Below, one piece after another: positions 1 to 50,976 of a stretch of DNA of 50,976 nt. The stretch comes from a virus. The number at the start of each line of letters is the position of its first letter. Within the stretch, counting starts at the first letter, position 1. The position numbers and the translations under genes are program-made. Location: the IMG/VR virus record IMGVR_UViG_3300033149_003293, positions 1 through 50,976 of that record; one strand, written 5' to 3'. The notes beneath the pieces were generated by a model. It was not told the origin of the DNA. It worked only from the letters and a program-made list of their open reading frames with translations, and searched no databases.

Positions 1-114
1 TTTTATACGTGTATCCCTTTCTTTTCATATCTTCATCAAATGTAATTTCACCCACCTTACACCCCGCCCATTCGTTTAATATCAGCCAATAGTCCTACCT
101 GCCCACCCTCTTTC
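1..114. repeat. 114-bp direct repeat, left copy
   Basis: The first 114 bases are identical to the last 114 (50863-50976). The repeat contains the 3' end of the gene at 57-395 and the start of the small gene at 50759-50917, which is only complete when the ends are joined. This fits a circular assembly overlap or a direct terminal repeat. The sequence alone does not decide which. Confidence 0.95.
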
Positions 115-395
115 TTCTCTACTTCTTTTATTTCGACAACGGGAGAATTTTCTACACCCGCTAGTTTAGCCATCACTTTAAGCACTTCCTCGGCGTTCGA
201 CGGTAGGATATTGGCATTGCAGTTCTTTCTCTTGTTATAGGCTAGCTTGATGTCCCCTTTTTTATTCTCCCATACATCAAATATGACTACCTTCCCGCTC
301 GGCGGGTAGTAGAAGATGAAATTCCCCTGCTTCTTGTCCCTATCCATGACGAGATACCCGTCGTTTTTTGCATAAAAGATTTTTTCTACACTCAT
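57..395 (-). CDS. hypothetical protein, 112 aa
   Basis: Small soluble protein with no family I recognise. The N-terminal half alternates hydrophobic and aromatic residues (FIFYYPPSGKVVIFDVW), which suggests a beta-rich fold. A Lys/Glu-rich C-terminal part follows. It has no signal peptide or membrane segment. It is the last complete minus-strand gene before the window edge. Its stop codon is followed two bases later by a GTG that opens the next gene across the terminal repeat, so translation is probably coupled. The ribosome binding site is weak (GGTGAT about 5 bases upstream), so coupling to the upstream gene is likely here too. Confidence 0.75.
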   Translation of the reverse strand: MSVEKIFYAKNDGYLVMDRDKKQGNFIFYYPPSGKVVIFDVWENKKGDIKLAYNKRKNCNANILPSNAEEVLKVMAKLAGVENSPVVEIKEVEKKEGGQVGLLADIKRMGGV

Positions 396-405
396 CTATC
401 ACCGC

Positions 406-576
406 CTAGCAGTCGTCACAAATTTTCTCACCACAATCAACACAGTATACCCCCGCATTTCCTTCCTCGTTGATACATACCGTATGAGTGTGGGTACACT
501 CGGCATGTGTGACTTTATCCCAATACTCATAGTGTGAGTTGAAATCACGCTTGTCTGCTTTATTCATTTTATTCAT
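406..576 (-). CDS. small Cys/His-rich zinc-binding-like protein, 56 aa
   Basis: The 56-residue reading frame starts MNKMNKADKRDF. Its C-terminal half holds ECTHTHTVC and then CVDCGEKICDDC, which is enough Cys and His for one or two zinc sites. The ATG follows directly on the stop codon of the upstream gene, and the ribosome binding site GGAGGAG lies in the end of that gene, so the pair is translationally coupled. Function is unknown. Small zinc proteins like this are common in phage early operons, often as adaptors. The start is also related in sequence to the 19-codon frame at 783-842 (M-D/N-KADK), suggesting a local duplication. Confidence 0.7.
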   Translation of the reverse strand: MNKMNKADKRDFNSHYEYWDKVTHAECTHTHTVCINEEGNAGVYCVDCGEKICDDC

Positions 577-762
577 CTACTCCTCCTCTATTTTTTTAGT
601 ACCTAATTCAGTACCCAATTTGCTCATTTTTTCCCTAAACTTCTCATTATCAGGGTCAAAGTTTTTACAAAACTTATTCTCAGGATATTCATTTTTGTCA
701 TTTCCAATAAGCCCTCCCCATTTGCAACTCTCTACCCAATAACATCTCTTGCATACTTCCAT
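577..762 (-). CDS. small Cys-rich protein, 61 aa
   Basis: The frame could start at a TTG at 768, but I chose the ATG at 762 because AAGGAG lies six bases before it. Residues 5-36 contain C-x2-C-x5-C and a fourth Cys (CKRCYWVESC ... FCKNF), a plausible single zinc site. The C-terminal tail KLGTELGTKK is encoded by two 12-bp repeat units and matches the repetitive N-terminus of the gene at 835-1122. This looks like a repeat-driven duplication. Function unknown. Confidence 0.65.
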   Translation of the reverse strand: MEVCKRCYWVESCKWGGLIGNDKNEYPENKFCKNFDPDNEKFREKMSKLGTELGTKKIEEE

Positions 763-782
763 TAACAACTCCTTTTTGGAGC

Positions 783-842
783 TTACTTAGGGCTAATCCC
801 AAAATCTTTTAAAATCTCAATTATTTTGTCTGCTTTATCCAT
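783..842 (-). CDS. possible 19-aa peptide or gene remnant
   Basis: The frame reads MDKADKIIEILKDFGISPK. It has a good ribosome binding site (AGGAGG six bases upstream) and overlaps the last 8 bases of the upstream gene. Its first residues resemble those of the gene at 406-576. It may be a real micropeptide, a remnant of a duplicated gene, or chance. Confidence 0.3.
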   Translation of the reverse strand: MDKADKIIEILKDFGISPK

Positions 843-1122
843 CTATTTCCTCCTTTGTGGATTGCCTTTCTAATAGCCTTATTTCTGCCCACGATTTTTT
901 CTTTATGGGAGTACAGACGGCCCAACATCCAGAGCAAATTGGAGTAAAATCTTTTGCTTGCATGTCATCTGGGTATTCATAAAGCGGTTCCCAATATATC
1001 CTTTTTCCATGACAAGCGGATACGAGCTTCTTATTTTTACTCATTATTTTCCGTTCCTCCATTTCTTCAGTACCTAATTCAATGCCTAATTCAGTACCTA
1101 ATTTACTACCTAATTCACTCAT
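835..1122 (-). CDS. Cys-containing hypothetical protein with repetitive N-terminus, 95 aa
   Basis: The first 19 residues are low-complexity (SELGSKLGTELGIELGTE), encoded by four 12-bp repeat units at 1068-1115. The remainder contains ACHGKR and PICSGCWAVC, four Cys that could bind zinc. The ATG at 1122 directly follows the stop codon of the gene at 1123-1299, whose end carries the GAGGAGGAA binding site. A second start at MSKNKK, which would skip the repeat, also has a purine-rich leader. The repeat may therefore be a recent extension of an older gene. Confidence 0.65.
   Translation of the reverse strand: MSELGSKLGTELGIELGTEEMEERKIMSKNKKLVSACHGKRIYWEPLYEYPDDMQAKDFTPICSGCWAVCTPIKKKSWAEIRLLERQSTKEEIDG
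1068..1115. repeat. 12-bp tandem repeat, four units
   Basis: Units begin at 1068, 1080, 1092 and 1104 with consensus CAGTACCTAATT. Two further units lie at 597-620. On the minus strand they encode L-G-T/S/I-E/K-L-G runs. The period is a multiple of three, so copy-number change keeps the frame. Confidence 0.9.
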
Positions 1123-1299
1123 TTATTCCTCCTCTATAAATTGTTCCCTGATTGTCTCGTCATTGAATGTGAGAAATTTCAGTATCAGTTTAAACACCTC
1201 TACCCACTCGTCCGCACCCACATCAATGTGGTCGAACTGGACAGCTAGGCTTGTCCCTCTAGTGTCCCTAACCTGAATCCGCAGTTTTTCATTTTGCAT
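1123..1299 (-). CDS. hypothetical protein, 58 aa
   Basis: Starts MQNEKLRIQVRDTRGTS with a very good ribosome binding site (CAGGAGGAAATAA-ATG), and its stop abuts the next start. A beta-rich N-terminus is followed by a short helix (EWVEVFKLILKFLTF) and an acidic end. I recognise no family. The binding site and exact spacing to both neighbours make it a confident gene despite its size. Confidence 0.7.
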   Translation of the reverse strand: MQNEKLRIQVRDTRGTSLAVQFDHIDVGADEWVEVFKLILKFLTFNDETIREQFIEEE

Positions 1300-1422
1300 T
1301 TATTTCCTCCTGAAAAACCTAATAATCATTTTCATTCCCCAATGCCCAAAGTATGCTGCTACCCCAACAGCGGTGAGTATTATTGCAATGAAGATAATTG
1401 CTAGCCATCCAATCCAAGTCAT
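1300..1422 (-). CDS. 40-aa single-pass membrane protein
   Basis: MTWIGWLAIIFIAIILTAVG and onward gives one hydrophobic span (about residues 4-25) followed by a short basic tail (FFRRK), predicting a cytoplasmic C-terminus. The ATG overlaps the TGA of the upstream gene (ATGA), and its own stop touches the binding site of the next gene. The left arm encodes several such mini membrane proteins (5946-6041, 11903-12019, 50525-50716). Function unknown. Confidence 0.6.
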   Translation of the reverse strand: MTWIGWLAIIFIAIILTAVGVAAYFGHWGMKMIIRFFRRK

Positions 1423-1751
1423 TCTGTCACCTCTATACCTAGCTCATTGAGCACAAATCTTGCCACGTCTCCATAGGTTGAGTCGGGTGTTAATATGTCT
1501 GCACATCTCATGTGATCACATATTCTTTCAAATTTCCTCCTTGTCACAGAGGATTTTTGCTGTGTATCTATCTTACCTTTTTCATAATCAGATAGCTTCA
1601 TATCATTCAATCTAAAATACCACTCCACGATTTCCTTGATTTGGGTGTGGGCTTTATATCGTGTAAGGTCTCCTATGCGATGATGCTGAAAAGCAAATTG
1701 CTTTTTTAAAATTTCCAACAATGTCTCTTGTGTCAGTTTTTTATCACTCAT
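1419..1751 (-). CDS. hypothetical helical protein, 110 aa
   Basis: A mostly helical, charged protein (QETLLEILKKQFAFQHHRIG ... IKEIVEWYFRL) without Cys clusters or membrane segments. Family not recognised. It overlaps both neighbours by four bases (ATGA on each side), the characteristic packing of this operon. The small size and position between a membrane mini-protein and a charged-helix protein give no functional clue. Confidence 0.7.
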   Translation of the reverse strand: MSDKKLTQETLLEILKKQFAFQHHRIGDLTRYKAHTQIKEIVEWYFRLNDMKLSDYEKGKIDTQQKSSVTRRKFERICDHMRCADILTPDSTYGDVARFVLNELGIEVTE

Positions 1752-2071
1752 TTTCCCTCCTCTGCCTTCTCTTCTTCTCGTCTCGCCTGCTCACACATCA
1801 TCCGTTCATAATATTCTTCTTCCTCTTGACGTTGCCTTCGACGTTCTTCTATCCTTCTTTGATGTATTCGTTCCTCTTCTTCCTGCCTCTGCTTTTCTCT
1901 CTGTCTTTCATTTTCTCTTCGTTGCTCTTCTCGTCCTTCGTAATATGCCCTGTCTTCTTCTTTGTGGCCATATTGATTATACCTGTAATTATCTTCCCTT
2001 CCCATTTGTTCATCTCTTTTCCCTTCTTCGTTAGCTTTCCGAGCCTCATGAGACCAATAAAATCCACTCAT
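1748..2071 (-). CDS. Glu/Arg-rich charged-helix protein, 107 aa
   Basis: After a short aromatic N-terminus (MSGFYWSHEARK), most of the protein is Glu, Arg and Gln in i to i+4 patterns (EEQRRENERQREKQRQEEEE), typical of a long single alpha helix or coiled coil. An open frame in another register of the same strand is rejected, because this frame has the ATGA overlap with the next gene. It may be a spacer or oligomerisation protein. No family name is justified. Confidence 0.65.
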   Translation of the reverse strand: MSGFYWSHEARKANEEGKRDEQMGREDNYRYNQYGHKEEDRAYYEGREEQRRENERQREKQRQEEEERIHQRRIEERRRQRQEEEEYYERMMCEQARREEEKAEEGK

Positions 2072-2079
2072 CTCATCAC

Positions 2080-2352
2080 CTACCCTTCCTTGCTTCTTTT
2101 CAATCTTCTTTGGAGCCGTTCCAATTTATTCTCAACGGCTAACCCAATTCTTTCATGTCCACAAATTTCCTCCATCTGTCTAAGCATGATTGTAAGGTCT
2201 GCAAGCTCTTCAATTAATTGTTCCATATCTCCACCACGTTTTAAGTGTGTTATTGCCTGAATCACTTCTGCACATTCTTCAATCATCATATCAAGCTGAA
2301 GCTCAATACCCCATTTTTCCAAAGCATCTTTATAGATGTTGTGTTTGCTCAT
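2080..2352 (-). CDS. MazG-like nucleotide pyrophosphohydrolase, 90 aa
   Basis: An all-alpha NTP-PPase fold is supported by the paired acidic motifs EECAE (residues 25-29, E-x2-E) and EELAD (48-52, E-x2-D). These coordinate Mg in MazG and related enzymes, which hydrolyse NTPs or dNTPs to monophosphates plus PPi. The 90-residue length fits the single-domain phage MazG-like group. The likely role is nucleotide-pool sanitation or lowering of alarmone stress during infection. It sits in the same operon as the HAD phosphatase and the DUF1599-like protein. The motif assignment is direct; substrate is unknown. Confidence 0.75.
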   Translation of the reverse strand: MSKHNIYKDALEKWGIELQLDMMIEECAEVIQAITHLKRGGDMEQLIEELADLTIMLRQMEEICGHERIGLAVENKLERLQRRLKRSKEG

Positions 2353-2356
2353 CCTA

Positions 2357-2548
2357 TCACCCCCTCAAAATAGTCCAAGCAGTATTGAAACCAATTCCAT
2401 GCTCATCAATCACTTCACAAAACTGTTTTTCTGTATATGCCATTGATTCTCCAAGGGCTTCTCGCTGTTTATTTTCAGCTTGCATCCCCATAGCTGTAAT
2501 CATGGCAGCCACAGATTGTGAAATTAAAAATGCTTGTTGGTCACTCAT
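2357..2548 (-). CDS. hypothetical protein, 63 aa
   Basis: The start MSDQQAFLISQSVAAMITAM is chosen because GGAGGTGAT precedes the ATG at 2548 at ideal spacing. The frame extends further upstream but without a binding site. It has a helical N-terminus and no motifs. The ATGA overlap with the gene at 2545-2748 supports this start. Function unknown. Confidence 0.65.
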   Translation of the reverse strand: MSDQQAFLISQSVAAMITAMGMQAENKQREALGESMAYTEKQFCEVIDEHGIGFNTAWTILRG

Positions 2549-2748
2549 TCCATCACCTCCCTTTTCTCTACCCCCGAATTTTCCTCTTTGAATGGACACC
2601 ATCCTGGTGGTACATCGGACGGGAAAGTAATATCCTTTAGCATTTCTAAACAAACCCATTTAAAGCTCGGGCCTCGCCCAATTTGATACGATAATAAAGA
2701 GGAGCACTCATAACAATGTTGAATATCTTGCCGTAATAATACCTTCAT
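2545..2748 (-). CDS. Cys-rich hypothetical protein, 67 aa
   Basis: The start MKVLLRQDIQHCYECSSLL is preceded by GGGAGGTGAT and overlaps the stop of the large gene upstream (ATGA). Cys residues in HCYEC, WVC and GWC could form one zinc site. No family recognised. Confidence 0.65.
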   Translation of the reverse strand: MKVLLRQDIQHCYECSSLLSYQIGRGPSFKWVCLEMLKDITFPSDVPPGWCPFKEENSGVEKREVME

Positions 2749-4073
2749 CCCATCACCTCCCAGTATTCTCGTTGCATTTCTTTGGCACATGCCCATACAC
2801 GCTTCATCTCACTCACTCGATAGTCAGGGAAGAACACTCCATCCTTAAATTTTAGTGCCTCATGGGGGAAGCTACAGAAGATTGCTTTTCTACCCGTTGC
2901 CTTGTAGAATTGCGCCAGGTTCCTCATCATATACCCCTGCTGTCCTGGTGTGCCCAAGTTGATACCATTCGGTAGGGTTATTCCGCCACCTTTAGTCATA
3001 CTACCCCCGTCCTCGGTGAATCTTCTGGTTTTATTGACAAGGAAAAGCCGAGGCAGGTCAGGGAAGTCCTCCCATACAGAGCGTTCGTGTTTCTCTCCTA
3101 CCGCCAGCCTGTTGCATCCTTTCTTCCCATGCCTACCCCCACGGTCACAATCACTCGGTTTCGGGCAATCGTGTGGCTCTCTCAGCTCACCTATCGTACC
3201 CTCACAGCCTGTCAGGTCACAGATTATGTGGTCAAGTGTCGTGTAGGCTTGTAAAACATTCTCCCAAATATCCTCACAGAAATACATGATACGGTGGAAT
3301 TTCTTCCCACTCCCTACATGGGCAACCTCGTTTGGAGATACTTTTACCCATGGCTTATAGTCTGTACCATATACCTTGCGATATGTTCCCATGACCTTTC
3401 TGACATACTTGCGGTGTACTGGCATGGCTTGTGCATCCCAAAAACCTCTGATTCCATCGACATTATTCCCATATGGGGCATTGATATAGTCCTCCCTCAT
3501 CCAGAGCTGACTGCAAAAATCTAGTCCTACCTCTTTGTGTATCTCCAGGTATGTTTCAAAATCATCCCAGAACTCTTGGTTCCATTCGGTGAGGTGGAAT
3601 TTCCCATCGTATACCCACGGGGTTTTGAGTTTCAGGTTGGCGTGTTCTGCTTTGTTGTCTGATAGGAACATAAAAGCATCGTTCAAGTAGTACCCGTGCA
3701 TCCGTATTTCCTTGATGAGCTTCAGGGTTTCTTCCTGGTTTTTAGTTATCTTGAAGTAGTTGAATCCACCTGCCCCCTGGAATCCCATGATTGGGATAGG
3801 GTCTGGATAGACTATTGGTGGCGAAGGTGGTGGAATCGGCTCAGGTGGCTCAGGTTCCTTATGGGTATAGCAGACCTCTGTGGGTTCCGACCCGACCCGA
3901 TATTCCCTGAGTTCTGATGTACCGGCATAGATACACCATTGATTAGCTACAAGCCTTGTTTCTTTGCAAATCAATACGGATACTGTAGGTGTGTGGCAGC
4001 CGACAATATGCCAGATGATATTCCAGAACCAGTTACTTTTACGCTTCCAAAGCCAATCACAGATATTTCTCAT
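2745..4073 (-). CDS. TIM-barrel glycosidase-like protein with N-terminal Pro-rich tail, 442 aa
   Basis: The N-terminus has an aromatic hydrophobic stretch (residues 14-25), then C36-x10-C47 (ICKETRLVANQWC) and GSEPTEVCYTH (61-71). This arrangement resembles the small Cys-containing tail found at the C-terminus of some class A penicillin-binding proteins. A Pro-rich linker follows (73-94). The remaining 345 residues look like an (alpha/beta)8 glycoside hydrolase, and VSPNEV (N248-E249) matches the Asn-Glu acid/base pair of clan GH-A. A surface or peptidoglycan-related role is an inference. Its place in the early arm, away from lysis and tail genes, is odd. I cannot assign a GH family. Confidence 0.5.
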   Translation of the reverse strand: MRNICDWLWKRKSNWFWNIIWHIVGCHTPTVSVLICKETRLVANQWCIYAGTSELREYRVGSEPTEVCYTHKEPEPPEPIPPPSPPIVYPDPIPIMGFQGAGGFNYFKITKNQEETLKLIKEIRMHGYYLNDAFMFLSDNKAEHANLKLKTPWVYDGKFHLTEWNQEFWDDFETYLEIHKEVGLDFCSQLWMREDYINAPYGNNVDGIRGFWDAQAMPVHRKYVRKVMGTYRKVYGTDYKPWVKVSPNEVAHVGSGKKFHRIMYFCEDIWENVLQAYTTLDHIICDLTGCEGTIGELREPHDCPKPSDCDRGGRHGKKGCNRLAVGEKHERSVWEDFPDLPRLFLVNKTRRFTEDGGSMTKGGGITLPNGINLGTPGQQGYMMRNLAQFYKATGRKAIFCSFPHEALKFKDGVFFPDYRVSEMKRVWACAKEMQREYWEVMG

Positions 4074-4106
4074 TTTATTTCTCTCGCTTGTCAGAATTGA
4101 GACGCC

Positions 4107-4343
4107 TCACTTCTGACTATCCTTGACCTCTCCCTCGATTTCGAATCTTCTTAATCTACTGGTGAGATTAGCGTCTAGTACCCATGCAGTGAACCGTACA
4201 TCAGCATAGGCAGGGTCGTAACCATAATCAGTAATATTCTCCTCAAAGGCTTTGTGTGCTTTCAGTAGTGACTCCAGCACTACCTCGTCGAAATCCGGCT
4301 CGTCCATTCCATCGTTTCTTTTGTTGTTTCTTTCATCGGTCAT
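4107..4343 (-). CDS. hypothetical acidic protein, 78 aa
   Basis: The start MTDERNNKRNDGMDEPDFDE is chosen because GGAGG lies eight bases before the ATG at 4343, which also overlaps the TGA of the regulator gene upstream (ATGA). It has an acidic N-terminus, a helical middle and a basic stretch LTSRLRRFEIEGEV. No family recognised. As the partner of the XRE gene in a coupled pair, an antirepressor- or antitoxin-like role is possible but unproven. Confidence 0.65.
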   Translation of the reverse strand: MTDERNNKRNDGMDEPDFDEVVLESLLKAHKAFEENITDYGYDPAYADVRFTAWVLDANLTSRLRRFEIEGEVKDSQK

Positions 4344-4831
4344 AATGTATCCTCCCATTTTATTGGATTTTTCTTTCTATCCCATCTACCCAATGGATTC
4401 CATTTGCCTACCCCCGAATTTTTCAATTTTAATTCATTTGTTTTCTGTGATTTAAAGTTCGCTAATTTCGTTCTAGGTCTTTTGCTATGGGTTAAAAATT
4501 TCTTGTTTTTTGAAATAAGCTCTAACACACTGTTACTTAATGGTTTACGTCCCTTTTCCATCTCACAAATGTACGCTTTTGATAACCCCACTTTTGAAGC
4601 TAGATTAAATTGCGTTAAACCCATTCCTTTCCGTACTGCAATTAAGTCTTTAGCACCATATTTGGATTCCTTCAATTTAATTGCTCGCTCAGCAGCGAGT
4701 ATGTCTGCTGTTGCTTTTATATCTACCCCGCTTTCTTGCTCTAATTTCTCAATAGCCATAACTTTTTGTTGCACATACACCCCCCACTCTATCTCACGAG
4801 AATAGTCAAGGTTCCATTTTTTCTCGTTCAT
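4340..4831 (-). CDS. XRE-family (Cro/C1-type HTH) transcriptional regulator, 163 aa
   Basis: Residues about 62-106 form a classic helix-turn-helix: DLIAVRKGMGLTQFNLASKV then GLSKAYICEMEKGRKPLSNS, with the usual Gln in helix 2 and the EMEKGR turn after the recognition helix. About 60 residues of helical sequence precede it and a very basic tail (KRPRTKLANFKSQK) follows. The domain is therefore central, not N-terminal as in C1. The start at 4831 is set by GAGGGGAGAA and the ATGA overlap with the zinc-ribbon gene upstream. No integrase is present, so a lysogeny repressor is not implied. It is a candidate binder of the repeats at 15105-15571 or the dispersed GGCGRGTAG words. Confidence 0.8.
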   Translation of the reverse strand: MNEKKWNLDYSREIEWGVYVQQKVMAIEKLEQESGVDIKATADILAAERAIKLKESKYGAKDLIAVRKGMGLTQFNLASKVGLSKAYICEMEKGRKPLSNSVLELISKNKKFLTHSKRPRTKLANFKSQKTNELKLKNSGVGKWNPLGRWDRKKNPIKWEDTL

Positions 4832-5040
4832 TTCTCCCCTCCTCCCTTTCCCTCTCCCCTTGGAGTCCATCCACTACCACGGAAAATAACGGTGGGTGAG
4901 GGTTTTCTTGAGTCCAGATGTGCGGCGAGTAGGTCAGACGTTTTAACTACCCCACCGCAATTCCCACATACAATAATACACGTCCTCTCGGTGATACCCG
5001 ATAGATACCTACCACAATCAGGGCATACGTAGTCTCTCAT
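4828..5040 (-). CDS. zinc-ribbon protein, 70 aa
   Basis: Two CxxC knuckles, YVCPDCGRYL and IVCGNCGGVV, sit about 20 residues apart, the standard zinc-ribbon pattern. A Gly/Lys-rich tail (GEGKGGGEK) follows. It overlaps both neighbours by four bases. It probably binds nucleic acid or acts as a transcription adaptor. Coupling to the XRE regulator is noted. Confidence 0.7.
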   Translation of the reverse strand: MRDYVCPDCGRYLSGITERTCIIVCGNCGGVVKTSDLLAAHLDSRKPSPTVIFRGSGWTPRGEGKGGGEK

Positions 5041-5327
5041 TTTTCTTTCCTTGTTCCACTCTCTCTCCTACCCCGCCGTTTCAACTCAGCTTGCAGGGTC
5101 TTGATAATCCATTTAATATCATCTGTAGGCATAACCCGTCTAACCTCACCCGTATGATGGTCATCTCTATATATTGACCTCAAAATTCTACCTTTTTTAT
5201 CAACATCGTATATAATACGATGAGAAAGCCCACAATCACAGCAATTCTCCCGATGGACAGTCATGGGTGCAACAATATATGGATGCATACCCGCCTCTAC
5301 ACTCTCTTTGTATTCTTTTTTAGTCAT
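5037..5327 (-). CDS. small CxxC protein, 96 aa
   Basis: An N-terminal segment ends in NCCDCGLSHRIIYDV, a one-knuckle Cys motif followed by a beta strand. A charged C-terminal helix (IKWIIKTLQAELKRRGRR) is likely to contact nucleic acid. I do not know the family. It overlaps neighbours at both ends, so it belongs to the same mRNA. Confidence 0.7.
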   Translation of the reverse strand: MTKKEYKESVEAGMHPYIVAPMTVHRENCCDCGLSHRIIYDVDKKGRILRSIYRDDHHTGEVRRVMPTDDIKWIIKTLQAELKRRGRRESGTRKEK

Positions 5328-5613
5328 TTCTTATCCCCTTTCTACCCCCAAGATATTTCTTTGCCAGCTCACAGGCTTTCTCATGGAACATGGCACTACC
5401 CCCATCTTTCCCGTACTTTTTTATGAACGGGTGATTATATATCTGTCGTGTCCCATGCCACCACCAGTGGCAAGAGTAGCACAGGTAGCACAGAATCTCA
5501 GGCTCATAGCTCATGTGATGCTCGACTAGGTTTACCTTCCCAAGCCCCTTCCCGTATTCTCGGTCGCATATTTCACATTTTTTACCGTAGAAAGTCGTGC
5601 TTTTTTTGCTCAT
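5320..5613 (-). CDS. HNH-like nuclease, 97 aa
   Basis: A CEIC knuckle (residues 13-16) is followed by VEHHMSYEPEILCYLCYSCH and WWWHG. HH is the metal/general-base pair of the HNH beta strand, the CYSCH-WWWHG segment supplies the helix of the beta-beta-alpha-metal fold, and the Cys pairs bind structural zinc. Small phage HNH proteins can nick DNA or assist packaging or recombination. Here the gene is tightly embedded in the early operon, so a housekeeping phage nuclease seems likelier than a homing element. Activity is inferred from the motif only. Confidence 0.6.
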   Translation of the reverse strand: MSKKSTTFYGKKCEICDREYGKGLGKVNLVEHHMSYEPEILCYLCYSCHWWWHGTRQIYNHPFIKKYGKDGGSAMFHEKACELAKKYLGGRKGIRND

Positions 5614-5945
5614 TTTATGTTCTTTATATTCTCCATGTAGTATGTGTAGAGTAGTGTCATATAATTCTCAAGGTCTACCACCGAATCTTTAACAGGCTCA
5701 TTAGATGGCTCATCTGCACTATTGATGAGCTTGAAAATGCGGTGTATTTTATGTAGTACATGATACTCTATTATACCCTCTGGGCGGGTAATGTCAACCC
5801 CGAAATCAGCACATATCTTTGCCATCTCCTTGAAATTGCTATGCACATCGTCATCGTGGGAGTAATCCTGGTTCTTTTTATCTAACAGGGAACGAGCAAG
5901 TAGGTTATTAGTAGAAGAGTGTGTTAAAAGTTGATTAAGTTTCAT
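5610..5945 (-). CDS. DUF1599 (Nmad1)-like protein, 111 aa
   Basis: The layout fits this small alpha-helical family: KKNQDYSHDDDVHSNFKEMA, then HKIHRIFKLI, then EPVKDSVVDLENYMTLLY. Its hallmarks are the K-N-x-D-Y start, a basic K-x-x-R-I-x-x-L helix and the final E-x-V/S-x-D-x-x-x-D-L-x-x-Y helix. The family has been linked to nucleotide or DNA-base modification in phages. Here it sits between HNH-like and HAD/metallophosphoesterase genes. Its four-base overlap with the HNH-like gene shows co-translation. Assignment is by motif memory and the biochemical role is not established. Confidence 0.55.
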   Translation of the reverse strand: MKLNQLLTHSSTNNLLARSLLDKKNQDYSHDDDVHSNFKEMAKICADFGVDITRPEGIIEYHVLHKIHRIFKLINSADEPSNEPVKDSVVDLENYMTLLYTYYMENIKNIK

Positions 5946-6041
5946 TCATCTCCTCCTGTTATCATGATATTTGGCGGCGAGTAGGGAAGTAGTCACCAAA
6001 AATACTGCAACCACCATAAAAACAAACCAATCAGGTGTCAT
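5946..6041 (-). CDS. 31-aa single-pass membrane peptide
   Basis: The frame MTPDWFVFMVVAVFLVTTSL continues with LAAKYHDNRRR: one hydrophobic span and a basic C-terminus. Its stop is followed directly by the ATG at 5945, and it contains that gene's binding site (AGGAGGAG). Its own binding site is poor, which lowers confidence. An exact GGCGAGTAG word (5976-5984) lies inside it. Confidence 0.45.
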   Translation of the reverse strand: MTPDWFVFMVVAVFLVTTSLLAAKYHDNRRR

Positions 6042-6052
6042 TTCGGAGATCA

Positions 6053-6412
6053 CTAATCTACCTCCAATTTTTCAAGTACGTTTTTCCAGCTAGTAAACTC
6101 CATAGCCCTATCGTCTATATATACATCAGCAACGGGTTTACCCTCGCCTGACCATATCTGGTCATAGGGAATCTCATGCTCATCTAGCACATTCCGTACT
6201 CTCTCTACTAGCCCCTCAATAGAGAATCGTGGGTTGATACTCTTGTTAATACGGCAGGTATGTATGACAATGATATGCCCATCGCCCTGTAGTAACTCAA
6301 GGGTTTTCTTTGCACCCTTCTTTGGTCTACCGAAATATTTCATGCCATCTCTGATCCAATCACTCCAATTAAACGTGAGTATCGTCCCGTCTAAATCCAC
6401 TGCTAGTCTCAT
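6053..6412 (-). CDS. HAD-superfamily phosphatase, 119 aa
   Basis: HAD motif I is VDLDGT (D6 and D8, nucleophile and acid). Motif II is IIVIHTCR (Thr), and motif IV is VYIDDRA near residue 100. The short, cap-less length matches phage HAD proteins of the 5'-nucleotidase or polynucleotide phosphatase kind. It probably dephosphorylates nucleotides or nucleic-acid ends. It is coupled by ATGA to the metallophosphoesterase upstream, so two phosphoesterases are made together. Substrate unknown. Confidence 0.75.
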   Translation of the reverse strand: MRLAVDLDGTILTFNWSDWIRDGMKYFGRPKKGAKKTLELLQGDGHIIVIHTCRINKSINPRFSIEGLVERVRNVLDEHEIPYDQIWSGEGKPVADVYIDDRAMEFTSWKNVLEKLEVD

Positions 6413-7209
6413 TTTCCACCTCCTTTCTTTCCCCCGGGTGTTATCACCTCATAAATCTGTTTCCTGTTATCTGAACGACCGCTTGTGGCACCGACAAATG
6501 TAACCTTAATGAACTCGGTAACAGCAGGTGGTTTACACTTCTCTTCTGCATACGAATTGTCCCACTCAAGGGCAGAGCCGGTAATATAATCATATCCCAC
6601 ATGTTTTATGACCTGAGTATATCCTGGCGCATACCACGTGACGGGCATCCTCGATGTAATATGGAAATGCCCACTGAAAGTAGCGTCTACTGTTGGGCAT
6701 ATTTTCCTCGGCTGCTGTGCCCTGTTGACTTTACCACCTGGAGTGTACCCCCCGCCATAGTTATGATGAAAAAACGCACTGAAACCCTGTGGGTTCTTTG
6801 CTTTTGTAAGATTGAACACAGCCAAACACGAAAACCCCTTGTATGGTAGCCCAAGCTGTAGGGCTATGAACTGCTCAGGTATCAGCCCTACCATCCGCAT
6901 AGTCCTCTGCTCATGGTTCCCAGCAATAAGAAATAACCCCTTATCTTTAATCGGCGTGAGTATATCAACGATATGCTCCATCTGTTCTTTCGGCGGTAGT
7001 GTCTGGGTATACACGTCAGATTTACTGCCAATGACAGCGTTTTCCATCATGTCCCCTACACCTACCCACCGAGCCTCAGGGTTGTCTTTAATTTCGGCGA
7101 CGGTAGCCCTAATGAAATCCTCATTACACTGGGCAGACCCCAGATGGAAGTCCCCTAGGGGATAGAGGGTGAACCTCTTGGCATTTATTTTCTCACAGTG
7201 AAATTCCAT
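6409..7209 (-). CDS. calcineurin-like metallophosphoesterase, 266 aa
   Basis: All signature motifs are visible: GDFHLGS (D20, H22), GVGDMMEN (D53), AGNHEQR (N98, H99), FFHHNYGG (about 148) and SGHFHIT (H181, H183). This is the two-metal site of the Mre11/lambda-phosphatase superfamily. The start at 7209 (MEFHCEKINA) has GGAGGAAAATAGA ahead of it. The frame runs further upstream but overlaps the previous gene. The role could be a DNA end nuclease or a protein/nucleotide phosphatase. The sequence does not separate these. Confidence 0.85.
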   Translation of the reverse strand: MEFHCEKINAKRFTLYPLGDFHLGSAQCNEDFIRATVAEIKDNPEARWVGVGDMMENAVIGSKSDVYTQTLPPKEQMEHIVDILTPIKDKGLFLIAGNHEQRTMRMVGLIPEQFIALQLGLPYKGFSCLAVFNLTKAKNPQGFSAFFHHNYGGGYTPGGKVNRAQQPRKICPTVDATFSGHFHITSRMPVTWYAPGYTQVIKHVGYDYITGSALEWDNSYAEEKCKPPAVTEFIKVTFVGATSGRSDNRKQIYEVITPGGKKGGGK

Positions 7210-7210
7210 T

Positions 7211-7459
7211 CTATTTTCCTCCAATTCTAGTGGTGCAGAATGACTCTTTTCTATCCTCTCTTTTGATGAATCCTGGGTCTTCAAACCTACACCACACCCT
7301 AAATAAGCCTTCGTGCTCAACATCCTCCACAGCTTCCTCATGGGATTTGTAGAATTTATCAGAGAGGAGATATTTGTTAATACACGTTTCTTGCATGTTT
7401 TTCATAACATACTGATGTCTTTCTCCATCACAAATATCTTCCCATTTAGCATTTAACAT
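7211..7459 (-). CDS. hypothetical protein, 82 aa
   Basis: Starts MLNAKWEDICDGERHQYVMK with a clear GAGGAGG binding site. It is charged and mixed helical, with three isolated Cys but no knuckle. No family recognised. The stop is one base from the metallophosphoesterase start, so the two are probably co-translated. Confidence 0.65.
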   Translation of the reverse strand: MLNAKWEDICDGERHQYVMKNMQETCINKYLLSDKFYKSHEEAVEDVEHEGLFRVWCRFEDPGFIKREDRKESFCTTRIGGK

Positions 7460-7460
7460 T

Positions 7461-7709
7461 CTAATCCTCCTCTGTGTCCTCTAGCATTCTCATTGTCTCT
7501 GCCCGCCGCCTCTCAGCCTCTCTCTCCCCATCAGAATCGGCGAGTAGAGCCTCGGCGTCTTTAACCGCCTTCTCTACATCATCAATATAGCCCTGCATAC
7601 CTTTTAACACCTTCTCTACCATTGGCTTATACTGCTCATCTTTAATCCCCAGCTCTTTCAGCATCTTATAGGACTGAGACAATGAGTAAAGTATCGTCGA
7701 ATAAATCAT
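7461..7709 (-). CDS. hypothetical helical acidic protein, 82 aa
   Basis: The start has AGGAGGT at good spacing. The sequence is almost wholly helical, and the second half is strongly charged (EKAVKDAEALLADSDGEREA), suggesting a coiled coil. Its codons for LLA use CTA CTC GCC and contain one of the dispersed GGCGAGTAG words. Function unknown. Confidence 0.65.
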   Translation of the reverse strand: MIYSTILYSLSQSYKMLKELGIKDEQYKPMVEKVLKGMQGYIDDVEKAVKDAEALLADSDGEREAERRRAETMRMLEDTEED

Positions 7710-7741
7710 GCGTACCTCCTATGGTTTGTCCCTCAATATCA

Positions 7742-8971
7742 TTATTTACCCCGAGCTTTTTCAAGCTCTTTATCATATGGATCATCTCCAGCATAATACC
7801 AAATTCCCTCTGGTTTAAATTTCCACCCTTTTATTAGCTTGAATTTAAGCGATTTGCCCGTCAAGGATTCTTCTGTTTTTCTATTTTTACACTTCAATAT
7901 CTTCGCCATTCCATATAGACCGTCCTTATCTCGCTTAGTATCGAAAATCATATATAAGCGGGGGTAGTGCATTGAATACTCTTTCCCATATCCCAAATCT
8001 CTATCAAATGGCTTTTGTAGGGCAGCTATACAAATACCGGTCTTTAATTTTTGGTGAATCCGCTTGAATGTTTGTCCAACCTTAAATGGTTCATCCTCTT
8101 GAATAAAGTCTATAATCGTTACCCCGTCTGATAAAACCACATCCTCAAAATTACTGTCTCGTTCATAAACTTCATCTAAATCCCAATCATCTTCTTTCAT
8201 ATCCTCATGTAGGGATACTCGCTTCCTAAACTCTTGTTCACCCATATCATTAACAAGATACAATGCTTGTCTTCCATAAACCCTTTGTATTTTCTTTTGA
8301 TTTGCAGCCAACCATCGTAATAGATACGCTGTTTTCCCACCATCTGGATGAGAACAAATCACAATAAGATTTTTCTGGTAGCAACAAAAAAACTCATCAA
8401 GGTTTAACCCAAATGTAAATGGCAATGGCTCGGTTGGTGCATTTCGCCACTCTAACTTAGTTAACTCTCGCTCAACCCTCCTAAATTTTCCCTGTTCTTT
8501 TGGATGTCGCTCAATAACTTCCTTCTCTAATTCCCTTAAAATAGCCTGATATGCCCCCTTTTTTTCCCCTTTTGTAGTTAAGTGTAGTTCATTGTAAATT
8601 CTTGTAGTTGTCCACCAACCACTTGTAGTCCTAATCCAGTCTTGTACCATTTTGGTCATTCCGGTTTTTTCTTGTTTTTTTTCTCTATCCGCTACTTTTC
8701 CGATTTCTTCCATATAGTTTTTGACAGCGTAGACATCATTGGTTTCAAAGAGTGTTCCCCAATATTCCCACATCTTTTTATATATATCCCACTGTTCCAG
8801 GTCTTTCTTCCATTGTTTAAAATCTTCTTCTTTAATCTTGTTTAAATCTATATCATCTCCTTTGAAGTGTTTTTGTAATAACTCTATTTCTTGGGGGGAG
8901 AGATTCATGTAGTTCTCCGTAGCTATTTGTAGTTCACTTGTAGTTTTCTTGCCATTTTTTGTAGTTGTCAT
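7742..8971 (-). CDS. winged-helix plus RecA-fold replicative helicase/initiator-like protein, 409 aa
   Basis: Residues about 106-163 read as a winged helix (DWIRTTSGWWTTTRIYNELH ... AILRELEKEVIERHP ... GKFRRVE). A RecA-type ATPase follows, with Walker A CSHPDGGKT (207-214) and Walker B GVTIIDF (284-289), then an ALQKP sensor-like stretch. This layout suits a phage initiator that binds origin DNA and opens it or loads helicase. It resembles DnaB/RepA-type ATPases, without a recognisable primase domain. The start at 8971 lacks a strong binding site and overlaps the small gene upstream by ATGA. The 5' third of the gene carries two phased TGTAGTT arrays. No polymerase is encoded, so the host replisome is the likely partner. 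Confidence 0.65.
   Translation of the reverse strand: MTTTKNGKKTTSELQIATENYMNLSPQEIELLQKHFKGDDIDLNKIKEEDFKQWKKDLEQWDIYKKMWEYWGTLFETNDVYAVKNYMEEIGKVADREKKQEKTGMTKMVQDWIRTTSGWWTTTRIYNELHLTTKGEKKGAYQAILRELEKEVIERHPKEQGKFRRVERELTKLEWRNAPTEPLPFTFGLNLDEFFCCYQKNLIVICSHPDGGKTAYLLRWLAANQKKIQRVYGRQALYLVNDMGEQEFRKRVSLHEDMKEDDWDLDEVYERDSNFEDVVLSDGVTIIDFIQEDEPFKVGQTFKRIHQKLKTGICIAALQKPFDRDLGYGKEYSMHYPRLYMIFDTKRDKDGLYGMAKILKCKNRKTEESLTGKSLKFKLIKGWKFKPEGIWYYAGDDPYDKELEKARGK
8573..8630. repeat. iteron-like TGTAGTT array 2 (inside helicase gene)
   Basis: Exact TGTAGTT occurs at 8573, 8583 and 8603, with degenerate copies TGTAAAT at 8593 and TGTAGTC at 8624. Spacing is 10, 10, 10 and 21 bp, placing all copies on nearly one face of the helix. 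The array lies in the codons for the winged-helix domain. It may be an initiator binding site. Confidence 0.6.
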
Positions 8972-8977
8972 GTAGTT
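8908..8977. repeat. iteron-like TGTAGTT array 1 (helicase gene start)
   Basis: Exact TGTAGTT occurs at 8908, 8928, 8939, 8960 and 8971, plus a degenerate CGTAGCT at 8918. Steps are 10, 10, 11, 21 and 11 bp, again in helical phase. The array covers the helicase start codon and ends 10 bp from the CG tract and AT-rich stretch, as expected for a replication origin. Confidence 0.65.
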
Positions 8978-9135
8978 ATTTCCCCACGCGCGCGCGCGAA
9001 AAGAATAAGAATATAAGAATAAGAAAAGAGATAAGAAAGAATACAAGAAAGAAAGAGTACTCGGTTTTCCCTTAGTGAGGGAAACCTCGTACTCAACATC
9101 ACTGCCCTGCGCCTGCCTGCCACAGCTCCGCTCAT
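8968..9135 (-). CDS. possible 55-aa membrane protein overlapping the origin-like region
   Basis: The frame starts MSGAVAGRRRAVMLSTRF and has a hydrophobic span VLFLSCILSYLFSYSYILIL near the C-terminus. It overlaps both neighbours by ATGA, as most real genes here do, and a GGGGGAAGAA leader precedes its start. Against it, the hydrophobic part is translated from the low-complexity AT-rich tract, and the end from the CG run. The stretch may instead be non-coding origin DNA. Confidence 0.4.
   Translation of the reverse strand: MSGAVAGRRRAVMLSTRFPSLRENRVLFLSCILSYLFSYSYILILFARARGEITT
8987..9094. other. CG tract, AT-rich purine tract and hairpin beside the iteron-like array
   Basis: CGCGCGCGCGCG (8987-8998) is a possible Z-DNA former. 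It is followed by about 55 bases that are nearly all A, G and T with repeated AAGAATA words (8999-9054), a candidate unwinding element. An imperfect inverted repeat comes next (9055-9094; arms GAGTAC/GTACTC and CCCT/AGGG around TAGTG). The hairpin could also act as a terminator or attenuator for leftward transcripts, because a T-rich stretch follows on that strand. Confidence 0.55.
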
Positions 9136-9767
9136 TTCTTCCCCCCTTTCTTTTCCCCTAGCTGTTTGGCCAACCACTCCCCTATTTTCCGCTTGTAGTG
9201 GTCATAGAAGGTGGTGTCCCCATGTTGGTGATACTCGTTGTGACACTCCCTGCACAGTGGGATGGTGAACGCACCGCCCATTTTCTTGGTGATCGGCCAG
9301 TGGGCATCCTCGACTGGGGTAGCACCACAGATACAACAGGAGGGGCTAGGGTCAAGGAGGTTATCTTTTGCCTGGAACGGCATCGGTGGTTTTCCCCTAG
9401 CCCTCCTTATTTTGTTCAGCAAATCTTTCCATGACAGCTCTCTACATGCCTCAAGCCACTCGTCTATCTCAGCCGTGGGTAGGTCTGGCAGTTTCTCCAT
9501 TACTTCTTTTAGTCTGTCGTGGTGTATATCATGTATATCGCTTACCTCAAGGCCGTGGTGTAGGATATAGTATTCCACCAGAGCCATACACAGCTTAGCA
9601 TCTTTTCGCACATCATTCTGTGACAAATACTCTGCAAACGTGTCTGCCTGGCCGCGGTAGTCCTTGCTTTCCCTGATCTGTATGAGGTCTGCCCCACGTT
9701 TCAGCATGGTATGGGTTATTACACCTATCCATTTGGGTTGTTGTGAGAGTAGAATGTCATTAATCAT
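9132..9767 (-). CDS. HNH-type nuclease with N-terminal helical domain, 211 aa
   Basis: The C-terminal third holds PSCCICGATPVEDAHWPITK followed by IPLCRECHNEYHQHGD. This gives a zinc-knuckle pair, the DAH strand (H of HNH) and the CHNEYHQHG helix with the last His and Asn. It resembles DUF968/NinG-like phage HNHc nucleases that may process recombination or packaging intermediates. The first 130 residues are helical and unassigned. It is coupled by ATGA to the gene upstream and lies immediately before the origin-like region. Confidence 0.7.
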   Translation of the reverse strand: MINDILLSQQPKWIGVITHTMLKRGADLIQIRESKDYRGQADTFAEYLSQNDVRKDAKLCMALVEYYILHHGLEVSDIHDIHHDRLKEVMEKLPDLPTAEIDEWLEACRELSWKDLLNKIRRARGKPPMPFQAKDNLLDPSPSCCICGATPVEDAHWPITKKMGGAFTIPLCRECHNEYHQHGDTTFYDHYKRKIGEWLAKQLGEKKGGKK

Positions 9768-10162
9768 TTTTCATTGTTTTCCTTTATTGTTGTTTCCCTT
9801 AGTACTTCCAGGAGCACAGAGAGTAGTGTTTCGTGGAGTTCTTTGGTTGTAATAACTGCTGATGACCAATCTTTGAATCTTTTTTCTAGAGTAATAAACG
9901 TACCAAATGGACATGAACTGTTATATATTTTTTCTAAACAATCATAAATTGAGAGGATTGGGAACCCAGATTTTGTTTTGAATTGGGGGTTACCCAAAGT
10001 ATAGCTCTCATTAGTGAAGAAATACTCACCAATAATAGAGATGACAAGCCTAGTTTTATTAGCTACCCGTATCCAACACCCCTCATAGAGCTCCATCCTC
10101 CAATACTTGGCAATTTCTCTACACTTATCAATAATTGGTTGCATTATGTCTGATTCTTTCAC
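9764..10162 (-). CDS. hypothetical protein, 132 aa
   Basis: A mixed alpha/beta protein (YWRMELYEGCWIRVANKTRL) with a helical C-terminus. I recognise no family. Its stop overlaps the HNH gene start (ATGA). Its ATG directly follows the stop of the zinc-finger gene upstream, so all three are co-translated. Confidence 0.65.
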   Translation of the reverse strand: MKESDIMQPIIDKCREIAKYWRMELYEGCWIRVANKTRLVISIIGEYFFTNESYTLGNPQFKTKSGFPILSIYDCLEKIYNSSCPFGTFITLEKRFKDWSSAVITTKELHETLLSVLLEVLRETTIKENNEK

Positions 10163-10486
10163 TTACTTCTCCTCGTCTATTTCCCACAGTCCAAGTGTTT
10201 GTTCCCTGACCTTTTCATGGTGGAGTAGTTCCTGCTTGATTTTCCACTGTTCTACTTTCGCCTTCTTGCACTCATCAGAGCAAAATGCTTTTCCGGTAGT
10301 GACTAGAGTACCGCATACCGGACAATCATGGGCTATCCCCCATGCTCCACTTGCTTCCTGGTAGTCAGTATCTCTCTCAATATCCTCAGCCCATTGCATA
10401 CTATGGGGGAAAAGATCATCGAATAGCCGGAAGCTGTGATTTGTTTCCCCCAATTCTTTTAAAGCTCGTTCCATACTTTCTTTCAT
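10163..10486 (-). CDS. treble-clef zinc-finger protein, 107 aa
   Basis: CPVCGTLVTTGKAFCSDECK (about residues 55-74) is a four-Cys finger followed by a long basic helix, KAKVEQWKIKQELLHHEKVR. The N-terminal half is helical. The pattern is common in phage proteins accompanying recombination nucleases. The partner is unknown. Confidence 0.7.
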   Translation of the reverse strand: MKESMERALKELGETNHSFRLFDDLFPHSMQWAEDIERDTDYQEASGAWGIAHDCPVCGTLVTTGKAFCSDECKKAKVEQWKIKQELLHHEKVREQTLGLWEIDEEK

Positions 10487-10488
10487 GG

Positions 10489-11307
10489 TTAACCTCCTAT
10501 GATTTTATCGCAATAGTCTTTGTATTGCCAACAATGTTTTTTACCGCCGCAATAGTCCTCACACCTAAATGCCTTGCCATTTCTTATCCACATTTCTTTT
10601 TCTGTACATGGTGGAGGGTTGCCCGTTGCCTGATCTTCCAGGCTTTCTTCCAAGCGGCGGGCAACAAAATCTCTCACCTCTTTTTCATCCATAATGGGAA
10701 CACTTACTGTAACAGATGGTGAGGGACAATCTTTTTTGAGTCTGTAGTTGTGATCCCGTATTAACATTTTTAGTTTAAGATGTTCAGCTTCGGGAAAAAA
10801 GAATGTGCGATAGATATTCAACTGTTCTCGGTATGTAGATTCTTCCCACTTGTGTTCAAGTAGGTATTTTCCGGTGTAGTAATATTTAACAGTTTTCCAA
10901 TCCCATAATGTTTTTGTTCGTGTGTCATAGAGGTCAGGAGTACCACGAAGGGTAGCACCGTTGATTTTTACGTTAAATCGCTTCTCGTAAATATACCTAT
11001 TCTCGAACAAATCATCATTGTTTTTATCGAGTCCAGTCTCAATTACTTTATGCAAGGCAGTACCATAAACGCTCCAGAGCATAGATTCCGGCGAGATGTA
11101 ATAGGGGTAGTTGCGTTCCAAGTAGAGACACTGGCGAGGCTTAACAAGCTCAGTGGCACTGTAAACGCCCTCTACAACGTCTCTCACGCCCTCCATCATG
11201 GCGGCGAGTAGTGGAAGGGGCTCACATTCCACCTGACAACATTGACACTCATTCTCAAATTTTACATTCCCCTGGTCAAGGGGACAAATAAATCCTACTA
11301 ATGCCAT
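10489..11307 (-). CDS. Cas4/RecB-like PD-(D/E)XK nuclease with Cys clusters, 272 aa
   Basis: Catalytic residues are H86 (GTALHKVIE), D125 (LRGTPDLYD), D136 and K138 (LWDWKTVK), in the order of RecB/Cas4 exonucleases. The C-terminus has four spaced Cys (CEDYCGGKKHC ... DYC), and the N-terminus has ECQCCQVEC with C8 ahead of it. The extra cluster could hold an Fe-S centre or a zinc. The start at 11307 (MALVGFICPL) has AAGGAGGC upstream. A likely role is ssDNA or dsDNA end resection in phage recombination, together with the OB-fold protein at 12016. Confidence 0.7.
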   Translation of the reverse strand: MALVGFICPLDQGNVKFENECQCCQVECEPLPLLAAMMEGVRDVVEGVYSATELVKPRQCLYLERNYPYYISPESMLWSVYGTALHKVIETGLDKNNDDLFENRYIYEKRFNVKINGATLRGTPDLYDTRTKTLWDWKTVKYYYTGKYLLEHKWEESTYREQLNIYRTFFFPEAEHLKLKMLIRDHNYRLKKDCPSPSVTVSVPIMDEKEVRDFVARRLEESLEDQATGNPPPCTEKEMWIRNGKAFRCEDYCGGKKHCWQYKDYCDKIIGG

Positions 11308-11317
11308 AATAGCCTCC

Positions 11318-11866
11318 TTACAATTTAATTTCCCCAACCCTTTTTATTGCTTTTTCCCATTGCCCAACTTTTTCATTTGTTTCTTTAATATCCTTGCGAT
11401 AATTTTCTACTAATTTTTTATCAGAATTTTTGTTCATTAAATTTAGAAGATAAAAATACCTTTTCTTCCAATCTTTCAGGCCAGATTCAACTTTCATAGA
11501 TTTTAGTTGGATGTTAGTAAAAATTGGGCTATATATTTTTTGAAAGTTTTTGTAATAAAAGTTGTATTTTCCTTCCCAAAAAAAATGGATTGTGACAAAA
11601 CTGGAATTCCAAGTCCGACTAGAAGTGCTGATTATCTTTGGTCTACTAAAATCAAAAAGTTCCTCTGCATTTATGTAATACCGATGGGCAATTGGGGCAA
11701 AATCTTCTGGTTTGGTATAAACTCCAAAGTTTGTATAACATCGCCCATTGAAAGAATTGCAACTTAATTCATAGGTAGCATTAGGAAATAATGAAAACAT
11801 TTTTTCCAATGCTTTCTGATGCTCCCTGAATGATTTTTTTACTTGTTTAATTGTTATGATACTCAT
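11318..11866 (-). CDS. hypothetical protein, 182 aa
   Basis: Starts MSIITIKQVKKSFREHQKAL with a strong AAGGAGGGG site. It is rich in Lys, Asn, Phe and Tyr and is more AT-rich than its neighbours, which may mean recent acquisition. The middle has short strands rich in aromatic residues, and the ends are helical. No family recognised. Confidence 0.65.
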   Translation of the reverse strand: MSIITIKQVKKSFREHQKALEKMFSLFPNATYELSCNSFNGRCYTNFGVYTKPEDFAPIAHRYYINAEELFDFSRPKIISTSSRTWNSSFVTIHFFWEGKYNFYYKNFQKIYSPIFTNIQLKSMKVESGLKDWKKRYFYLLNLMNKNSDKKLVENYRKDIKETNEKVGQWEKAIKRVGEIKL

Positions 11867-11902
11867 TCACCCCTCCTTTTTAGATTCTCAAATTTTAAAA
11901 TC

Positions 11903-12019
11903 TCAGAACACCCACAGTCCAACAATAAAGAGAACAATAGCGACGTGTAGTCCAAAGACTACCCACGCCAGGGGGTCTTTTACTATTTGTTTCCAGAGTA
12001 GTTTGTCTTGATCAGTCAT
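11903..12019 (-). CDS. 38-aa single-pass membrane protein
   Basis: A charged N-terminus, MTDQDKLLWKQIVKDPLAW, precedes one hydrophobic span ending WVF. The ATG overlaps the TGA of the OB-fold gene (ATGA). A soluble basic N-terminus followed by a C-terminal membrane anchor would make a tail-anchored peptide. Function unknown. Confidence 0.5.
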   Translation of the reverse strand: MTDQDKLLWKQIVKDPLAWVVFGLHVAIVLFIVGLWVF

Positions 12020-12492
12020 TTGCCCATACTTTTGAAGAACTCATACCAGCTAAGAGCGACAGATTTCTTGTACTCATGTTGCTGTTTATTGTCCATACCA
12101 TCCAGGTTGTGAGTCTTTGTGTCCTCGGCGGCCACTTTAGCAGCAGTCTGGAGCATGATGACATCTTCCCTGTCTTGACCTTTTTTCGGCGGGGTAGCAC
12201 TAATGTCCTCATTAACATCTATTTCAGGAATACCCACGTTGGCAAGGTTGAAAAATGTTATAGTTTTCCCATTGTATTCCTTGATTTTCCGCTCAATGGT
12301 GAATTTTGCCACTTCCCCAACTTTGAGATTATCTAGGAACTCTTGTTGTGCTGGATTCAATACGTTGAACCATGCTCTTACTTTGTAACTCTTGTCTGTC
12401 TTTTCATTATGTAGTACCAGGTCTCGAAATGCCCCCTGTTCATCAGGGAAATTACTGCTTACCCTAGCTATTGCTATAAATTGATTGTCCAT
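12016..12492 (-). CDS. OB-fold ssDNA-binding-like protein, 158 aa (195 aa from an upstream GTG)
   Basis: MDNQFIAIARVSSNFPDEQG, then FRDLVLHNE, YKVRAWFNV, KVGEVAKFTIERKIKEYNG and TITFFNLANVG give the strand pattern of an OB fold. The first promoter-proximal position and the operon context with a recombination nuclease fit an ssDNA-binding protein. The C-terminus lacks the acidic DDDIPF-type tip of bacterial SSB. The ATG at 12492 has AAAGGAGG. An in-frame GTG at 12603 also has AGGAGG and would add a 37-residue basic extension (QKRDKRDKQDKGGK). OB assignment is by pattern, not by close similarity. Confidence 0.55.
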   Translation of the reverse strand: MDNQFIAIARVSSNFPDEQGAFRDLVLHNEKTDKSYKVRAWFNVLNPAQQEFLDNLKVGEVAKFTIERKIKEYNGKTITFFNLANVGIPEIDVNEDISATPPKKGQDREDVIMLQTAAKVAAEDTKTHNLDGMDNKQQHEYKKSVALSWYEFFKSMGK

Positions 12493-12644
12493 TTTACCTC
12501 CTTTATCTTGTTTATCTCTTTTATCTCTTTTTTGCCTATCCTCGACGGGGTAGGCATTGAATACTTTAATAAACCTTGATATTTTTTCATCTATTGTTGT
12601 CACGATCCTCCTGCTTAATTTTGCGCCGTGTAGTAAAAAAAAAC

Positions 12645-12674
12645 AGTATATCACACAAAAAACATCGCTGTCAA
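12645..12674 (-). promoter_or_regulatory. sigma70 promoter for the OB-fold operon
   Basis: Read on the minus strand: TTGACA, an 18-base spacer ending in an extended TGTGA, then TATACT. The -35 overlaps the last codons of the upstream gene. Transcription would begin near 12638, just ahead of the GTG at 12603, and serve most of the left arm. Confidence 0.7.
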
Positions 12675-13042
12675 GGGATGATATAGATTTCTTTTGCCAC
12701 AACAATATTATGTTTATGTCGGTTAATTCCTTGAGTGTGAGCCTTGCGGTATTTGATTTTCCGGATACAACTTGGACTAATTTTTCCACTCATCCAAGCT
12801 TCAGCGGATTTTCTTGTTTTGAAAACATGCCATCCCAAAGGGTATTTTCCTTCAATCGGTGCAAGAAATGCTCTCTCATCCGGTGTTGGGGTATAATTTT
12901 CTGATTTTAGCCATACTCCAACCGGTCTTGACTTACATTGGGCTGTATAGTCCCCGACTAGCATCCCATTTCTTACCTCGAAAACCTTATAACCGTATCC
13001 CTTTGGCTTTGGTTTCTCTTTTGATACTATTTTCAAACACAT
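12671..13042 (-). CDS. hypothetical protein, 123 aa
   Basis: Starts MCLKIVSKEKPKPKGYGYKV with AAAGGAGGT upstream. The middle has EGKYPLGWHVFKTRKSAEAW and the end is basic and beta-rich. I have seen this MCLKI... YPLGWHVF layout in other phage early proteins without known function. It is transcribed from the promoter at 13062-13090, and its last codons contain the -35 of the next promoter. Confidence 0.65.
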   Translation of the reverse strand: MCLKIVSKEKPKPKGYGYKVFEVRNGMLVGDYTAQCKSRPVGVWLKSENYTPTPDERAFLAPIEGKYPLGWHVFKTRKSAEAWMSGKISPSCIRKIKYRKAHTQGINRHKHNIVVAKEIYIIP

Positions 13043-13061
13043 TTCTTAAACCTCCTTTATT

Positions 13062-13090
13062 AAAATACTCCAAAAAAATATTACTGTCAA
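13062..13090 (-). promoter_or_regulatory. sigma70 promoter
   Basis: On the minus strand: TTGACA, 17 bases, TATTTT, then the AAAGGAGG site of the gene at 12671-13042. A direct repeat AAGTATT-A-AAGTATT abuts the -35 upstream and could bind a regulator. Confidence 0.7.
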
Positions 13091-13114
13091 GTATTAAAGT
13101 ATTTCTTTTGTAGT

Positions 13115-13480
13115 TTATCTCCAATCATCAAAATTTGTTCCATATCTATTACACTCCCTCTGGATTTGTTCATAGTAACGTCTGACAAGATTATTTTTAG
13201 CTTCTACAGCCTCACGATTCCTGACGGGGTGTGGGCCGGTAGAGATAAGACCTGGAGAAACAGGTGGTATCCAATCATTGTTTCCCTCGGTTGTTGCATT
13301 CACTCTGTGAGAGTATGGGTCGGCACTTTTGTAATGCTTCTCATTGTATGTTTTTCCATTCCTTTTGTCGCGGCAGGTAGGACAAAGGCCTTTACTCCAT
13401 TTAGCCCAATAGTCACTATTACATTCCGTACATTTGTATTTCTTTTTTACCTGATTTTTCATCTGTTTTTCTTGCTTCAT
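13115..13480 (-). CDS. zinc-finger hypothetical protein, 121 aa
   Basis: A basic N-terminus leads to YKCTECNSDYWAKWSKGLCP and TCRD, two CxxC knuckles 15 residues apart. A Pro/Gly-rich middle (WIPPVSPGLISTGPHPV) and a basic helical end (NNLVRRYYEQIQRECNRYG) follow. Translation is coupled to the upstream gene by ATGA. It may bind nucleic acid. Family unknown. Confidence 0.65.
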   Translation of the reverse strand: MKQEKQMKNQVKKKYKCTECNSDYWAKWSKGLCPTCRDKRNGKTYNEKHYKSADPYSHRVNATTEGNNDWIPPVSPGLISTGPHPVRNREAVEAKNNLVRRYYEQIQRECNRYGTNFDDWR

Positions 13481-13800
13481 ATCTCAATATTTCTGTCTGA
13501 GAGTATTTCTCTAGCTGTTTCCTCAGCCATGAACGATACTAATTGATGGGCAAATTGAGAATAATCCCAAGGTGTGTAATCTTGATTGAATGTGGCGAGT
13601 AATTCATATATGTTTTTATACCCCATGTCTTCTGTTGTGTCAGCCAGCCGATCAAATATTTCATATTTGTGTTTTTCAAAGAGCGCTGTTGTGTCATTGT
13701 AATAGATTAACCCATCAAAGCCCCCATCAACACCATGAGTAACCATGTCTTTTAAGTTCTCCTCCTCAAATTCTTCAATCATCCATTCTTTAAATGTCAT
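13477..13800 (-). CDS. conserved phage protein, DUF7222-like, 107 aa
   Basis: The sequence MTFKEWMIEEFEEENLKDMV, then HGVDGGFDGLIYYNDTTALF, and a C-terminal AEETAREILSDR follows a layout I associate with a widespread phage family of unknown function (DUF7222-like). It is soluble and acidic. The binding site AAGGAGG is clear. Confidence 0.6.
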   Translation of the reverse strand: MTFKEWMIEEFEEENLKDMVTHGVDGGFDGLIYYNDTTALFEKHKYEIFDRLADTTEDMGYKNIYELLATFNQDYTPWDYSQFAHQLVSFMAEETAREILSDRNIEI

Positions 13801-13852
13801 TTTAAGCCTCCTTTTTAATTAAGTCATCTCGTAAACTGATTTCCCTTGTTTG

Positions 13853-14029
13853 TTAGACGTTGTAAACACGATAGACGGCTTCCTTAACGTCGCTTAACCC
13901 CATTGATTCAATGTCCGAGAACAGACACAACAGGTCTTTCTTATTTAATCGCTTGACCTGTTCCCTAAAATCTGTCAAATTACCATTGATTTTGTTGTCA
14001 ATGATTTCCCTCGATTTGTCTTTTTTCAT
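13853..14029 (-). CDS. hypothetical helical protein, 58 aa
   Basis: Starts MKKDKSREIIDNKINGNLTD, with TAGGAGGT at good spacing before the ATG at 14029. It ends in a helical SMGLSDVKEAVYRVYNV. Entirely alpha-helical and charged. No family recognised. The flanking 13801-13852 shows nothing notable. Confidence 0.65.
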   Translation of the reverse strand: MKKDKSREIIDNKINGNLTDFREQVKRLNKKDLLCLFSDIESMGLSDVKEAVYRVYNV

Positions 14030-14125
14030 AGTAACCTCCTATTTTATATTGTTTACCCGCCGATTTTCAGACAAATATAAAATTGCCGAATCGGTCATAA
14101 ATGTTGCGATTCAATTGTCGCTTTA

Positions 14126-14320
14126 TTACCACAGCCTATGTCCTGCCCATTGATTACAATTTAGGCATCGCTTGATTTTGAATGTATTTTGTGGTTTATT
14201 TTTAATAATATGAACATCAGCAGAAATAACCTTCATTACCTCAAAGCTTCCAACTTTTTCCGAAGAGTAAACCTGACATTCTCCAAGCCTAGGGTGTCTT
14301 ATAATTTGCCCTATATTCAT
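14126..14320 (-). CDS. hypothetical protein, 64 aa
   Basis: The start MNIGQIIRHPRLGECQVYSS is set by TAGGAGG. It is beta-rich at the N-terminus and ends CLNCNQWAGHRLW, a single CxxC. The 96 bases downstream (14030-14125) hold no gene but contain the motif TTACCCGCCGATTTTCAG (about 14052-14069), a relative of the dispersed word described in the findings. Confidence 0.6.
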   Translation of the reverse strand: MNIGQIIRHPRLGECQVYSSEKVGSFEVMKVISADVHIIKNKPQNTFKIKRCLNCNQWAGHRLW

Positions 14321-14337
14321 TTCAAAACCTCCTATAA

Positions 14338-14607
14338 TTACCATTCCATAAGATCGGTATCTCTCAGACAATCCTCATCAAAACATTCTGTAATTTCAAA
14401 GTAATTGTTCGGATATTGTCTGTTGATGCTTTTTAATTCCTCAAAGTATCCATCTTTTAGATTGCCGGTATATTTATAACCAGCATCTCTACCATTGCAA
14501 ATCCAAAATTTCAACCCTTCCCTGGCATCCTTTTTTGTATGATAGATGTCATTGACATCTGGCATACATCCGTGAATGCCTCCCAATACATGATAATGTT
14601 TTTTCAT
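14338..14607 (-). CDS. hypothetical protein, 89 aa
   Basis: The start MKKHYHVLGGIHGCMPDVND has AAGGAGGT ahead of it. An alpha/beta pattern with KKDAREGLKFWICNGRDAGY in the middle and an acidic ECFDEDCLRD end. No family assigned. It belongs to the run of small early proteins directly downstream of the major leftward promoter. Confidence 0.6.
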   Translation of the reverse strand: MKKHYHVLGGIHGCMPDVNDIYHTKKDAREGLKFWICNGRDAGYKYTGNLKDGYFEELKSINRQYPNNYFEITECFDEDCLRDTDLMEW

Positions 14608-14684
14608 AGCAACCTCCTTACAGCCTACCTTGCAGCGGGTAGACCGTTTCAGCCTTACAGCCTCATCAGAGGAGGACAGGTAGA

Positions 14685-15056
14685 CTATACTTTTTTCCAC
14701 ACCCTTAGAAAGCTTACTCCCCTGTATTCATAGACACACTCCCCGCCCAAGGTTTGATACTCTACCTCTTCCGGTAGTGATACTGAGTCTATATATCTAT
14801 ATTTTACTCCGTCAACGATACTCTCATCCCCGATCTCAAGATTTTCGTGATATCCTGGGATATACTCTACCATACAATCATCATCCTCACAATATAGATG
14901 CAGCCAATATGGGACAGGATGTAGGGCAAAATGATCATTGCAATCATCACAATCCAAGTATAGATAATGGAACTGATTATCCCTGTATTTTTCAGACTCC
15001 TCAGACTCCAGGAACTCCTCAAGGTTTGCCTTTGTTTTGAATACATCTTTTATCAT
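14685..15056 (-). CDS. first gene of the leftward operon, hypothetical, 123 aa
   Basis: Starts MIKDVFKTKANLEEFLESEE with TAGGAGG upstream, directly behind the consensus promoter at 15076-15104. It is very acidic, with a Cys pair in YLDCDDCNDHF and another in LYCEDDDCMVEY. It may therefore bind metal or mimic DNA, as some early anti-host proteins do. That is inference only. As the first leftward gene it should be among the earliest and most abundant products. Confidence 0.65.
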   Translation of the reverse strand: MIKDVFKTKANLEEFLESEESEKYRDNQFHYLYLDCDDCNDHFALHPVPYWLHLYCEDDDCMVEYIPGYHENLEIGDESIVDGVKYRYIDSVSLPEEVEYQTLGGECVYEYRGVSFLRVWKKV

Positions 15057-15075
15057 TTTTAACCTCCTATAATTA

Positions 15076-15104
15076 AATATACACTCACAAGCACGATTTG
15101 TCAA
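15076..15104 (-). promoter_or_regulatory. main leftward (early) promoter
   Basis: On the minus strand: TTGACA, exactly 17 bases, TATATT. Immediately upstream of the -35 is a tandem CCAGAAATTC CCAGAAATTC with 11-bp period (plus-strand 15106-15126), a likely operator or activator site. Confidence 0.85.
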
Positions 15105-15571
15105 GGAATTTCTGGGAATTTCTGGAAAAACTTTAAAAAAAACCAGGAAAAGCCCGGGGATCAAGGGAGAACCCCGGGGAATCGCCTATGCCCCGGGAGC
15201 TGCCGGCGGGGTAGTACACGAATCCCCCATACAAAGATATAATACCACCCCATCATATACCACAATCGTAGTAATATCTACCACAATCCCTTGCCGGTAC
15301 CATACTATCTTTATTAATATGTATCTCCAGAGAGGATACCTCCCCATTCCTCCTCTCCCCTCCCCTGTAGAGACCCATATAGGAGACCCATTACCCCCAT
15401 CGGGGGGACGAGGGGGCAGTATCCTTCTCTTTGGTATGGGTTATATTTTTGTAGCATATGGGGCTTTTTTCAGTGAGGGGCTTTTTTCAGTGATGGTCTT
15501 CTTTCAGCGAGTGCTGAAAGCAGGGATTTACTGAAATAGTGAAAAAGAGCACCTGGTGGTGAAAAAAGCAC
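15105..15571. promoter_or_regulatory. divergent control region, non-coding
   Basis: This is the only long gene-free stretch. It holds several repeats. A tandem GAATTTCTGG lies at 15106 and 15117. CCCGGG palindromes lie at 15153, 15173 and 15192 (about 20-bp steps). A TACCACAATC direct repeat lies at 15258 and 15279 (21-bp step), and GAGACCCAT occurs twice near 15371-15390. A CCCCC-ATC-GGGGG hairpin lies at 15394-15406. TTTTTTCAGTGA occurs twice and TCTTTCAGCGA once (15465-15511), followed by inverted CTGAAA copies. The spacing suggests regulators bound on one DNA face. An open frame within it has no binding site and is rejected. Confidence 0.7.
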
Positions 15572-15600
15572 TTGACAATGGTGTAGTATTGGGGTATATT
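15572..15600 (+). promoter_or_regulatory. main rightward promoter
   Basis: TTGACA, exactly 17 bases, TATATT: the same -35 and -10 as the leftward promoter at 15076. The flank AGCAC before TTGACA recurs at the promoter at 15924. Confidence 0.85.
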
Positions 15601-15638
15601 GGGGGTATGGACTACACGCTGATTTTTATGGAGGAGAC

Positions 15639-15899
15639 ATGATTATTTTAGTGGTTATTTTGTGGGTTATTTGTGGTGTACTTGCGGCTGGTGGGTTATA
15701 TTCTTATGCTCAGTGGGACATTCCTTTCACTCCGATGTTATTTTCTCCTAGAGAGCGGCGGGCAAATAGGAGGGGTGATATGGCAATGGCGTGTTTGTTT
15801 GGGTTGTCTGGGCCACTGGCTTTGATTATGGCTGCATTTGCTACTGGTTTTTTTGTTCATGGTTTTTTCAGGAGTTATCGGCATAGAGGTGAGCTGTAG
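15639..15899 (+). CDS. two-pass small membrane protein, 86 aa
   Basis: The first plus-strand gene, with GGAGGAG three bases before ATG. Hydrophobic spans are at about residues 2-22 (MIILVVILWVICGVLAAGGL) and 51-76 (CLFGLSGPLALIMAAFATGF), joined by a basic loop RERRANRRGD. The first position after a strong promoter suggests an early membrane-acting product, such as superinfection exclusion, but nothing identifies it. The dispersed CTACCCGCC word begins at 15901, just after its stop. Confidence 0.7.
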   Translation: MIILVVILWVICGVLAAGGLYSYAQWDIPFTPMLFSPRERRANRRGDMAMACLFGLSGPLALIMAAFATGFFVHGFFRSYRHRGEL

Positions 15900-15923
15900 A
15901 CTACCCGCCGGTTTTTTCAGCAC

Positions 15924-15952
15924 TTGACATGGTTTATATTTTATGCTAGGAT
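15924..15952 (+). promoter_or_regulatory. second rightward promoter, extended -10
   Basis: TTGACA, 17 bases, TAGGAT preceded by TGC (extended -10). TTTTTTCAGCAC lies directly upstream. The expected start of transcription (about 15959) coincides with the next ATG. Confidence 0.65.
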
Positions 15953-15958
15953 ATAGTT

Positions 15959-16561
15959 ATGAATGACATAAGGGTTGCTGGAAAGAGAGACATTATTCCT
16001 AGTGGGTTTTTAGTTATTGATGTTACATCTACCTCGCCGTTTTTGGGTCGGGAGTTGAGTCCGTTTCTTTTAGGGCCGGTTCCTTTGTATTGGGGGATGG
16101 TATCTAAGAATGTTGAAAATGCATGGCAGTATGCGAAGGTATATCAGCAGTTTGTGAATAGGTATGGGAATCCTTCTCGTGGGTATTGGGAGTGGGCTAG
16201 GGATGGATGGAAATCCAAGTGGGCAACGAGGTATCCGATGGGGAAGGGTACTGTTCCGTTGTATAGTTTTTGGGCTGGAGAGAAGTTGGGTTACATTGAG
16301 GCGAGGCGTAGGATATATATTCAGTTATATTGGTATCAGGCACTTGGGACTGATGCTTTTTGGTGGTTGGTGGATTCGGCCATTGATAATAATATATGTT
16401 TAGTTGATTTTGATGGTTATGATCATGTTGAGTTGGGCATGTCACTTGAGGATGTGATAGAGTGTGAGAGTCGCAAAATGGGACATGCTTTTGTTTTAGC
16501 GATGATGCTGACCGAATACCTTGGAGGAAGAAATGGAGGAAAAAATGAATATGCCGGATAG
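15959..16561 (+). CDS. DUF6939-like phage protein, 200 aa, possibly leaderless
   Basis: The sequence around GFLVIDVTSTSPFLGRELSP and WEWARDGWKS ... YPMGKG ... WAGEKLGYIEARRRIYIQ recalls a phage family of unknown function annotated DUF6939, from memory. It is soluble and rich in Trp and Tyr, with an acidic LVDFDGYDHVE segment. The ATG at 15959 lies at the predicted transcript start, with no ribosome binding site. It may be translated leaderless, or from a later codon such as the Met in YWGMVSKN. Confidence 0.6.
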   Translation: MNDIRVAGKRDIIPSGFLVIDVTSTSPFLGRELSPFLLGPVPLYWGMVSKNVENAWQYAKVYQQFVNRYGNPSRGYWEWARDGWKSKWATRYPMGKGTVPLYSFWAGEKLGYIEARRRIYIQLYWYQALGTDAFWWLVDSAIDNNICLVDFDGYDHVELGMSLEDVIECESRKMGHAFVLAMMLTEYLGGRNGGKNEYAG

Positions 16562-16781
16562 GGAGAAATGGTGGTCTGAGATTGATTTAGAGGAGAAGAC
16601 TGCCAGGTTGAGGCGTCGGGTTAAACAGATTGAGGAGGATTTGAGGGGTTTAAGGGATAACATGTGGCGGTTGGGAGAGCATACACATGGAAATGGTGGG
16701 GTACTCGTTCCGATGGATACTTATTCAACATCCATGGGGCTTATTGATGAGGGTGAGATTGATGATGATGTGTATTTTTGA
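16533..16781 (+). CDS. small coiled-coil protein, 82 aa
   Basis: Overlaps the previous gene by 29 bases. The ATG at 16533 has TTGGAGGAAGAA ahead of it. A second ATG at 16545 has its own GGAGGA, so either start is possible. EKTARLRRRVKQIEEDLRGL is a strong coiled coil. The tail is acidic (EGEIDDDVYF). Function unknown. Confidence 0.65.
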   Translation: MEEKMNMPDREKWWSEIDLEEKTARLRRRVKQIEEDLRGLRDNMWRLGEHTHGNGGVLVPMDTYSTSMGLIDEGEIDDDVYF

Positions 16782-16827
16782 CATGTGCTACCCCCCGATT
16801 TTTTAGGGGAATATGATTTAGGAGGAC

Positions 16828-16863
16828 ATGATTGGAGTTAGGTATGAATGGAGCAAGGAATGA
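16828..16863 (+). CDS. possible 11-aa leader peptide upstream of the sigma-like gene
   Basis: MIGVRYEWSKE has the best ribosome binding site in this stretch (TTAGGAGGAC-ATG). It overlaps the first codons of the sigma-like gene in another frame, so translating it could open or block that gene's start. It may be chance. Confidence 0.3.
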   Translation: MIGVRYEWSKE

Positions 16864-17306
16864 ATGGTGAGGCATTTGAGCTAGAGTTCAATCATACGGT
16901 TGATACTGTTGGTTCGAAGGCTAAGGGATGGCTTGTGAACTACCTCAGCAATACTCAGGATGCTGAGGATGTGTATAGTGAGGCTGTTAAAGATTTGTGG
17001 AAGTGGGGTAAGGATTTTGATGGTGACTCCTCTCTTGCAACGCCTTTTTTCAGGATAGTGAGGAGGCGGGCTGCTGATTTCATGAGGTGGAAATATCGGT
17101 GGGGGCAGATGAGGTGTGATGAGTTTGTTATTCCGTATTTTATGGCACAGAGGTCGTTCAGGATTAATATGCTTCTACACCCGCTGTGGAGGCATCAGTT
17201 GGATGGCGATCAGGTTAGTTTACTTGAGGCCATAAAAAAGACATTGAGAGAAGAAACATTAAGAGAAGAAACACTAGGAGGAGATAATGGCACAGGATTC
17301 GTGTAG
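16848..17306 (+). CDS. sigma-70 region 2-like protein without region 4, 152 aa
   Basis: NTQDAEDVYSEAVKDLWKWG (36-55) followed by DFDGDSSLATPFFRIVRRRA and ADFMRWKYR (to 84) reproduces ECF sigma region 2. That pattern comprises a DAEDV-x-S/Q-E start, an aromatic helix, F-D-G-x-S-S-x-x-T-x-x-x-R-I, and a basic recognition helix that contacts core polymerase and the -10. The normal region 4 helix-turn-helix is absent; only LHPLWRHQL and a Lys/Glu repeat (LREETLREETLGG) follow. It could bind host polymerase as a partial sigma, an anti-sigma mimic or a phage late-gene switch. Its C-terminal repeat comes from a short tandem duplication near the stop. Confidence 0.55.
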   Translation: MEQGMNGEAFELEFNHTVDTVGSKAKGWLVNYLSNTQDAEDVYSEAVKDLWKWGKDFDGDSSLATPFFRIVRRRAADFMRWKYRWGQMRCDEFVIPYFMAQRSFRINMLLHPLWRHQLDGDQVSLLEAIKKTLREETLREETLGGDNGTGFV

Positions 17307-17616
17307 TATTGCAATTACGGTATTGGCGACGGCAGGGCTTAGAATTGTACCCGCTACTGAGTCGCTTGCGATACGTGTTGGCGATACTGGGTATTTGTCT
17401 GTTGGGGTAGAGCCTGTTGGTGAGTTTGTAGGTGAGGTCACATTTGAGTTCACCTGTAGTCCACAGCTTCAGGTTAGTTTTTCTGCTCCGAATGTTGTTC
17501 ATTTGGATGGGGTAGAGACTAAAGGAACCTGCCTGGACATATACGTTCCAGAGGGTGAGGAACCAGGGGAGTATGGGGTCGAGATCATCGTGTCTGGTGA
17601 CCATACGGGTACGTAG
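17287..17616 (+). CDS. Ig-like beta-sandwich protein, 109 aa
   Basis: Overlaps the sigma-like gene by 20 bases and starts behind TAGGAGGAGATA. GDTGYLSVGVEPVGEFVGEV and VTFEFTCSP ... GTCLDIYVPEGEEPGEYGVE have the alternating pattern and the P-G-E-Y hairpin of bacterial Ig-like or NEW3-type domains. These domains usually face the outside of a cell or virion. No signal peptide is present. Just past its stop, another frame encodes a basic membrane helix. Confidence 0.6.
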   Translation: MAQDSCSIAITVLATAGLRIVPATESLAIRVGDTGYLSVGVEPVGEFVGEVTFEFTCSPQLQVSFSAPNVVHLDGVETKGTCLDIYVPEGEEPGEYGVEIIVSGDHTGT

Positions 17617-17737
17617 GAAGACCGCTTGGTACAGGGCGTGGCAGTTTCTTCTGAGGGTTCTACTGAGGGTATTTGGTATTCTGTGGAGGTTGGTCGGGGG
17701 TAGACTAGATGAGGACAATGAAAAAGAAAAAGCCTAA
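17573..17737 (+). CDS. possible 54-aa cationic membrane protein
   Basis: Frame MGSRSSCLVTIRVRRKTAWY then RAWQFLLRVLLRVFGILWRL: basic and amphipathic, with one hydrophobic span. It overlaps the Ig-like gene and the next gene in a different frame and has a fair binding site (AGGGGAGT). It could be independent, a frameshifted membrane anchor for the Ig-like protein, or spurious. Confidence 0.35.
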   Translation: MGSRSSCLVTIRVRRKTAWYRAWQFLLRVLLRVFGILWRLVGGRLDEDNEKEKA

Positions 17738-18065
17738 GAAACCCCAAAAAAAGGGTGTAGAGTTACAGACAAGGAAGTATTTGGGTATTCTGGTAAATTC
17801 GAGGTTCTTTAATGCTTTTTGTAAAAAGGGTGTTTTCATGATTGAAAAATCTCCGATTCCAGATGATGCTAAATATATCCATTCATTTTTAGACCCATGC
17901 AGAGATGGGGTTGTTATTGTATTTGAGCATGATAGTTTCAGGGAATTAAACGAGGGGGAGTATGTTCCAATTAGTACAGATGTTCGAATAACAAGGCTTT
18001 ATGAGTTAGAATACGAATTAGAAAGGGTGTGGAATAAATATGAAAAACCAGAAAGTATATTGTAA
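17718..18065 (+). CDS. hypothetical protein, 115 aa
   Basis: A very basic N-terminus (KKKKPKKPQKKGVELQTRKY) is followed by an alpha/beta region (DGVVIVFEHDSF ... EYVPISTDVRITRLYELEYE). The start at 17718 has GAGGAC close by; an ATG nine bases earlier is also possible. The basic tail suggests nucleic-acid contact. Family unknown. Confidence 0.6.
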   Translation: MKKKKPKKPQKKGVELQTRKYLGILVNSRFFNAFCKKGVFMIEKSPIPDDAKYIHSFLDPCRDGVVIVFEHDSFRELNEGEYVPISTDVRITRLYELEYELERVWNKYEKPESIL

Positions 18066-18237
18066 TGATTGTGAGTATATGCGGACTGAATTATTGGGTT
18101 TATGTGAGGGTGCGAATTATTGGTGTGGGATATTTGATGAGAAGAAGGATAATTGGTGGGGTGTTAGCATAGTCCATAAGATTAAGTGTAAAAAGCAGAA
18201 CAAGAACAATGACTGCATTTTCTTTTCACACAGATGA
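18040..18237 (+). CDS. Cys-rich small protein, 65 aa
   Basis: Contains YCNDCEYMRT, GLCEG, YWCGIFDE, IKCKKQ and NDCIF: seven Cys spaced like a small zinc-binding fold. It overlaps both neighbours. The short-Cys layout recurs in phage proteins of unknown role. Confidence 0.6.
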   Translation: MKNQKVYCNDCEYMRTELLGLCEGANYWCGIFDEKKDNWWGVSIVHKIKCKKQNKNNDCIFFSHR

Positions 18238-18827
18238 CAGAGAACATGAAAATATTGGCAATAGTCACCAGGGTACATCCTCAGCGACCGAATATGCTCA
18301 GGCGATGTGAGGAATCCGTACGGGCACAGATCGGCAATAATTACGTGCATATTTTACTCAGGGATGATAAGACAGAACGTGGGTATGGAATACACAATGC
18401 CAATCAGTCTTTTGTGAGGCTGCGGGAAATTCCTGCACGCTACGTGATGGTGTTGGATGATGACGACATGCTGATTGATGATAGATTTGTTGAGGATTTC
18501 AGTGGGGTTTTAGGAATAAAATATCCACCGATAGTTTTTTTAAAAGGGATAGTCCACAAGCTTGGTGTACTACCACGTCAGGAATATTGGGAAAAACCGC
18601 CTGTATACGGACAGATAGCCTCGTTTTGTTTTGCTGTACGTCAAGATGTTTGGTTTCGGCATATTCAGGCTTTTGGTGATAAAAAGCAAGGTGGTGACTA
18701 TTGTTTTATCAGGGCTTGTTACGATAATACAAATCCGCAGCACCATTTGTGGTGGGATCGGATTGTAGCCAGGACACAGGCGGGGCCAGGTAGGTCAAAA
18801 GGGGAAAAACAAATAAGGGAGAAATAA
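18234..18827 (+). CDS. family 2-type glycosyltransferase, 197 aa
   Basis: GT-A fold: KILAIVTRVHPQRPNMLRRC EES begins with the nucleotide-binding strand, and YVMVLDDDDMLIDDRFVEDF carries the Asp-rich motif (D75-D78) that binds metal and sugar nucleotide. A late GGDYCFIRACYD supplies the acidic C-terminal part. It probably adds a sugar to a phage component or host surface. It is shorter than cellular GT2 enzymes, as phage versions often are. A second DDD enzyme lies at 29507. The TGA of the preceding gene overlaps its ATG. Confidence 0.7.
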   Translation: MTENMKILAIVTRVHPQRPNMLRRCEESVRAQIGNNYVHILLRDDKTERGYGIHNANQSFVRLREIPARYVMVLDDDDMLIDDRFVEDFSGVLGIKYPPIVFLKGIVHKLGVLPRQEYWEKPPVYGQIASFCFAVRQDVWFRHIQAFGDKKQGGDYCFIRACYDNTNPQHHLWWDRIVARTQAGPGRSKGEKQIREK

Positions 18828-19076
18828 ATGATTCGGTTCATCAATTTAGGGAACCAGATATATCCATTGTCGAAACCCAATGAAGACCACATGTTTGCAT
18901 GGTGGAATACCGTTGTCGACAAGTTTGAAACATATAATCAGACACAGGCATGGGAAACATGGGAAGAATTTGTAGATGATTTCTGTCAGGATATGGGGGT
19001 CTTTTCTGAAAATATCGATATATGTAAACGATACAAGAGTTTGTTCCCAGATTATTGGCGTAAAAAAGGGAGATAG
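18828..19076 (+). CDS. hypothetical protein, 82 aa
   Basis: Starts directly after the glycosyltransferase stop. MIRFINLGNQIYPLSKPNED and the Trp-rich QAWETWEEFVDDFCQDMGVF suggest a small alpha-helical protein. It is probably a co-translated partner of the transferase. Family unknown. Confidence 0.6.
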   Translation: MIRFINLGNQIYPLSKPNEDHMFAWWNTVVDKFETYNQTQAWETWEEFVDDFCQDMGVFSENIDICKRYKSLFPDYWRKKGR

Positions 19077-19077
19077 T

Positions 19078-19311
19078 ATGTGTTGGATTAGTTTCATAGA
19101 GGAGTATTGGCCTGGGCAGAAGCCTGGTACTACCATCGGGCGTATAGAGGTCTATCGTGATGGTGAGTATGCCTCAGAGGAGATTCCGTGGGCGACGGGT
19201 AGGGTAGAGAGGTTTTCTGCTTTTAGAGATAGATGGGATTTCAGGGATATTACAGCATACCATCTGGAGTGGCTTCGGGGGTATGTAGAGAGTGAGTTTC
19301 TTGGTAGTTAA
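19078..19311 (+). CDS. hypothetical protein, 77 aa
   Basis: The start MCWISFIEEYWPGQKPGTTI follows GGGAGATAGT. A beta-rich middle, GRIEVYRDGEYASEEIPWAT, is followed by a helix. The last codons lie in a 15-bp tandem repeat that continues past the stop. Function unknown. Confidence 0.55.
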   Translation: MCWISFIEEYWPGQKPGTTIGRIEVYRDGEYASEEIPWATGRVERFSAFRDRWDFRDITAYHLEWLRGYVESEFLGS

Positions 19312-19343
19312 TTTCTTGGGAGATAGTTTCTTGGCAGTTGAAA
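19297..19343. repeat. 15-bp imperfect tandem repeat at a gene junction
   Basis: Units TTTCTTGGTAGTTAA, TTTCTTGGGAGATAG and TTTCTTGGCAGTTGA run through the stop of the gene at 19078-19311 into the leader of the next. A fourth, more diverged unit (TATTGGCAAGTAAAA) follows. Each unit holds a stop codon. Confidence 0.75.
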
Positions 19344-19374
19344 TATTGGCAAGTAAAATTTTGGGAGGTAGGAA

Positions 19375-19641
19375 ATGAAAGACATACGAAGAATTACAAT
19401 TGAGGGTGTGGCAAATGGCATTGAGGTTAAGATTGGTTGCAAAACGTTTGTTTATGAACAAGAGAATTTATCCCGATTTATAACCGATCTGAAGTCTTAT
19501 CTTAATGATCCCCAAAAGACCACAAAAGTGCTTGAGCAGAGATGGGACATAAAACTTGAGGAACCAGAAGCAGCACCTGACCCAGAAGTGGCAACTTTCG
19601 AGGGTTTATCAGAGAATCCGGTGGTAAGAAATGAGTATTAA
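19375..19641 (+). CDS. hypothetical protein, 88 aa
   Basis: Good start (GGGAGGTAGGAA-ATG). KDIRRITIEGVANGIEVKIG suggests a beta hairpin, followed by a helix (NLSRFITDLKSYLND) and an acidic, Pro-rich tail (EEPEAAPDPEVATFEG). Unknown family. Confidence 0.6.
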   Translation: MKDIRRITIEGVANGIEVKIGCKTFVYEQENLSRFITDLKSYLNDPQKTTKVLEQRWDIKLEEPEAAPDPEVATFEGLSENPVVRNEY

Positions 19642-19816
19642 AACACCACGCAGGATACTGTACGTGCCGGTAGAGAAAATGGCGGTAGGTGATTCGGACA
19701 ATACTCTTAATTTCGGCACACTTGTATATAGAGAGGGTAGTAGACTACACCCGTGGACTATTGCATGTAAGAAGCCCATAGCGGGTTTCGCAGTAGGACG
19801 CCTTCGGGAGGAGTAG
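19631..19816 (+). CDS. hypothetical basic protein, 61 aa
   Basis: MSIKTPRRILYVPVEKMAVG continues with LNFGTLVYREGSRLHPWTIA. Beta-rich and basic, overlapping the previous gene by 11 bases. The binding site is weak. No family recognised. Confidence 0.5.
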   Translation: MSIKTPRRILYVPVEKMAVGDSDNTLNFGTLVYREGSRLHPWTIACKKPIAGFAVGRLREE

Positions 19817-19817
19817 A

Positions 19818-20081
19818 ATGGAAAGCTATGAGGATTTAAAAAACCTGCCATTAAAGGAACAGGTTGAAATAATGTTGAAATATTATAAAAATAGAATACA
19901 GCCGCGGCTTAAAAGTACGGCAAGGGGTGTAAGCCTATTAAAAAAGGAACCATCTGGAGAAGAAGAAATTAATTATTTGTATTGGATGTATCATGGTGAG
20001 CATACTATTTTAAAGCAAGAGTGGCATTTTTTTGAGATGTATCTACGGCCGTTTCTTGAGAATATTATTTCAGGGGAGTAA
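19818..20081 (+). CDS. hypothetical helical protein, 87 aa
   Basis: MESYEDLKNLPLKEQVEIML and EINYLYWMYHGEHTILKQEW form long helices. The binding site GGGAGGAG is clear. Downstream, 20082-20165 holds no gene but has an inverted repeat (TATGCATAATAT/ATATTGCATA, about 20099-20135). Confidence 0.6.
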   Translation: MESYEDLKNLPLKEQVEIMLKYYKNRIQPRLKSTARGVSLLKKEPSGEEEINYLYWMYHGEHTILKQEWHFFEMYLRPFLENIISGE

Positions 20082-20165
20082 TAATTGTTTTCCCAACATA
20101 TGCATAATATACCATGATAGTGTAGATATTGCATAACACAAGTAGGACTTGACAGTGAGCAAGAC

Positions 20166-20193
20166 TTGACAAACCAGAAACATCCTGTATACT
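20166..20193 (+). promoter_or_regulatory. sigma70 promoter ahead of the 20.2-21.6 kb genes
   Basis: TTGACA (20166-20171), 16 bases, TATACT (20188-20193). A second GACTTGACA starts 17 bases upstream (20146). Tandem -35-like words plus the inverted repeat upstream suggest regulated transcription toward the portal and capsid genes. Confidence 0.65.
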
Positions 20194-20221
20194 AAAGATA
20201 GGAGAGAGTGATTTACAAGAA

Positions 20222-20452
20222 GTGTCCACATCAGAGGAGATTCAAGAAATATTTGAACAGGAAATAGCTAGTAAGACACGGCAGGTTTCGAGCAAATTCG
20301 GTTCTTCTCCGTTTTATGACTATTTCACTGATTTTAAAATCAAGCGTACTTTGGATGGTGTAGTATCATCTGAGGACGAGGACTTGCTGGAGCGTTTATA
20401 TAATCGCATCCTTGAGGATTCTGACAAGAATGAGCGTAGGAGGGGGGAATGA
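20222..20452 (+). CDS. hypothetical acidic protein, 76 aa (GTG start)
   Basis: The first gene after the promoter at 20166. TSEEIQEIFEQEIASKTRQV and DEDLLERLYNRILEDSDKNE are helical and acidic. The GTG start has GGAGAG about 15 bases upstream, rather far, so initiation may be weak. Function unknown. Confidence 0.55.
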   Translation: MSTSEEIQEIFEQEIASKTRQVSSKFGSSPFYDYFTDFKIKRTLDGVVSSEDEDLLERLYNRILEDSDKNERRRGE

Positions 20453-20467
20453 ACACAGCAGGGGAAA

Positions 20468-20734
20468 ATGTCTAGACTAGACCAGTATTGGCATGAGGGC
20501 TATGATTCCACGGGTGGTTCTCGTTGGATTAAGCCATGCCTGAGGAGCTTCCCAGATTATTCAGCTTGCCCAGATTATGATTACACGGTTTCTTATTGGC
20601 CGTGTGGAGTAAGAAATAAGAAAGAAGAGGCGTTTGAGATATTAAAGGTTTTGGTTGAGGAAAAGTTGGTTAAAGAGCCGACCACGTTCAAGAAGTTTTG
20701 TGACCTTATTGAGAAGATAGCTGAGACGATTTAG
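20468..20734 (+). CDS. hypothetical protein, 88 aa
   Basis: MSRLDQYWHEGYDSTGGSRW then FPDYSACPDYDYTVSYWPCG, then a Lys/Glu helix. The aromatic N-terminal half has three Cys. The binding site is AGGGGAAA. Family not recognised. Confidence 0.55.
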   Translation: MSRLDQYWHEGYDSTGGSRWIKPCLRSFPDYSACPDYDYTVSYWPCGVRNKKEEAFEILKVLVEEKLVKEPTTFKKFCDLIEKIAETI

Positions 20735-20754
20735 ACGTCAGTAAGGGGGGGGTA

Positions 20755-20865
20755 GTGGATTATTTAGCGATAGTATTGCAGTTTAAGTGTGATATAAAGT
20801 GGTTATTTGCGGTATTCGGTATCCTTGTTCTACTCGCCGTTTTTAGACAGATACGCAGAAGATAA
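20755..20865 (+). CDS. 36-aa membrane peptide (GTG start)
   Basis: VDYLAIVLQFKCDIKWLFAV continues FGILVLLAVFRQIRRR: one hydrophobic span with a basic C-terminus, matching the other mini membrane proteins. GTG is preceded by AAGGGGGGGGTA. A dispersed CTACTCGCC word lies inside. Confidence 0.45.
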   Translation: MDYLAIVLQFKCDIKWLFAVFGILVLLAVFRQIRRR

Positions 20866-20949
20866 GGTCTCGGTAGAGGCCATGTGTATAAATTTGGCTC
20901 CCGTGTTTCGGGGGGTGGGATGATAGACATTATAGTAATCAGGGGAAAG

Positions 20950-21120
20950 ATGTCTAAAAGTAAAAGAAAGTCTGTTTATTGGACTGATTGGGAGCCAGGC
21001 ATAAAACCAGGAGAGGGCACAAATAAAGATTTATTTAAAGTGATGTGTCCTCCACGGTGGATGGAGCAAGCCGTAGAAGGTGGTAAACACAGGCTAAAGG
21101 AATTGGGGCTTAGTAAATAA
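20950..21120 (+). CDS. hypothetical basic protein, 56 aa
   Basis: The start MSKSKRKSVYWTDWEPGIKP has CAGGGGAAAG directly ahead; longer in-frame starts exist at 20884 and 20920. The middle reads NKDLFKVMCPPRWMEQAVEG. No family recognised. Confidence 0.5.
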   Translation: MSKSKRKSVYWTDWEPGIKPGEGTNKDLFKVMCPPRWMEQAVEGGKHRLKELGLSK

Positions 21121-21121
21121 T

Positions 21122-21259
21122 TTGCCAAAAGCACTTCATAGACAGTTAGCAAAGTCAGCACGAAAAAAAGGACTCAAGGGCAAGCGAGCTAAACGCTATA
21201 TTTATGGAAGCCTCAGGAAAACTGGGTGGGAACCTAAAAAAAGGGGGAAGAAAAAATAG
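21122..21259 (+). CDS. small Lys/Arg-rich protein, 45 aa (TTG start)
   Basis: TTG-started frame PKALHRQLAKSARKKGLKGK then RAKRYIYGSLRKTGWEPKKR. It resembles small basic proteins found near the structural block of many phages, some of which end in GTLRKTGWKP. It may bind DNA or RNA. Its TAG stop is in frame with the following coding stretch. Confidence 0.5.
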   Translation: MPKALHRQLAKSARKKGLKGKRAKRYIYGSLRKTGWEPKKRGKKK

Positions 21260-21628
21260 GGGGCTGTCATTAAAGGCAAAAAGCAAGTAACTTGGGTTTA
21301 TAGCAAAAAGATTTGGTGTTACTCCCGTTATGACCGTCGTTTTATTTGGAGTAGGAAAAAGGATAACAAAGCAATAGAGATTCAGTTCCCAAGTTCCTCC
21401 TTGAAACCAAAAAAATATATGTATGAGGATATTTGTTCTGAACCTCGCAATGATTCGTTTGAATATGGTTATTGGAAACATACTATTGTAAATTTTTTGT
21501 GGTTTATGGTTACTATTTCAAAATTTCAAAAAGGTGAACGAATGTTTCATTGGCAATCACACGAGGCAAACAGAAGAAATATGAAGGGTCTTAAATTAAG
21601 TGATATTAGAAAAACACATAAACCATAG
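21260..21628 (+). CDS. coding stretch of 122 codons with no normal start
   Basis: Open and coding-like from just after the TAG at 21257. VIKGKKQVTWVYSKKIWCYS and RYDRRFIWSRKKD are followed by GYWKHTIVNFLWFMVTISKF and a basic end. The first standard start in frame is a TTG at 21401 without a binding site. It could begin at ATT 21269 (after AGGGGG), arise by TAG readthrough from the 45-aa protein, or have lost its start codon. Function unknown. Confidence 0.45.
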   Translation, partial: GAVIKGKKQVTWVYSKKIWCYSRYDRRFIWSRKKDNKAIEIQFPSSSLKPKKYMYEDICSEPRNDSFEYGYWKHTIVNFLWFMVTISKFQKGERMFHWQSHEANRRNMKGLKLSDIRKTHKP

Positions 21629-21645
21629 AGATATATGAGACGATA

Positions 21646-23604
21646 ATGCCAGATACTACATTTTCACAGACTAAAACAGATACAGAGCCGTGGGCGGGCG
21701 GTAGTACCGTCAATCTTAAAAAGAAAATCCGTGGTAAGGGAGTACTAAAAGACGTACTCGCTGGTGATATAAGACATATCCTGAACAGAGAACTCCAGAA
21801 TCAGGCTAAACTTATCAAGAAGCTTGAGGTATGGAACAGGCAGTATAGGGGTAAAAAGAAGCCTAAATCCTACCCCCACGAGGGGTGTAGCAATTTAGCG
21901 ATTCCACTCACCCGCTGGCTCACAGATACGGTTCTTGTGCGTGTTGTTGATGCAATCTTTTCTCAGGTAAAGGTTTGGGTTCTGCGTGCTCTAGAGCCCG
22001 AGTGGGTAGATGTTGTACCTGAACTTGAGGATGGTCTTGATTGGTGGCAGAAATGGATCGCCAATTTTCGCAAGACTATATTCTCACCTTTATTGCAATG
22101 TATGAAGACTGGTACTGGTGTTATTAAACTTGACTATGAGAGAAGGAAACGCACTATTGTACGTCGTGCCACGCCAGAGGAGATACGGTCGAAACAGATT
22201 AAAAAGTATCGTGCCAGTAATGGCGAGCTGCTTGTTAAAGTGCCACAGACCGTCTATGACGGGCCTGTCCTGAAAGCTATTAACAGGAAAGATTTCGTTA
22301 TATCATCTGATGCACGTACTATTCAGGATGCTTTTTTGGTTGGTTTTAAGACCAGGCTGCCGAAGCCGGTGGTAGAGATGAGGAAACGGACGAAGTTCTA
22401 TACGCTGACAGCAGATGAGTTAGATACTTTACTTATCGGTGACGAGTTGGATGAAACGGAAGTTAAGAGGATTGAGGATGCTAACAAGGAGTACCAGGAA
22501 GAGCAGGACATGGTCGAGATTTGGGAGTTGTGGTTACGTTATGATGTGGACGGTGATGGTGAGCCTGATGATATCGTTGTCACCTACAATCAGCGGACAG
22601 GTATTATACTGAGGGCTATCTACAACCCGTTCTTTTACGGATTCCGCCCTTTCAAGGAACTGGTTTTTAATCCTGTTGAGTACAGTTTTGATGGTGAGGG
22701 GCTGTGTCAGATTCTTGAGCATCTTCAGGAGGAGATTGATACTGTCCATAATCAGCGTATTGACAGGATGAATATTATCAATGCACCGCCCATGAAACGG
22801 CGTGCAGGCTCGTTGTGTAAAAATATTGAGTATGTTAAACCTGGACAGATTGTAGATATGGATGAGATGGATGACCTTGAGGAGTTTGGGTTATCCGAAG
22901 TGTATCCGTCTACGTGGCAGGAAGAAGCCCTCATTAATCAGTATGCACAGCAGGCAGTAGGTGTTACTCAGCATGTTATGGGACAGTCTACGGCAGAGCG
23001 TCCTGTTGCCAGGGATACACTGGCACTTATCCAGGAAGCTAATAAGAAATTCAAGTTCGGTATTGACAATATCAGGCAAGACATTGAGGAAATCGGGATT
23101 ATGGTTCTTGAGATGTTTGCCCAGTTCTCACCGACTTTATCATATAAAACAGAAGAAGAGGGTGGGTTTGATACTAAAGCAGTATCATTCCCAGCAGGAT
23201 ATATACGTGATGGTGTTAAGGTTGATTTGATGGCTTCGTCCGAGGTGTTAAACACCGAGGTGAGGCGAGAGATTGATTTGACCCTATACCAATTACTTAA
23301 AGATTATTCTACATCCGTGGCAGGTGCATTGAATATGTTCCCGATGGTTAATCCTGCATTACAGTTGTTTATCATTGAGGATTTGATGATAAGCTCGACT
23401 ATCATGCGTAGGATTGTGAAAGATTTCGGCAATGTAGATGCAGAGCATCTTGTTCCAGACCCTACTAAGCATCCGATGATTAAACAATTACTGGAACAGA
23501 TAATGCAGAATCCTGGGGCATTTCAGCCCCAGATGGAAGAGGGGATGGAGAGAGGAGGAGAAACTGGACAACAGGGACAGAATATCCCGCCAGCGGTTGC
23601 TTGA
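21646..23604 (+). CDS. portal protein, 652 aa
   Basis: Size and layout match podovirus portals: a helical N-terminus, MKTGTGVIKLDYERRKR, an acidic calcium-loop-like DVDGDGEPDDIVV followed by TGIILRAIYNPFFYGFRPFK, and a C-terminal helical stem GVTQHVMGQSTAERPVARDT with a Met/Gln-rich tail. Twelve copies would form the head vertex through which DNA enters and to which the tail attaches. It heads the morphogenesis block, followed by scaffold and capsid genes, but lies almost 30 kb from the terminase. The ribosome binding site is weak (GAGACGATA). Confidence 0.8.
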   Translation: MPDTTFSQTKTDTEPWAGGSTVNLKKKIRGKGVLKDVLAGDIRHILNRELQNQAKLIKKLEVWNRQYRGKKKPKSYPHEGCSNLAIPLTRWLTDTVLVRVVDAIFSQVKVWVLRALEPEWVDVVPELEDGLDWWQKWIANFRKTIFSPLLQCMKTGTGVIKLDYERRKRTIVRRATPEEIRSKQIKKYRASNGELLVKVPQTVYDGPVLKAINRKDFVISSDARTIQDAFLVGFKTRLPKPVVEMRKRTKFYTLTADELDTLLIGDELDETEVKRIEDANKEYQEEQDMVEIWELWLRYDVDGDGEPDDIVVTYNQRTGIILRAIYNPFFYGFRPFKELVFNPVEYSFDGEGLCQILEHLQEEIDTVHNQRIDRMNIINAPPMKRRAGSLCKNIEYVKPGQIVDMDEMDDLEEFGLSEVYPSTWQEEALINQYAQQAVGVTQHVMGQSTAERPVARDTLALIQEANKKFKFGIDNIRQDIEEIGIMVLEMFAQFSPTLSYKTEEEGGFDTKAVSFPAGYIRDGVKVDLMASSEVLNTEVRREIDLTLYQLLKDYSTSVAGALNMFPMVNPALQLFIIEDLMISSTIMRRIVKDFGNVDAEHLVPDPTKHPMIKQLLEQIMQNPGAFQPQMEEGMERGGETGQQGQNIPPAVA

Positions 23605-23818
23605 GGACTACGGCAAGCTGGTAGAGAATGAGTTTTGGCACAGATTCTTGATGTTTATCAAGGAGATGTCTGAAGATGCTATGAGGCAGTGTGCCACAGA
23701 GTCATACAATGACCAGAAAATTAGATACTGGCAGGGTGCCTTTAAAGCACTTGAGCTAGTGTATAGGGAATATCCCGAACGTCTGTATGAACAGATTAAG
23801 GATGAGATAGAGGGATAA
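23564..23818 (+). CDS. portal-adjacent hypothetical protein, 84 aa, probable CTG start
   Basis: The frame is open back to a CTG at 23564 that has a perfect AGGAGG five bases upstream, giving LDNRDRISRQRLLEDYGKLV. The alternative TTG at 23597 has no binding site. The body EFWHRFLMFIKEMSEDAMRQ ... YWQGAFKALELVYREYPERL is helical and resembles small proteins found beside portal genes. It overlaps the portal by 41 bases. Confidence 0.6.
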   Translation: MDNRDRISRQRLLEDYGKLVENEFWHRFLMFIKEMSEDAMRQCATESYNDQKIRYWQGAFKALELVYREYPERLYEQIKDEIEG

Positions 23819-23868
23819 AACCAAATAGCGAGTATGCTACGTAGAGGTAGTCTCGCAAGGAGAACAGA

Positions 23869-24690
23869 ATGAACATTAAGGGCGAGGCAAAGCCCGACGA
23901 ACCAAAGAGCACGCCTGAGGAAAAGCAGGTCTCAGAGGTTGAGGAGCCTTTCGGAGAACAGAAAGACACCCCTGATGAGTCGAAAGAAACAAAAGAAGCA
24001 AAGGAAAAGAAATCAGGGGAAGGGTCAAACGAGTTTGAAGATAAGCTCAAGAGTATGGAGTCCGAATTAGGACGATTCAGACAGGAACTAGGAGAGGAAC
24101 GTAAAAGGGTAGAGGAACTGAAGGCGTACAAGCTGTGGTACGACCAGAACGCTGCTCAGATGCAGCAACAGGTTCCACAGCAGCAGGCTCAGCAACCCAA
24201 CTATGATGAGAAATTCTTCGATAAGCCTACAGAGACTTTCGAGGAACTATCAAGACAGAGGGAAATGAGGTTACTGTACCAGTCGGCTTTTCAGCAGGCA
24301 CCCATAGCTAAGTCTATGGCGAAGATGCAGCATCCAGAGGCATTTGAGGGTATCGAGGATACCGAGCTTGAACAAGCCATGTATGGGGCAGTCCAGTCAG
24401 GGACTATGAATCCTGGCATTTTGGGCGATCCTAGTGCGTGGGTAGGGACAGCATGGATACTGCGTGGGCCTAAGACTGGATACAAAATACCTCAAGCTGG
24501 GGCAGCACCCATGAACCCCACCCAAACGGAATCACCTAGTGCGTCATCGTCTAATGAGGACGATGAAATCCCTCCATTGGAGGGTGATGCCCTTACTAGA
24601 ACATTGATTTCAAAATTGATGGAAACGGGCATAACGAAAGAACAAGCATTAAAAGAAGTACAGGCAACAAGAGAAATGGAGGGTAGATAA
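23869..24690 (+). CDS. capsid scaffolding-like protein, 273 aa
   Basis: The N-terminus is Lys/Glu/Pro-rich and disordered, followed by a coiled coil (FEDKLKSMESELGRFRQELG) and a Gln-rich linker. The rest is helical, and the end has ISKLMETGITKEQALKEV. Position between portal and capsid genes plus composition are standard for a scaffold that guides prohead assembly and leaves the head. No protease gene is visible nearby. CAAGGAGAACAGA is the binding site; the stop overlaps the next start. Confidence 0.65.
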   Translation: MNIKGEAKPDEPKSTPEEKQVSEVEEPFGEQKDTPDESKETKEAKEKKSGEGSNEFEDKLKSMESELGRFRQELGEERKRVEELKAYKLWYDQNAAQMQQQVPQQQAQQPNYDEKFFDKPTETFEELSRQREMRLLYQSAFQQAPIAKSMAKMQHPEAFEGIEDTELEQAMYGAVQSGTMNPGILGDPSAWVGTAWILRGPKTGYKIPQAGAAPMNPTQTESPSASSSNEDDEIPPLEGDALTRTLISKLMETGITKEQALKEVQATREMEGR

Positions 24691-25190
24691 TGGCTAAACC
24701 AATCGTAGATTTAAAGCGTTCAATTTGGGACGAGGAGAAATCCGACCCGTCAAAGGGCGAGTATGTATTCACAAACAAGGTGTACTACAGGAATCGTGAT
24801 TTTGCAGAAGGCTATATCCATCCTTTCAAACTCAAATGGTGCAAATATTCCGAGAACGAGACTGCACGTCCGTTTGCCTCATTCCATAGGTGGAAACAAA
24901 AATTCAGGGCTACACCAGTTGTAGTCGGGGATGACTATTGGCCTGAGGGGTATGCCCCCAATGCTGAGGGGTATTATACCGACTTAGACCTGATTCTAGT
25001 GAAAATCCCCATTGAGGTGCATGTTAAACACAGGAAAGAGGCTGTTCGGAGGTCAGAGATGGCTGGAAAGAGTGTCAAGGCTCAATTTAAGCAAGAGGCT
25101 AAAAATGCTGGCACGGATGTACCTGATGACGATGTTGATGCAGAAGCAGAACGGACACTCAGAGAAATACGTTCTATGGGAGGAGTATAG
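24690..25190 (+). CDS. head-region structural protein, 166 aa
   Basis: Shares its start with the scaffold stop (TAATG). Mixed alpha/beta (SFHRWKQKFRATPVVVGDDY) with a Lys/Arg helix and an acidic end (DVPDDDVDAEAERTLREIRS). It is placed between scaffold and decoration genes, so a capsid-associated role is likely. Family unknown. Confidence 0.5.
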   Translation: MAKPIVDLKRSIWDEEKSDPSKGEYVFTNKVYYRNRDFAEGYIHPFKLKWCKYSENETARPFASFHRWKQKFRATPVVVGDDYWPEGYAPNAEGYYTDLDLILVKIPIEVHVKHRKEAVRRSEMAGKSVKAQFKQEAKNAGTDVPDDDVDAEAERTLREIRSMGGV

Positions 25191-25225
25191 ACACTGGCCT
25201 GACTTCTACTAGAGGATAGAGAATA

Positions 25226-25666
25226 ATGAGTACGATGGGTATTAAATGGTCAGGCATTGGAAACTCCTATGTCAAAGACTACCCCAACGATGGTGGAAAC
25301 GACTTTGCTGCAAATGACCTTGTTGGATTGGATTCTAGTGGACGAGTAACTATCGCTACGGACAGCAACATTTTTGGTGTTGCTCTTAAAGCTCCTGGCG
25401 GGACTACGACAAGCACTCAGATTCCGGTACAGGTTATCACACCTGATTCGGTGTGGATTGCACAGGTAGATACAACCTCGGCACAGACAGATGTTGGTGA
25501 GGACTTCGGCTTGAATTTCACGTCTGGAAGCATGGCTGTTGATTTGGGCGACACTACGACTACACACGTTAGAATTGAGCAGTTAGACAGCAGAGATGGT
25601 GCAAAAGCAGCTGGTAGAGTATATGTACGATTCAAGCTCGATGGAACCCTAAAGGACTTGGGGTAA
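25226..25666 (+). CDS. capsid decoration-like protein, 146 aa
   Basis: Starts MSTMGIKWSGIGNSYVKDYP. NDLVGLDSSGRVTIATDSNI and IPVQVITPDSVWIAQVDTTS give a repeated beta pattern like small beta-barrel head decoration proteins encoded just before major capsid genes. It would stabilise the expanded head. The assignment rests on position, size and strand pattern. Confidence 0.6.
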   Translation: MSTMGIKWSGIGNSYVKDYPNDGGNDFAANDLVGLDSSGRVTIATDSNIFGVALKAPGGTTTSTQIPVQVITPDSVWIAQVDTTSAQTDVGEDFGLNFTSGSMAVDLGDTTTTHVRIEQLDSRDGAKAAGRVYVRFKLDGTLKDLG

Positions 25667-25676
25667 GGAGTAGACA

Positions 25677-26594
25677 ATGGCTATTGTAAGAACAGATTGG
25701 GATAGAAGTGATAACAAGGATGTTTTTAAGACTCTTGTTAGAAGGTGGTTTGATAGTACGGACAGAGAGGCGATTGTCGAATGGCCTAGGGTTTTTAAAT
25801 CCTACAAGACCAGCGACGAGTACGAGAGGCATGGACGATACGCCGGATTGGATTATCCTGGTGAATTGGACGAGGGAGAAAATATCCCCATCCAAGACCC
25901 GAAATTCGACGGTGTGAAGGACTATGAGCAGGTTGCCTATGGTTCTGGTTTTCGTATTACAGACAGGATGAAAAAGTTCAACAAGATTGGTGTGATGGAA
26001 ATGCTCACTAAATCTTTGAAACGTATGCAGATGGAGGGTAAGGACGTTGAGGTTGCCAAAGTTTGGAATAACCTGACAGCGACCACCTATACCAATACGT
26101 TTGACGGGCTTGCTGTGGCACATAACTCGCACACCTGTTTGGATGATGCCGCTACCACGTATGACAACTATGGCGATTCAGCCCTAGCATTGAGTTCGTT
26201 AGAGTCGGCAATTCAGTATTTTGACTATATGTACGATGACCAGGGTAATGTTTTCATTGCGAAACCGGATACTTTGGTTGTGAACTACACATTGCGTCAG
26301 GATGCCAATGAGTTGCTGAAATCATCGATGAAACCGTGGGAAGACTCCAATACTATCAATGTGATTAAGGGTGAATTGAGTCCGTTTGTGTATCACAGAC
26401 TGACGGCGAGTACGACTTGGTTCGTTATCGCAAAGAATCATCCTAAGTATGGTGCTTTTGTGTATACTTCTGGTGAGCCTGATTTAAAAGTCAAGGATGG
26501 GCCGGATACTACGAGAGATACCATTGTGACATCGCTCCAGTATTTTGATTTTAGTGTCGATGACAGTAGGTTAATCTACGTGGGCGATAGTTGA
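25677..26594 (+). CDS. major capsid protein, 305 aa
   Basis: Position after scaffold and decoration, length, and the layout are typical of HK97-fold capsids. These include GSGFRITDRMKKFNKIGVME (spine helix and strand), DGLAVAHNSHTCLDDAATTY, a PDTLVVNYTLRQDANELLKS segment and the closing FVIAKNHPKYGAFVYTSGEP. No N-terminal protease-cleaved domain is obvious, in keeping with a separate scaffold. A strong terminator follows at 26602. Confidence 0.75.
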   Translation: MAIVRTDWDRSDNKDVFKTLVRRWFDSTDREAIVEWPRVFKSYKTSDEYERHGRYAGLDYPGELDEGENIPIQDPKFDGVKDYEQVAYGSGFRITDRMKKFNKIGVMEMLTKSLKRMQMEGKDVEVAKVWNNLTATTYTNTFDGLAVAHNSHTCLDDAATTYDNYGDSALALSSLESAIQYFDYMYDDQGNVFIAKPDTLVVNYTLRQDANELLKSSMKPWEDSNTINVIKGELSPFVYHRLTASTTWFVIAKNHPKYGAFVYTSGEPDLKVKDGPDTTRDTIVTSLQYFDFSVDDSRLIYVGDS

Positions 26595-26601
26595 TTTTTA
26601 T

Positions 26602-26645
26602 CAGGGGGGCTAAATTTAATACAGTTTAACTAGCCCCCCTGCTTT
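26602..26645 (+). terminator. Rho-independent-type terminator after the capsid gene
   Basis: An 11-bp perfect stem CAGGGGGGCTA (26602-26612) / TAGCCCCCCTG (26631-26641) with an 18-base AT-rich loop, followed by CTTTT. It should reduce transcription past the capsid gene. Confidence 0.8.
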
Positions 26646-26657
26646 TCCACTATGTGA

Positions 26658-26751
26658 TTCAATGCGGATTAATCTCATAGTATATAGAAGTGCTACCAGG
26701 TCGTTACCGTAGCGGCTGTACCGAAAAGGGTGGTAGCAAAATAGGAGATTT
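26658..26751 (+). promoter_or_regulatory. weak promoter candidate and structured leader of the beta-helix gene
   Basis: TTCAAT, 17 bases, TATATA (26658-26686) is a weak sigma70-like match. Behind it TGCTACC (26691-26697) pairs with GGTAGCA (26732-26738). Inner GGT/ACC and GG/ACC pairs could fold a branched RNA just before the AGGAG site at about 26742. Confidence 0.4.
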
Positions 26752-26754
26752 TAA

Positions 26755-27744
26755 ATGAGTACTTTTCCAGATCAATTATTTCACTTCGGTGGAATACCAG
26801 TTTCTAGTGCAGGGATGCTGCCAATTATGGGTGGGAAATCTAAAGCATACTTTGTTGACCCTGCTAATGGAAACGACAATAATTCAGGGACACGTCCTGA
26901 TCCACAGCACGCTTTAGACACTGTTTCGGCTGCATATGCGAAATGTGTCGACAAACAGGGTGATGTTATCTATCTTTTGAATGATGGAAATACCAGCGGC
27001 ACTTCACGTGAGACTGGTACGATTACGTGGTCAAAAGATAATACACATCTAATTGGCTTGTGTGCACCCGTGTCTTTATCACAGCGAGCAAGGATTGCCC
27101 CCACATCGGGAAACACAGACTTTGATGCTTTTACACCGATGCTTACTGTTTCTGGGCATGGGAACATTTTTGCTAATGTTCAAATTGCACCTTGGGGTTC
27201 CGAGGATGCTAAAGCTGCTCGTGGTGTAGACGTGACTGGCAATAGGAACTTTTTCTATAATTGCCATCTAATTGGTATTACACATGCCAATGTTGGTGAC
27301 GAGGCTGCTGCGTGTGATGTGAAAATTACCGGTGAGGAGAACGTGTTTGAACGGACTACAATCGGTATGGACTCAGTTGCACGTTCGACAACCAATGGAA
27401 GTGTGGAGTTGACCAGTCAGGCTACTCGGAATAGCTTCATAGATTGCTTATTTCCGATGCTGGCAGATAATGCAGGCGCTCTGTTCATTAAGGCAGACGC
27501 TGCAAGCGACCTTGATAGATGGGTTTTATTTAAAAATTGCGTATTTATCAATGCGGTTGAATCTACTGGGACTTCCTTGACCTCGGCTTGTAATGTTCAC
27601 GATGCTGCTGGGGGTGCGGTGATTCTACAGAATTGTATTATCGTTGGAGCTGATGATGTGGCTGCTGCCGATAATGGGAATGTTTATGTGACACCGATAC
27701 CCGCTGCTGCTACTGGTGAACTCGCTACTGTTGTAACTCAGTAA
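26755..27744 (+). CDS. beta-helix head fibre or decoration-like protein, 329 aa
   Basis: KAYFVDPANGNDNNSGTRPD is a typical opening of right-handed parallel beta-helix proteins. Regular turns with stacked Asn and Phe follow, such as GNRNFFYNCHLIGITHANVG, EENVFERTTI and RNSFIDCLFPMLADN. Such proteins can decorate heads or act as fibres. The gene lies between two terminators with its own leader, so it may be expressed separately from the capsid gene. No catalytic pocket is evident. Confidence 0.6.
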   Translation: MSTFPDQLFHFGGIPVSSAGMLPIMGGKSKAYFVDPANGNDNNSGTRPDPQHALDTVSAAYAKCVDKQGDVIYLLNDGNTSGTSRETGTITWSKDNTHLIGLCAPVSLSQRARIAPTSGNTDFDAFTPMLTVSGHGNIFANVQIAPWGSEDAKAARGVDVTGNRNFFYNCHLIGITHANVGDEAAACDVKITGEENVFERTTIGMDSVARSTTNGSVELTSQATRNSFIDCLFPMLADNAGALFIKADAASDLDRWVLFKNCVFINAVESTGTSLTSACNVHDAAGGAVILQNCIIVGADDVAAADNGNVYVTPIPAAATGELATVVTQ

Positions 27745-27751
27745 AAATTAT

Positions 27752-27775
27752 AGGGGGCTGAAATGCCCCCTTTTT
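27752..27775 (+). terminator. Rho-independent terminator
   Basis: Stem AGGGGGC / GCCCCCT around TGAAAT, followed by TTTTC. It closes the beta-helix gene. Confidence 0.85.
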
Positions 27776-27778
27776 CTT

Positions 27779-27979
27779 ATGATTAGAGACAAGTTTCCAA
27801 AAGGTTTAAATTTCGTACCGCCGACTGATGCGATTATAGATGCGATAGAGGAGTTGGAAACAGATATGGTTGCCTACAAAAAGTACCTCGCCGAGACTGC
27901 CAAGAGTCTCACAGCACTTTGGGCGAGGGTAGGAAAGGTTCAAAAAAACCTTGACCTCATAAAGAAGTATGTCGAGTGA
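27779..27979 (+). CDS. small helical protein, 66 aa
   Basis: MIRDKFPKGLNFVPPTDAII then EELETDMVAYKKYLAETAKS: a helical, coiled-coil-like protein. The ATG follows the T-run of the terminator with no ribosome binding site, so the start may be leaderless or wrong. The frame and the good junction with the next gene favour coding. Confidence 0.5.
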   Translation: MIRDKFPKGLNFVPPTDAIIDAIEELETDMVAYKKYLAETAKSLTALWARVGKVQKNLDLIKKYVE

Positions 27980-27982
27980 GTG

Positions 27983-28333
27983 ATGAGCTACGTAGCACAC
28001 TCACAGATTCTATACAGTGGCACAGCTACAACTACCGGCAATACTCAATCAACCCCCAAAGTATGCAGATACTCTAAGGAAGCAGTTTTCTTCTTAGATG
28101 TTACTGCGGTAAGTGGTACAAGCCCTACGCTCGATGTAGCGATTAACACATACGATGAGGTAGGTGGGAACTGGCATCTACTCGCCACGTTTGACCGAAT
28201 GACAGCCACAGGTACAGATGTCGGATATGTCGGATACGGACTTGGTGAGAAGCTGTCTGTCACATATACAATCGATGGTACAAACCCATCGTTTACATTT
28301 TCGGTGGCAGCTAACTTGAAGGATATTCTATGA
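27983..28333 (+). CDS. beta-rich virion protein, 116 aa
   Basis: MSYVAHSQILYSGTATTTGN ... FFLDVTAVSGTSPTLDVAIN ... YTIDGTNPSFTFSVAANLKD alternates strands in a jelly-roll-like or Ig-like manner, common in small head or tail accessory proteins. A GTG three bases earlier is an alternative start. The stop overlaps the next start (ATGA). Confidence 0.55.
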   Translation: MSYVAHSQILYSGTATTTGNTQSTPKVCRYSKEAVFFLDVTAVSGTSPTLDVAINTYDEVGGNWHLLATFDRMTATGTDVGYVGYGLGEKLSVTYTIDGTNPSFTFSVAANLKDIL

Positions 28334-28452
28334 CGCTGAGACTTCATAATCGGCAGGGAGTACCCAGGCGAAAATGCACGTTTAAAATATGGAGACCACC
28401 CTGGTATAAGCGATTATGGAGTTTGTTTAGTAGCTGGTTTAGAGGAAAATAG
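28330..28452 (+). CDS. Arg/Trp-rich peptide, 40 aa
   Basis: MTLRLHNRQGVPRRKCTFKI then WRPPWYKRLWSLFSSWFRGK: strongly basic with six Trp, amphipathic. Such peptides often sit on membranes. It is flanked by ATGA on the left and TAGTG on the right. Function unknown. Confidence 0.5.
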   Translation: MTLRLHNRQGVPRRKCTFKIWRPPWYKRLWSLFSSWFRGK

Positions 28453-29093
28453 TGGGACATCCAGAGCAACCTGTCCTAATTTGGGGTAAGATTAGTGACA
28501 GCGTGGCACGTGGGGCAAGAATAGATAGTTCTACTCACGCCACAACAACCATTGAATACGAACACCATGAAATCCACGATGGTAGTGCATTTATGTGTAC
28601 TTACGAGAACTTGTGCACTAATACTAACGAACGAAGTGTCATAGCATTTAATACTCCCGATACAACTAAATGGATTCATTTAATCGCAACTGCTTCTAGT
28701 ACAGCCATATCGAGATTTTCCATAGCAGAAAATACCAGCATTGATGTTGATGAGGGTACACAGTTGGCTATCTATAATAAGAACAGAAACAGTACAAAAA
28801 CCAGCGGAGTAACGTCTATAGAGACCACCCCCGTGGCTAATAAAGCCACAAGTTTTAATGAAACACAGGCTGCCAATGCAAATATAACTACCACGACCAC
28901 ACTGGCATCTATTATAGCTGGTGGTTCTTCCAGTCCATCAGGAAAGACGGGAATCGGCGGTAGTGCCACGCACCAATTTGAATGGGTATTAGAGCAGAAT
29001 CAACAGTATGCTTTTATAGTAGAGAGCTTAGATGATTCTGATAATTACCATACCCTTGAATTGAATTGGTATGAGCATACATCGAAAGATTGA
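28452..29093 (+). CDS. beta-rich structural protein, 213 aa (GTG start)
   Basis: The GTG at 28452 is preceded by GAGGAAAATA and overlaps the previous stop. Strand-rich sequence (IEYEHHEIHDGSAFMCTYEN ... WIHLIATASSTAISRFSIAE) has Asn/Thr-rich turns, and its end FEWVLEQNQQYAFIVESLDD resembles head or tail decoration proteins in other phages. The exact role is unknown. Confidence 0.6.
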   Translation: MGHPEQPVLIWGKISDSVARGARIDSSTHATTTIEYEHHEIHDGSAFMCTYENLCTNTNERSVIAFNTPDTTKWIHLIATASSTAISRFSIAENTSIDVDEGTQLAIYNKNRNSTKTSGVTSIETTPVANKATSFNETQAANANITTTTTLASIIAGGSSSPSGKTGIGGSATHQFEWVLEQNQQYAFIVESLDDSDNYHTLELNWYEHTSKD

Positions 29094-29094
29094 T

Positions 29095-29505
29095 ATGGGG
29101 AAAATCACCTTAGAGTGTAGGTATTGTAATGGGAAATTTGAGGTTTATAGAAGTTGGAAATTCAGGAAGTGTTGCAGTAAAAAGTGTGATGGTTTATACC
29201 GAAAATCTGTGAGAATGGGTAGAGAAAGGATGCTCGGTAAACTCAATCCAATGTGGCGTGGCGGTGATAGCGATAAGGAAAGAAGGAGTGCCGATTATAA
29301 AGACTGGAGGATAGAAGTTTTTAAGCGAGATGGTTTCACGTGTCAGGGATGTGGTTATTTTAATGGTTGTGGAGAGAAGCGTAGAGATTTAAATGCCCAT
29401 CATATTGTGCCATGGATTGAAAGCATTGAATTGAGATATGAAGTTGACAATGGCAAGACCCTTTGTGTGCCTTGCCACATTAAAGAGCACCAAGATAAGG
29501 GGTAG
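29095..29505 (+). CDS. HNH endonuclease, homing-type, 136 aa
   Basis: An N-terminal zinc ribbon (ECRYCNGKFEVYRSWKFRKC CSKKC) is followed by GKLNPMWRGGDSDKERRSAD, a NUMOD3-like DNA-contact motif. The HNH core is RDGFTCQGCGYF ... LNAHHIVPWIES ... TLCVPCHIKEHQ, with the HH strand and the C-x2-C/H-x3-H helix. Freestanding HNH genes like this commonly invade phage structural clusters. A start 24 bases earlier is possible. It overlaps nothing downstream. Confidence 0.8.
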   Translation: MGKITLECRYCNGKFEVYRSWKFRKCCSKKCDGLYRKSVRMGRERMLGKLNPMWRGGDSDKERRSADYKDWRIEVFKRDGFTCQGCGYFNGCGEKRRDLNAHHIVPWIESIELRYEVDNGKTLCVPCHIKEHQDKG

Positions 29506-29506
29506 C

Positions 29507-30124
29507 ATGAAACACATAGTAGCTTGCGTGCCTTTTGCAAGGGACTTTATTTACCGTGATTTTTTCAAATCATGGACTCAGATGCTTTTTTATGCCAAGG
29601 GCAGGTATGACCTGTCTGTGGTCACCTCTTATGGCCCCTACATAGACGTTAACCGTGACTGTATGGTTATTGATGCAATGCAGATGGAACCAGATAAGAT
29701 ACTGTTTTTGGATGATGACCAGACCTACCCGCCAGAAACACCCGAGATACTACTTAACCACGACAAGATGATAGTCGGTGGGGTAACACCGATAAAAGAT
29801 AATGCCCGTCCGATGCTGTGGAATTGGACAGATGAGAGTTTTACAACCATAGATATTTGGCCTTCGTTAAATGGAAAATCGGGACTAACAATGGTTGATG
29901 GTTTAGGGATGGGTGGTGTAATGGTAGACCCGAAAGTATTCGATATGCTAGACGCCCCCTATTTCAAGATAGACCGTGACCCCAACAAATACAAAGACCA
30001 TGGAGAGGATATATCGTTCTACAAAAAGTGTAAACAAGCTAGCATTGAGGTGTGGGTAGATTTAGATTTGCAGTATGGTCACCTTTTCATGCAGGAGATA
30101 CGGATTGGGGACTGTGTGCGATGA
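29507..30124 (+). CDS. phage glycosyltransferase (GT-A), 205 aa
   Basis: MKHIVACVPFARDFIYRDFF opens the fold. KILFLDDDQTYPPE (D69-D71) is the DXD-type metal and sugar-nucleotide site. GLGMGGVMVDPKVF and KDHGEDISFYKKCKQASIEV are the acceptor-side motifs seen in phage GT2 enzymes. AAGGGGTAGC precedes the ATG. It may glycosylate capsid or tail proteins or host receptors. With 18234-18827, the phage carries two such enzymes of clearly different sequence. Confidence 0.75.
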   Translation: MKHIVACVPFARDFIYRDFFKSWTQMLFYAKGRYDLSVVTSYGPYIDVNRDCMVIDAMQMEPDKILFLDDDQTYPPETPEILLNHDKMIVGGVTPIKDNARPMLWNWTDESFTTIDIWPSLNGKSGLTMVDGLGMGGVMVDPKVFDMLDAPYFKIDRDPNKYKDHGEDISFYKKCKQASIEVWVDLDLQYGHLFMQEIRIGDCVR

Positions 30125-30492
30125 GTGACAGTATAGAAAACAAGCCCTATCGCCTGTGGGCGGGGGATGAGAATAACAAGGTAATAGGACTTCAATGTTT
30201 ATTTCAGCCCAAATGTGCCTATTGTAATGCCAATATGGAGTTCTGGTGTTGCAAGCCACATAAATTCTCGATAAACGATGGTGATGACGTCAAGCGGAGT
30301 CACGCACTAGATATTGAGGTTTCTTGTCCTGAATGTGGTTCCTGGGAGGCATTTGGGGTTGCTATTTCAAGGGAGCATTATGAGCATATCACAAAATGGG
30401 GGCGGAGGCAGCCAAACAAAGGGTGTTTTAGGGTGGTTGATGAAAACCGTGACGAGGCTAAGAAACCGTCTCAAAAAAGAGCCAGCACTTAG
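30121..30492 (+). CDS. zinc-finger hypothetical protein, 123 aa
   Basis: Two knuckle pairs, PKCAYCNANMEFWCC and VSCPECGSWEAFG, form a ribbon. The end is basic (NRDEAKKPSQKRAST). It overlaps the glycosyltransferase by ATGA, so they are co-translated. Function unknown; an accessory subunit is possible. Confidence 0.6.
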   Translation: MSDSIENKPYRLWAGDENNKVIGLQCLFQPKCAYCNANMEFWCCKPHKFSINDGDDVKRSHALDIEVSCPECGSWEAFGVAISREHYEHITKWGRRQPNKGCFRVVDENRDEAKKPSQKRAST

Positions 30493-30826
30493 TCCTTTAT
30501 GGAGACGCACCTACGACATCTATTGTCACAAGCCTAAAATTGACCTTCTTTGCAGGCATTGTGGTTCCAGGATGATTCTACGGTTCTCTGAGTTATTTAC
30601 AGAGGGATATATGTCGTTTAATATCAGGCGTGCTGTAAACGTGGTAGAGTACAAATGTCCTAGATGCTCACTCACACAGAAGTTTTATGTAGAGGATACG
30701 CCTGAGTATTTATATACCATGCTCGATGTACGTGGCGGGGTAAGAGCGTTTGTCCCTCCCGTAAGTGAATGGAAGAAAGAGCATGAGGAGATTAAAAAAC
30801 GCCTGGAAATTCTGGGCTACATGTGA
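30440..30826 (+). CDS. zinc-ribbon protein, 128 aa
   Basis: The start MKTVTRLRNRLKKEPALSPL is chosen over one at 30380; it overlaps the preceding gene. LLCRHCGSRMILRFSELFTE and VEYKCPRCSLTQKFYVED form a ribbon like that of its neighbour, so the two may be ancient duplicates. Role unknown. Confidence 0.55.
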   Translation: MKTVTRLRNRLKKEPALSPLWRRTYDIYCHKPKIDLLCRHCGSRMILRFSELFTEGYMSFNIRRAVNVVEYKCPRCSLTQKFYVEDTPEYLYTMLDVRGGVRAFVPPVSEWKKEHEEIKKRLEILGYM

Positions 30827-30850
30827 AAAGAGAGGAAACGGGGGTAGAGA

Positions 30851-31057
30851 ATGGCAAACCTAGATTTCGCACAAAAGAAAAAAGATTTAGAGGCTAAGTC
30901 CGCAGAGTTGAATAAACAGCGTGAGAAGCTTATACAACAGGCGGACGAGATAGCTATGGAGCTTATGCGGATTCAAGGTGAATATAGACTTATTGGTGAA
31001 CTACTCGACAAAACACCAACAGTGGAAGAAGAGACAGAGAAAGAAAAAGGAAAATAA
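30851..31057 (+). CDS. coiled-coil protein, 68 aa
   Basis: FAQKKKDLEAKSAELNKQRE KLIQQADEIAMELMRIQ is an uninterrupted coiled coil, and the end is Glu/Lys-rich. A GGGGTAG word precedes the start. Possibly a small structural or chaperone-like accessory of the virion. Confidence 0.6.
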   Translation: MANLDFAQKKKDLEAKSAELNKQREKLIQQADEIAMELMRIQGEYRLIGELLDKTPTVEEETEKEKGK

Positions 31058-31071
31058 CAGGAGAGTAACAA

Positions 31072-31404
31072 ATGAGTTTTAAAGCAAAAACATCGGCAAA
31101 ATTACCGATACCCGTATTGGAACAATTTACATCGGTATTGCAAACCACTACAAGCATCGGAGGGACTGCTGCAAAAGTCCCAGGTACGGCATTGAATTAC
31201 AGGCGTGCGATTATTGTACAGAATAACCACGCTTCTAATACAGTTTATTTGGGTTCTTCGACGGTAACGGCAGATACTGCTGCTACTGGTGGCTATCAGC
31301 TAGGGCCAGGAGATTCAGTGGCGTTTACGTTGGATGGGTCGGTGGATTTATACGCAATAGCGAGTGCAGCAAGCACCCCAGTCTGTACGATAGAGTTTGC
31401 GTAG
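31072..31404 (+). CDS. small beta-barrel virion protein, 110 aa
   Basis: RRAIIVQNNHASNTVYLGSS then GGYQLGPGDSVAFTLDGSVD and LYAIASAASTPVCTIEFA is the pattern of small head/neck accessory beta proteins found widely in phages. It lies between the coiled coil and tail fibre genes and is probably structural. Confidence 0.6.
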   Translation: MSFKAKTSAKLPIPVLEQFTSVLQTTTSIGGTAAKVPGTALNYRRAIIVQNNHASNTVYLGSSTVTADTAATGGYQLGPGDSVAFTLDGSVDLYAIASAASTPVCTIEFA

Positions 31405-31413
31405 GGGGATGAC

Positions 31414-32841
31414 ATGAGCATACATTTATACCACCGCCCGAGTGCGGAAGATTTGAGTCTGGCTGACTTAACCATTAAAGACCAGATAAATATCGGCGAT
31501 GGAACAGATACACATATATTAAAGGCTGTTTCTGAGACGGGATTGGGAGGCAGGTATACCATTGGTTTGGATGAAACTGCCCGCACGATGGTGATTTGTG
31601 ATGTGGGGGATATTGATACTGATTTTGGTTTGTCTGCTGCTAGTTTCCCGACAACGTATTGGATGGACGCAGACGGTGACAGCTATTTTCTGATTGGATG
31701 GGATTCTGATGATGTGCCGAAATTAGAGGCTGGTGGAAGTGCGGATAAGATTGGGGTATATTCGGATGTATTCACCGACCGTTGGCTTGAGCAGGATTCT
31801 AATACATTTTTCGGGGTTAGTGTTGCAGGTGCGGATAATTTGGCGCATGGTGCCGAAAATGAAGGTTATTCCAACTCAGCTTTTGGGCGACAAGCTTTGT
31901 TTTCCATCACTACAGGCAGTTACAACTCAGCTTTTGGGGTAAATACTTTGTTTCCCAACACTACAGGTTCTGAAAATTCAGCCTTTGGGTCAGAATCTCT
32001 TAGCTCCATCACTACAGGCAGTTACAACTCAGCTTTTGGGCGGAGGGCCTTATACTCCAATACCACAGCCTCTAGTAATTCAGCTTTTGGGCAGTACGCT
32101 CTTCGCTACAACACTACCGGTGCTTACAATTCAGTTTTTGGGCGATATACTATATATGCCAATACTACAGGCTCTAATAATACAGCTCTTGGATTTAGTG
32201 CCGGTCGCTACCAATCCGATGGTTCCTCTGCGCTCGAAACACCCGAAAATTCCGTATATATCGGGGCAGAGGTAAAATCAGGCTCTGACCCTGATGGCGG
32301 TGAGGATGCAATAGATAACGAGATAGTTATCGGATATAACGCTACTGGAAACGGGGCAAATACGGTAACGCTTGGCAACTCGTCTATTACTGAGTTTCAT
32401 TGTCAAGTCTCTCTGACTGTGGATTCGGACAGGCGGATTAAGCGGGACATCACACCGTTGTCTGACGGGCTGGATTTTATCAATGCCCTTAAACCAATCA
32501 CTTTCAGGCGACTCAATCCTGCCGACTGGTCAAGTAGAATCAGACCATCGGAGTATAAAGATAGAGAAATCGAGGAATATGATGAGAAGGAAAAAAAGCT
32601 AAAGAAGAGAATTGAAAAAGCCTTGCCTCGACCAGAGGATATAGATGATGTGGAGTTAGGTCTAATAGCCCAGGAAGTAGAGGAAGTGCTTAATGAACAG
32701 GGGCTTGATTATAATCTCGTTGCCACAAATCCGTTGGGACGAAAGAGTTTGAAATATTCTGCTCTTGTGGTTCCTCTCATAAAAGCTGTTCAGGAATTAT
32801 CAGACCGTGTTGCTACACTTGAGGCAAGGAGAATCAATTAG
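31414..32841 (+). CDS. tail fibre with 17-residue repeats and S74 chaperone domain, 475 aa
   Basis: The N-terminal 150 residues are an attachment region. Seven NSAFG-x4-L-x4-TTG units with exact 17-residue period start at residues 154, 171, 188, 205, 222, 239 and 256, resembling trimeric autotransporter head repeats (collagen-like trimer stacks). The C-terminus is a peptidase-S74 intramolecular chaperone: SDRRIKRDI (S338 and K343 are the catalytic dyad), LGLIAQEVEEVL and YSALVVPLIKAVQEL. It should trimerise and then cleave itself, leaving a receptor-binding fibre. Confidence 0.85.
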   Translation: MSIHLYHRPSAEDLSLADLTIKDQINIGDGTDTHILKAVSETGLGGRYTIGLDETARTMVICDVGDIDTDFGLSAASFPTTYWMDADGDSYFLIGWDSDDVPKLEAGGSADKIGVYSDVFTDRWLEQDSNTFFGVSVAGADNLAHGAENEGYSNSAFGRQALFSITTGSYNSAFGVNTLFPNTTGSENSAFGSESLSSITTGSYNSAFGRRALYSNTTASSNSAFGQYALRYNTTGAYNSVFGRYTIYANTTGSNNTALGFSAGRYQSDGSSALETPENSVYIGAEVKSGSDPDGGEDAIDNEIVIGYNATGNGANTVTLGNSSITEFHCQVSLTVDSDRRIKRDITPLSDGLDFINALKPITFRRLNPADWSSRIRPSEYKDREIEEYDEKEKKLKKRIEKALPRPEDIDDVELGLIAQEVEEVLNEQGLDYNLVATNPLGRKSLKYSALVVPLIKAVQELSDRVATLEARRIN

Positions 32842-32890
32842 ACATAGATTAGACATAGATTAGATATAGATTAGATATAGATTAGATATA
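32840..32890. repeat. 11-bp tandem repeat between genes
   Basis: AGACATAGATT twice, AGATATAGATT twice, then AGATATA: 4.6 copies covering the stop of the fibre gene and the leader of the next. The period is about one DNA turn. Confidence 0.9.
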
Positions 32891-32893
32891 AAA

Positions 32894-33409
32894 ATGCTAG
32901 ATAAAACACTTTACGAATATCCAGATGTTCTGGGTGAGAAGTGGTATGCCTGTGTCAAATGTGGGGCTGCATACAAGATGGCAGAGGTGTGGTTCGACTC
33001 AGGTTCTACCGCCCCGACTGCCGACGAGACTTTCACAGGTGCTACATCCGGCGATACCGGAGTGGTGGTGGACTATCAGCTTTATTCTGGGACTTTCGCA
33101 GGTGGAGACGCTGCGGGGGTAGTTACGCTCAAAACCCTTACTGGTTCATCTACCGACTCTGATACACTCGTTGAGACTATCTTCCAGGATGATGAGAACC
33201 TGAATGGCAGTACAGCAGGTGATAATTGTATGACCGTGAAAGGTACTCCACAGGTGATGAAATATGGCAGGCTATATCCAGAGAGCCAGACTGCTATATT
33301 CAGAGGGAAACGGTATTGCTCTGCACACTATAGGTGGCATGTGAATCACATACTAATGGACGAGGCAAAAATCACGATCGATGACGGAGATCGTGGCAGC
33401 GTTTGGTAA
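32894..33409 (+). CDS. structural protein with beta insert, 171 aa
   Basis: The N-terminus has YACVKCGAAYKMAEVWFDSG, where a CxxC leads into a beta-rich Gly/Thr/Asp stretch (TFTGATSGDTGVVVDYQLYS) like those inserted in virion proteins. The C-terminus has CSAHYRWHV and an acidic end. Tail or baseplate-type accessory by position. No binding site is clear in the repeated leader. Confidence 0.5.
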   Translation: MLDKTLYEYPDVLGEKWYACVKCGAAYKMAEVWFDSGSTAPTADETFTGATSGDTGVVVDYQLYSGTFAGGDAAGVVTLKTLTGSSTDSDTLVETIFQDDENLNGSTAGDNCMTVKGTPQVMKYGRLYPESQTAIFRGKRYCSAHYRWHVNHILMDEAKITIDDGDRGSVW

Positions 33410-33451
33410 TAGATATATTCTTAGATATATGAATTTTTGGGGGTAGTAGAA

Positions 33452-33823
33452 ATGACGGTAGAAATGTCTATCGACCGTGGGAAACCACTCTCTTTTATTG
33501 AGCCTAAAGGCGACTGCATGTATCTGTTCATGGATTTACGTGAGCAGAAAAGCAGGTACATTTTCACGCCTGAGAACAGTCAGCAGATAAGCGAGACTGG
33601 CGTGATTATGGCTAAAGGCCCGAGGGTTAGTGATGAGTTTCAGGTTGGTGACCGTGTAGCTATTCACTACTACACGGGCACTCATCTTCAATTTAAAGAG
33701 TGCTATTCAGTCAGTCAGTTTCACCGTATTGTTAGAGAGCATGAGATACTGGCAAAAATCAACCAGGAAGAAAGAGACAAGTTCTACGACAGGGAAGACG
33801 ATGAGCACAAGGACTCGGTTTAA
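33452..33823 (+). CDS. GroES-like co-chaperonin, 123 aa
   Basis: The order of strands fits the Cpn10 fold: ISETGVIMAKGPRVSDEFQV then GDRVAIHYYTGTHLQFKECY and REHEILAKI. These correspond to GroES v-G-x-V-x-x-V-G-x, V-G-D-x-V-x-F-x-x-Y-x-G-T and the terminal D-I-L-A. Some phages replace host GroES (T4 Gp31) to fold their capsid. A mobile-loop-like region lies near residues 30-45. GGGGGTAGTAGAA precedes the ATG. A long acidic tail follows the domain, and the assignment is by pattern. Confidence 0.6.
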   Translation: MTVEMSIDRGKPLSFIEPKGDCMYLFMDLREQKSRYIFTPENSQQISETGVIMAKGPRVSDEFQVGDRVAIHYYTGTHLQFKECYSVSQFHRIVREHEILAKINQEERDKFYDREDDEHKDSV

Positions 33824-33971
33824 ATTTGCGATTCTGGCGTTTTTTACTTTTATCGCATGTGCCGTTGTGAAACATTGGCTCACGGGACTAGATGTCCAGA
33901 TACTCATAGTAGGTGCTGTACCCACGCTGGCATACATTCTAGGTGAGACATTCAGACCGAGTAGGGGATAA
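33801..33971 (+). CDS. two-span small membrane protein (holin-like), 56 aa
   Basis: MSTRTRFKFAILAFFTFIAC and LDVQILIVGAVPTLAYILGE are two hydrophobic spans with short charged ends. Size and topology fit class II holins, but it is far from the endolysin at 39148 and is not the only candidate. It overlaps the GroES-like gene by 23 bases. Confidence 0.5.
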   Translation: MSTRTRFKFAILAFFTFIACAVVKHWLTGLDVQILIVGAVPTLAYILGETFRPSRG

Positions 33972-33974
33972 ACT

Positions 33975-34661
33975 ATGGGAACAAAATTATTCAGTGAGTT
34001 TAAGGATGAGCTACAACTGGAGATGGGTGAGAGGACGGACATCGAGAGTTTGGGTGGAGTGAATTTCCTGGGTGTGTGGATTAATTCAGCCTACATGACG
34101 CTTGCCACACAGAATAAAATGTGGGGTATACGCAAGAGTTTCACATTCCCAGAGCTTGAGACATACAGTACCAACGTCACAGAGGATGGCTCACCTACTA
34201 TAGACGTGCCTACAGACCTGATAGTCACACGCCACGTATGGGACTCGACGAATGATGTCAAACTCACAGCTATACCGTTTGCTGAATATATAAACAACAC
34301 GGGCAGGGCTACTGCTGCATCCGAGGGTAAACCGACAGAGTATGTCAGGAATGGGGATTATTTCTATCTCCACCCCACGCCAGATGCGGAGTACACGATA
34401 TACATCTATTATCGTAAACGACCTGCTAAACTTGTAGACGATGATGACACTACTGTCATCGGTGCTGAGTGGGACGAGCCTATACTGAGATTAGCAGTTT
34501 CTCTCGGATTGAGGAAACTGCATCAGTATGATGCTGCTAAAAAAGAGCAGGAATTCTTTGAGGATATGGTTCGGGGTATAGTTGGGATATATGACCAGGA
34601 GGCACTTGATAAAGACCAGTACCTAAAGGCAGACCCACATTACATAGACCATAGCTATTGA
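33975..34661 (+). CDS. head-tail adaptor-like protein, 228 aa
   Basis: An alpha-helical N-terminus (FLGVWINSAYMTLATQNKMW) is followed by a beta domain with LHPTPDAEYTIYIYYRKRPA. The protein closes with AVSLGLRKLHQYDAAKKEQE FFEDMV. This matches tail-accessory adaptors that sit under the portal in P22-like and related podoviruses. Neighbours are tail-completion genes, in keeping. Confidence 0.6.
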   Translation: MGTKLFSEFKDELQLEMGERTDIESLGGVNFLGVWINSAYMTLATQNKMWGIRKSFTFPELETYSTNVTEDGSPTIDVPTDLIVTRHVWDSTNDVKLTAIPFAEYINNTGRATAASEGKPTEYVRNGDYFYLHPTPDAEYTIYIYYRKRPAKLVDDDDTTVIGAEWDEPILRLAVSLGLRKLHQYDAAKKEQEFFEDMVRGIVGIYDQEALDKDQYLKADPHYIDHSY

Positions 34662-34667
34662 TAGACA

Positions 34668-34841
34668 ATGATTACAGATACATTTAGGCACTACCGCAAC
34701 GATAAGCTAAAAGCCTTCATAGAGTCTCTTAGCGAGGAAGAGCGGGTGGTAGCACATAAGACCATACAATTTATACGGACAGCTTTCCCTGAGTGCGAGG
34801 AATCAATACGGGGCAGGCTGATTCATGAGGAGAAAGGCTGA
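34668..34841 (+). CDS. small helical protein, 57 aa
   Basis: MITDTFRHYRNDKLKAFIES then LSEEERVVAHKTIQFIRTAF. Entirely helical, ending in TGATG overlap with the next gene. Probably a minor neck or tail component. Family unknown. Confidence 0.55.
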   Translation: MITDTFRHYRNDKLKAFIESLSEEERVVAHKTIQFIRTAFPECEESIRGRLIHEEKG

Positions 34842-35221
34842 TGGGCATAACTAACGCAGGACTGGCTGAGGCGGCCGGATTATTGGGGGACACGGGTTCC
34901 CCATCGGCTTTTACATATTTAGCGTTGGGTTCAGGGGATACGGCTTTTGCAGCTACACAGACAGCCCTAGTGAGTGAAATTACGGATACTGGGCTTGAGA
35001 GGGCATCGGCTACCGTATCAAGAACCACAACTACCGTGACGAATGACACGTTGAAACTAACTCATCAATGGACGGCTACGGGTGATGTGACAGTCAAGGA
35101 GGCAGGGGTATTCAATGCTGCCTCTAGTGGTGACATGCTAGCACGCAAGGTTTTAGATTCTTCCGTTACCCTTGCCAACACAGACACATATACGTGGACA
35201 CATAATATAACACTGGCATAG
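34841..35221 (+). CDS. tail-associated beta protein, 126 aa
   Basis: MGITNAGLAEAAGLLGDTGS and FTYLALGSGDTAFAATQTAL lead to VKEAGVFNAASSGDMLARKV and TYTWTHNITLA. The L-A-L-G-x-G and E-A-G-V-F-N-A motifs are shared with phage fibre-base and tail-collar proteins. It probably joins the tail knob or fibre attachment. Confidence 0.55.
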   Translation: MGITNAGLAEAAGLLGDTGSPSAFTYLALGSGDTAFAATQTALVSEITDTGLERASATVSRTTTTVTNDTLKLTHQWTATGDVTVKEAGVFNAASSGDMLARKVLDSSVTLANTDTYTWTHNITLA

Positions 35222-35233
35222 TATGAGATAAGT

Positions 35234-36517
35234 GTGAGATACAACAAATACCTTATACGTCCTGCATCTCATGGTTTAGACATGAGTGCACCATCCCTGC
35301 ATCAAGATTTGGGTCATGCCGACTGGCCAGCAAAGAATTTCAAGATAAGCCAGCAGAGCATTAAAAAGCGGTATGGTTACGGAGAGGACAGGGACTTAGG
35401 TGGTGGTGTAGAGGTTCAATCTATCATATATTACAAAAAAAGCGATGGTACTATCTACACGCTCTACCTCACGCCGACAGATGCTATAAAGCGTGAAAGC
35501 TCTGGCACGTGGAGTTATATCACAGTAGAGCATACGGGTGGAACCGTTAGTGGAATAGCGGGTGCAGTTATTACTGGGTCAAGCACAGATTGGGTAGATG
35601 CCACAGATGCTACAGCCCCTAAGGCGGGTGATTATTTCATCATGGACACAGACCATAGTTCTACCGCCGAGCCTGATTCAAACTGGGGTGAGATAGAATC
35701 TGTTGATAGTGACACACAAATCACTCTGGTGGATGCCTACACGGGTGCCACCTCTAGCGGGAATTACACGATACGTAAACAGTACGACGTCCCGAGCGGA
35801 GAGCGGTGGTCGTGGGCTGTAGTGAATGATAACGTGTATTTCGGGAATGGTAATGACCACGTTCAGGTGTATACGGGAAGTGGCTCGGCATCAAACCTGG
35901 ATACTACCAATGCGACACAGGCAAGATATCTTATTGAGTATGCCAACCGTTTAGTATTGGCAGATTATGGTTCTACACGTGAGGCTACGAGTGTTAAATG
36001 GTCTAAAGAGGGTGACCCGTCAGATTGGACTGATACTACTGCTGGCAGCACTACGTTTTTACAATCGGATGATTATATAACAGGGCTTGGAAAGGTCGGG
36101 TCAAGTCTTGTAGTTTACCAGAAAGACAGTTTAATATTTGGGCAAAGGACAGGCATTTCTACATCGCCTATTACATTCCCTCGGACAAAGCGGGGGGTGG
36201 GATGTGTTGCTCCATACAGTATAGTCGAGGTACGTGGTACCAATGCCTTTCTTGGGCGTGACGACGTGTATATTATTGATGGCGAGTCTCCTTATCCAAT
36301 AGGTGGGAAGATACGGGATAAATTACTATCCGTGGCAACATCCACAGAGCTTGAAAAAATGTTCGGATATAACAACATGCTGCAAAATGAGGTGAGGTGG
36401 TTCGTAACGGATACCGACAGCAACCGTCTATGTTTTGTGTGGAACTACAAGCATAACGAGTGGTATTACTATGAATTGAATGACAGCATGTCTTCTGGGG
36501 GGAAGGGACAAATATGA
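35234..36517 (+). CDS. tail stopper/hub protein, P22 gp10-like propeller, 427 aa (GTG start)
   Basis: Repeated beta blades with YFGNGNDHVQVYTGSGSASN, YANRLVLADYGSTREATSVK, GLGKVGSSLVVYQKDSLIFG and NAFLGRDDVYIIDGESPYPI are the layout of podoviral stopper or stabilisation proteins. The usual C-terminal beta domain is missing here; the following gene carries a similar one. A GTG start is used, and ATGA joins it to the next gene. Confidence 0.6.
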   Translation: MRYNKYLIRPASHGLDMSAPSLHQDLGHADWPAKNFKISQQSIKKRYGYGEDRDLGGGVEVQSIIYYKKSDGTIYTLYLTPTDAIKRESSGTWSYITVEHTGGTVSGIAGAVITGSSTDWVDATDATAPKAGDYFIMDTDHSSTAEPDSNWGEIESVDSDTQITLVDAYTGATSSGNYTIRKQYDVPSGERWSWAVVNDNVYFGNGNDHVQVYTGSGSASNLDTTNATQARYLIEYANRLVLADYGSTREATSVKWSKEGDPSDWTDTTAGSTTFLQSDDYITGLGKVGSSLVVYQKDSLIFGQRTGISTSPITFPRTKRGVGCVAPYSIVEVRGTNAFLGRDDVYIIDGESPYPIGGKIRDKLLSVATSTELEKMFGYNNMLQNEVRWFVTDTDSNRLCFVWNYKHNEWYYYELNDSMSSGGKGQI

Positions 36518-37602
36518 GTGAAGTCCTGACTAACGGCACCTTTACTGGTTCCCTCTCTGGGTGGACAAAGTATGGTGGCAGCAGCCGTGAGATGTTCTCC
36601 TATGATGCTACTGGTGCAGCTCATGATGGTGGTTCGGCAAAAGGGGGACATACAGGTGACCCATTAACCACGATACGATACAGTATGTACCAGGATATAA
36701 CCATCTCTGCTGCTGACGACATTAAAACGGCTAAGATGAGTGCGTGGTGTCAGTTTAATGACGCATGGTCTGCATCTCAATCCGAGGTGTCGAAGTCGTA
36801 TGTGGAATTTCGGGTTACATTCAAAGACCCAGATGGGAATTTTCATTATATAAAAAACTTAACCAGATACTATGGGAGTCTGACCTCAATAGATTTGCTT
36901 GATGAGGAAGATGTCAAGGCAGAACTCCAGGATGGTGGAAATGGTACGTGGAGTATCATTGTCGCAGCTTTTATCTACCGTGCCAATATTACAGACGGAT
37001 GGTTTGTTGCATGGTTTGATGATTTAAGCCTCAATATTGACTATTATGACTATGGTTCAGAGACAGAAACAATAACATTAACTGAGTCTACCAGCGAGAG
37101 TGCAGCCATCAGTGGCAGCCATACGGAAGAAATAATCCTGAGTGATAGTGGTGCGCTATCCATTAGTGCCGATCCGACGTTCAGGTATTATTATGGTTCG
37201 TATGATGGCAAGGTCTATGCTGAGGATAGTGCATACAAAGCTGATGATGGTACGTCTATACCGGCCCAATGGGAAAGTAAAGAAACTGATTTTGCCGAAG
37301 AAAGCATAGAGTCTCATAACAAATTTAAAACCATCTACAAGGTGAGGCTATGGTATGTAGATATTTCTGACACTACCGCCACGGTTACGGTTAAGATTAA
37401 ACCTAACGGTGGCTCTACATGGACATCAATAACCAGGAATATCGGTGGTAGTGGGGATGATACAAATAAACCAGAGGATTTCTTTGTTATACTGCATGGG
37501 CATAGTTTTAAGTTTCGAGTAGAAAACGACTCGTCTGATAATGAGTTTCAGTGGACTGCACTTGAAGTGTTTTATACTCTAGGCGGAGATTTTTTCTCAT
37601 GA
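36514..37602 (+). CDS. tail protein with carbohydrate-binding-like and stopper-C-like domains, 362 aa
   Basis: NGTFTGSLSGWTKYGGSS and the following strands resemble CBM/galactose-binding-like sandwiches. A Thr/Ser/Glu linker is followed by FRYYYGSYDGKVYAEDSAYK and PAQWESKETDF ... RVENDSSDNEFQWTALEVFY, which has the pattern I expect at the C-terminus of gp10-type stoppers. It may complete the previous protein as a separate subunit. Confidence 0.55.
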   Translation: MSEVLTNGTFTGSLSGWTKYGGSSREMFSYDATGAAHDGGSAKGGHTGDPLTTIRYSMYQDITISAADDIKTAKMSAWCQFNDAWSASQSEVSKSYVEFRVTFKDPDGNFHYIKNLTRYYGSLTSIDLLDEEDVKAELQDGGNGTWSIIVAAFIYRANITDGWFVAWFDDLSLNIDYYDYGSETETITLTESTSESAAISGSHTEEIILSDSGALSISADPTFRYYYGSYDGKVYAEDSAYKADDGTSIPAQWESKETDFAEESIESHNKFKTIYKVRLWYVDISDTTATVTVKIKPNGGSTWTSITRNIGGSGDDTNKPEDFFVILHGHSFKFRVENDSSDNEFQWTALEVFYTLGGDFFS

Positions 37603-39158
37603 GCATCTTGAGGGTAAAAGAGTATCCGACTCAACAGGCGTTTGAGTCTATTGAGGATTATGTCAAGCGGATGCGTGAAGCACTACAGGAGGAAGCCACA
37701 GACAGGATACAGGACTTCGACATCCTGCAACTTGCCAATGTTCCCTGGATAGACGTTAGAACATACGGTGCTGACGGTGATGGGGTAGCGGATGATACTG
37801 ATGCTATACAGGCTTCTGTCGATGCGTTGTCCAGTGGTGGTATTGTATTTTTTCCTGCCGGAACATACCTGACCTCAAGTGTAATAGACATGGAGAGTGA
37901 TGTTACATTCATGGGGGTTGGTCGCAGCTCTAAAATTACATCAAATGGATCTCACTCAATATTCAGGGCTAATGACAAAGACAGGGCTGGTCTTGTCAGG
38001 TTGTATATTAGTGGCGGAACCGATGGTGTTACTATTTACTCCGGTTCAACGAGATGTTTTGTTGAGGGTTGTTTTTTTGATACCGGCAATAATGGGGTAT
38101 TGCTTAATGCAGCCCTATATTGCAGGGTAGTGAATAATTACATGGATAGTGTCGGTAAAAATGGAGTTTATGCTTATGCTGCCTCTCATTATAATATCAT
38201 AACCAATAACCACATTATTTCACCTTCTGGCATGGGGGTAGCGGTTTACAACGGTAGTCAACAAAATCTCATCCAGGGAAATTATGTTTATGATACAGGT
38301 GAGAATGGCATCTTTGTCAACGATGCTGATGATACTACACACTCCAATTATAACTCCATTATTGGCAATATTGTTTATCGTACCGGCGTTTCACATGCTA
38401 ATGGCGGAAATGGAATTGAGCTTGGGCTTGAGCAGGTTGGTAGCATTGTACAGGGAAACATAGTTAGTGGAGCAGGATATGGGCGTTCCGGTGATGGTGT
38501 TACATCTGCATTTGGTATAAGTGTTCACGGCAGTGATAACGTCATTAGTGGTAACTGTGTTCTCAATTCTTTATATCATGGTATTTATTTATACGAGTGT
38601 TTAAATTCCACGTGTATTAACAACGTGGTTAAAAACAGTTCAAAGGAAAGTGGATCAGCACACGACGGTATTCGCATAACCGGAACTGCCAGTAATGTTT
38701 CACATGGTAATATTATTGCAAACAACAGATGTTTTGATGATCAGGGAACAAAAACACAGGATTACGGAATCCGAGAAATTGGTGGTTACGAAAACCACAA
38801 CTTGTGTATTGGGAATATTCTCAGGGATAACATTCAGGATGTTGGGATTTTGTTAATCGGGGCAAACTCTCGTGGTCAACACAATATACACGATGCAAGT
38901 GTTTCTATTGCTTCGGCAGCTACAATAACCCTACCGAGTACAGGGGAATATTTTAATATCACGGGGACAACCAACATAACATCGGTAACAGCATCCTGGA
39001 GAGATCGGCGGGTAGTGCTAAAGTTTGCGGGTGCTTTAACATTTACCGATGGAAACAATCTCAAACTGGCTGGAGATTTTACCACCTCGGCGGATGATAC
39101 GATTACTTTAGTATGTTCCGGAACAAACTGGTACGAGGAGAGTCGGAGTGCCAACTAA
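37599..39158 (+). CDS. tailspike with pectate-lyase-type beta helix, 519 aa
   Basis: DVRTYGADGDGVADDTDAIQ (52-71) is the signature opening of pectate lyase 3/tailspike beta helices. Many N-rich coils follow, such as NGVLLNAALYCRVVNNYMDS and GNYVYDTGENGIFVNDAD, and a beta-sandwich tail (TITLPSTGEYFNITGTTNIT) closes it. The 50-residue helical N-terminus is probably the virion attachment. It would bind and maybe depolymerise a host surface polysaccharide. It is coupled by ATGA upstream. Confidence 0.8.
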   Translation: MSILRVKEYPTQQAFESIEDYVKRMREALQEEATDRIQDFDILQLANVPWIDVRTYGADGDGVADDTDAIQASVDALSSGGIVFFPAGTYLTSSVIDMESDVTFMGVGRSSKITSNGSHSIFRANDKDRAGLVRLYISGGTDGVTIYSGSTRCFVEGCFFDTGNNGVLLNAALYCRVVNNYMDSVGKNGVYAYAASHYNIITNNHIISPSGMGVAVYNGSQQNLIQGNYVYDTGENGIFVNDADDTTHSNYNSIIGNIVYRTGVSHANGGNGIELGLEQVGSIVQGNIVSGAGYGRSGDGVTSAFGISVHGSDNVISGNCVLNSLYHGIYLYECLNSTCINNVVKNSSKESGSAHDGIRITGTASNVSHGNIIANNRCFDDQGTKTQDYGIREIGGYENHNLCIGNILRDNIQDVGILLIGANSRGQHNIHDASVSIASAATITLPSTGEYFNITGTTNITSVTASWRDRRVVLKFAGALTFTDGNNLKLAGDFTTSADDTITLVCSGTNWYEESRSAN

Positions 39159-39573
39159 ATACATTGCACCTTATATCACAGAGACAGAGTACAGGTGTAA
39201 ATGTTGCTCTGGACTACCCCCCGATTTTGATGCCGACGGTGTAGAGTATGGTGCTTTATTCGATGCGTTCATGGATATACGTGAGGAGTGGGGTAAACCA
39301 ATGAGGATAACATCCGGCTACAGATGCCCGATGCGTAATGCTATGGTAGGTGGACGGGTACTGTCTGTTCACATGTGGGGGCTTGCCCTAGACCTTGACT
39401 GTGATGATATAGATGATGTGTTTTTACTCGATGAGATAATCGAGGAGCTACACCCCGACCTGCGACGGGGTAGGTACACAGATTCAGGAACTTTCATACA
39501 TATTGATTGCGGATATTTTATTTATCCTAGAGCCATAGAAAAATGGCGAGTAGGTGCAAGATGGAGTGGATAA
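39148..39573 (+). CDS. M15-family peptidase, endolysin candidate, 141 aa (GTG start)
   Basis: ITSGYRCPMRNAMVGGRVLS then SVHMWGLALDLD with S73-x-H75-x2-G78-x-A80-x-D82 and FIHIDCGY (H118, D120). These are the zinc ligands H75, D82, H118 and catalytic set of D-Ala-D-Ala-type peptidases. It should cut peptidoglycan peptide bridges. No signal peptide is visible, so release needs a holin or it acts as a virion-associated lysin. GAGGAGAGTCG precedes the GTG; it overlaps the tailspike by 11 bases. Confidence 0.85.
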   Translation: MPTKYIAPYITETEYRCKCCSGLPPDFDADGVEYGALFDAFMDIREEWGKPMRITSGYRCPMRNAMVGGRVLSVHMWGLALDLDCDDIDDVFLLDEIIEELHPDLRRGRYTDSGTFIHIDCGYFIYPRAIEKWRVGARWSG

Positions 39574-39574
39574 G

Positions 39575-40117
39575 ATGGAATGGATAAAAGATATCGATTG
39601 GGAACGGTTAAAAGAGCCACACCCGATGTTCACGCCTTTTGTACCTAAAGACCCTGCTGACCCTACCGACCCGTTCTACAGGAAAGTGTCCAGGCTACAG
39701 ACGTTGCTGATGAAACGTCCTCTATGGCTGAGTGACGAGTACAGGACAGAGCAGGGTATAGATGCAATCATAGACTCGTATTTCAGGGGATACAGATTCA
39801 ATATATTTTATGAGGCTGGAGATTTCCAGGCATTGATAGGCTTCATGGATATACTCCCTGAATTCAAATGTGAGATAACTTTAAAGTTAATAGACAAGCA
39901 CCTCTGGGGTGCAGATTTCGTGCGTGCCAGCAAAGAGTTGGTGGAGCTATTCATGAAAGAGATGAGGTTGAAACGAATCTCGATAGAGACTGCTGATAAA
40001 AGGATCGTGAAGATGGCTAAAATGGTTGGTTTTGTGGATGAGGGTAAACGCCCGAATGACCTCAGATGGGAGAATAGATTTTATAACAAATACCTCCTGG
40101 GTAAATATAGTGTATAG
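39575..40117 (+). CDS. GNAT acetyltransferase-like virion protein, 180 aa
   Basis: NIFYEAGDFQALIGFMDILP and KISIETADKRI-type strand-helix, then MAKMVGFVDEGKRPNDLRWE NRFYNKYLLGK, gives the GNAT end pattern (A-x-x-x-G-F-x-x-E-G ... Y-L-L-G-K). GNAT-like proteins are found in the ejection/neck cluster of several podoviruses. The catalytic role is uncertain, since the acetyl-CoA loop is not obvious. Confidence 0.6.
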   Translation: MEWIKDIDWERLKEPHPMFTPFVPKDPADPTDPFYRKVSRLQTLLMKRPLWLSDEYRTEQGIDAIIDSYFRGYRFNIFYEAGDFQALIGFMDILPEFKCEITLKLIDKHLWGADFVRASKELVELFMKEMRLKRISIETADKRIVKMAKMVGFVDEGKRPNDLRWENRFYNKYLLGKYSV

Positions 40118-40155
40118 GAGAAATTAAAATTTCGTGTCAAGGAAAACCAATAGAA

Positions 40156-40536
40156 ATGGCAGATTTGAGAACGCCGGAACAGAAGGAAATGATGGCAAAA
40201 CTATTTCCACTTCTTTTGTCTGGAATACAAAAAGGTGCCACACCATTTGGTGGAATGTTATCACAGCCTCCAGACCCATCTATGCTTAGTGCTATGAATG
40301 TGATGCACCAGATGGGTGGTCAGGGGCCGTATACATTTCCAGGTATGCAGACAGGGCCATACCTACCGTCAGGTGGGATTAATCCTCCTCCGGTGGGTTA
40401 TAATGGTGATGGCGGTGGTAGTGGCGGTGGTTATAGTCCAGGGTCAGGAAGGGAAAGACCATGGGAACCGCAAGACTACGACCCTTATGCACCATGGCGG
40501 CCAGGAGGGAGACGGCCTGGGCCTAAACCAAGATGA
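40156..40536 (+). CDS. Pro/Gly-rich internal virion-type protein, 126 aa
   Basis: A helical N-terminus (EQKEMMAKLFPLLLSGIQKG) followed by Met/Pro/Gly-rich disorder ending PWRPGGRRPGPKPR. Low-complexity proteins like this accompany ejected proteins in podoviruses. The ribosome binding site is poor. The stop overlaps the next start by ATGA. Confidence 0.6.
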   Translation: MADLRTPEQKEMMAKLFPLLLSGIQKGATPFGGMLSQPPDPSMLSAMNVMHQMGGQGPYTFPGMQTGPYLPSGGINPPPVGYNGDGGGSGGGYSPGSGRERPWEPQDYDPYAPWRPGGRRPGPKPR

Positions 40537-40718
40537 AGAATCGCCTAAACAAGCTCTGGAACCTGCCTATAAAAAACCCGACTCAGACCAAGTACAATCG
40601 TTTCAGGGTAGGGCCAGGGGGTAGGTTAAAGTCTGGTTTTACCGATGCGGTAGAGAGCTTTGAGAAGGCAATGAGAAAAGAAAAAACAATTTACGAAAAA
40701 TACATAGAAAGCATGTAG
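40533..40718 (+). CDS. basic helical protein, 61 aa
   Basis: MKNRLNKLWNLPIKNPTQTK then DAVESFEKAMRKEKTIYEKY. Basic, helical, linked by ATGA to the Pro-rich gene. Likely a minor internal protein; family unknown. Confidence 0.55.
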   Translation: MKNRLNKLWNLPIKNPTQTKYNRFRVGPGGRLKSGFTDAVESFEKAMRKEKTIYEKYIESM

Positions 40719-40725
40719 GTGAGCT

Positions 40726-41868
40726 ATGATTGACATCCAGAAAATAACAAGTAGACCTGGTGGGGGTATGAGAGGTCGTGGTGATAGAGGTGGTACCGAT
40801 ACTGGTAGTCCGCCTACAGAGACTCCACCCTCGGATACTCCGCCCTCTGCCGACCCGTGGCGACCCGCTACTACTAACCCAGCAGATTGGGGGCACTCCA
40901 TAAAGTACCCTGGGGCTGCTGCGAATGTAGGGCAGGAGTGGCTGAGAGACCCCAGTTGGGGGGGGCATATTATATGGAATCCAGAACTCGGGTTCCAGGA
41001 TTTTCCGACAATGGCTAAACTATACGAAAGTGCAGGGGGGCCGGTAACTCAGGAACAGATGCTAAGTTGGGGGCTCACACCACAGATGGGGTCAGATTGG
41101 AGGAAATATTTCCCAGACAGAAAGACCAAAGAAGAACGTGGCTGGACAGGTGGAGGTCAGGCAGGGCTTGGTGGTTGGCAGGATTATTTCAAGAATTTCA
41201 CAGAAAATCAGGGACAAGGGTACCCGGGAGGATATACTATGCCAGAAGGATACACTATGCCAGAGGCAAAACCATTTCCATATCCACAGCAATGGCAGAC
41301 AGCCAGTGATGTATTCACTCGTTTCGCACGTGGACTACCCACCGACACTACGCAGTGGTGGGAGGCACAGCAGGCACCGTTTGAGAGGCGTATAGAAGAC
41401 CAGGTGAAACAGATGGCAGAGCAGATGGGTCTAGGTGGACTCAGGTACTCTACGCCGATGACTGGTCAGATAGCAGACATCACGGGTAGAGAGAGTGCTA
41501 ATCTATGGAGCCAGCTTGCACAGACTCAGCTAGGACTGACTGAGGCTGCCAAGAATAGGGGGATGCAGGCAGCGGGTGGACTCACTGGTTTAGGTCAGCA
41601 GTATTTGAATGCACCACAGGATTGGGCACAGAGAATGTACCAGATGGGTGCAGGTATGACAGGGCTAGGACAACAGGGACTAAGCAGAGCCTATCAAGAT
41701 TGGATGAGAACCACACCTGAGATGAATCCATGGCTTGCACAGGCTATGGGATTTGCTGGTATGCAGAGCCAGATGATGCCACAGCAGTACCAGCCGAGCT
41801 TCTTGAGTCAGCTATTGGGATTAGGTGGCATGGCACTACCGTTTATACCAGGATGGGGGGGGGGATAA
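40726..41868 (+). CDS. internal virion (ejection) protein, 380 aa
   Basis: A disordered Thr/Pro/Asp-rich N-terminus gives way to Gly/Gln/Met/Trp-rich helices (SNLWSQ-type, MAEQMGLGGLRYSTPMTGQI, LGLTEAAKNRGMQAAGGLTG) and a Gly-rich C-terminus (IPGWGGG). The composition resembles ejected proteins that form the channel across the cell envelope. TAATG overlap with the next gene. Confidence 0.6.
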   Translation: MIDIQKITSRPGGGMRGRGDRGGTDTGSPPTETPPSDTPPSADPWRPATTNPADWGHSIKYPGAAANVGQEWLRDPSWGGHIIWNPELGFQDFPTMAKLYESAGGPVTQEQMLSWGLTPQMGSDWRKYFPDRKTKEERGWTGGGQAGLGGWQDYFKNFTENQGQGYPGGYTMPEGYTMPEAKPFPYPQQWQTASDVFTRFARGLPTDTTQWWEAQQAPFERRIEDQVKQMAEQMGLGGLRYSTPMTGQIADITGRESANLWSQLAQTQLGLTEAAKNRGMQAAGGLTGLGQQYLNAPQDWAQRMYQMGAGMTGLGQQGLSRAYQDWMRTTPEMNPWLAQAMGFAGMQSQMMPQQYQPSFLSQLLGLGGMALPFIPGWGGG

Positions 41869-42044
41869 TGTCAATACTAATAGGACACTGGAAGGAAGAA
41901 GAACCCTCAGTGATGTACAAGATACGAAAAAAGGTTATTATGGAACAAGGTGGGAATTCGTGGAATCAGTATTTAATCAAGAGGTTTGCACCTCAATTTC
42001 CCATTGACTATCAACAAGAACTTTATGAAAAATGGAGGGCATAA
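41868..42044 (+). CDS. small basic protein, 58 aa
   Basis: MSILIGHWKEEEPSVMYKIR then LIKRFAPQFPIDYQQELYEK. Joined by TAATG to both neighbours with GGAGGG upstream. It may be a linker subunit within the ejection group. Confidence 0.55.
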   Translation: MSILIGHWKEEEPSVMYKIRKKVIMEQGGNSWNQYLIKRFAPQFPIDYQQELYEKWRA

Positions 42045-42328
42045 TGTCATTCTACAATCCATACATGAAAACACCAGATTTCGGACAGGGTGCGTCCGAT
42101 ATAATGAATCAGATTATGATGATGCAGATGATGAAGAGGATGTTTCCGCAGACACAGACTACGGAGATACCCAGCACTACCCCGCAGGGAATGCCACCCC
42201 CGATGTCTAGTATACAACCACCACAGGGGATGGGGCAACAGATAACTGGGGCTGCACCATCCCAGATGGGGCAGCAGATACCACCACATATGATAGAGAT
42301 GATTTTAAATCTGATTCGCAGGGGGTAG
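42044..42328 (+). CDS. Met/Gln/Pro-rich internal protein, 94 aa
   Basis: DIMNQIMMMQMMKRMFPQTQ and PPMSSIQPPQGMGQQITGAA: extremely Met/Gln-rich with a C-terminal helix (IPPHMIEMILNLIRR). Probably membrane-interacting and co-ejected. Unknown family. Confidence 0.55.
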   Translation: MSFYNPYMKTPDFGQGASDIMNQIMMMQMMKRMFPQTQTTEIPSTTPQGMPPPMSSIQPPQGMGQQITGAAPSQMGQQIPPHMIEMILNLIRRG

Positions 42329-42331
42329 GAC

Positions 42332-43078
42332 ATGAACTACTACGGAACAGACCCAGCACGCTATGCTATGCATCAGCAGTCCAGGCAAGACCAGAGGATG
42401 TCTAATCTGCTCAATATGATGATGCAGATGCAGGCAATAAAGCAACGGCAACAAAAATGGGAAGAAGATAAACTGCAATGGCAGAGAGAACAGAAAAGAA
42501 AAGAATCGGCTACCGAAGCCCTCAATAAATGGTATACTCATTTGCAGGAACCAAAGCAGACTCTCCCATGGCAAGAACAGCTTAGTCGTGACCTCATAAA
42601 AAGGGAGGCTGAAGAAGCAATCAAAGCCAAGTATAGAGAACCGAAAGCACCTCCGTATAAACTCACACCTGAGGGCAAACTAGAGGCACAGATAAAAAAA
42701 GACCGCACTAGAATTGAAAATCTATATAAACAATATGACAAAGAGAGAACACGCTATATCTCTCAGATGAAAAGCGTGGAAAATCCCAATGCTAAACTCA
42801 AATTACAAACAACCTTGCGAAATTTAGATAGGGGGTTAAATCTTTTAACTTTAATGGGAGATTTAGTAGATAAGGGTTCCCCTCTTTCTGAAGATGCTCA
42901 GAAAAAGCTTAACAACCTACTCAATATCAACAGGATAAAACGAGAGGGACTAGGGGATGTTCAGGAAGTATCGGCTATTGATGCCAGTACACTACCGCCT
43001 GGAACACAGATTGCCGAAAACGAAGAAACTGGAGAACAGATAGCCTACGTTAACGGACAATGGATACGAATCAAGTAA
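42332..43078 (+). CDS. coiled-coil internal virion protein, 248 aa
   Basis: MQAIKQRQQKWEEDKLQWQR and EGKLEAQIKKDRTRIENLYK form long coiled coils. The end is a small beta motif, AENEETGEQIAYVNGQWIRI, that occurs as a C-terminal tag in phage ejection proteins. It overlaps the giant gene downstream by 19 bases. Confidence 0.6.
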   Translation: MNYYGTDPARYAMHQQSRQDQRMSNLLNMMMQMQAIKQRQQKWEEDKLQWQREQKRKESATEALNKWYTHLQEPKQTLPWQEQLSRDLIKREAEEAIKAKYREPKAPPYKLTPEGKLEAQIKKDRTRIENLYKQYDKERTRYISQMKSVENPNAKLKLQTTLRNLDRGLNLLTLMGDLVDKGSPLSEDAQKKLNNLLNINRIKREGLGDVQEVSAIDASTLPPGTQIAENEETGEQIAYVNGQWIRIK

Positions 43079-46000
43079 CACCACCCCCTGGCTTTAAGCT
43101 AAAAGAGCCACCCGTTAAACCACCCCCAGGGTTTAAGTTAAAAGGGGCAACTGCCCTTCCACCCCTAAAGGTGGAGGAAGCTGATCCACAGACTTTAGCA
43201 CGCATGGAGGCGGTAGAGGCTGAGGCAAGGCAAGCACAGATACCATCTGCAACCGATGTTATATGGCAAAACGTGGGTAGTCTAGTCTCTGAATTTACCA
43301 ACGAAGCATTATTGGGGATTCCTAAACAAGTGTATGAGGAAGGGTTTACACCGAGTAAGGTACATTGGACTCAAGACATCTCTGGTGGGGTCGGTAAATT
43401 TGCAGGATTTGCTTTAGGTGCACCAGTTAAATTGGGTAGCAAGGGGGCAAGGTTGGCACTCAAGGGATTGAAAATGCCCCTTCAAAAAATAGCTGGAAAA
43501 TTTGGGGGTAGAGTAGCAGGACAATTAGCAGAAAAAGCGATAGGGTTAGGTGTTGCTAGTGCTATTTCAGATGTTGCTGATATTAAGGGTATGCCTAAGA
43601 GGTTTCTTGGTGGTGCAGCACTTGGTTCAATTTTTGGTGTTACTGATTTAAGTGGACTGATAAAAACTTCTCCATTTATTGGACAGATGGTGCGACAAGT
43701 AGGTAGTAGAACACTTGCTGGACTGGGTAATATGTATAGTCCGGATATATATAAAAGGATAGCAACGGGGGATGTAGACCCACAGCTAGCTCAGGAAGTG
43801 TTTGATGAATTATTGTTTACGTGGTTCTCACGAAAGGGTACTAAACCTGACGAACTATTTAAAGACTTGCAGAAAATCAAGGTAGAGGTAGAGAAAAATA
43901 AGTACCCGTTAAAGGTATGGACTCCATACGATACACCTGAATATCGGGAAACCATGAAAAAGATACCCGCCCAATATGTGGTAACGGGTAGTGGGGAAAC
44001 TATACCTATTGAGTTATTTCACCAGCAACCTAAGATTAGTGACCTATTAAAGATTGCACCTAGCCTAAAAAAACCACCTGAATTAGAAGCACACAAACCT
44101 ACCATCCCAGAAAAACCAACACCACCCCAGCCAGGAAGCCTGGCCGAAACAAAGGCGTTCATTAAACAAGCCCGTTCTATTCAGAAAAGATACAAGGCTG
44201 GAGAGGACATCACAAAGCTGGCAGAGGAATCACGTGAGATACCCTCCGGTATTATGGATAAAATTGCACCCGATGTATCTTTAGAGCAGAAGCATCAAGC
44301 TATGTTGCGACGGGTAGGAACAGAGGAGCCTTATATACAAGAAGTACAGAAGGAAATAATAGAGCAGAACCGCAGGGCAAATCAGGAGAGGCTAGAAAAA
44401 GAGATAGCCCTTGAAGCTAAAACAAAAGTCGAAACAGAAACTGAATTACCCACTGAGGCAGAGCAGATAGCAGCCTACAAGAAGGCGGGTAAGATAGAGC
44501 AGCTAGAGCCTGGGATAGCTGAGGGTGCTGAAAGTCTCACAAAGCCTATGGGTGGTGGTGGTTTAGAAGCTAAGGGTATCGGTGAGTTAGCAAAAGAAGC
44601 TAGGGAGTCTAGGGGGAAACCTCGAGGTGCACCTAAGGTAAAATCAGAAGAAGATTTGCGGGCATTATATGGACACAAACCAACCCCCGAAAAGAAAGTG
44701 CGAACGGCAAAAATTATAAAAGAAGTTCCCGAAGATGTTGTTAGGGAGTTTAACCGTCAGGCACTTGAAGAAAAAATAATAGAAGCAGAAAAATTACCTG
44801 GCCCAGAAATAGAGTGGGTTGAATTTCATTCAGGTATTCATATCCCAAGGATGCTCAAGTCATTAGACAAGACACTTGAAAAACATTACGGTACGGTAGA
44901 GCCAGGGGTACACCGTCAGGCTGAAAGGGAAATAATCGAAGCAAAGAAAGAGGTTGATAAGCCTGAAAAACGACCTGTTTTTGGTAAACGGGTACTCACC
45001 ACGTTTGAGGGGTTCGGTAAGGCAGGTGAAAGGCTCAAAGACATGTCTCTAAACTATATCAAGAATCGTGCCCAGATGGAACAGCGTGGTATTTATGAAC
45101 TCTACCAGGCGTCCCGCATGGTAGCTAAAGATATTCCCACAAAGAATCCTTTTAAAAAAATCAAGATGGCAGGGGAGAGGTTATTTGATTTATTGGAACG
45201 TAAGGCTGAACCTGCAAGCGAAGGGGAAAAAGAAGCATTAAAAATACTTGATAAACAAATGGCAGACGTGGCAAGGATGGCACAGGAACTCGACCTTAAA
45301 ATACTTACCCCACTAGGTGAACGTGAGTGGAAGCCCATCAAAAACTATGCACCTGTCATATATGAGCCAAAGGGATTCCGGCAGTTCATGGAGTCACCAA
45401 AATTCAAGCATATGCGTGATAAATACGTTGATATGATAGCACGTAGAAATTGGCCGGAAATATTTGAGGAAAACCCTGAACGTGCACGAGAAGTAGCTCA
45501 AAATTATTTTGATGAGGTTAGGAAAGATTTAAAGACTAAGCCGTCTGGACACCTAGAACGTCCTCGTCTCCTTAATGAGTCAGCCCTGGAGAAGCTACGC
45601 CTTGAATGGGAGGCACAGCATCCTGATAAACCGTTTCCATTAAAGCGACAAAAAAGTTTAAAAGCATTATCACAATATATTATATCATCTTATGAACGCC
45701 TTGCATGGATAGAGCAATTTGGTAAAGACGTAGCTGCGGGTAAAGGGTGGTATATACCGGAAAAATTAAATGAGTTGCGTTCCGAGTTTAAGAGTGGGTA
45801 TTCAGAGCGCTATGTTATGGATTTCTTTGATAAATATTTACGTGATATGGCACCATTAGACACCAGGACTACACGCCTGCTGAAAGATATAAAAACACTT
45901 CAGCTTACAAAGTTAGCATTTGCGTTTATCCCGAATAGTGCTCAATGGCTTACTAATACCGTATCGATTGTTGATAGCAAGTCATCGGTTGGCGCACTGT

Positions 46001-47319
46001 GGGATACTATTAAATATGCTGGATTAGCGGGTAAGAAACTCAAGCAACAACAACGAGACTACTTCTCCAAGACTGGGGCATCTACATTTAAACATGCCTT
46101 CCAACAGGCGATGATGGAGAATCCTGCAAAGACAAGTATTTTTGCAGACATTACAATGAAACTACACCTGTTCTCAGGAACGGAGTTTTTTAATGCCCTA
46201 TTCTCAGCACAGGCTGGTGCTAGATATACCAGGCGAATATCAGAGAGGCTATACAAAGGCAGGGGTAAATCATGGCGTAGTCCATTCTATCGTGCGGAAC
46301 TAAAAAAGATGGGGTTATCTGAAAAAGATGTTGAGACTATTATCAAGGACGGCCCACTTACCGAAAAAGATGTTACCAAGCTGGCTGATGCCTCATTTCA
46401 CATGAGGCGATACACCCAGTTTTTATCCGACGCATTTCATCTTCCAAAAACATGGTCAACTAAAACCGGAAGGCTTTTTACTCAGTTTAAAAACTTTGCC
46501 TACAACCAAACAGCCCTTATCTACAGTGAGGGAATCAAAGAGGCTATTAAGTTCGTAAAATCGGCGGGTAGAGAAGGAAGTATAACCAAGCTCACCAAAA
46601 TGGCTATTACTATTCCGCTTGTCGGGGCGTTAATTACCAAGCTGAAAAAAGAATTGTATCCAAAGCTAGGTATTCATTTCTATGAGGAACTACTTGCTGG
46701 TAAATCACGTCCATTCAAGGTGATGATATATGCTATGAACGCAGGTGGATTAGGCATTGCCAGTGATATTATTATGTCTGCCGGATTTGGAAAGGCGGGA
46801 TTGATTGGACTACTTGGTGGGCCTACCGTCTCTGATTTTTCCGAGTTCTGGGAAGCATTATCTAAAACTGGTGATGAAATATGGACGGCCATTACAAAAA
46901 CCAATGCTAGATATTTGGGTAAACGAGCTAAGACTGTTGCCACTTACTGGCTGCGAGTAGCAGAAAGAATGTCTCCTGATGCACGCATAGCTATACAGAA
47001 TTTCTTCAAAGATTATCGTAACATCAAATCGGCAGCAAACTGGTCTAATCTAGTCAAGGATGCATACAGAGAATACAAGGAACTCTATAAACTCAAGAGT
47101 CCTGCTGTTGCTGATGATTTTTGGGATGCATTTATGAATACACAGGGCAAAGAGTATGAGGAAATTTTTAATAGAACCCCTAAAAAACCCACGCCTAAAG
47201 AAATAGATAGGTGGTGGGAGGAGATTGGAAAGCATCCATCAGAACGAATGACTATGCCTGGAACAAAAAAAGAAGGTAAAAAAGAAGGTAAGGAAGAAAT
47301 GGGAGAGTTTTGGTACTAG
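43060..47319 (+). CDS. giant internal virion (ejection) protein, 1,419 aa
   Basis: The N-terminus carries two PPPGFKLK repeats (residues 8-26), perhaps docking peptides. It continues with Gly/Ala-rich helices (GKFAGFALGAPVKLGSKGAR), a Lys/Glu-rich region, and a large helical C-terminal half with TKLAFAFIPNSAQWLTNTVS, SGTEFFNALFSAQAGARYTR and FKNFAYNQTALIYSEGIKEA. This layout is like large polyvalent or DarB-like ejection proteins and other internal core proteins. It is probably injected with DNA. No transglycosylase motif is seen. The end has an in-frame KKEGKKEGKEE repeat. Confidence 0.65.
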   Translation: MDTNQVTPPPGFKLKEPPVKPPPGFKLKGATALPPLKVEEADPQTLARMEAVEAEARQAQIPSATDVIWQNVGSLVSEFTNEALLGIPKQVYEEGFTPSKVHWTQDISGGVGKFAGFALGAPVKLGSKGARLALKGLKMPLQKIAGKFGGRVAGQLAEKAIGLGVASAISDVADIKGMPKRFLGGAALGSIFGVTDLSGLIKTSPFIGQMVRQVGSRTLAGLGNMYSPDIYKRIATGDVDPQLAQEVFDELLFTWFSRKGTKPDELFKDLQKIKVEVEKNKYPLKVWTPYDTPEYRETMKKIPAQYVVTGSGETIPIELFHQQPKISDLLKIAPSLKKPPELEAHKPTIPEKPTPPQPGSLAETKAFIKQARSIQKRYKAGEDITKLAEESREIPSGIMDKIAPDVSLEQKHQAMLRRVGTEEPYIQEVQKEIIEQNRRANQERLEKEIALEAKTKVETETELPTEAEQIAAYKKAGKIEQLEPGIAEGAESLTKPMGGGGLEAKGIGELAKEARESRGKPRGAPKVKSEEDLRALYGHKPTPEKKVRTAKIIKEVPEDVVREFNRQALEEKIIEAEKLPGPEIEWVEFHSGIHIPRMLKSLDKTLEKHYGTVEPGVHRQAEREIIEAKKEVDKPEKRPVFGKRVLTTFEGFGKAGERLKDMSLNYIKNRAQMEQRGIYELYQASRMVAKDIPTKNPFKKIKMAGERLFDLLERKAEPASEGEKEALKILDKQMADVARMAQELDLKILTPLGEREWKPIKNYAPVIYEPKGFRQFMESPKFKHMRDKYVDMIARRNWPEIFEENPERAREVAQNYFDEVRKDLKTKPSGHLERPRLLNESALEKLRLEWEAQHPDKPFPLKRQKSLKALSQYIISSYERLAWIEQFGKDVAAGKGWYIPEKLNELRSEFKSGYSERYVMDFFDKYLRDMAPLDTRTTRLLKDIKTLQLTKLAFAFIPNSAQWLTNTVSIVDSKSSVGALWDTIKYAGLAGKKLKQQQRDYFSKTGASTFKHAFQQAMMENPAKTSIFADITMKLHLFSGTEFFNALFSAQAGARYTRRISERLYKGRGKSWRSPFYRAELKKMGLSEKDVETIIKDGPLTEKDVTKLADASFHMRRYTQFLSDAFHLPKTWSTKTGRLFTQFKNFAYNQTALIYSEGIKEAIKFVKSAGREGSITKLTKMAITIPLVGALITKLKKELYPKLGIHFYEELLAGKSRPFKVMIYAMNAGGLGIASDIIMSAGFGKAGLIGLLGGPTVSDFSEFWEALSKTGDEIWTAITKTNARYLGKRAKTVATYWLRVAERMSPDARIAIQNFFKDYRNIKSAANWSNLVKDAYREYKELYKLKSPAVADDFWDAFMNTQGKEYEEIFNRTPKKPTPKEIDRWWEEIGKHPSERMTMPGTKKEGKKEGKEEMGEFWY

Positions 47320-47320
47320 A

Positions 47321-47953
47321 ATGATAAAACTTAAATCAGAACACCTCAAGTATGTCCTACCCACTGCATTGGTTATATTACTAATCGTATTGGCTTTCAG
47401 GTCGTGTAGTTTTATCGACCGCTACTCTGTCCTTAAGGGACGGTACGAGGCTTTGGCAGAGGAGTACGACACTCAGAGGGATAATACTGAAGCACAAATA
47501 GCAAGTTTACGAAATATAATTGCACAAAAAGATGAAAAAATACGCAATATAACTTCACATATTGTTGAGCAAGAGGGGAAGATTTCCCAGTTACATGAAC
47601 AAACCAAGAAGTTAGAGGATACCTATGTTGTCCTGTTGGACAACGAGGCTAAGATTGACAACCTGGAAACCCAGGTTTCCACATGGAAACAAAAGTTTCA
47701 GATAGCCGAGGCTATTATATCTAATAAGGATGATATTATTTTCAATCTCACCGAGAAATATGAGGCACAGGTAAAGATAAGTCTTGAGTGGAGGGACATG
47801 TATAAGAACGAGTCTACCCTCCGCACCCTGGCAGAGAAGCGTCTTAGGCTTGCCGACAGGCGGATAGGCAGGCTGAAATTCGGGGGTACTATAAAGACTG
47901 GGTTGGTGGTAGGGCTTGCAGGTGTAGTTGTTTATGGACTCGTGAGAAAATGA
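47321..47953 (+). CDS. membrane coiled-coil protein, spanin-like, 210 aa
   Basis: A membrane span, YVLPTALVILLIVLAFRSC (about 11-29), is followed by about 130 residues of coiled coil (NTEAQIASLRNIIAQKDEKI, HEQTKKLEDTYVVLLDNEAK). A second hydrophobic span at the C-terminus, GLVVGLAGVVVYGLV, ends in RK. An inner-membrane spanin (Rz) has the first two parts. The C-terminal span is unusual and could place it in both membranes. A Cys lies just past the first span without a true lipobox. Confidence 0.5.
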   Translation: MIKLKSEHLKYVLPTALVILLIVLAFRSCSFIDRYSVLKGRYEALAEEYDTQRDNTEAQIASLRNIIAQKDEKIRNITSHIVEQEGKISQLHEQTKKLEDTYVVLLDNEAKIDNLETQVSTWKQKFQIAEAIISNKDDIIFNLTEKYEAQVKISLEWRDMYKNESTLRTLAEKRLRLADRRIGRLKFGGTIKTGLVVGLAGVVVYGLVRK

Positions 47954-47971
47954 AAAAGCTATGAAGAAGCT

Positions 47972-48046
47972 ATGAAGAAACTAATGAAGAAACCATTTTT
48001 AGCTTTATTTGCAGTGCCATTTTTAGTATTACTTGTAGGGAAATGA
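47972..48046 (+). CDS. 24-aa membrane peptide
   Basis: MKKLMKKPFLALFAVPFLVL then LVGK: basic start and one hydrophobic stretch, like a signal or holin-type micropeptide. Two shorter aborted copies of its start (ATGAAAAAGCTATGA and ATGAAGAAGCTATGA) lie upstream, made by tandem duplication. It overlaps the next gene by ATGA. Confidence 0.45.
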   Translation: MKKLMKKPFLALFAVPFLVLLVGK

Positions 48047-48456
48047 AAAGGCTATGTGGTATTATACTATTTTGTATGCTAACCACAACTCTACATGCGC
48101 CACAAGTTTTGTATGTTTCCGAGGGGAACCTGTTTGATGGTGAATTCAAGTCGACAGTTGAGTCTCTGTACGTCATATGCTTCGATGCCTACTTTTATAC
48201 GTTATCTACACATGAGGAGAACAGAATCAATATATCAGCATATTACCTCAAGACATTCCTCGAGGAAAGAGGACGTACCCTCAAGGATGTGGCAATAATG
48301 ATGCACAATCATTTCGGTATGCCGATGCTGTCTAACCCTGACAGAATATTTTTACTCAGGTTAAGAAACTACGGTTTTTGCGGTAGTTTTGGAATATATA
48401 TTACATCGACAGGGAAAATAGTATACGAGAAACCCTGGCTGAAAGGGATCAAATGA
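48043..48456 (+). CDS. secreted JAMM/MPN-like protein, 137 aa
   Basis: A signal-peptide-like start (MKRLCGIILFCMLTTTLHA) is followed by LKDVAIMMHNHFGMPMLSNP and DRIFLLRLRNYGFCGSFGIY. H-N-H, six residues, then S-x-x-D resembles the JAMM metal motif of RadC/JAB domains (which have seven). A secreted metallopeptidase near the lysis genes would be unusual. The short spacing leaves this tentative. Confidence 0.4.
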   Translation: MKRLCGIILFCMLTTTLHAPQVLYVSEGNLFDGEFKSTVESLYVICFDAYFYTLSTHEENRINISAYYLKTFLEERGRTLKDVAIMMHNHFGMPMLSNPDRIFLLRLRNYGFCGSFGIYITSTGKIVYEKPWLKGIK

Positions 48457-48605
48457 CTGTTAAAGAATTACATGCACTATTTGATAGGTTTGTTGAGAAT
48501 GATTTTAAACACCTGCGAGCGAAAGTGGACTGGCTGTTCTATACACTCATCGGCGGACTCTTGACGATTGTTGCGGGGCTTATAATACTGATAGTAAGGC
48601 AATGA
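48453..48605 (+). CDS. XhlA-like holin-associated membrane protein, 50 aa
   Basis: MTVKELHALFDRFVENDFKH LRAKVDWLFYTLIGGLL: an amphipathic helix with the R-x-V-E-N-x-F-K-H-L-x-x-K-V-D-W-L pattern and one C-terminal span (LIGGLLTIVAGLIILIV). It matches the XhlA/hemolysin-type helpers of phage lysis. ATGA overlaps on both sides. Confidence 0.6.
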   Translation: MTVKELHALFDRFVENDFKHLRAKVDWLFYTLIGGLLTIVAGLIILIVRQ

Positions 48606-48919
48606 GTAAAGCAGCGAGTAGTGATAAGGCATACAAGGAAACGCTTGCAGAGTGGCGACGCAGGCATTTCAAAGAGATGGATATTAATCTCAAAATAAAC
48701 AAAGAGATACGTGACAATCCCGAGGAGAAAGCAAAGGACAGGATAGATGCCTCCAAGACCATCGCTCGTATGCTTGGCACACTCGCACCTGAGAAAATAG
48801 AGAAGAAAGAGGCGGAGAAAAAGAAAGAGTCCCCCTTCACAAAGGCGGAGGCTGACGAAATAAACGATAGATTCTCGAAGATTCTAGGCGATGAATGGAC
48901 AGGAAAGAACGAGAGCTAA
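48602..48919 (+). CDS. small terminase subunit candidate, 105 aa
   Basis: Helical, charged and directly before the large terminase, overlapping it by 25 bases. YKETLAEWRRRHFKEMDINL and DRIDASKTIARMLGTLAPEK could be the DNA-recognition and oligomerisation helices. A Lys/Glu-rich linker and TKAEADEINDRFSKILG follow. No standard TerS helix-turn-helix is certain; position supports it. Confidence 0.6.
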   Translation: MSKAASSDKAYKETLAEWRRRHFKEMDINLKINKEIRDNPEEKAKDRIDASKTIARMLGTLAPEKIEKKEAEKKKESPFTKAEADEINDRFSKILGDEWTGKNES

Positions 48920-50457
48920 TCCGGCGGGTAGCGAAGAAGTCGCTCTACCATTTCGTAGAGCTGATAATCATGCACGCCATCCGCAACGATAAAGACCACC
49001 CTAGACTACCCCTCCAACCCTTCCACAAAGAAATCCTCGACTTCTGTCAGCGAACAGACCTCAAACGTAAAGGCATACTCATGCCTAGATATTTCCTCAA
49101 GTCTACTTGTATCACTTGCTCTATGCCTATCTGGTTGTGGATAAACAACCCAGAGATAAAGTCTATGATAGTGACAGAGACTCACAAGAAGGCAGAGGAT
49201 TCCCTGAATTTCATCAAGGGGCAGCTAGAGCGTAATGAACTACTCCGCTACATCTTCCCCGAGTGTGTGGTAGATGATGCGTGGAAACGTCAGCATAGAT
49301 GGAGTTCAATAGCCCTTGATCTACCCTCACGGGGTATCACTAAAGACCCATCTATTCAAGTGCTGGGTGTAGGCAACGCTGCTCAGGGTATTCACGTAGA
49401 CCACATCTTTCTCGATGACATCATAGGACAGAAGGATATGCTCTCACCTATCGAGGCACAGAATACCTGGACATGGTTCTCTAATGTAGAGGAACTTTTA
49501 ATTACCCCCGACCGCTCTAAAGCACATGGTTCCTACATCTATCTTATAGGAACTCACTATGCCCCAGAAGATTTGTATGACAGGGTACGTAAAACCAAAC
49601 TGGAGTACAGGTGGAAAAGGATACCTGCTGAGGATGAGTATGGTGATCCTACATGGCCGGAGAAGTTATCCCGTGAGGCCATAGATGAGATGAAGGCAGA
49701 CCCAGACCGTTCTATCGTGTACTACACGCAGATGCAGAATAACCCGATGGAGTCAGGGCTGACAGCTTTTAGGCCAGAGTGGAAAAGATTCTATCAACGC
49801 TCGGAGAATGAGGCTGGCGAGCCCGTGATACTGTGGGTTGACCACAACGAAAAACGGCATGTAGTGAGGGTGAAAGAACTGGACAAGTCTGGTACTATTG
49901 ACCCTGCTACCATATCGGCTTCAATGAAAAAGGCATGTCGTACCGCCGTTGTTATTGTCGGGGTACACACCAAGACTAATACCAAATTCGTACTGGAGGC
50001 ATGGGCTAAAAAGATACGCAAGCCATCTGATTTGTATGATAAAATATTCGAGTTTCATAAAAAGTACCGCCCGAGACGGTGGGGTATCGAGACATTCAGT
50101 CAGCAGAACTGGGCTAAAGCAATCATTACCAATGCTGCCAGAGAGGAGAATATCCCGATATACCTAAGAGACCTACCCAAAGACCAGGGGAAGGATGCAA
50201 AGACACGCAGGATAGAATCACTACAGGAGGATTTCGCTTGTGGACAGATATACATGGATGAGTCTCAGACACATTTGATTAGTGAGTACCATGCCTATCC
50301 CATGGGGACTACCGATGACCTACTCGACGCTCTTGGGTATCATAAATACTGGTGGAGGAATCGCAATCTTGATGAGATTGCAGAGACACAGAGTAGGCAG
50401 GAGTCACGATGGATTCTAGGACAGCAGGGTATCACAGGATATGGGGGAGGATACTAG
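48895..50457 (+). CDS. terminase large subunit, 520 aa
   Basis: The ATPase has an atypical Walker A, MPRYFLKSTC (63-72, R65/K69-S-T), and Walker B HIFLDDIIG (D174-D175), with LIGTHYAPEDLY as motif III. The nuclease domain carries TIDPATISAS ... TAVVIVGV, then RRWGIETFSQQNWAKAI and GTTDDLLDALGYHKYW with the acidic residues that bind metal. It packages DNA into proheads through the portal. It sits at the far 3' end of the late arm, convergent with the leftward operon. Confidence 0.85.
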   Translation: MDRKERELIRRVAKKSLYHFVELIIMHAIRNDKDHPRLPLQPFHKEILDFCQRTDLKRKGILMPRYFLKSTCITCSMPIWLWINNPEIKSMIVTETHKKAEDSLNFIKGQLERNELLRYIFPECVVDDAWKRQHRWSSIALDLPSRGITKDPSIQVLGVGNAAQGIHVDHIFLDDIIGQKDMLSPIEAQNTWTWFSNVEELLITPDRSKAHGSYIYLIGTHYAPEDLYDRVRKTKLEYRWKRIPAEDEYGDPTWPEKLSREAIDEMKADPDRSIVYYTQMQNNPMESGLTAFRPEWKRFYQRSENEAGEPVILWVDHNEKRHVVRVKELDKSGTIDPATISASMKKACRTAVVIVGVHTKTNTKFVLEAWAKKIRKPSDLYDKIFEFHKKYRPRRWGIETFSQQNWAKAIITNAAREENIPIYLRDLPKDQGKDAKTRRIESLQEDFACGQIYMDESQTHLISEYHAYPMGTTDDLLDALGYHKYWWRNRNLDEIAETQSRQESRWILGQQGITGYGGGY

Positions 50458-50464
50458 CCCTAAA

Positions 50465-50479
50465 GCCCCCTCTGGGGGC
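50465..50479. terminator. short GC hairpin between convergent arms
   Basis: GCCCCC-TCT-GGGGGC lies 7 bases past the terminase stop. Neither side has a long T-run, so it may be a weak bidirectional terminator. Confidence 0.45.
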
Positions 50480-50524
50480 GGTAGTAAAATTTCAAGCATT
50501 TAATCTACATCTTGTTATGCAACC

Positions 50525-50716
50525 TTAAATTATTTTATGTTTATAAAAAAATCTTTTTAAGTCTTCTCTTACAAAAAATAAAATTTTTGAGTTCTCCCCG
50601 AAATCATGTTCGATATACTTCTTTTTTAAAAAATCTAATACTCTATCTTGAAGTAATCCTCGTCCTAAAACCCAAGCAAAGGCAAACGTAATTACAATAC
50701 AAATTGCATAGTTCAT
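50525..50716 (-). CDS. small membrane-anchored protein, 63 aa
   Basis: MNYAICIVITFAFAWVLGRG (one span) followed by a charged helical tail, FLKKKYIEHDFGENSKILFF and RFFYKHKII. Strong GGAGGAAATAA binding site. It is the last gene of the leftward operon, past the circle junction. A 7-bp inverted repeat (AATTAGT/ACTAATT, 50728-50750) lies just upstream. Confidence 0.6.
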   Translation of the reverse strand: MNYAICIVITFAFAWVLGRGLLQDRVLDFLKKKYIEHDFGENSKILFFVREDLKRFFYKHKII

Positions 50717-50758
50717 TTATTTCCTCCAATTAGTTTGCATAATACTAATTATCCGACA

Positions 50759-50917
50759 CTATAATTCTTCCTTTTCTCCTTCAATATCAATATAAAAATA
50801 TTCTTCTGTTGGTTCTGAGGCTGTTTGTGCTTCTTTTATATACTGTATTCGCTTTATAATTCTTTTATACGTGTATCCCTTTCTTTTCATATCTTCATCA
50901 AATGTAATTTCACCCAC
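50759..50917 (-). CDS. junction-spanning hypothetical protein, 52 aa (GTG start)
   Basis: Frame from GTG 50917: GEITFDEDMKRKGYTYKRII then KRIQYIKEAQTASEPTEEYF and IDIEGEKEEL. The start corresponds to positions 55-53 of the left repeat, two bases after the stop of the gene at 57-395, so it is complete only when the two ends are joined. Charged and helical; function unknown. Confidence 0.6.
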   Translation of the reverse strand: MGEITFDEDMKRKGYTYKRIIKRIQYIKEAQTASEPTEEYFYIDIEGEKEEL

Positions 50918-50976
50918 CTTACACCCCGCCCATTCGTTTAATATCAGCCAATAGTCCTACCTGCCCACCCTCTTTC
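50863..50976. repeat. 114-bp direct repeat, right copy
   Basis: Identical to 1-114. The unique sequence is therefore 50,862 bases. Confidence 0.95.

Follow-up and report, generated by a model that had tools for sequence, protein, structure and literature searches.

We show computationally that the gene for a predicted winged-helix ATPase in an uncultured virus contains two helically phased arrays of a short word, that phased arrays occupy the same position in homologous genes, that all copies of the word change in concert within a virus and covary with the recognition helix of the winged-helix domain (wHTH), and that arrays and domain took part in one cassette swap. We consider it likely that the arrays are iterons bound by the wHTH encoded in the same DNA, and that they form the replication origin of the virus; origin function is inferred here, as are physical binding, hexamer loading and the number of hexamers. 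The window analysed is IMGVR_UViG_3300033149_003293 (50,976 bp), the entire record of one uncultured virus, and the features on which the argument rests are the following.

7742..8971, minus strand: gene for a wHTH plus RecA/DnaB-like ATPase, 409 aa; probable ATG at 8969-8971, longest ORF from a TTG at 9046
7787..8434, minus strand: codons of the RecA-fold ATPase core (about residues 180-395; Walker A HPDGGKT)
8477..8656, minus strand: codons of the winged-helix domain (about residues 106-165), from AlphaFold2 secondary structure and the family alignment
8531..8563, minus strand: codons of the recognition-helix segment KKGAYQAILRE (residues 137-147), from the covariation results
8573..8630, plus strand: array 2, within wHTH codons; exact TGTAGTT at 8573, 8583 and 8603, variants TGTAAAT at 8593 and TGTAGTC at 8624
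8908..8977, plus strand: array 1, spanning the start codon and N-terminal codons; exact TGTAGTT at 8908, 8928, 8939, 8960 and 8971, variant CGTAGCT at 8918
8987..8998, strand not applicable: (CG)6 tract immediately outside array 1
8999..9058, strand not applicable: purine-rich, AT-rich tract flanking array 1
9055..9094, strand not applicable: inverted repeat GAGTAC...GTACTC, upstream of the helicase gene

The steps between copies are 10, 11 and 21 bp, which confirms a preliminary description of this DNA in which two helically phased TGTAGTT arrays were placed inside the helicase gene, over both its start and its winged-helix codons. That description also held that the reading would fail if the word were equally frequent elsewhere, which it is not: 8 of the 16 exact copies on both strands of the 50,976-bp record fall inside the array span of 405 bp. 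The array signal lies in clustering and phasing rather than in total frequency, because the record-wide count with at most one mismatch is barely raised (189 versus 162 +/- 12 by chance, a mild excess only). Synonymous-codon shuffling that leaves the protein unchanged loses the array (200 shuffles; P <= 0.005 for 6-mers and P <= 0.035 for 5-mers), and the copies are read in differing frames (as TT, EL and NY codons) and so do not constitute a protein repeat.

The combination of winged helix and ATPase previously assigned to the array-bearing gene is borne out by structural modelling. An AlphaFold2 model based on 18 aligned sequences (mean pLDDT 81.5) has a long helical N-terminal part, then a winged helix (H106-115, E119-121, H122-128, H134-149, E153-155, E162-165) and then a RecA-type core, and Foldseek matched it to RecA, KaiC, DnaB, T7 gp4 and RadA. 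The protein qualifies as a RecA-fold ATPase with a Walker A motif and gave weak matches to PHROG 19 and 243 (DnaB-like helicase), while Pfam returned no match to it, DnaB_C included. No Prim-Pol domain is present in this protein or anywhere in the window record.

Relatives were not found by single-protein scans of viral and genome collections, nor with a two-sequence alignment as query; a three-sequence alignment succeeded. The earliest homologues matched were vir555 and then MetMV, and IMG/VR searches enlarged the family to 112 distinct members, a 19-sequence alignment being too diverse for searching. These homologues include Methanosarcina virus MetMV and Methanomicrobiales virus vir555, the only members here with a recorded host. 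The host of the window virus is unknown; its portal protein matches scattered viruses, one of Methanomicrobiales among them, and a 14-genome Prim-Pol control offered no route to archaeal host genomes. Many homologues are Prim-Pol fusions (the domain is present in MetMV, vir555, L109 and L144), at least one has a DnaB N-terminal domain, and MetMV, L109 and L144 pass the DnaB_C cut-off. One homologue (L124:2000-4669) has a long in-frame insertion that splits the P-loop and appears intein-like, by eye only.

Phased arrays are a recurrent property of this family. We calibrated the detection criterion on 1,217 ATPase-coding segments. Within a 102-bp interval around the wHTH codons it identifies a phased array in 49 of the 110 testable homologues, where chance would give 0.3, and 59 of 110 have one either there or up to 1.2 kb upstream; about half of the homologues show no array by these detection criteria. 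The arrangement thus passes, in these proportions, the check that relatives keeping the protein should also keep the array. The density of phased chains of at least four identical 6-mers is 30.4 per 10 kb for wHTH codons and 5.5 per 10 kb for the linker/upstream zone; 81 kb of ATPase coding sequence contain none, and the rest of the loci has 0.29 per 10 kb. The mean array step across the family is 10.26 bp per turn. Array 2 of the window occupies the same codons as in 48 other relatives and, like most of them, has a turn without the word (near 8613). In distant members array 2 again falls on the same codons, its first step is usually 21 bp, and the skipped turn coincides with conserved Gly/aromatic codons of the wHTH, which suggests, by inference, that the protein could not give up these residues. 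A second array, to which array 1 of the window corresponds, lies about 200-300 bp upstream in many homologues, mostly 250-290 bp upstream of the anchor codon. Prim-Pol members carry their arrays deep within the ORF, hundreds of bases from its start, with the distance to the wHTH codons kept, and several relatives (L114, L115, L123, L137 and L184) have arrays just upstream of the gene. The vir555 locus has 11 GTTGAA words at 9-12 bp steps (with one 20-bp gap) just upstream of the wHTH codons. In MetMV, ACCACAA-type words form one array in the linker and another in the wHTH codons.

The words themselves differ among viruses (TGTCTACAA, TGACCACAA, TGTCCACAA, TGTCGTCAT, TGACTTCAA and GCGTTACAA, and further GCGTAACAA, TTGTGACAA, AGGGGACAA and AAGCGACAA); on the coding strand the window has GAACTACAA, and the family form, roughly 9 bp long, is NNNNNACAA. 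All copies within a virus have changed together, because within-virus agreement far exceeds what permutation gives: over five sites in 23 strictly registered members, mean concordance was 65.1 versus 47.6 (maximum 50.7) when sites were permuted among members 2,000 times, a null under which agreement is tested beyond positional composition. We then related word bases to every alignment column by mutual information in 49 members, with similar sequences down-weighted. The top four of the 253 columns outside the array codons were recognition-helix positions 37, 34, 41 and 38 (excess mutual information 2.55, 2.23, 1.96 and 1.53 bits), whereas the 212 ATPase columns had a mean excess of 0.06 (helix versus ATPase, P = 5e-6). 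These four positions, K138, Y141, Q142 and L145 of the window protein in the order 34, 37, 38 and 41, have the spacing i, i+3, i+4, i+7 of a single helix face; position 37 is linked chiefly to word bases 3-4, and position 38 to base 5.

The same four residues predict the word. Nearest neighbours chosen by them differed by 1.37 mismatches over five core word bases, compared with about 2.5 for neighbours chosen by ATPase similarity, 2.8 at random and an average of 2.6 for other wHTH columns, and none of 1000 random sets of four ATPase columns matched the helix prediction. The comparison with other wHTH columns matters because the word and the helix codons adjoin, so that linkage alone could yield some covariation; these columns predicted the word much worse, although they are not an independent control. 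Relatedness was handled by weighting and internal controls, without a full tree-based test, and word registers came from an automatic fit that may have misregistered divergent words such as those of L183, L186, L239 and L140. As examples of helix-word pairs, Ser-Ile goes with GTCTAC, Ser-Lys with GTCGTC, Ser-Glu with GTCCAC and Arg-Val with GTTAC, and two homologues outside the 49 (L114 and L175) combine, by eye, a Ser-Lys helix with TCGTCA / GTCGTC arrays, matching the Ser-Lys members. Self-recognition of the arrays by the wHTH is strongly supported by this covariation, in the absence of binding data. It is reasonably probable, in our judgement, that the wHTH-coding DNA is its own binding site, that residues 34, 37, 38 and 41 set word bases 2-5 while ACAA is fixed, and that specificity diversifies and recombines as one cassette. 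If the DNA that codes for the reader domain is also its binding site, with a recognition code between the two, it would follow that origin specificity can diversify and recombine as a self-contained cassette.

One pair of relatives bears on such recombination. Identity between L108 and L124 is 83-100% over their Prim-Pol DNA and 83-85% where the ATPase begins, yet it falls to 48-67% in the linker array, the intervening DNA and the wHTH with its array. Over this stretch of arrays plus wHTH, L124 instead resembles L107 (mostly 72-97%), with the same word in both, while L107 and L124 diverge more in Prim-Pol. The simplest reading of these sequences is that arrays and reader were replaced together. 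Recombination can swap iterons and reader together because both share one DNA stretch, and the gene and its probable replication start site appear to travel as a swappable unit.

The DNA beside array 1 was a further part of the preliminary description, and the CG run, AT/purine stretch and inverted repeat that it listed are all present. The CG run recurs in two relatives, since (CG)n tracts with n of at least 4 also occur in the equivalent zone of L164 and L277; with the window this makes three cases in 7 kb of upstream zone, which are few, and there are none in the other 410 kb scanned. Across the family, the zone upstream of array 1 is enriched in G-runs, C-runs and (CG)n tracts. Where array 1 lies inside the gene (25 members), the 70 bp on its upstream side have an AT content of 0.67 versus a gene mean of 0.58 (P = 3e-5), and no AT-richness was found on its downstream side. 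By analogy with the AT-rich DNA upstream of relatives' array 1, the tract at 8999..9058 may be regarded as a candidate unwinding region, although the flank in the window itself is not distinctive (AT 0.63 versus 0.63 in its gene), though purine-rich. A GC-skew inflection had been predicted near 8.6-9.1 kb; none is present there, and skew in the window instead reverses near 15 kb, at the switch in gene orientation, and gives no support for an origin. The earlier proposal of a candidate origin is supported in its sequence features, with origin-like iterons inside the gene, arrays at the wHTH codons in 49 of 110 homologues and a word that covaries with the helix; the skew signal is not supported.

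In the mechanism that we propose, each wHTH would read one roughly 9-bp word per helical turn, so that several subunits would line up on a single face of the DNA. A RecA/DnaB-like ring would then be loaded beside array 1, on the flanking, easily melted DNA, and replication would start after this loading of the ATPase ring.

Other explanations have to be weighed against this one. The main rival holds that the arrays are an autoregulatory operator through which the protein does no more than repress its own gene, at transcription or translation, with replication starting elsewhere. Autoregulation is frequent among initiators, array 1 of the window overlaps the start codon, and the arrays just upstream of the gene in the relatives named above would suit an operator; yet in Prim-Pol members both arrays lie deep in the ORF, keeping their distance to the wHTH codons and not to a promoter, and array 1 has an AT-rich flank within the gene; we regard the operator as unlikely. 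It seems very improbable to us that the wHTH instead binds the arrays as a centromere-like partition site or a packaging site, and that the ATPase serves as some motor other than a replicative helicase. Some plasmid partition systems do employ phased repeats of 10-11 bp, and the ATPase matches KaiC and RecA besides DnaB, but the Prim-Pol and DnaB N-terminal fusions, together with the DnaB_C matches of several members, tie the protein to replication.

The two remaining readings deny the wHTH its role as reader. We think there is only a slight chance that another small protein, viral or host, reads the arrays: TGTAGTT-type arrays do exist in viruses without a detected helicase, but the word tracks the face of the recognition helix and not the ATPase, and arrays and wHTH were swapped as a cassette. 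The repeats could also be a by-product of conserved Thr-Thr/Ser-Thr motifs in the wHTH, without any role as DNA, given that the words often translate as TT, ST or VT in corresponding columns of the alignment. This we consider next to negligible, for the upstream array places the same word in unrelated codons and a change of word brings a joint change of the amino acids; a protein-repeat origin of the arrays is ruled out by their different frames and by their loss in synonymous shuffles.

As to arrays outside the family, our first word-pattern scan of IMG/VR returned 16 contigs versus 4 for a reversed-word control, and the word alone is no family marker, because the helicase was not detected in the 12 of these contigs tested. 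TGTAGTT arrays with 10-11 bp steps lie beside or near a related gene for a DnaG-type primase of ~1,070 aa at L006:8076-8113, L017:2283-2320 and L018:991-1027, three loci in which the present helicase was not detected, and L011 has a TGTAGTT array near a D5/PriCT-type protein. At L082:5185-5560, L051:5360-5720 and other Prevotella/Bacteroidales loci, TGTAGTT arrays form inverted pairs with a spacing of about 250-300 bp; these pairs recur on several contigs of one genome and are probably a separate regulatory or mobile element. The window itself has another repeat at 32837-32890, five tandem copies of the 11-bp ATTAGATATAG between ORFs 31414-32841 and 32894-33409.

The general layout is already known, since in lambdoid phages the middle of gene O contains both iterons and an AT-rich region, with four iterons in lambda and six in Stx phages (PMC7466680). 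The present arrays resemble the lambda origin in that repeated words lie within the gene of the putative initiator, a likeness that extends to the words and is without binding data, while AT-rich DNA beside the arrays is seen across 25 relatives and not distinctly in the window; the arrays differ in consisting of about 9-bp words, one per turn, in two arrays, one of them over the codons of the reader domain. Lambda O iterons are about 18 bp each, and the window system, with its 9-bp words and ATPase-type protein, does not belong with iterons of that length and an O-type initiator. Moreover, lambda O is no helicase, whereas the proposed reader in our family forms one protein with a RecA/DnaB-like ATPase. 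The helicases SaPI Rep and SCCmec Cch2 each use a dsDNA-binding domain of their own to recognise short direct repeats beside the gene; that domain is C-terminal, and the origins are downstream of the gene (PMC7581432). In our family, by contrast, the arrays are intragenic and the wHTH lies N-terminal to the ATPase. The two helicases also belong to other ATPase types. Many homologues share with the pRN1 ORF904 type the fusion of Prim-Pol to a helicase-like ATPase, although the window protein is without Prim-Pol. The minimal replicon of pRN1 is reported to require sequences on both sides, upstream of the operon as well as downstream (PMC4234260), and intragenic arrays are not among these reported requirements, which sets it apart from the present system. 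DnaB, T7 gp4 and RadA are like the window protein in predicted fold and Walker A, and relatives have DnaB_C matches. We know of no helicase of the DnaB, T7 gp4 or RadA type with a sequence-specific wHTH that reads iterons in its own gene. The paper on MetMV does not mention replication, primase or helicase (PMC7164591), and our literature searches, confined to openly licensed papers, found no description of the present arrangement and only noise for the word itself. What is new relative to known intragenic iteron origins is the use of about 9-bp words once per turn, their position in reader-domain codons, a reader of helicase type and an apparent recognition code.

To our knowledge, little is known of replication initiation in the tailed viruses of methanogenic archaea. 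Our findings provide a concrete, testable origin/initiator module for a large and mostly unnamed virus family that includes MetMV and vir555, some of whose viruses infect methane-making archaea. About 49 natural pairs of word and recognition helix make a winged-helix recognition code readable, and the family could supply orthogonal origin/initiator pairs. In these viruses, one stretch of DNA would be selected both as the code for a DNA-reading domain and as its target.
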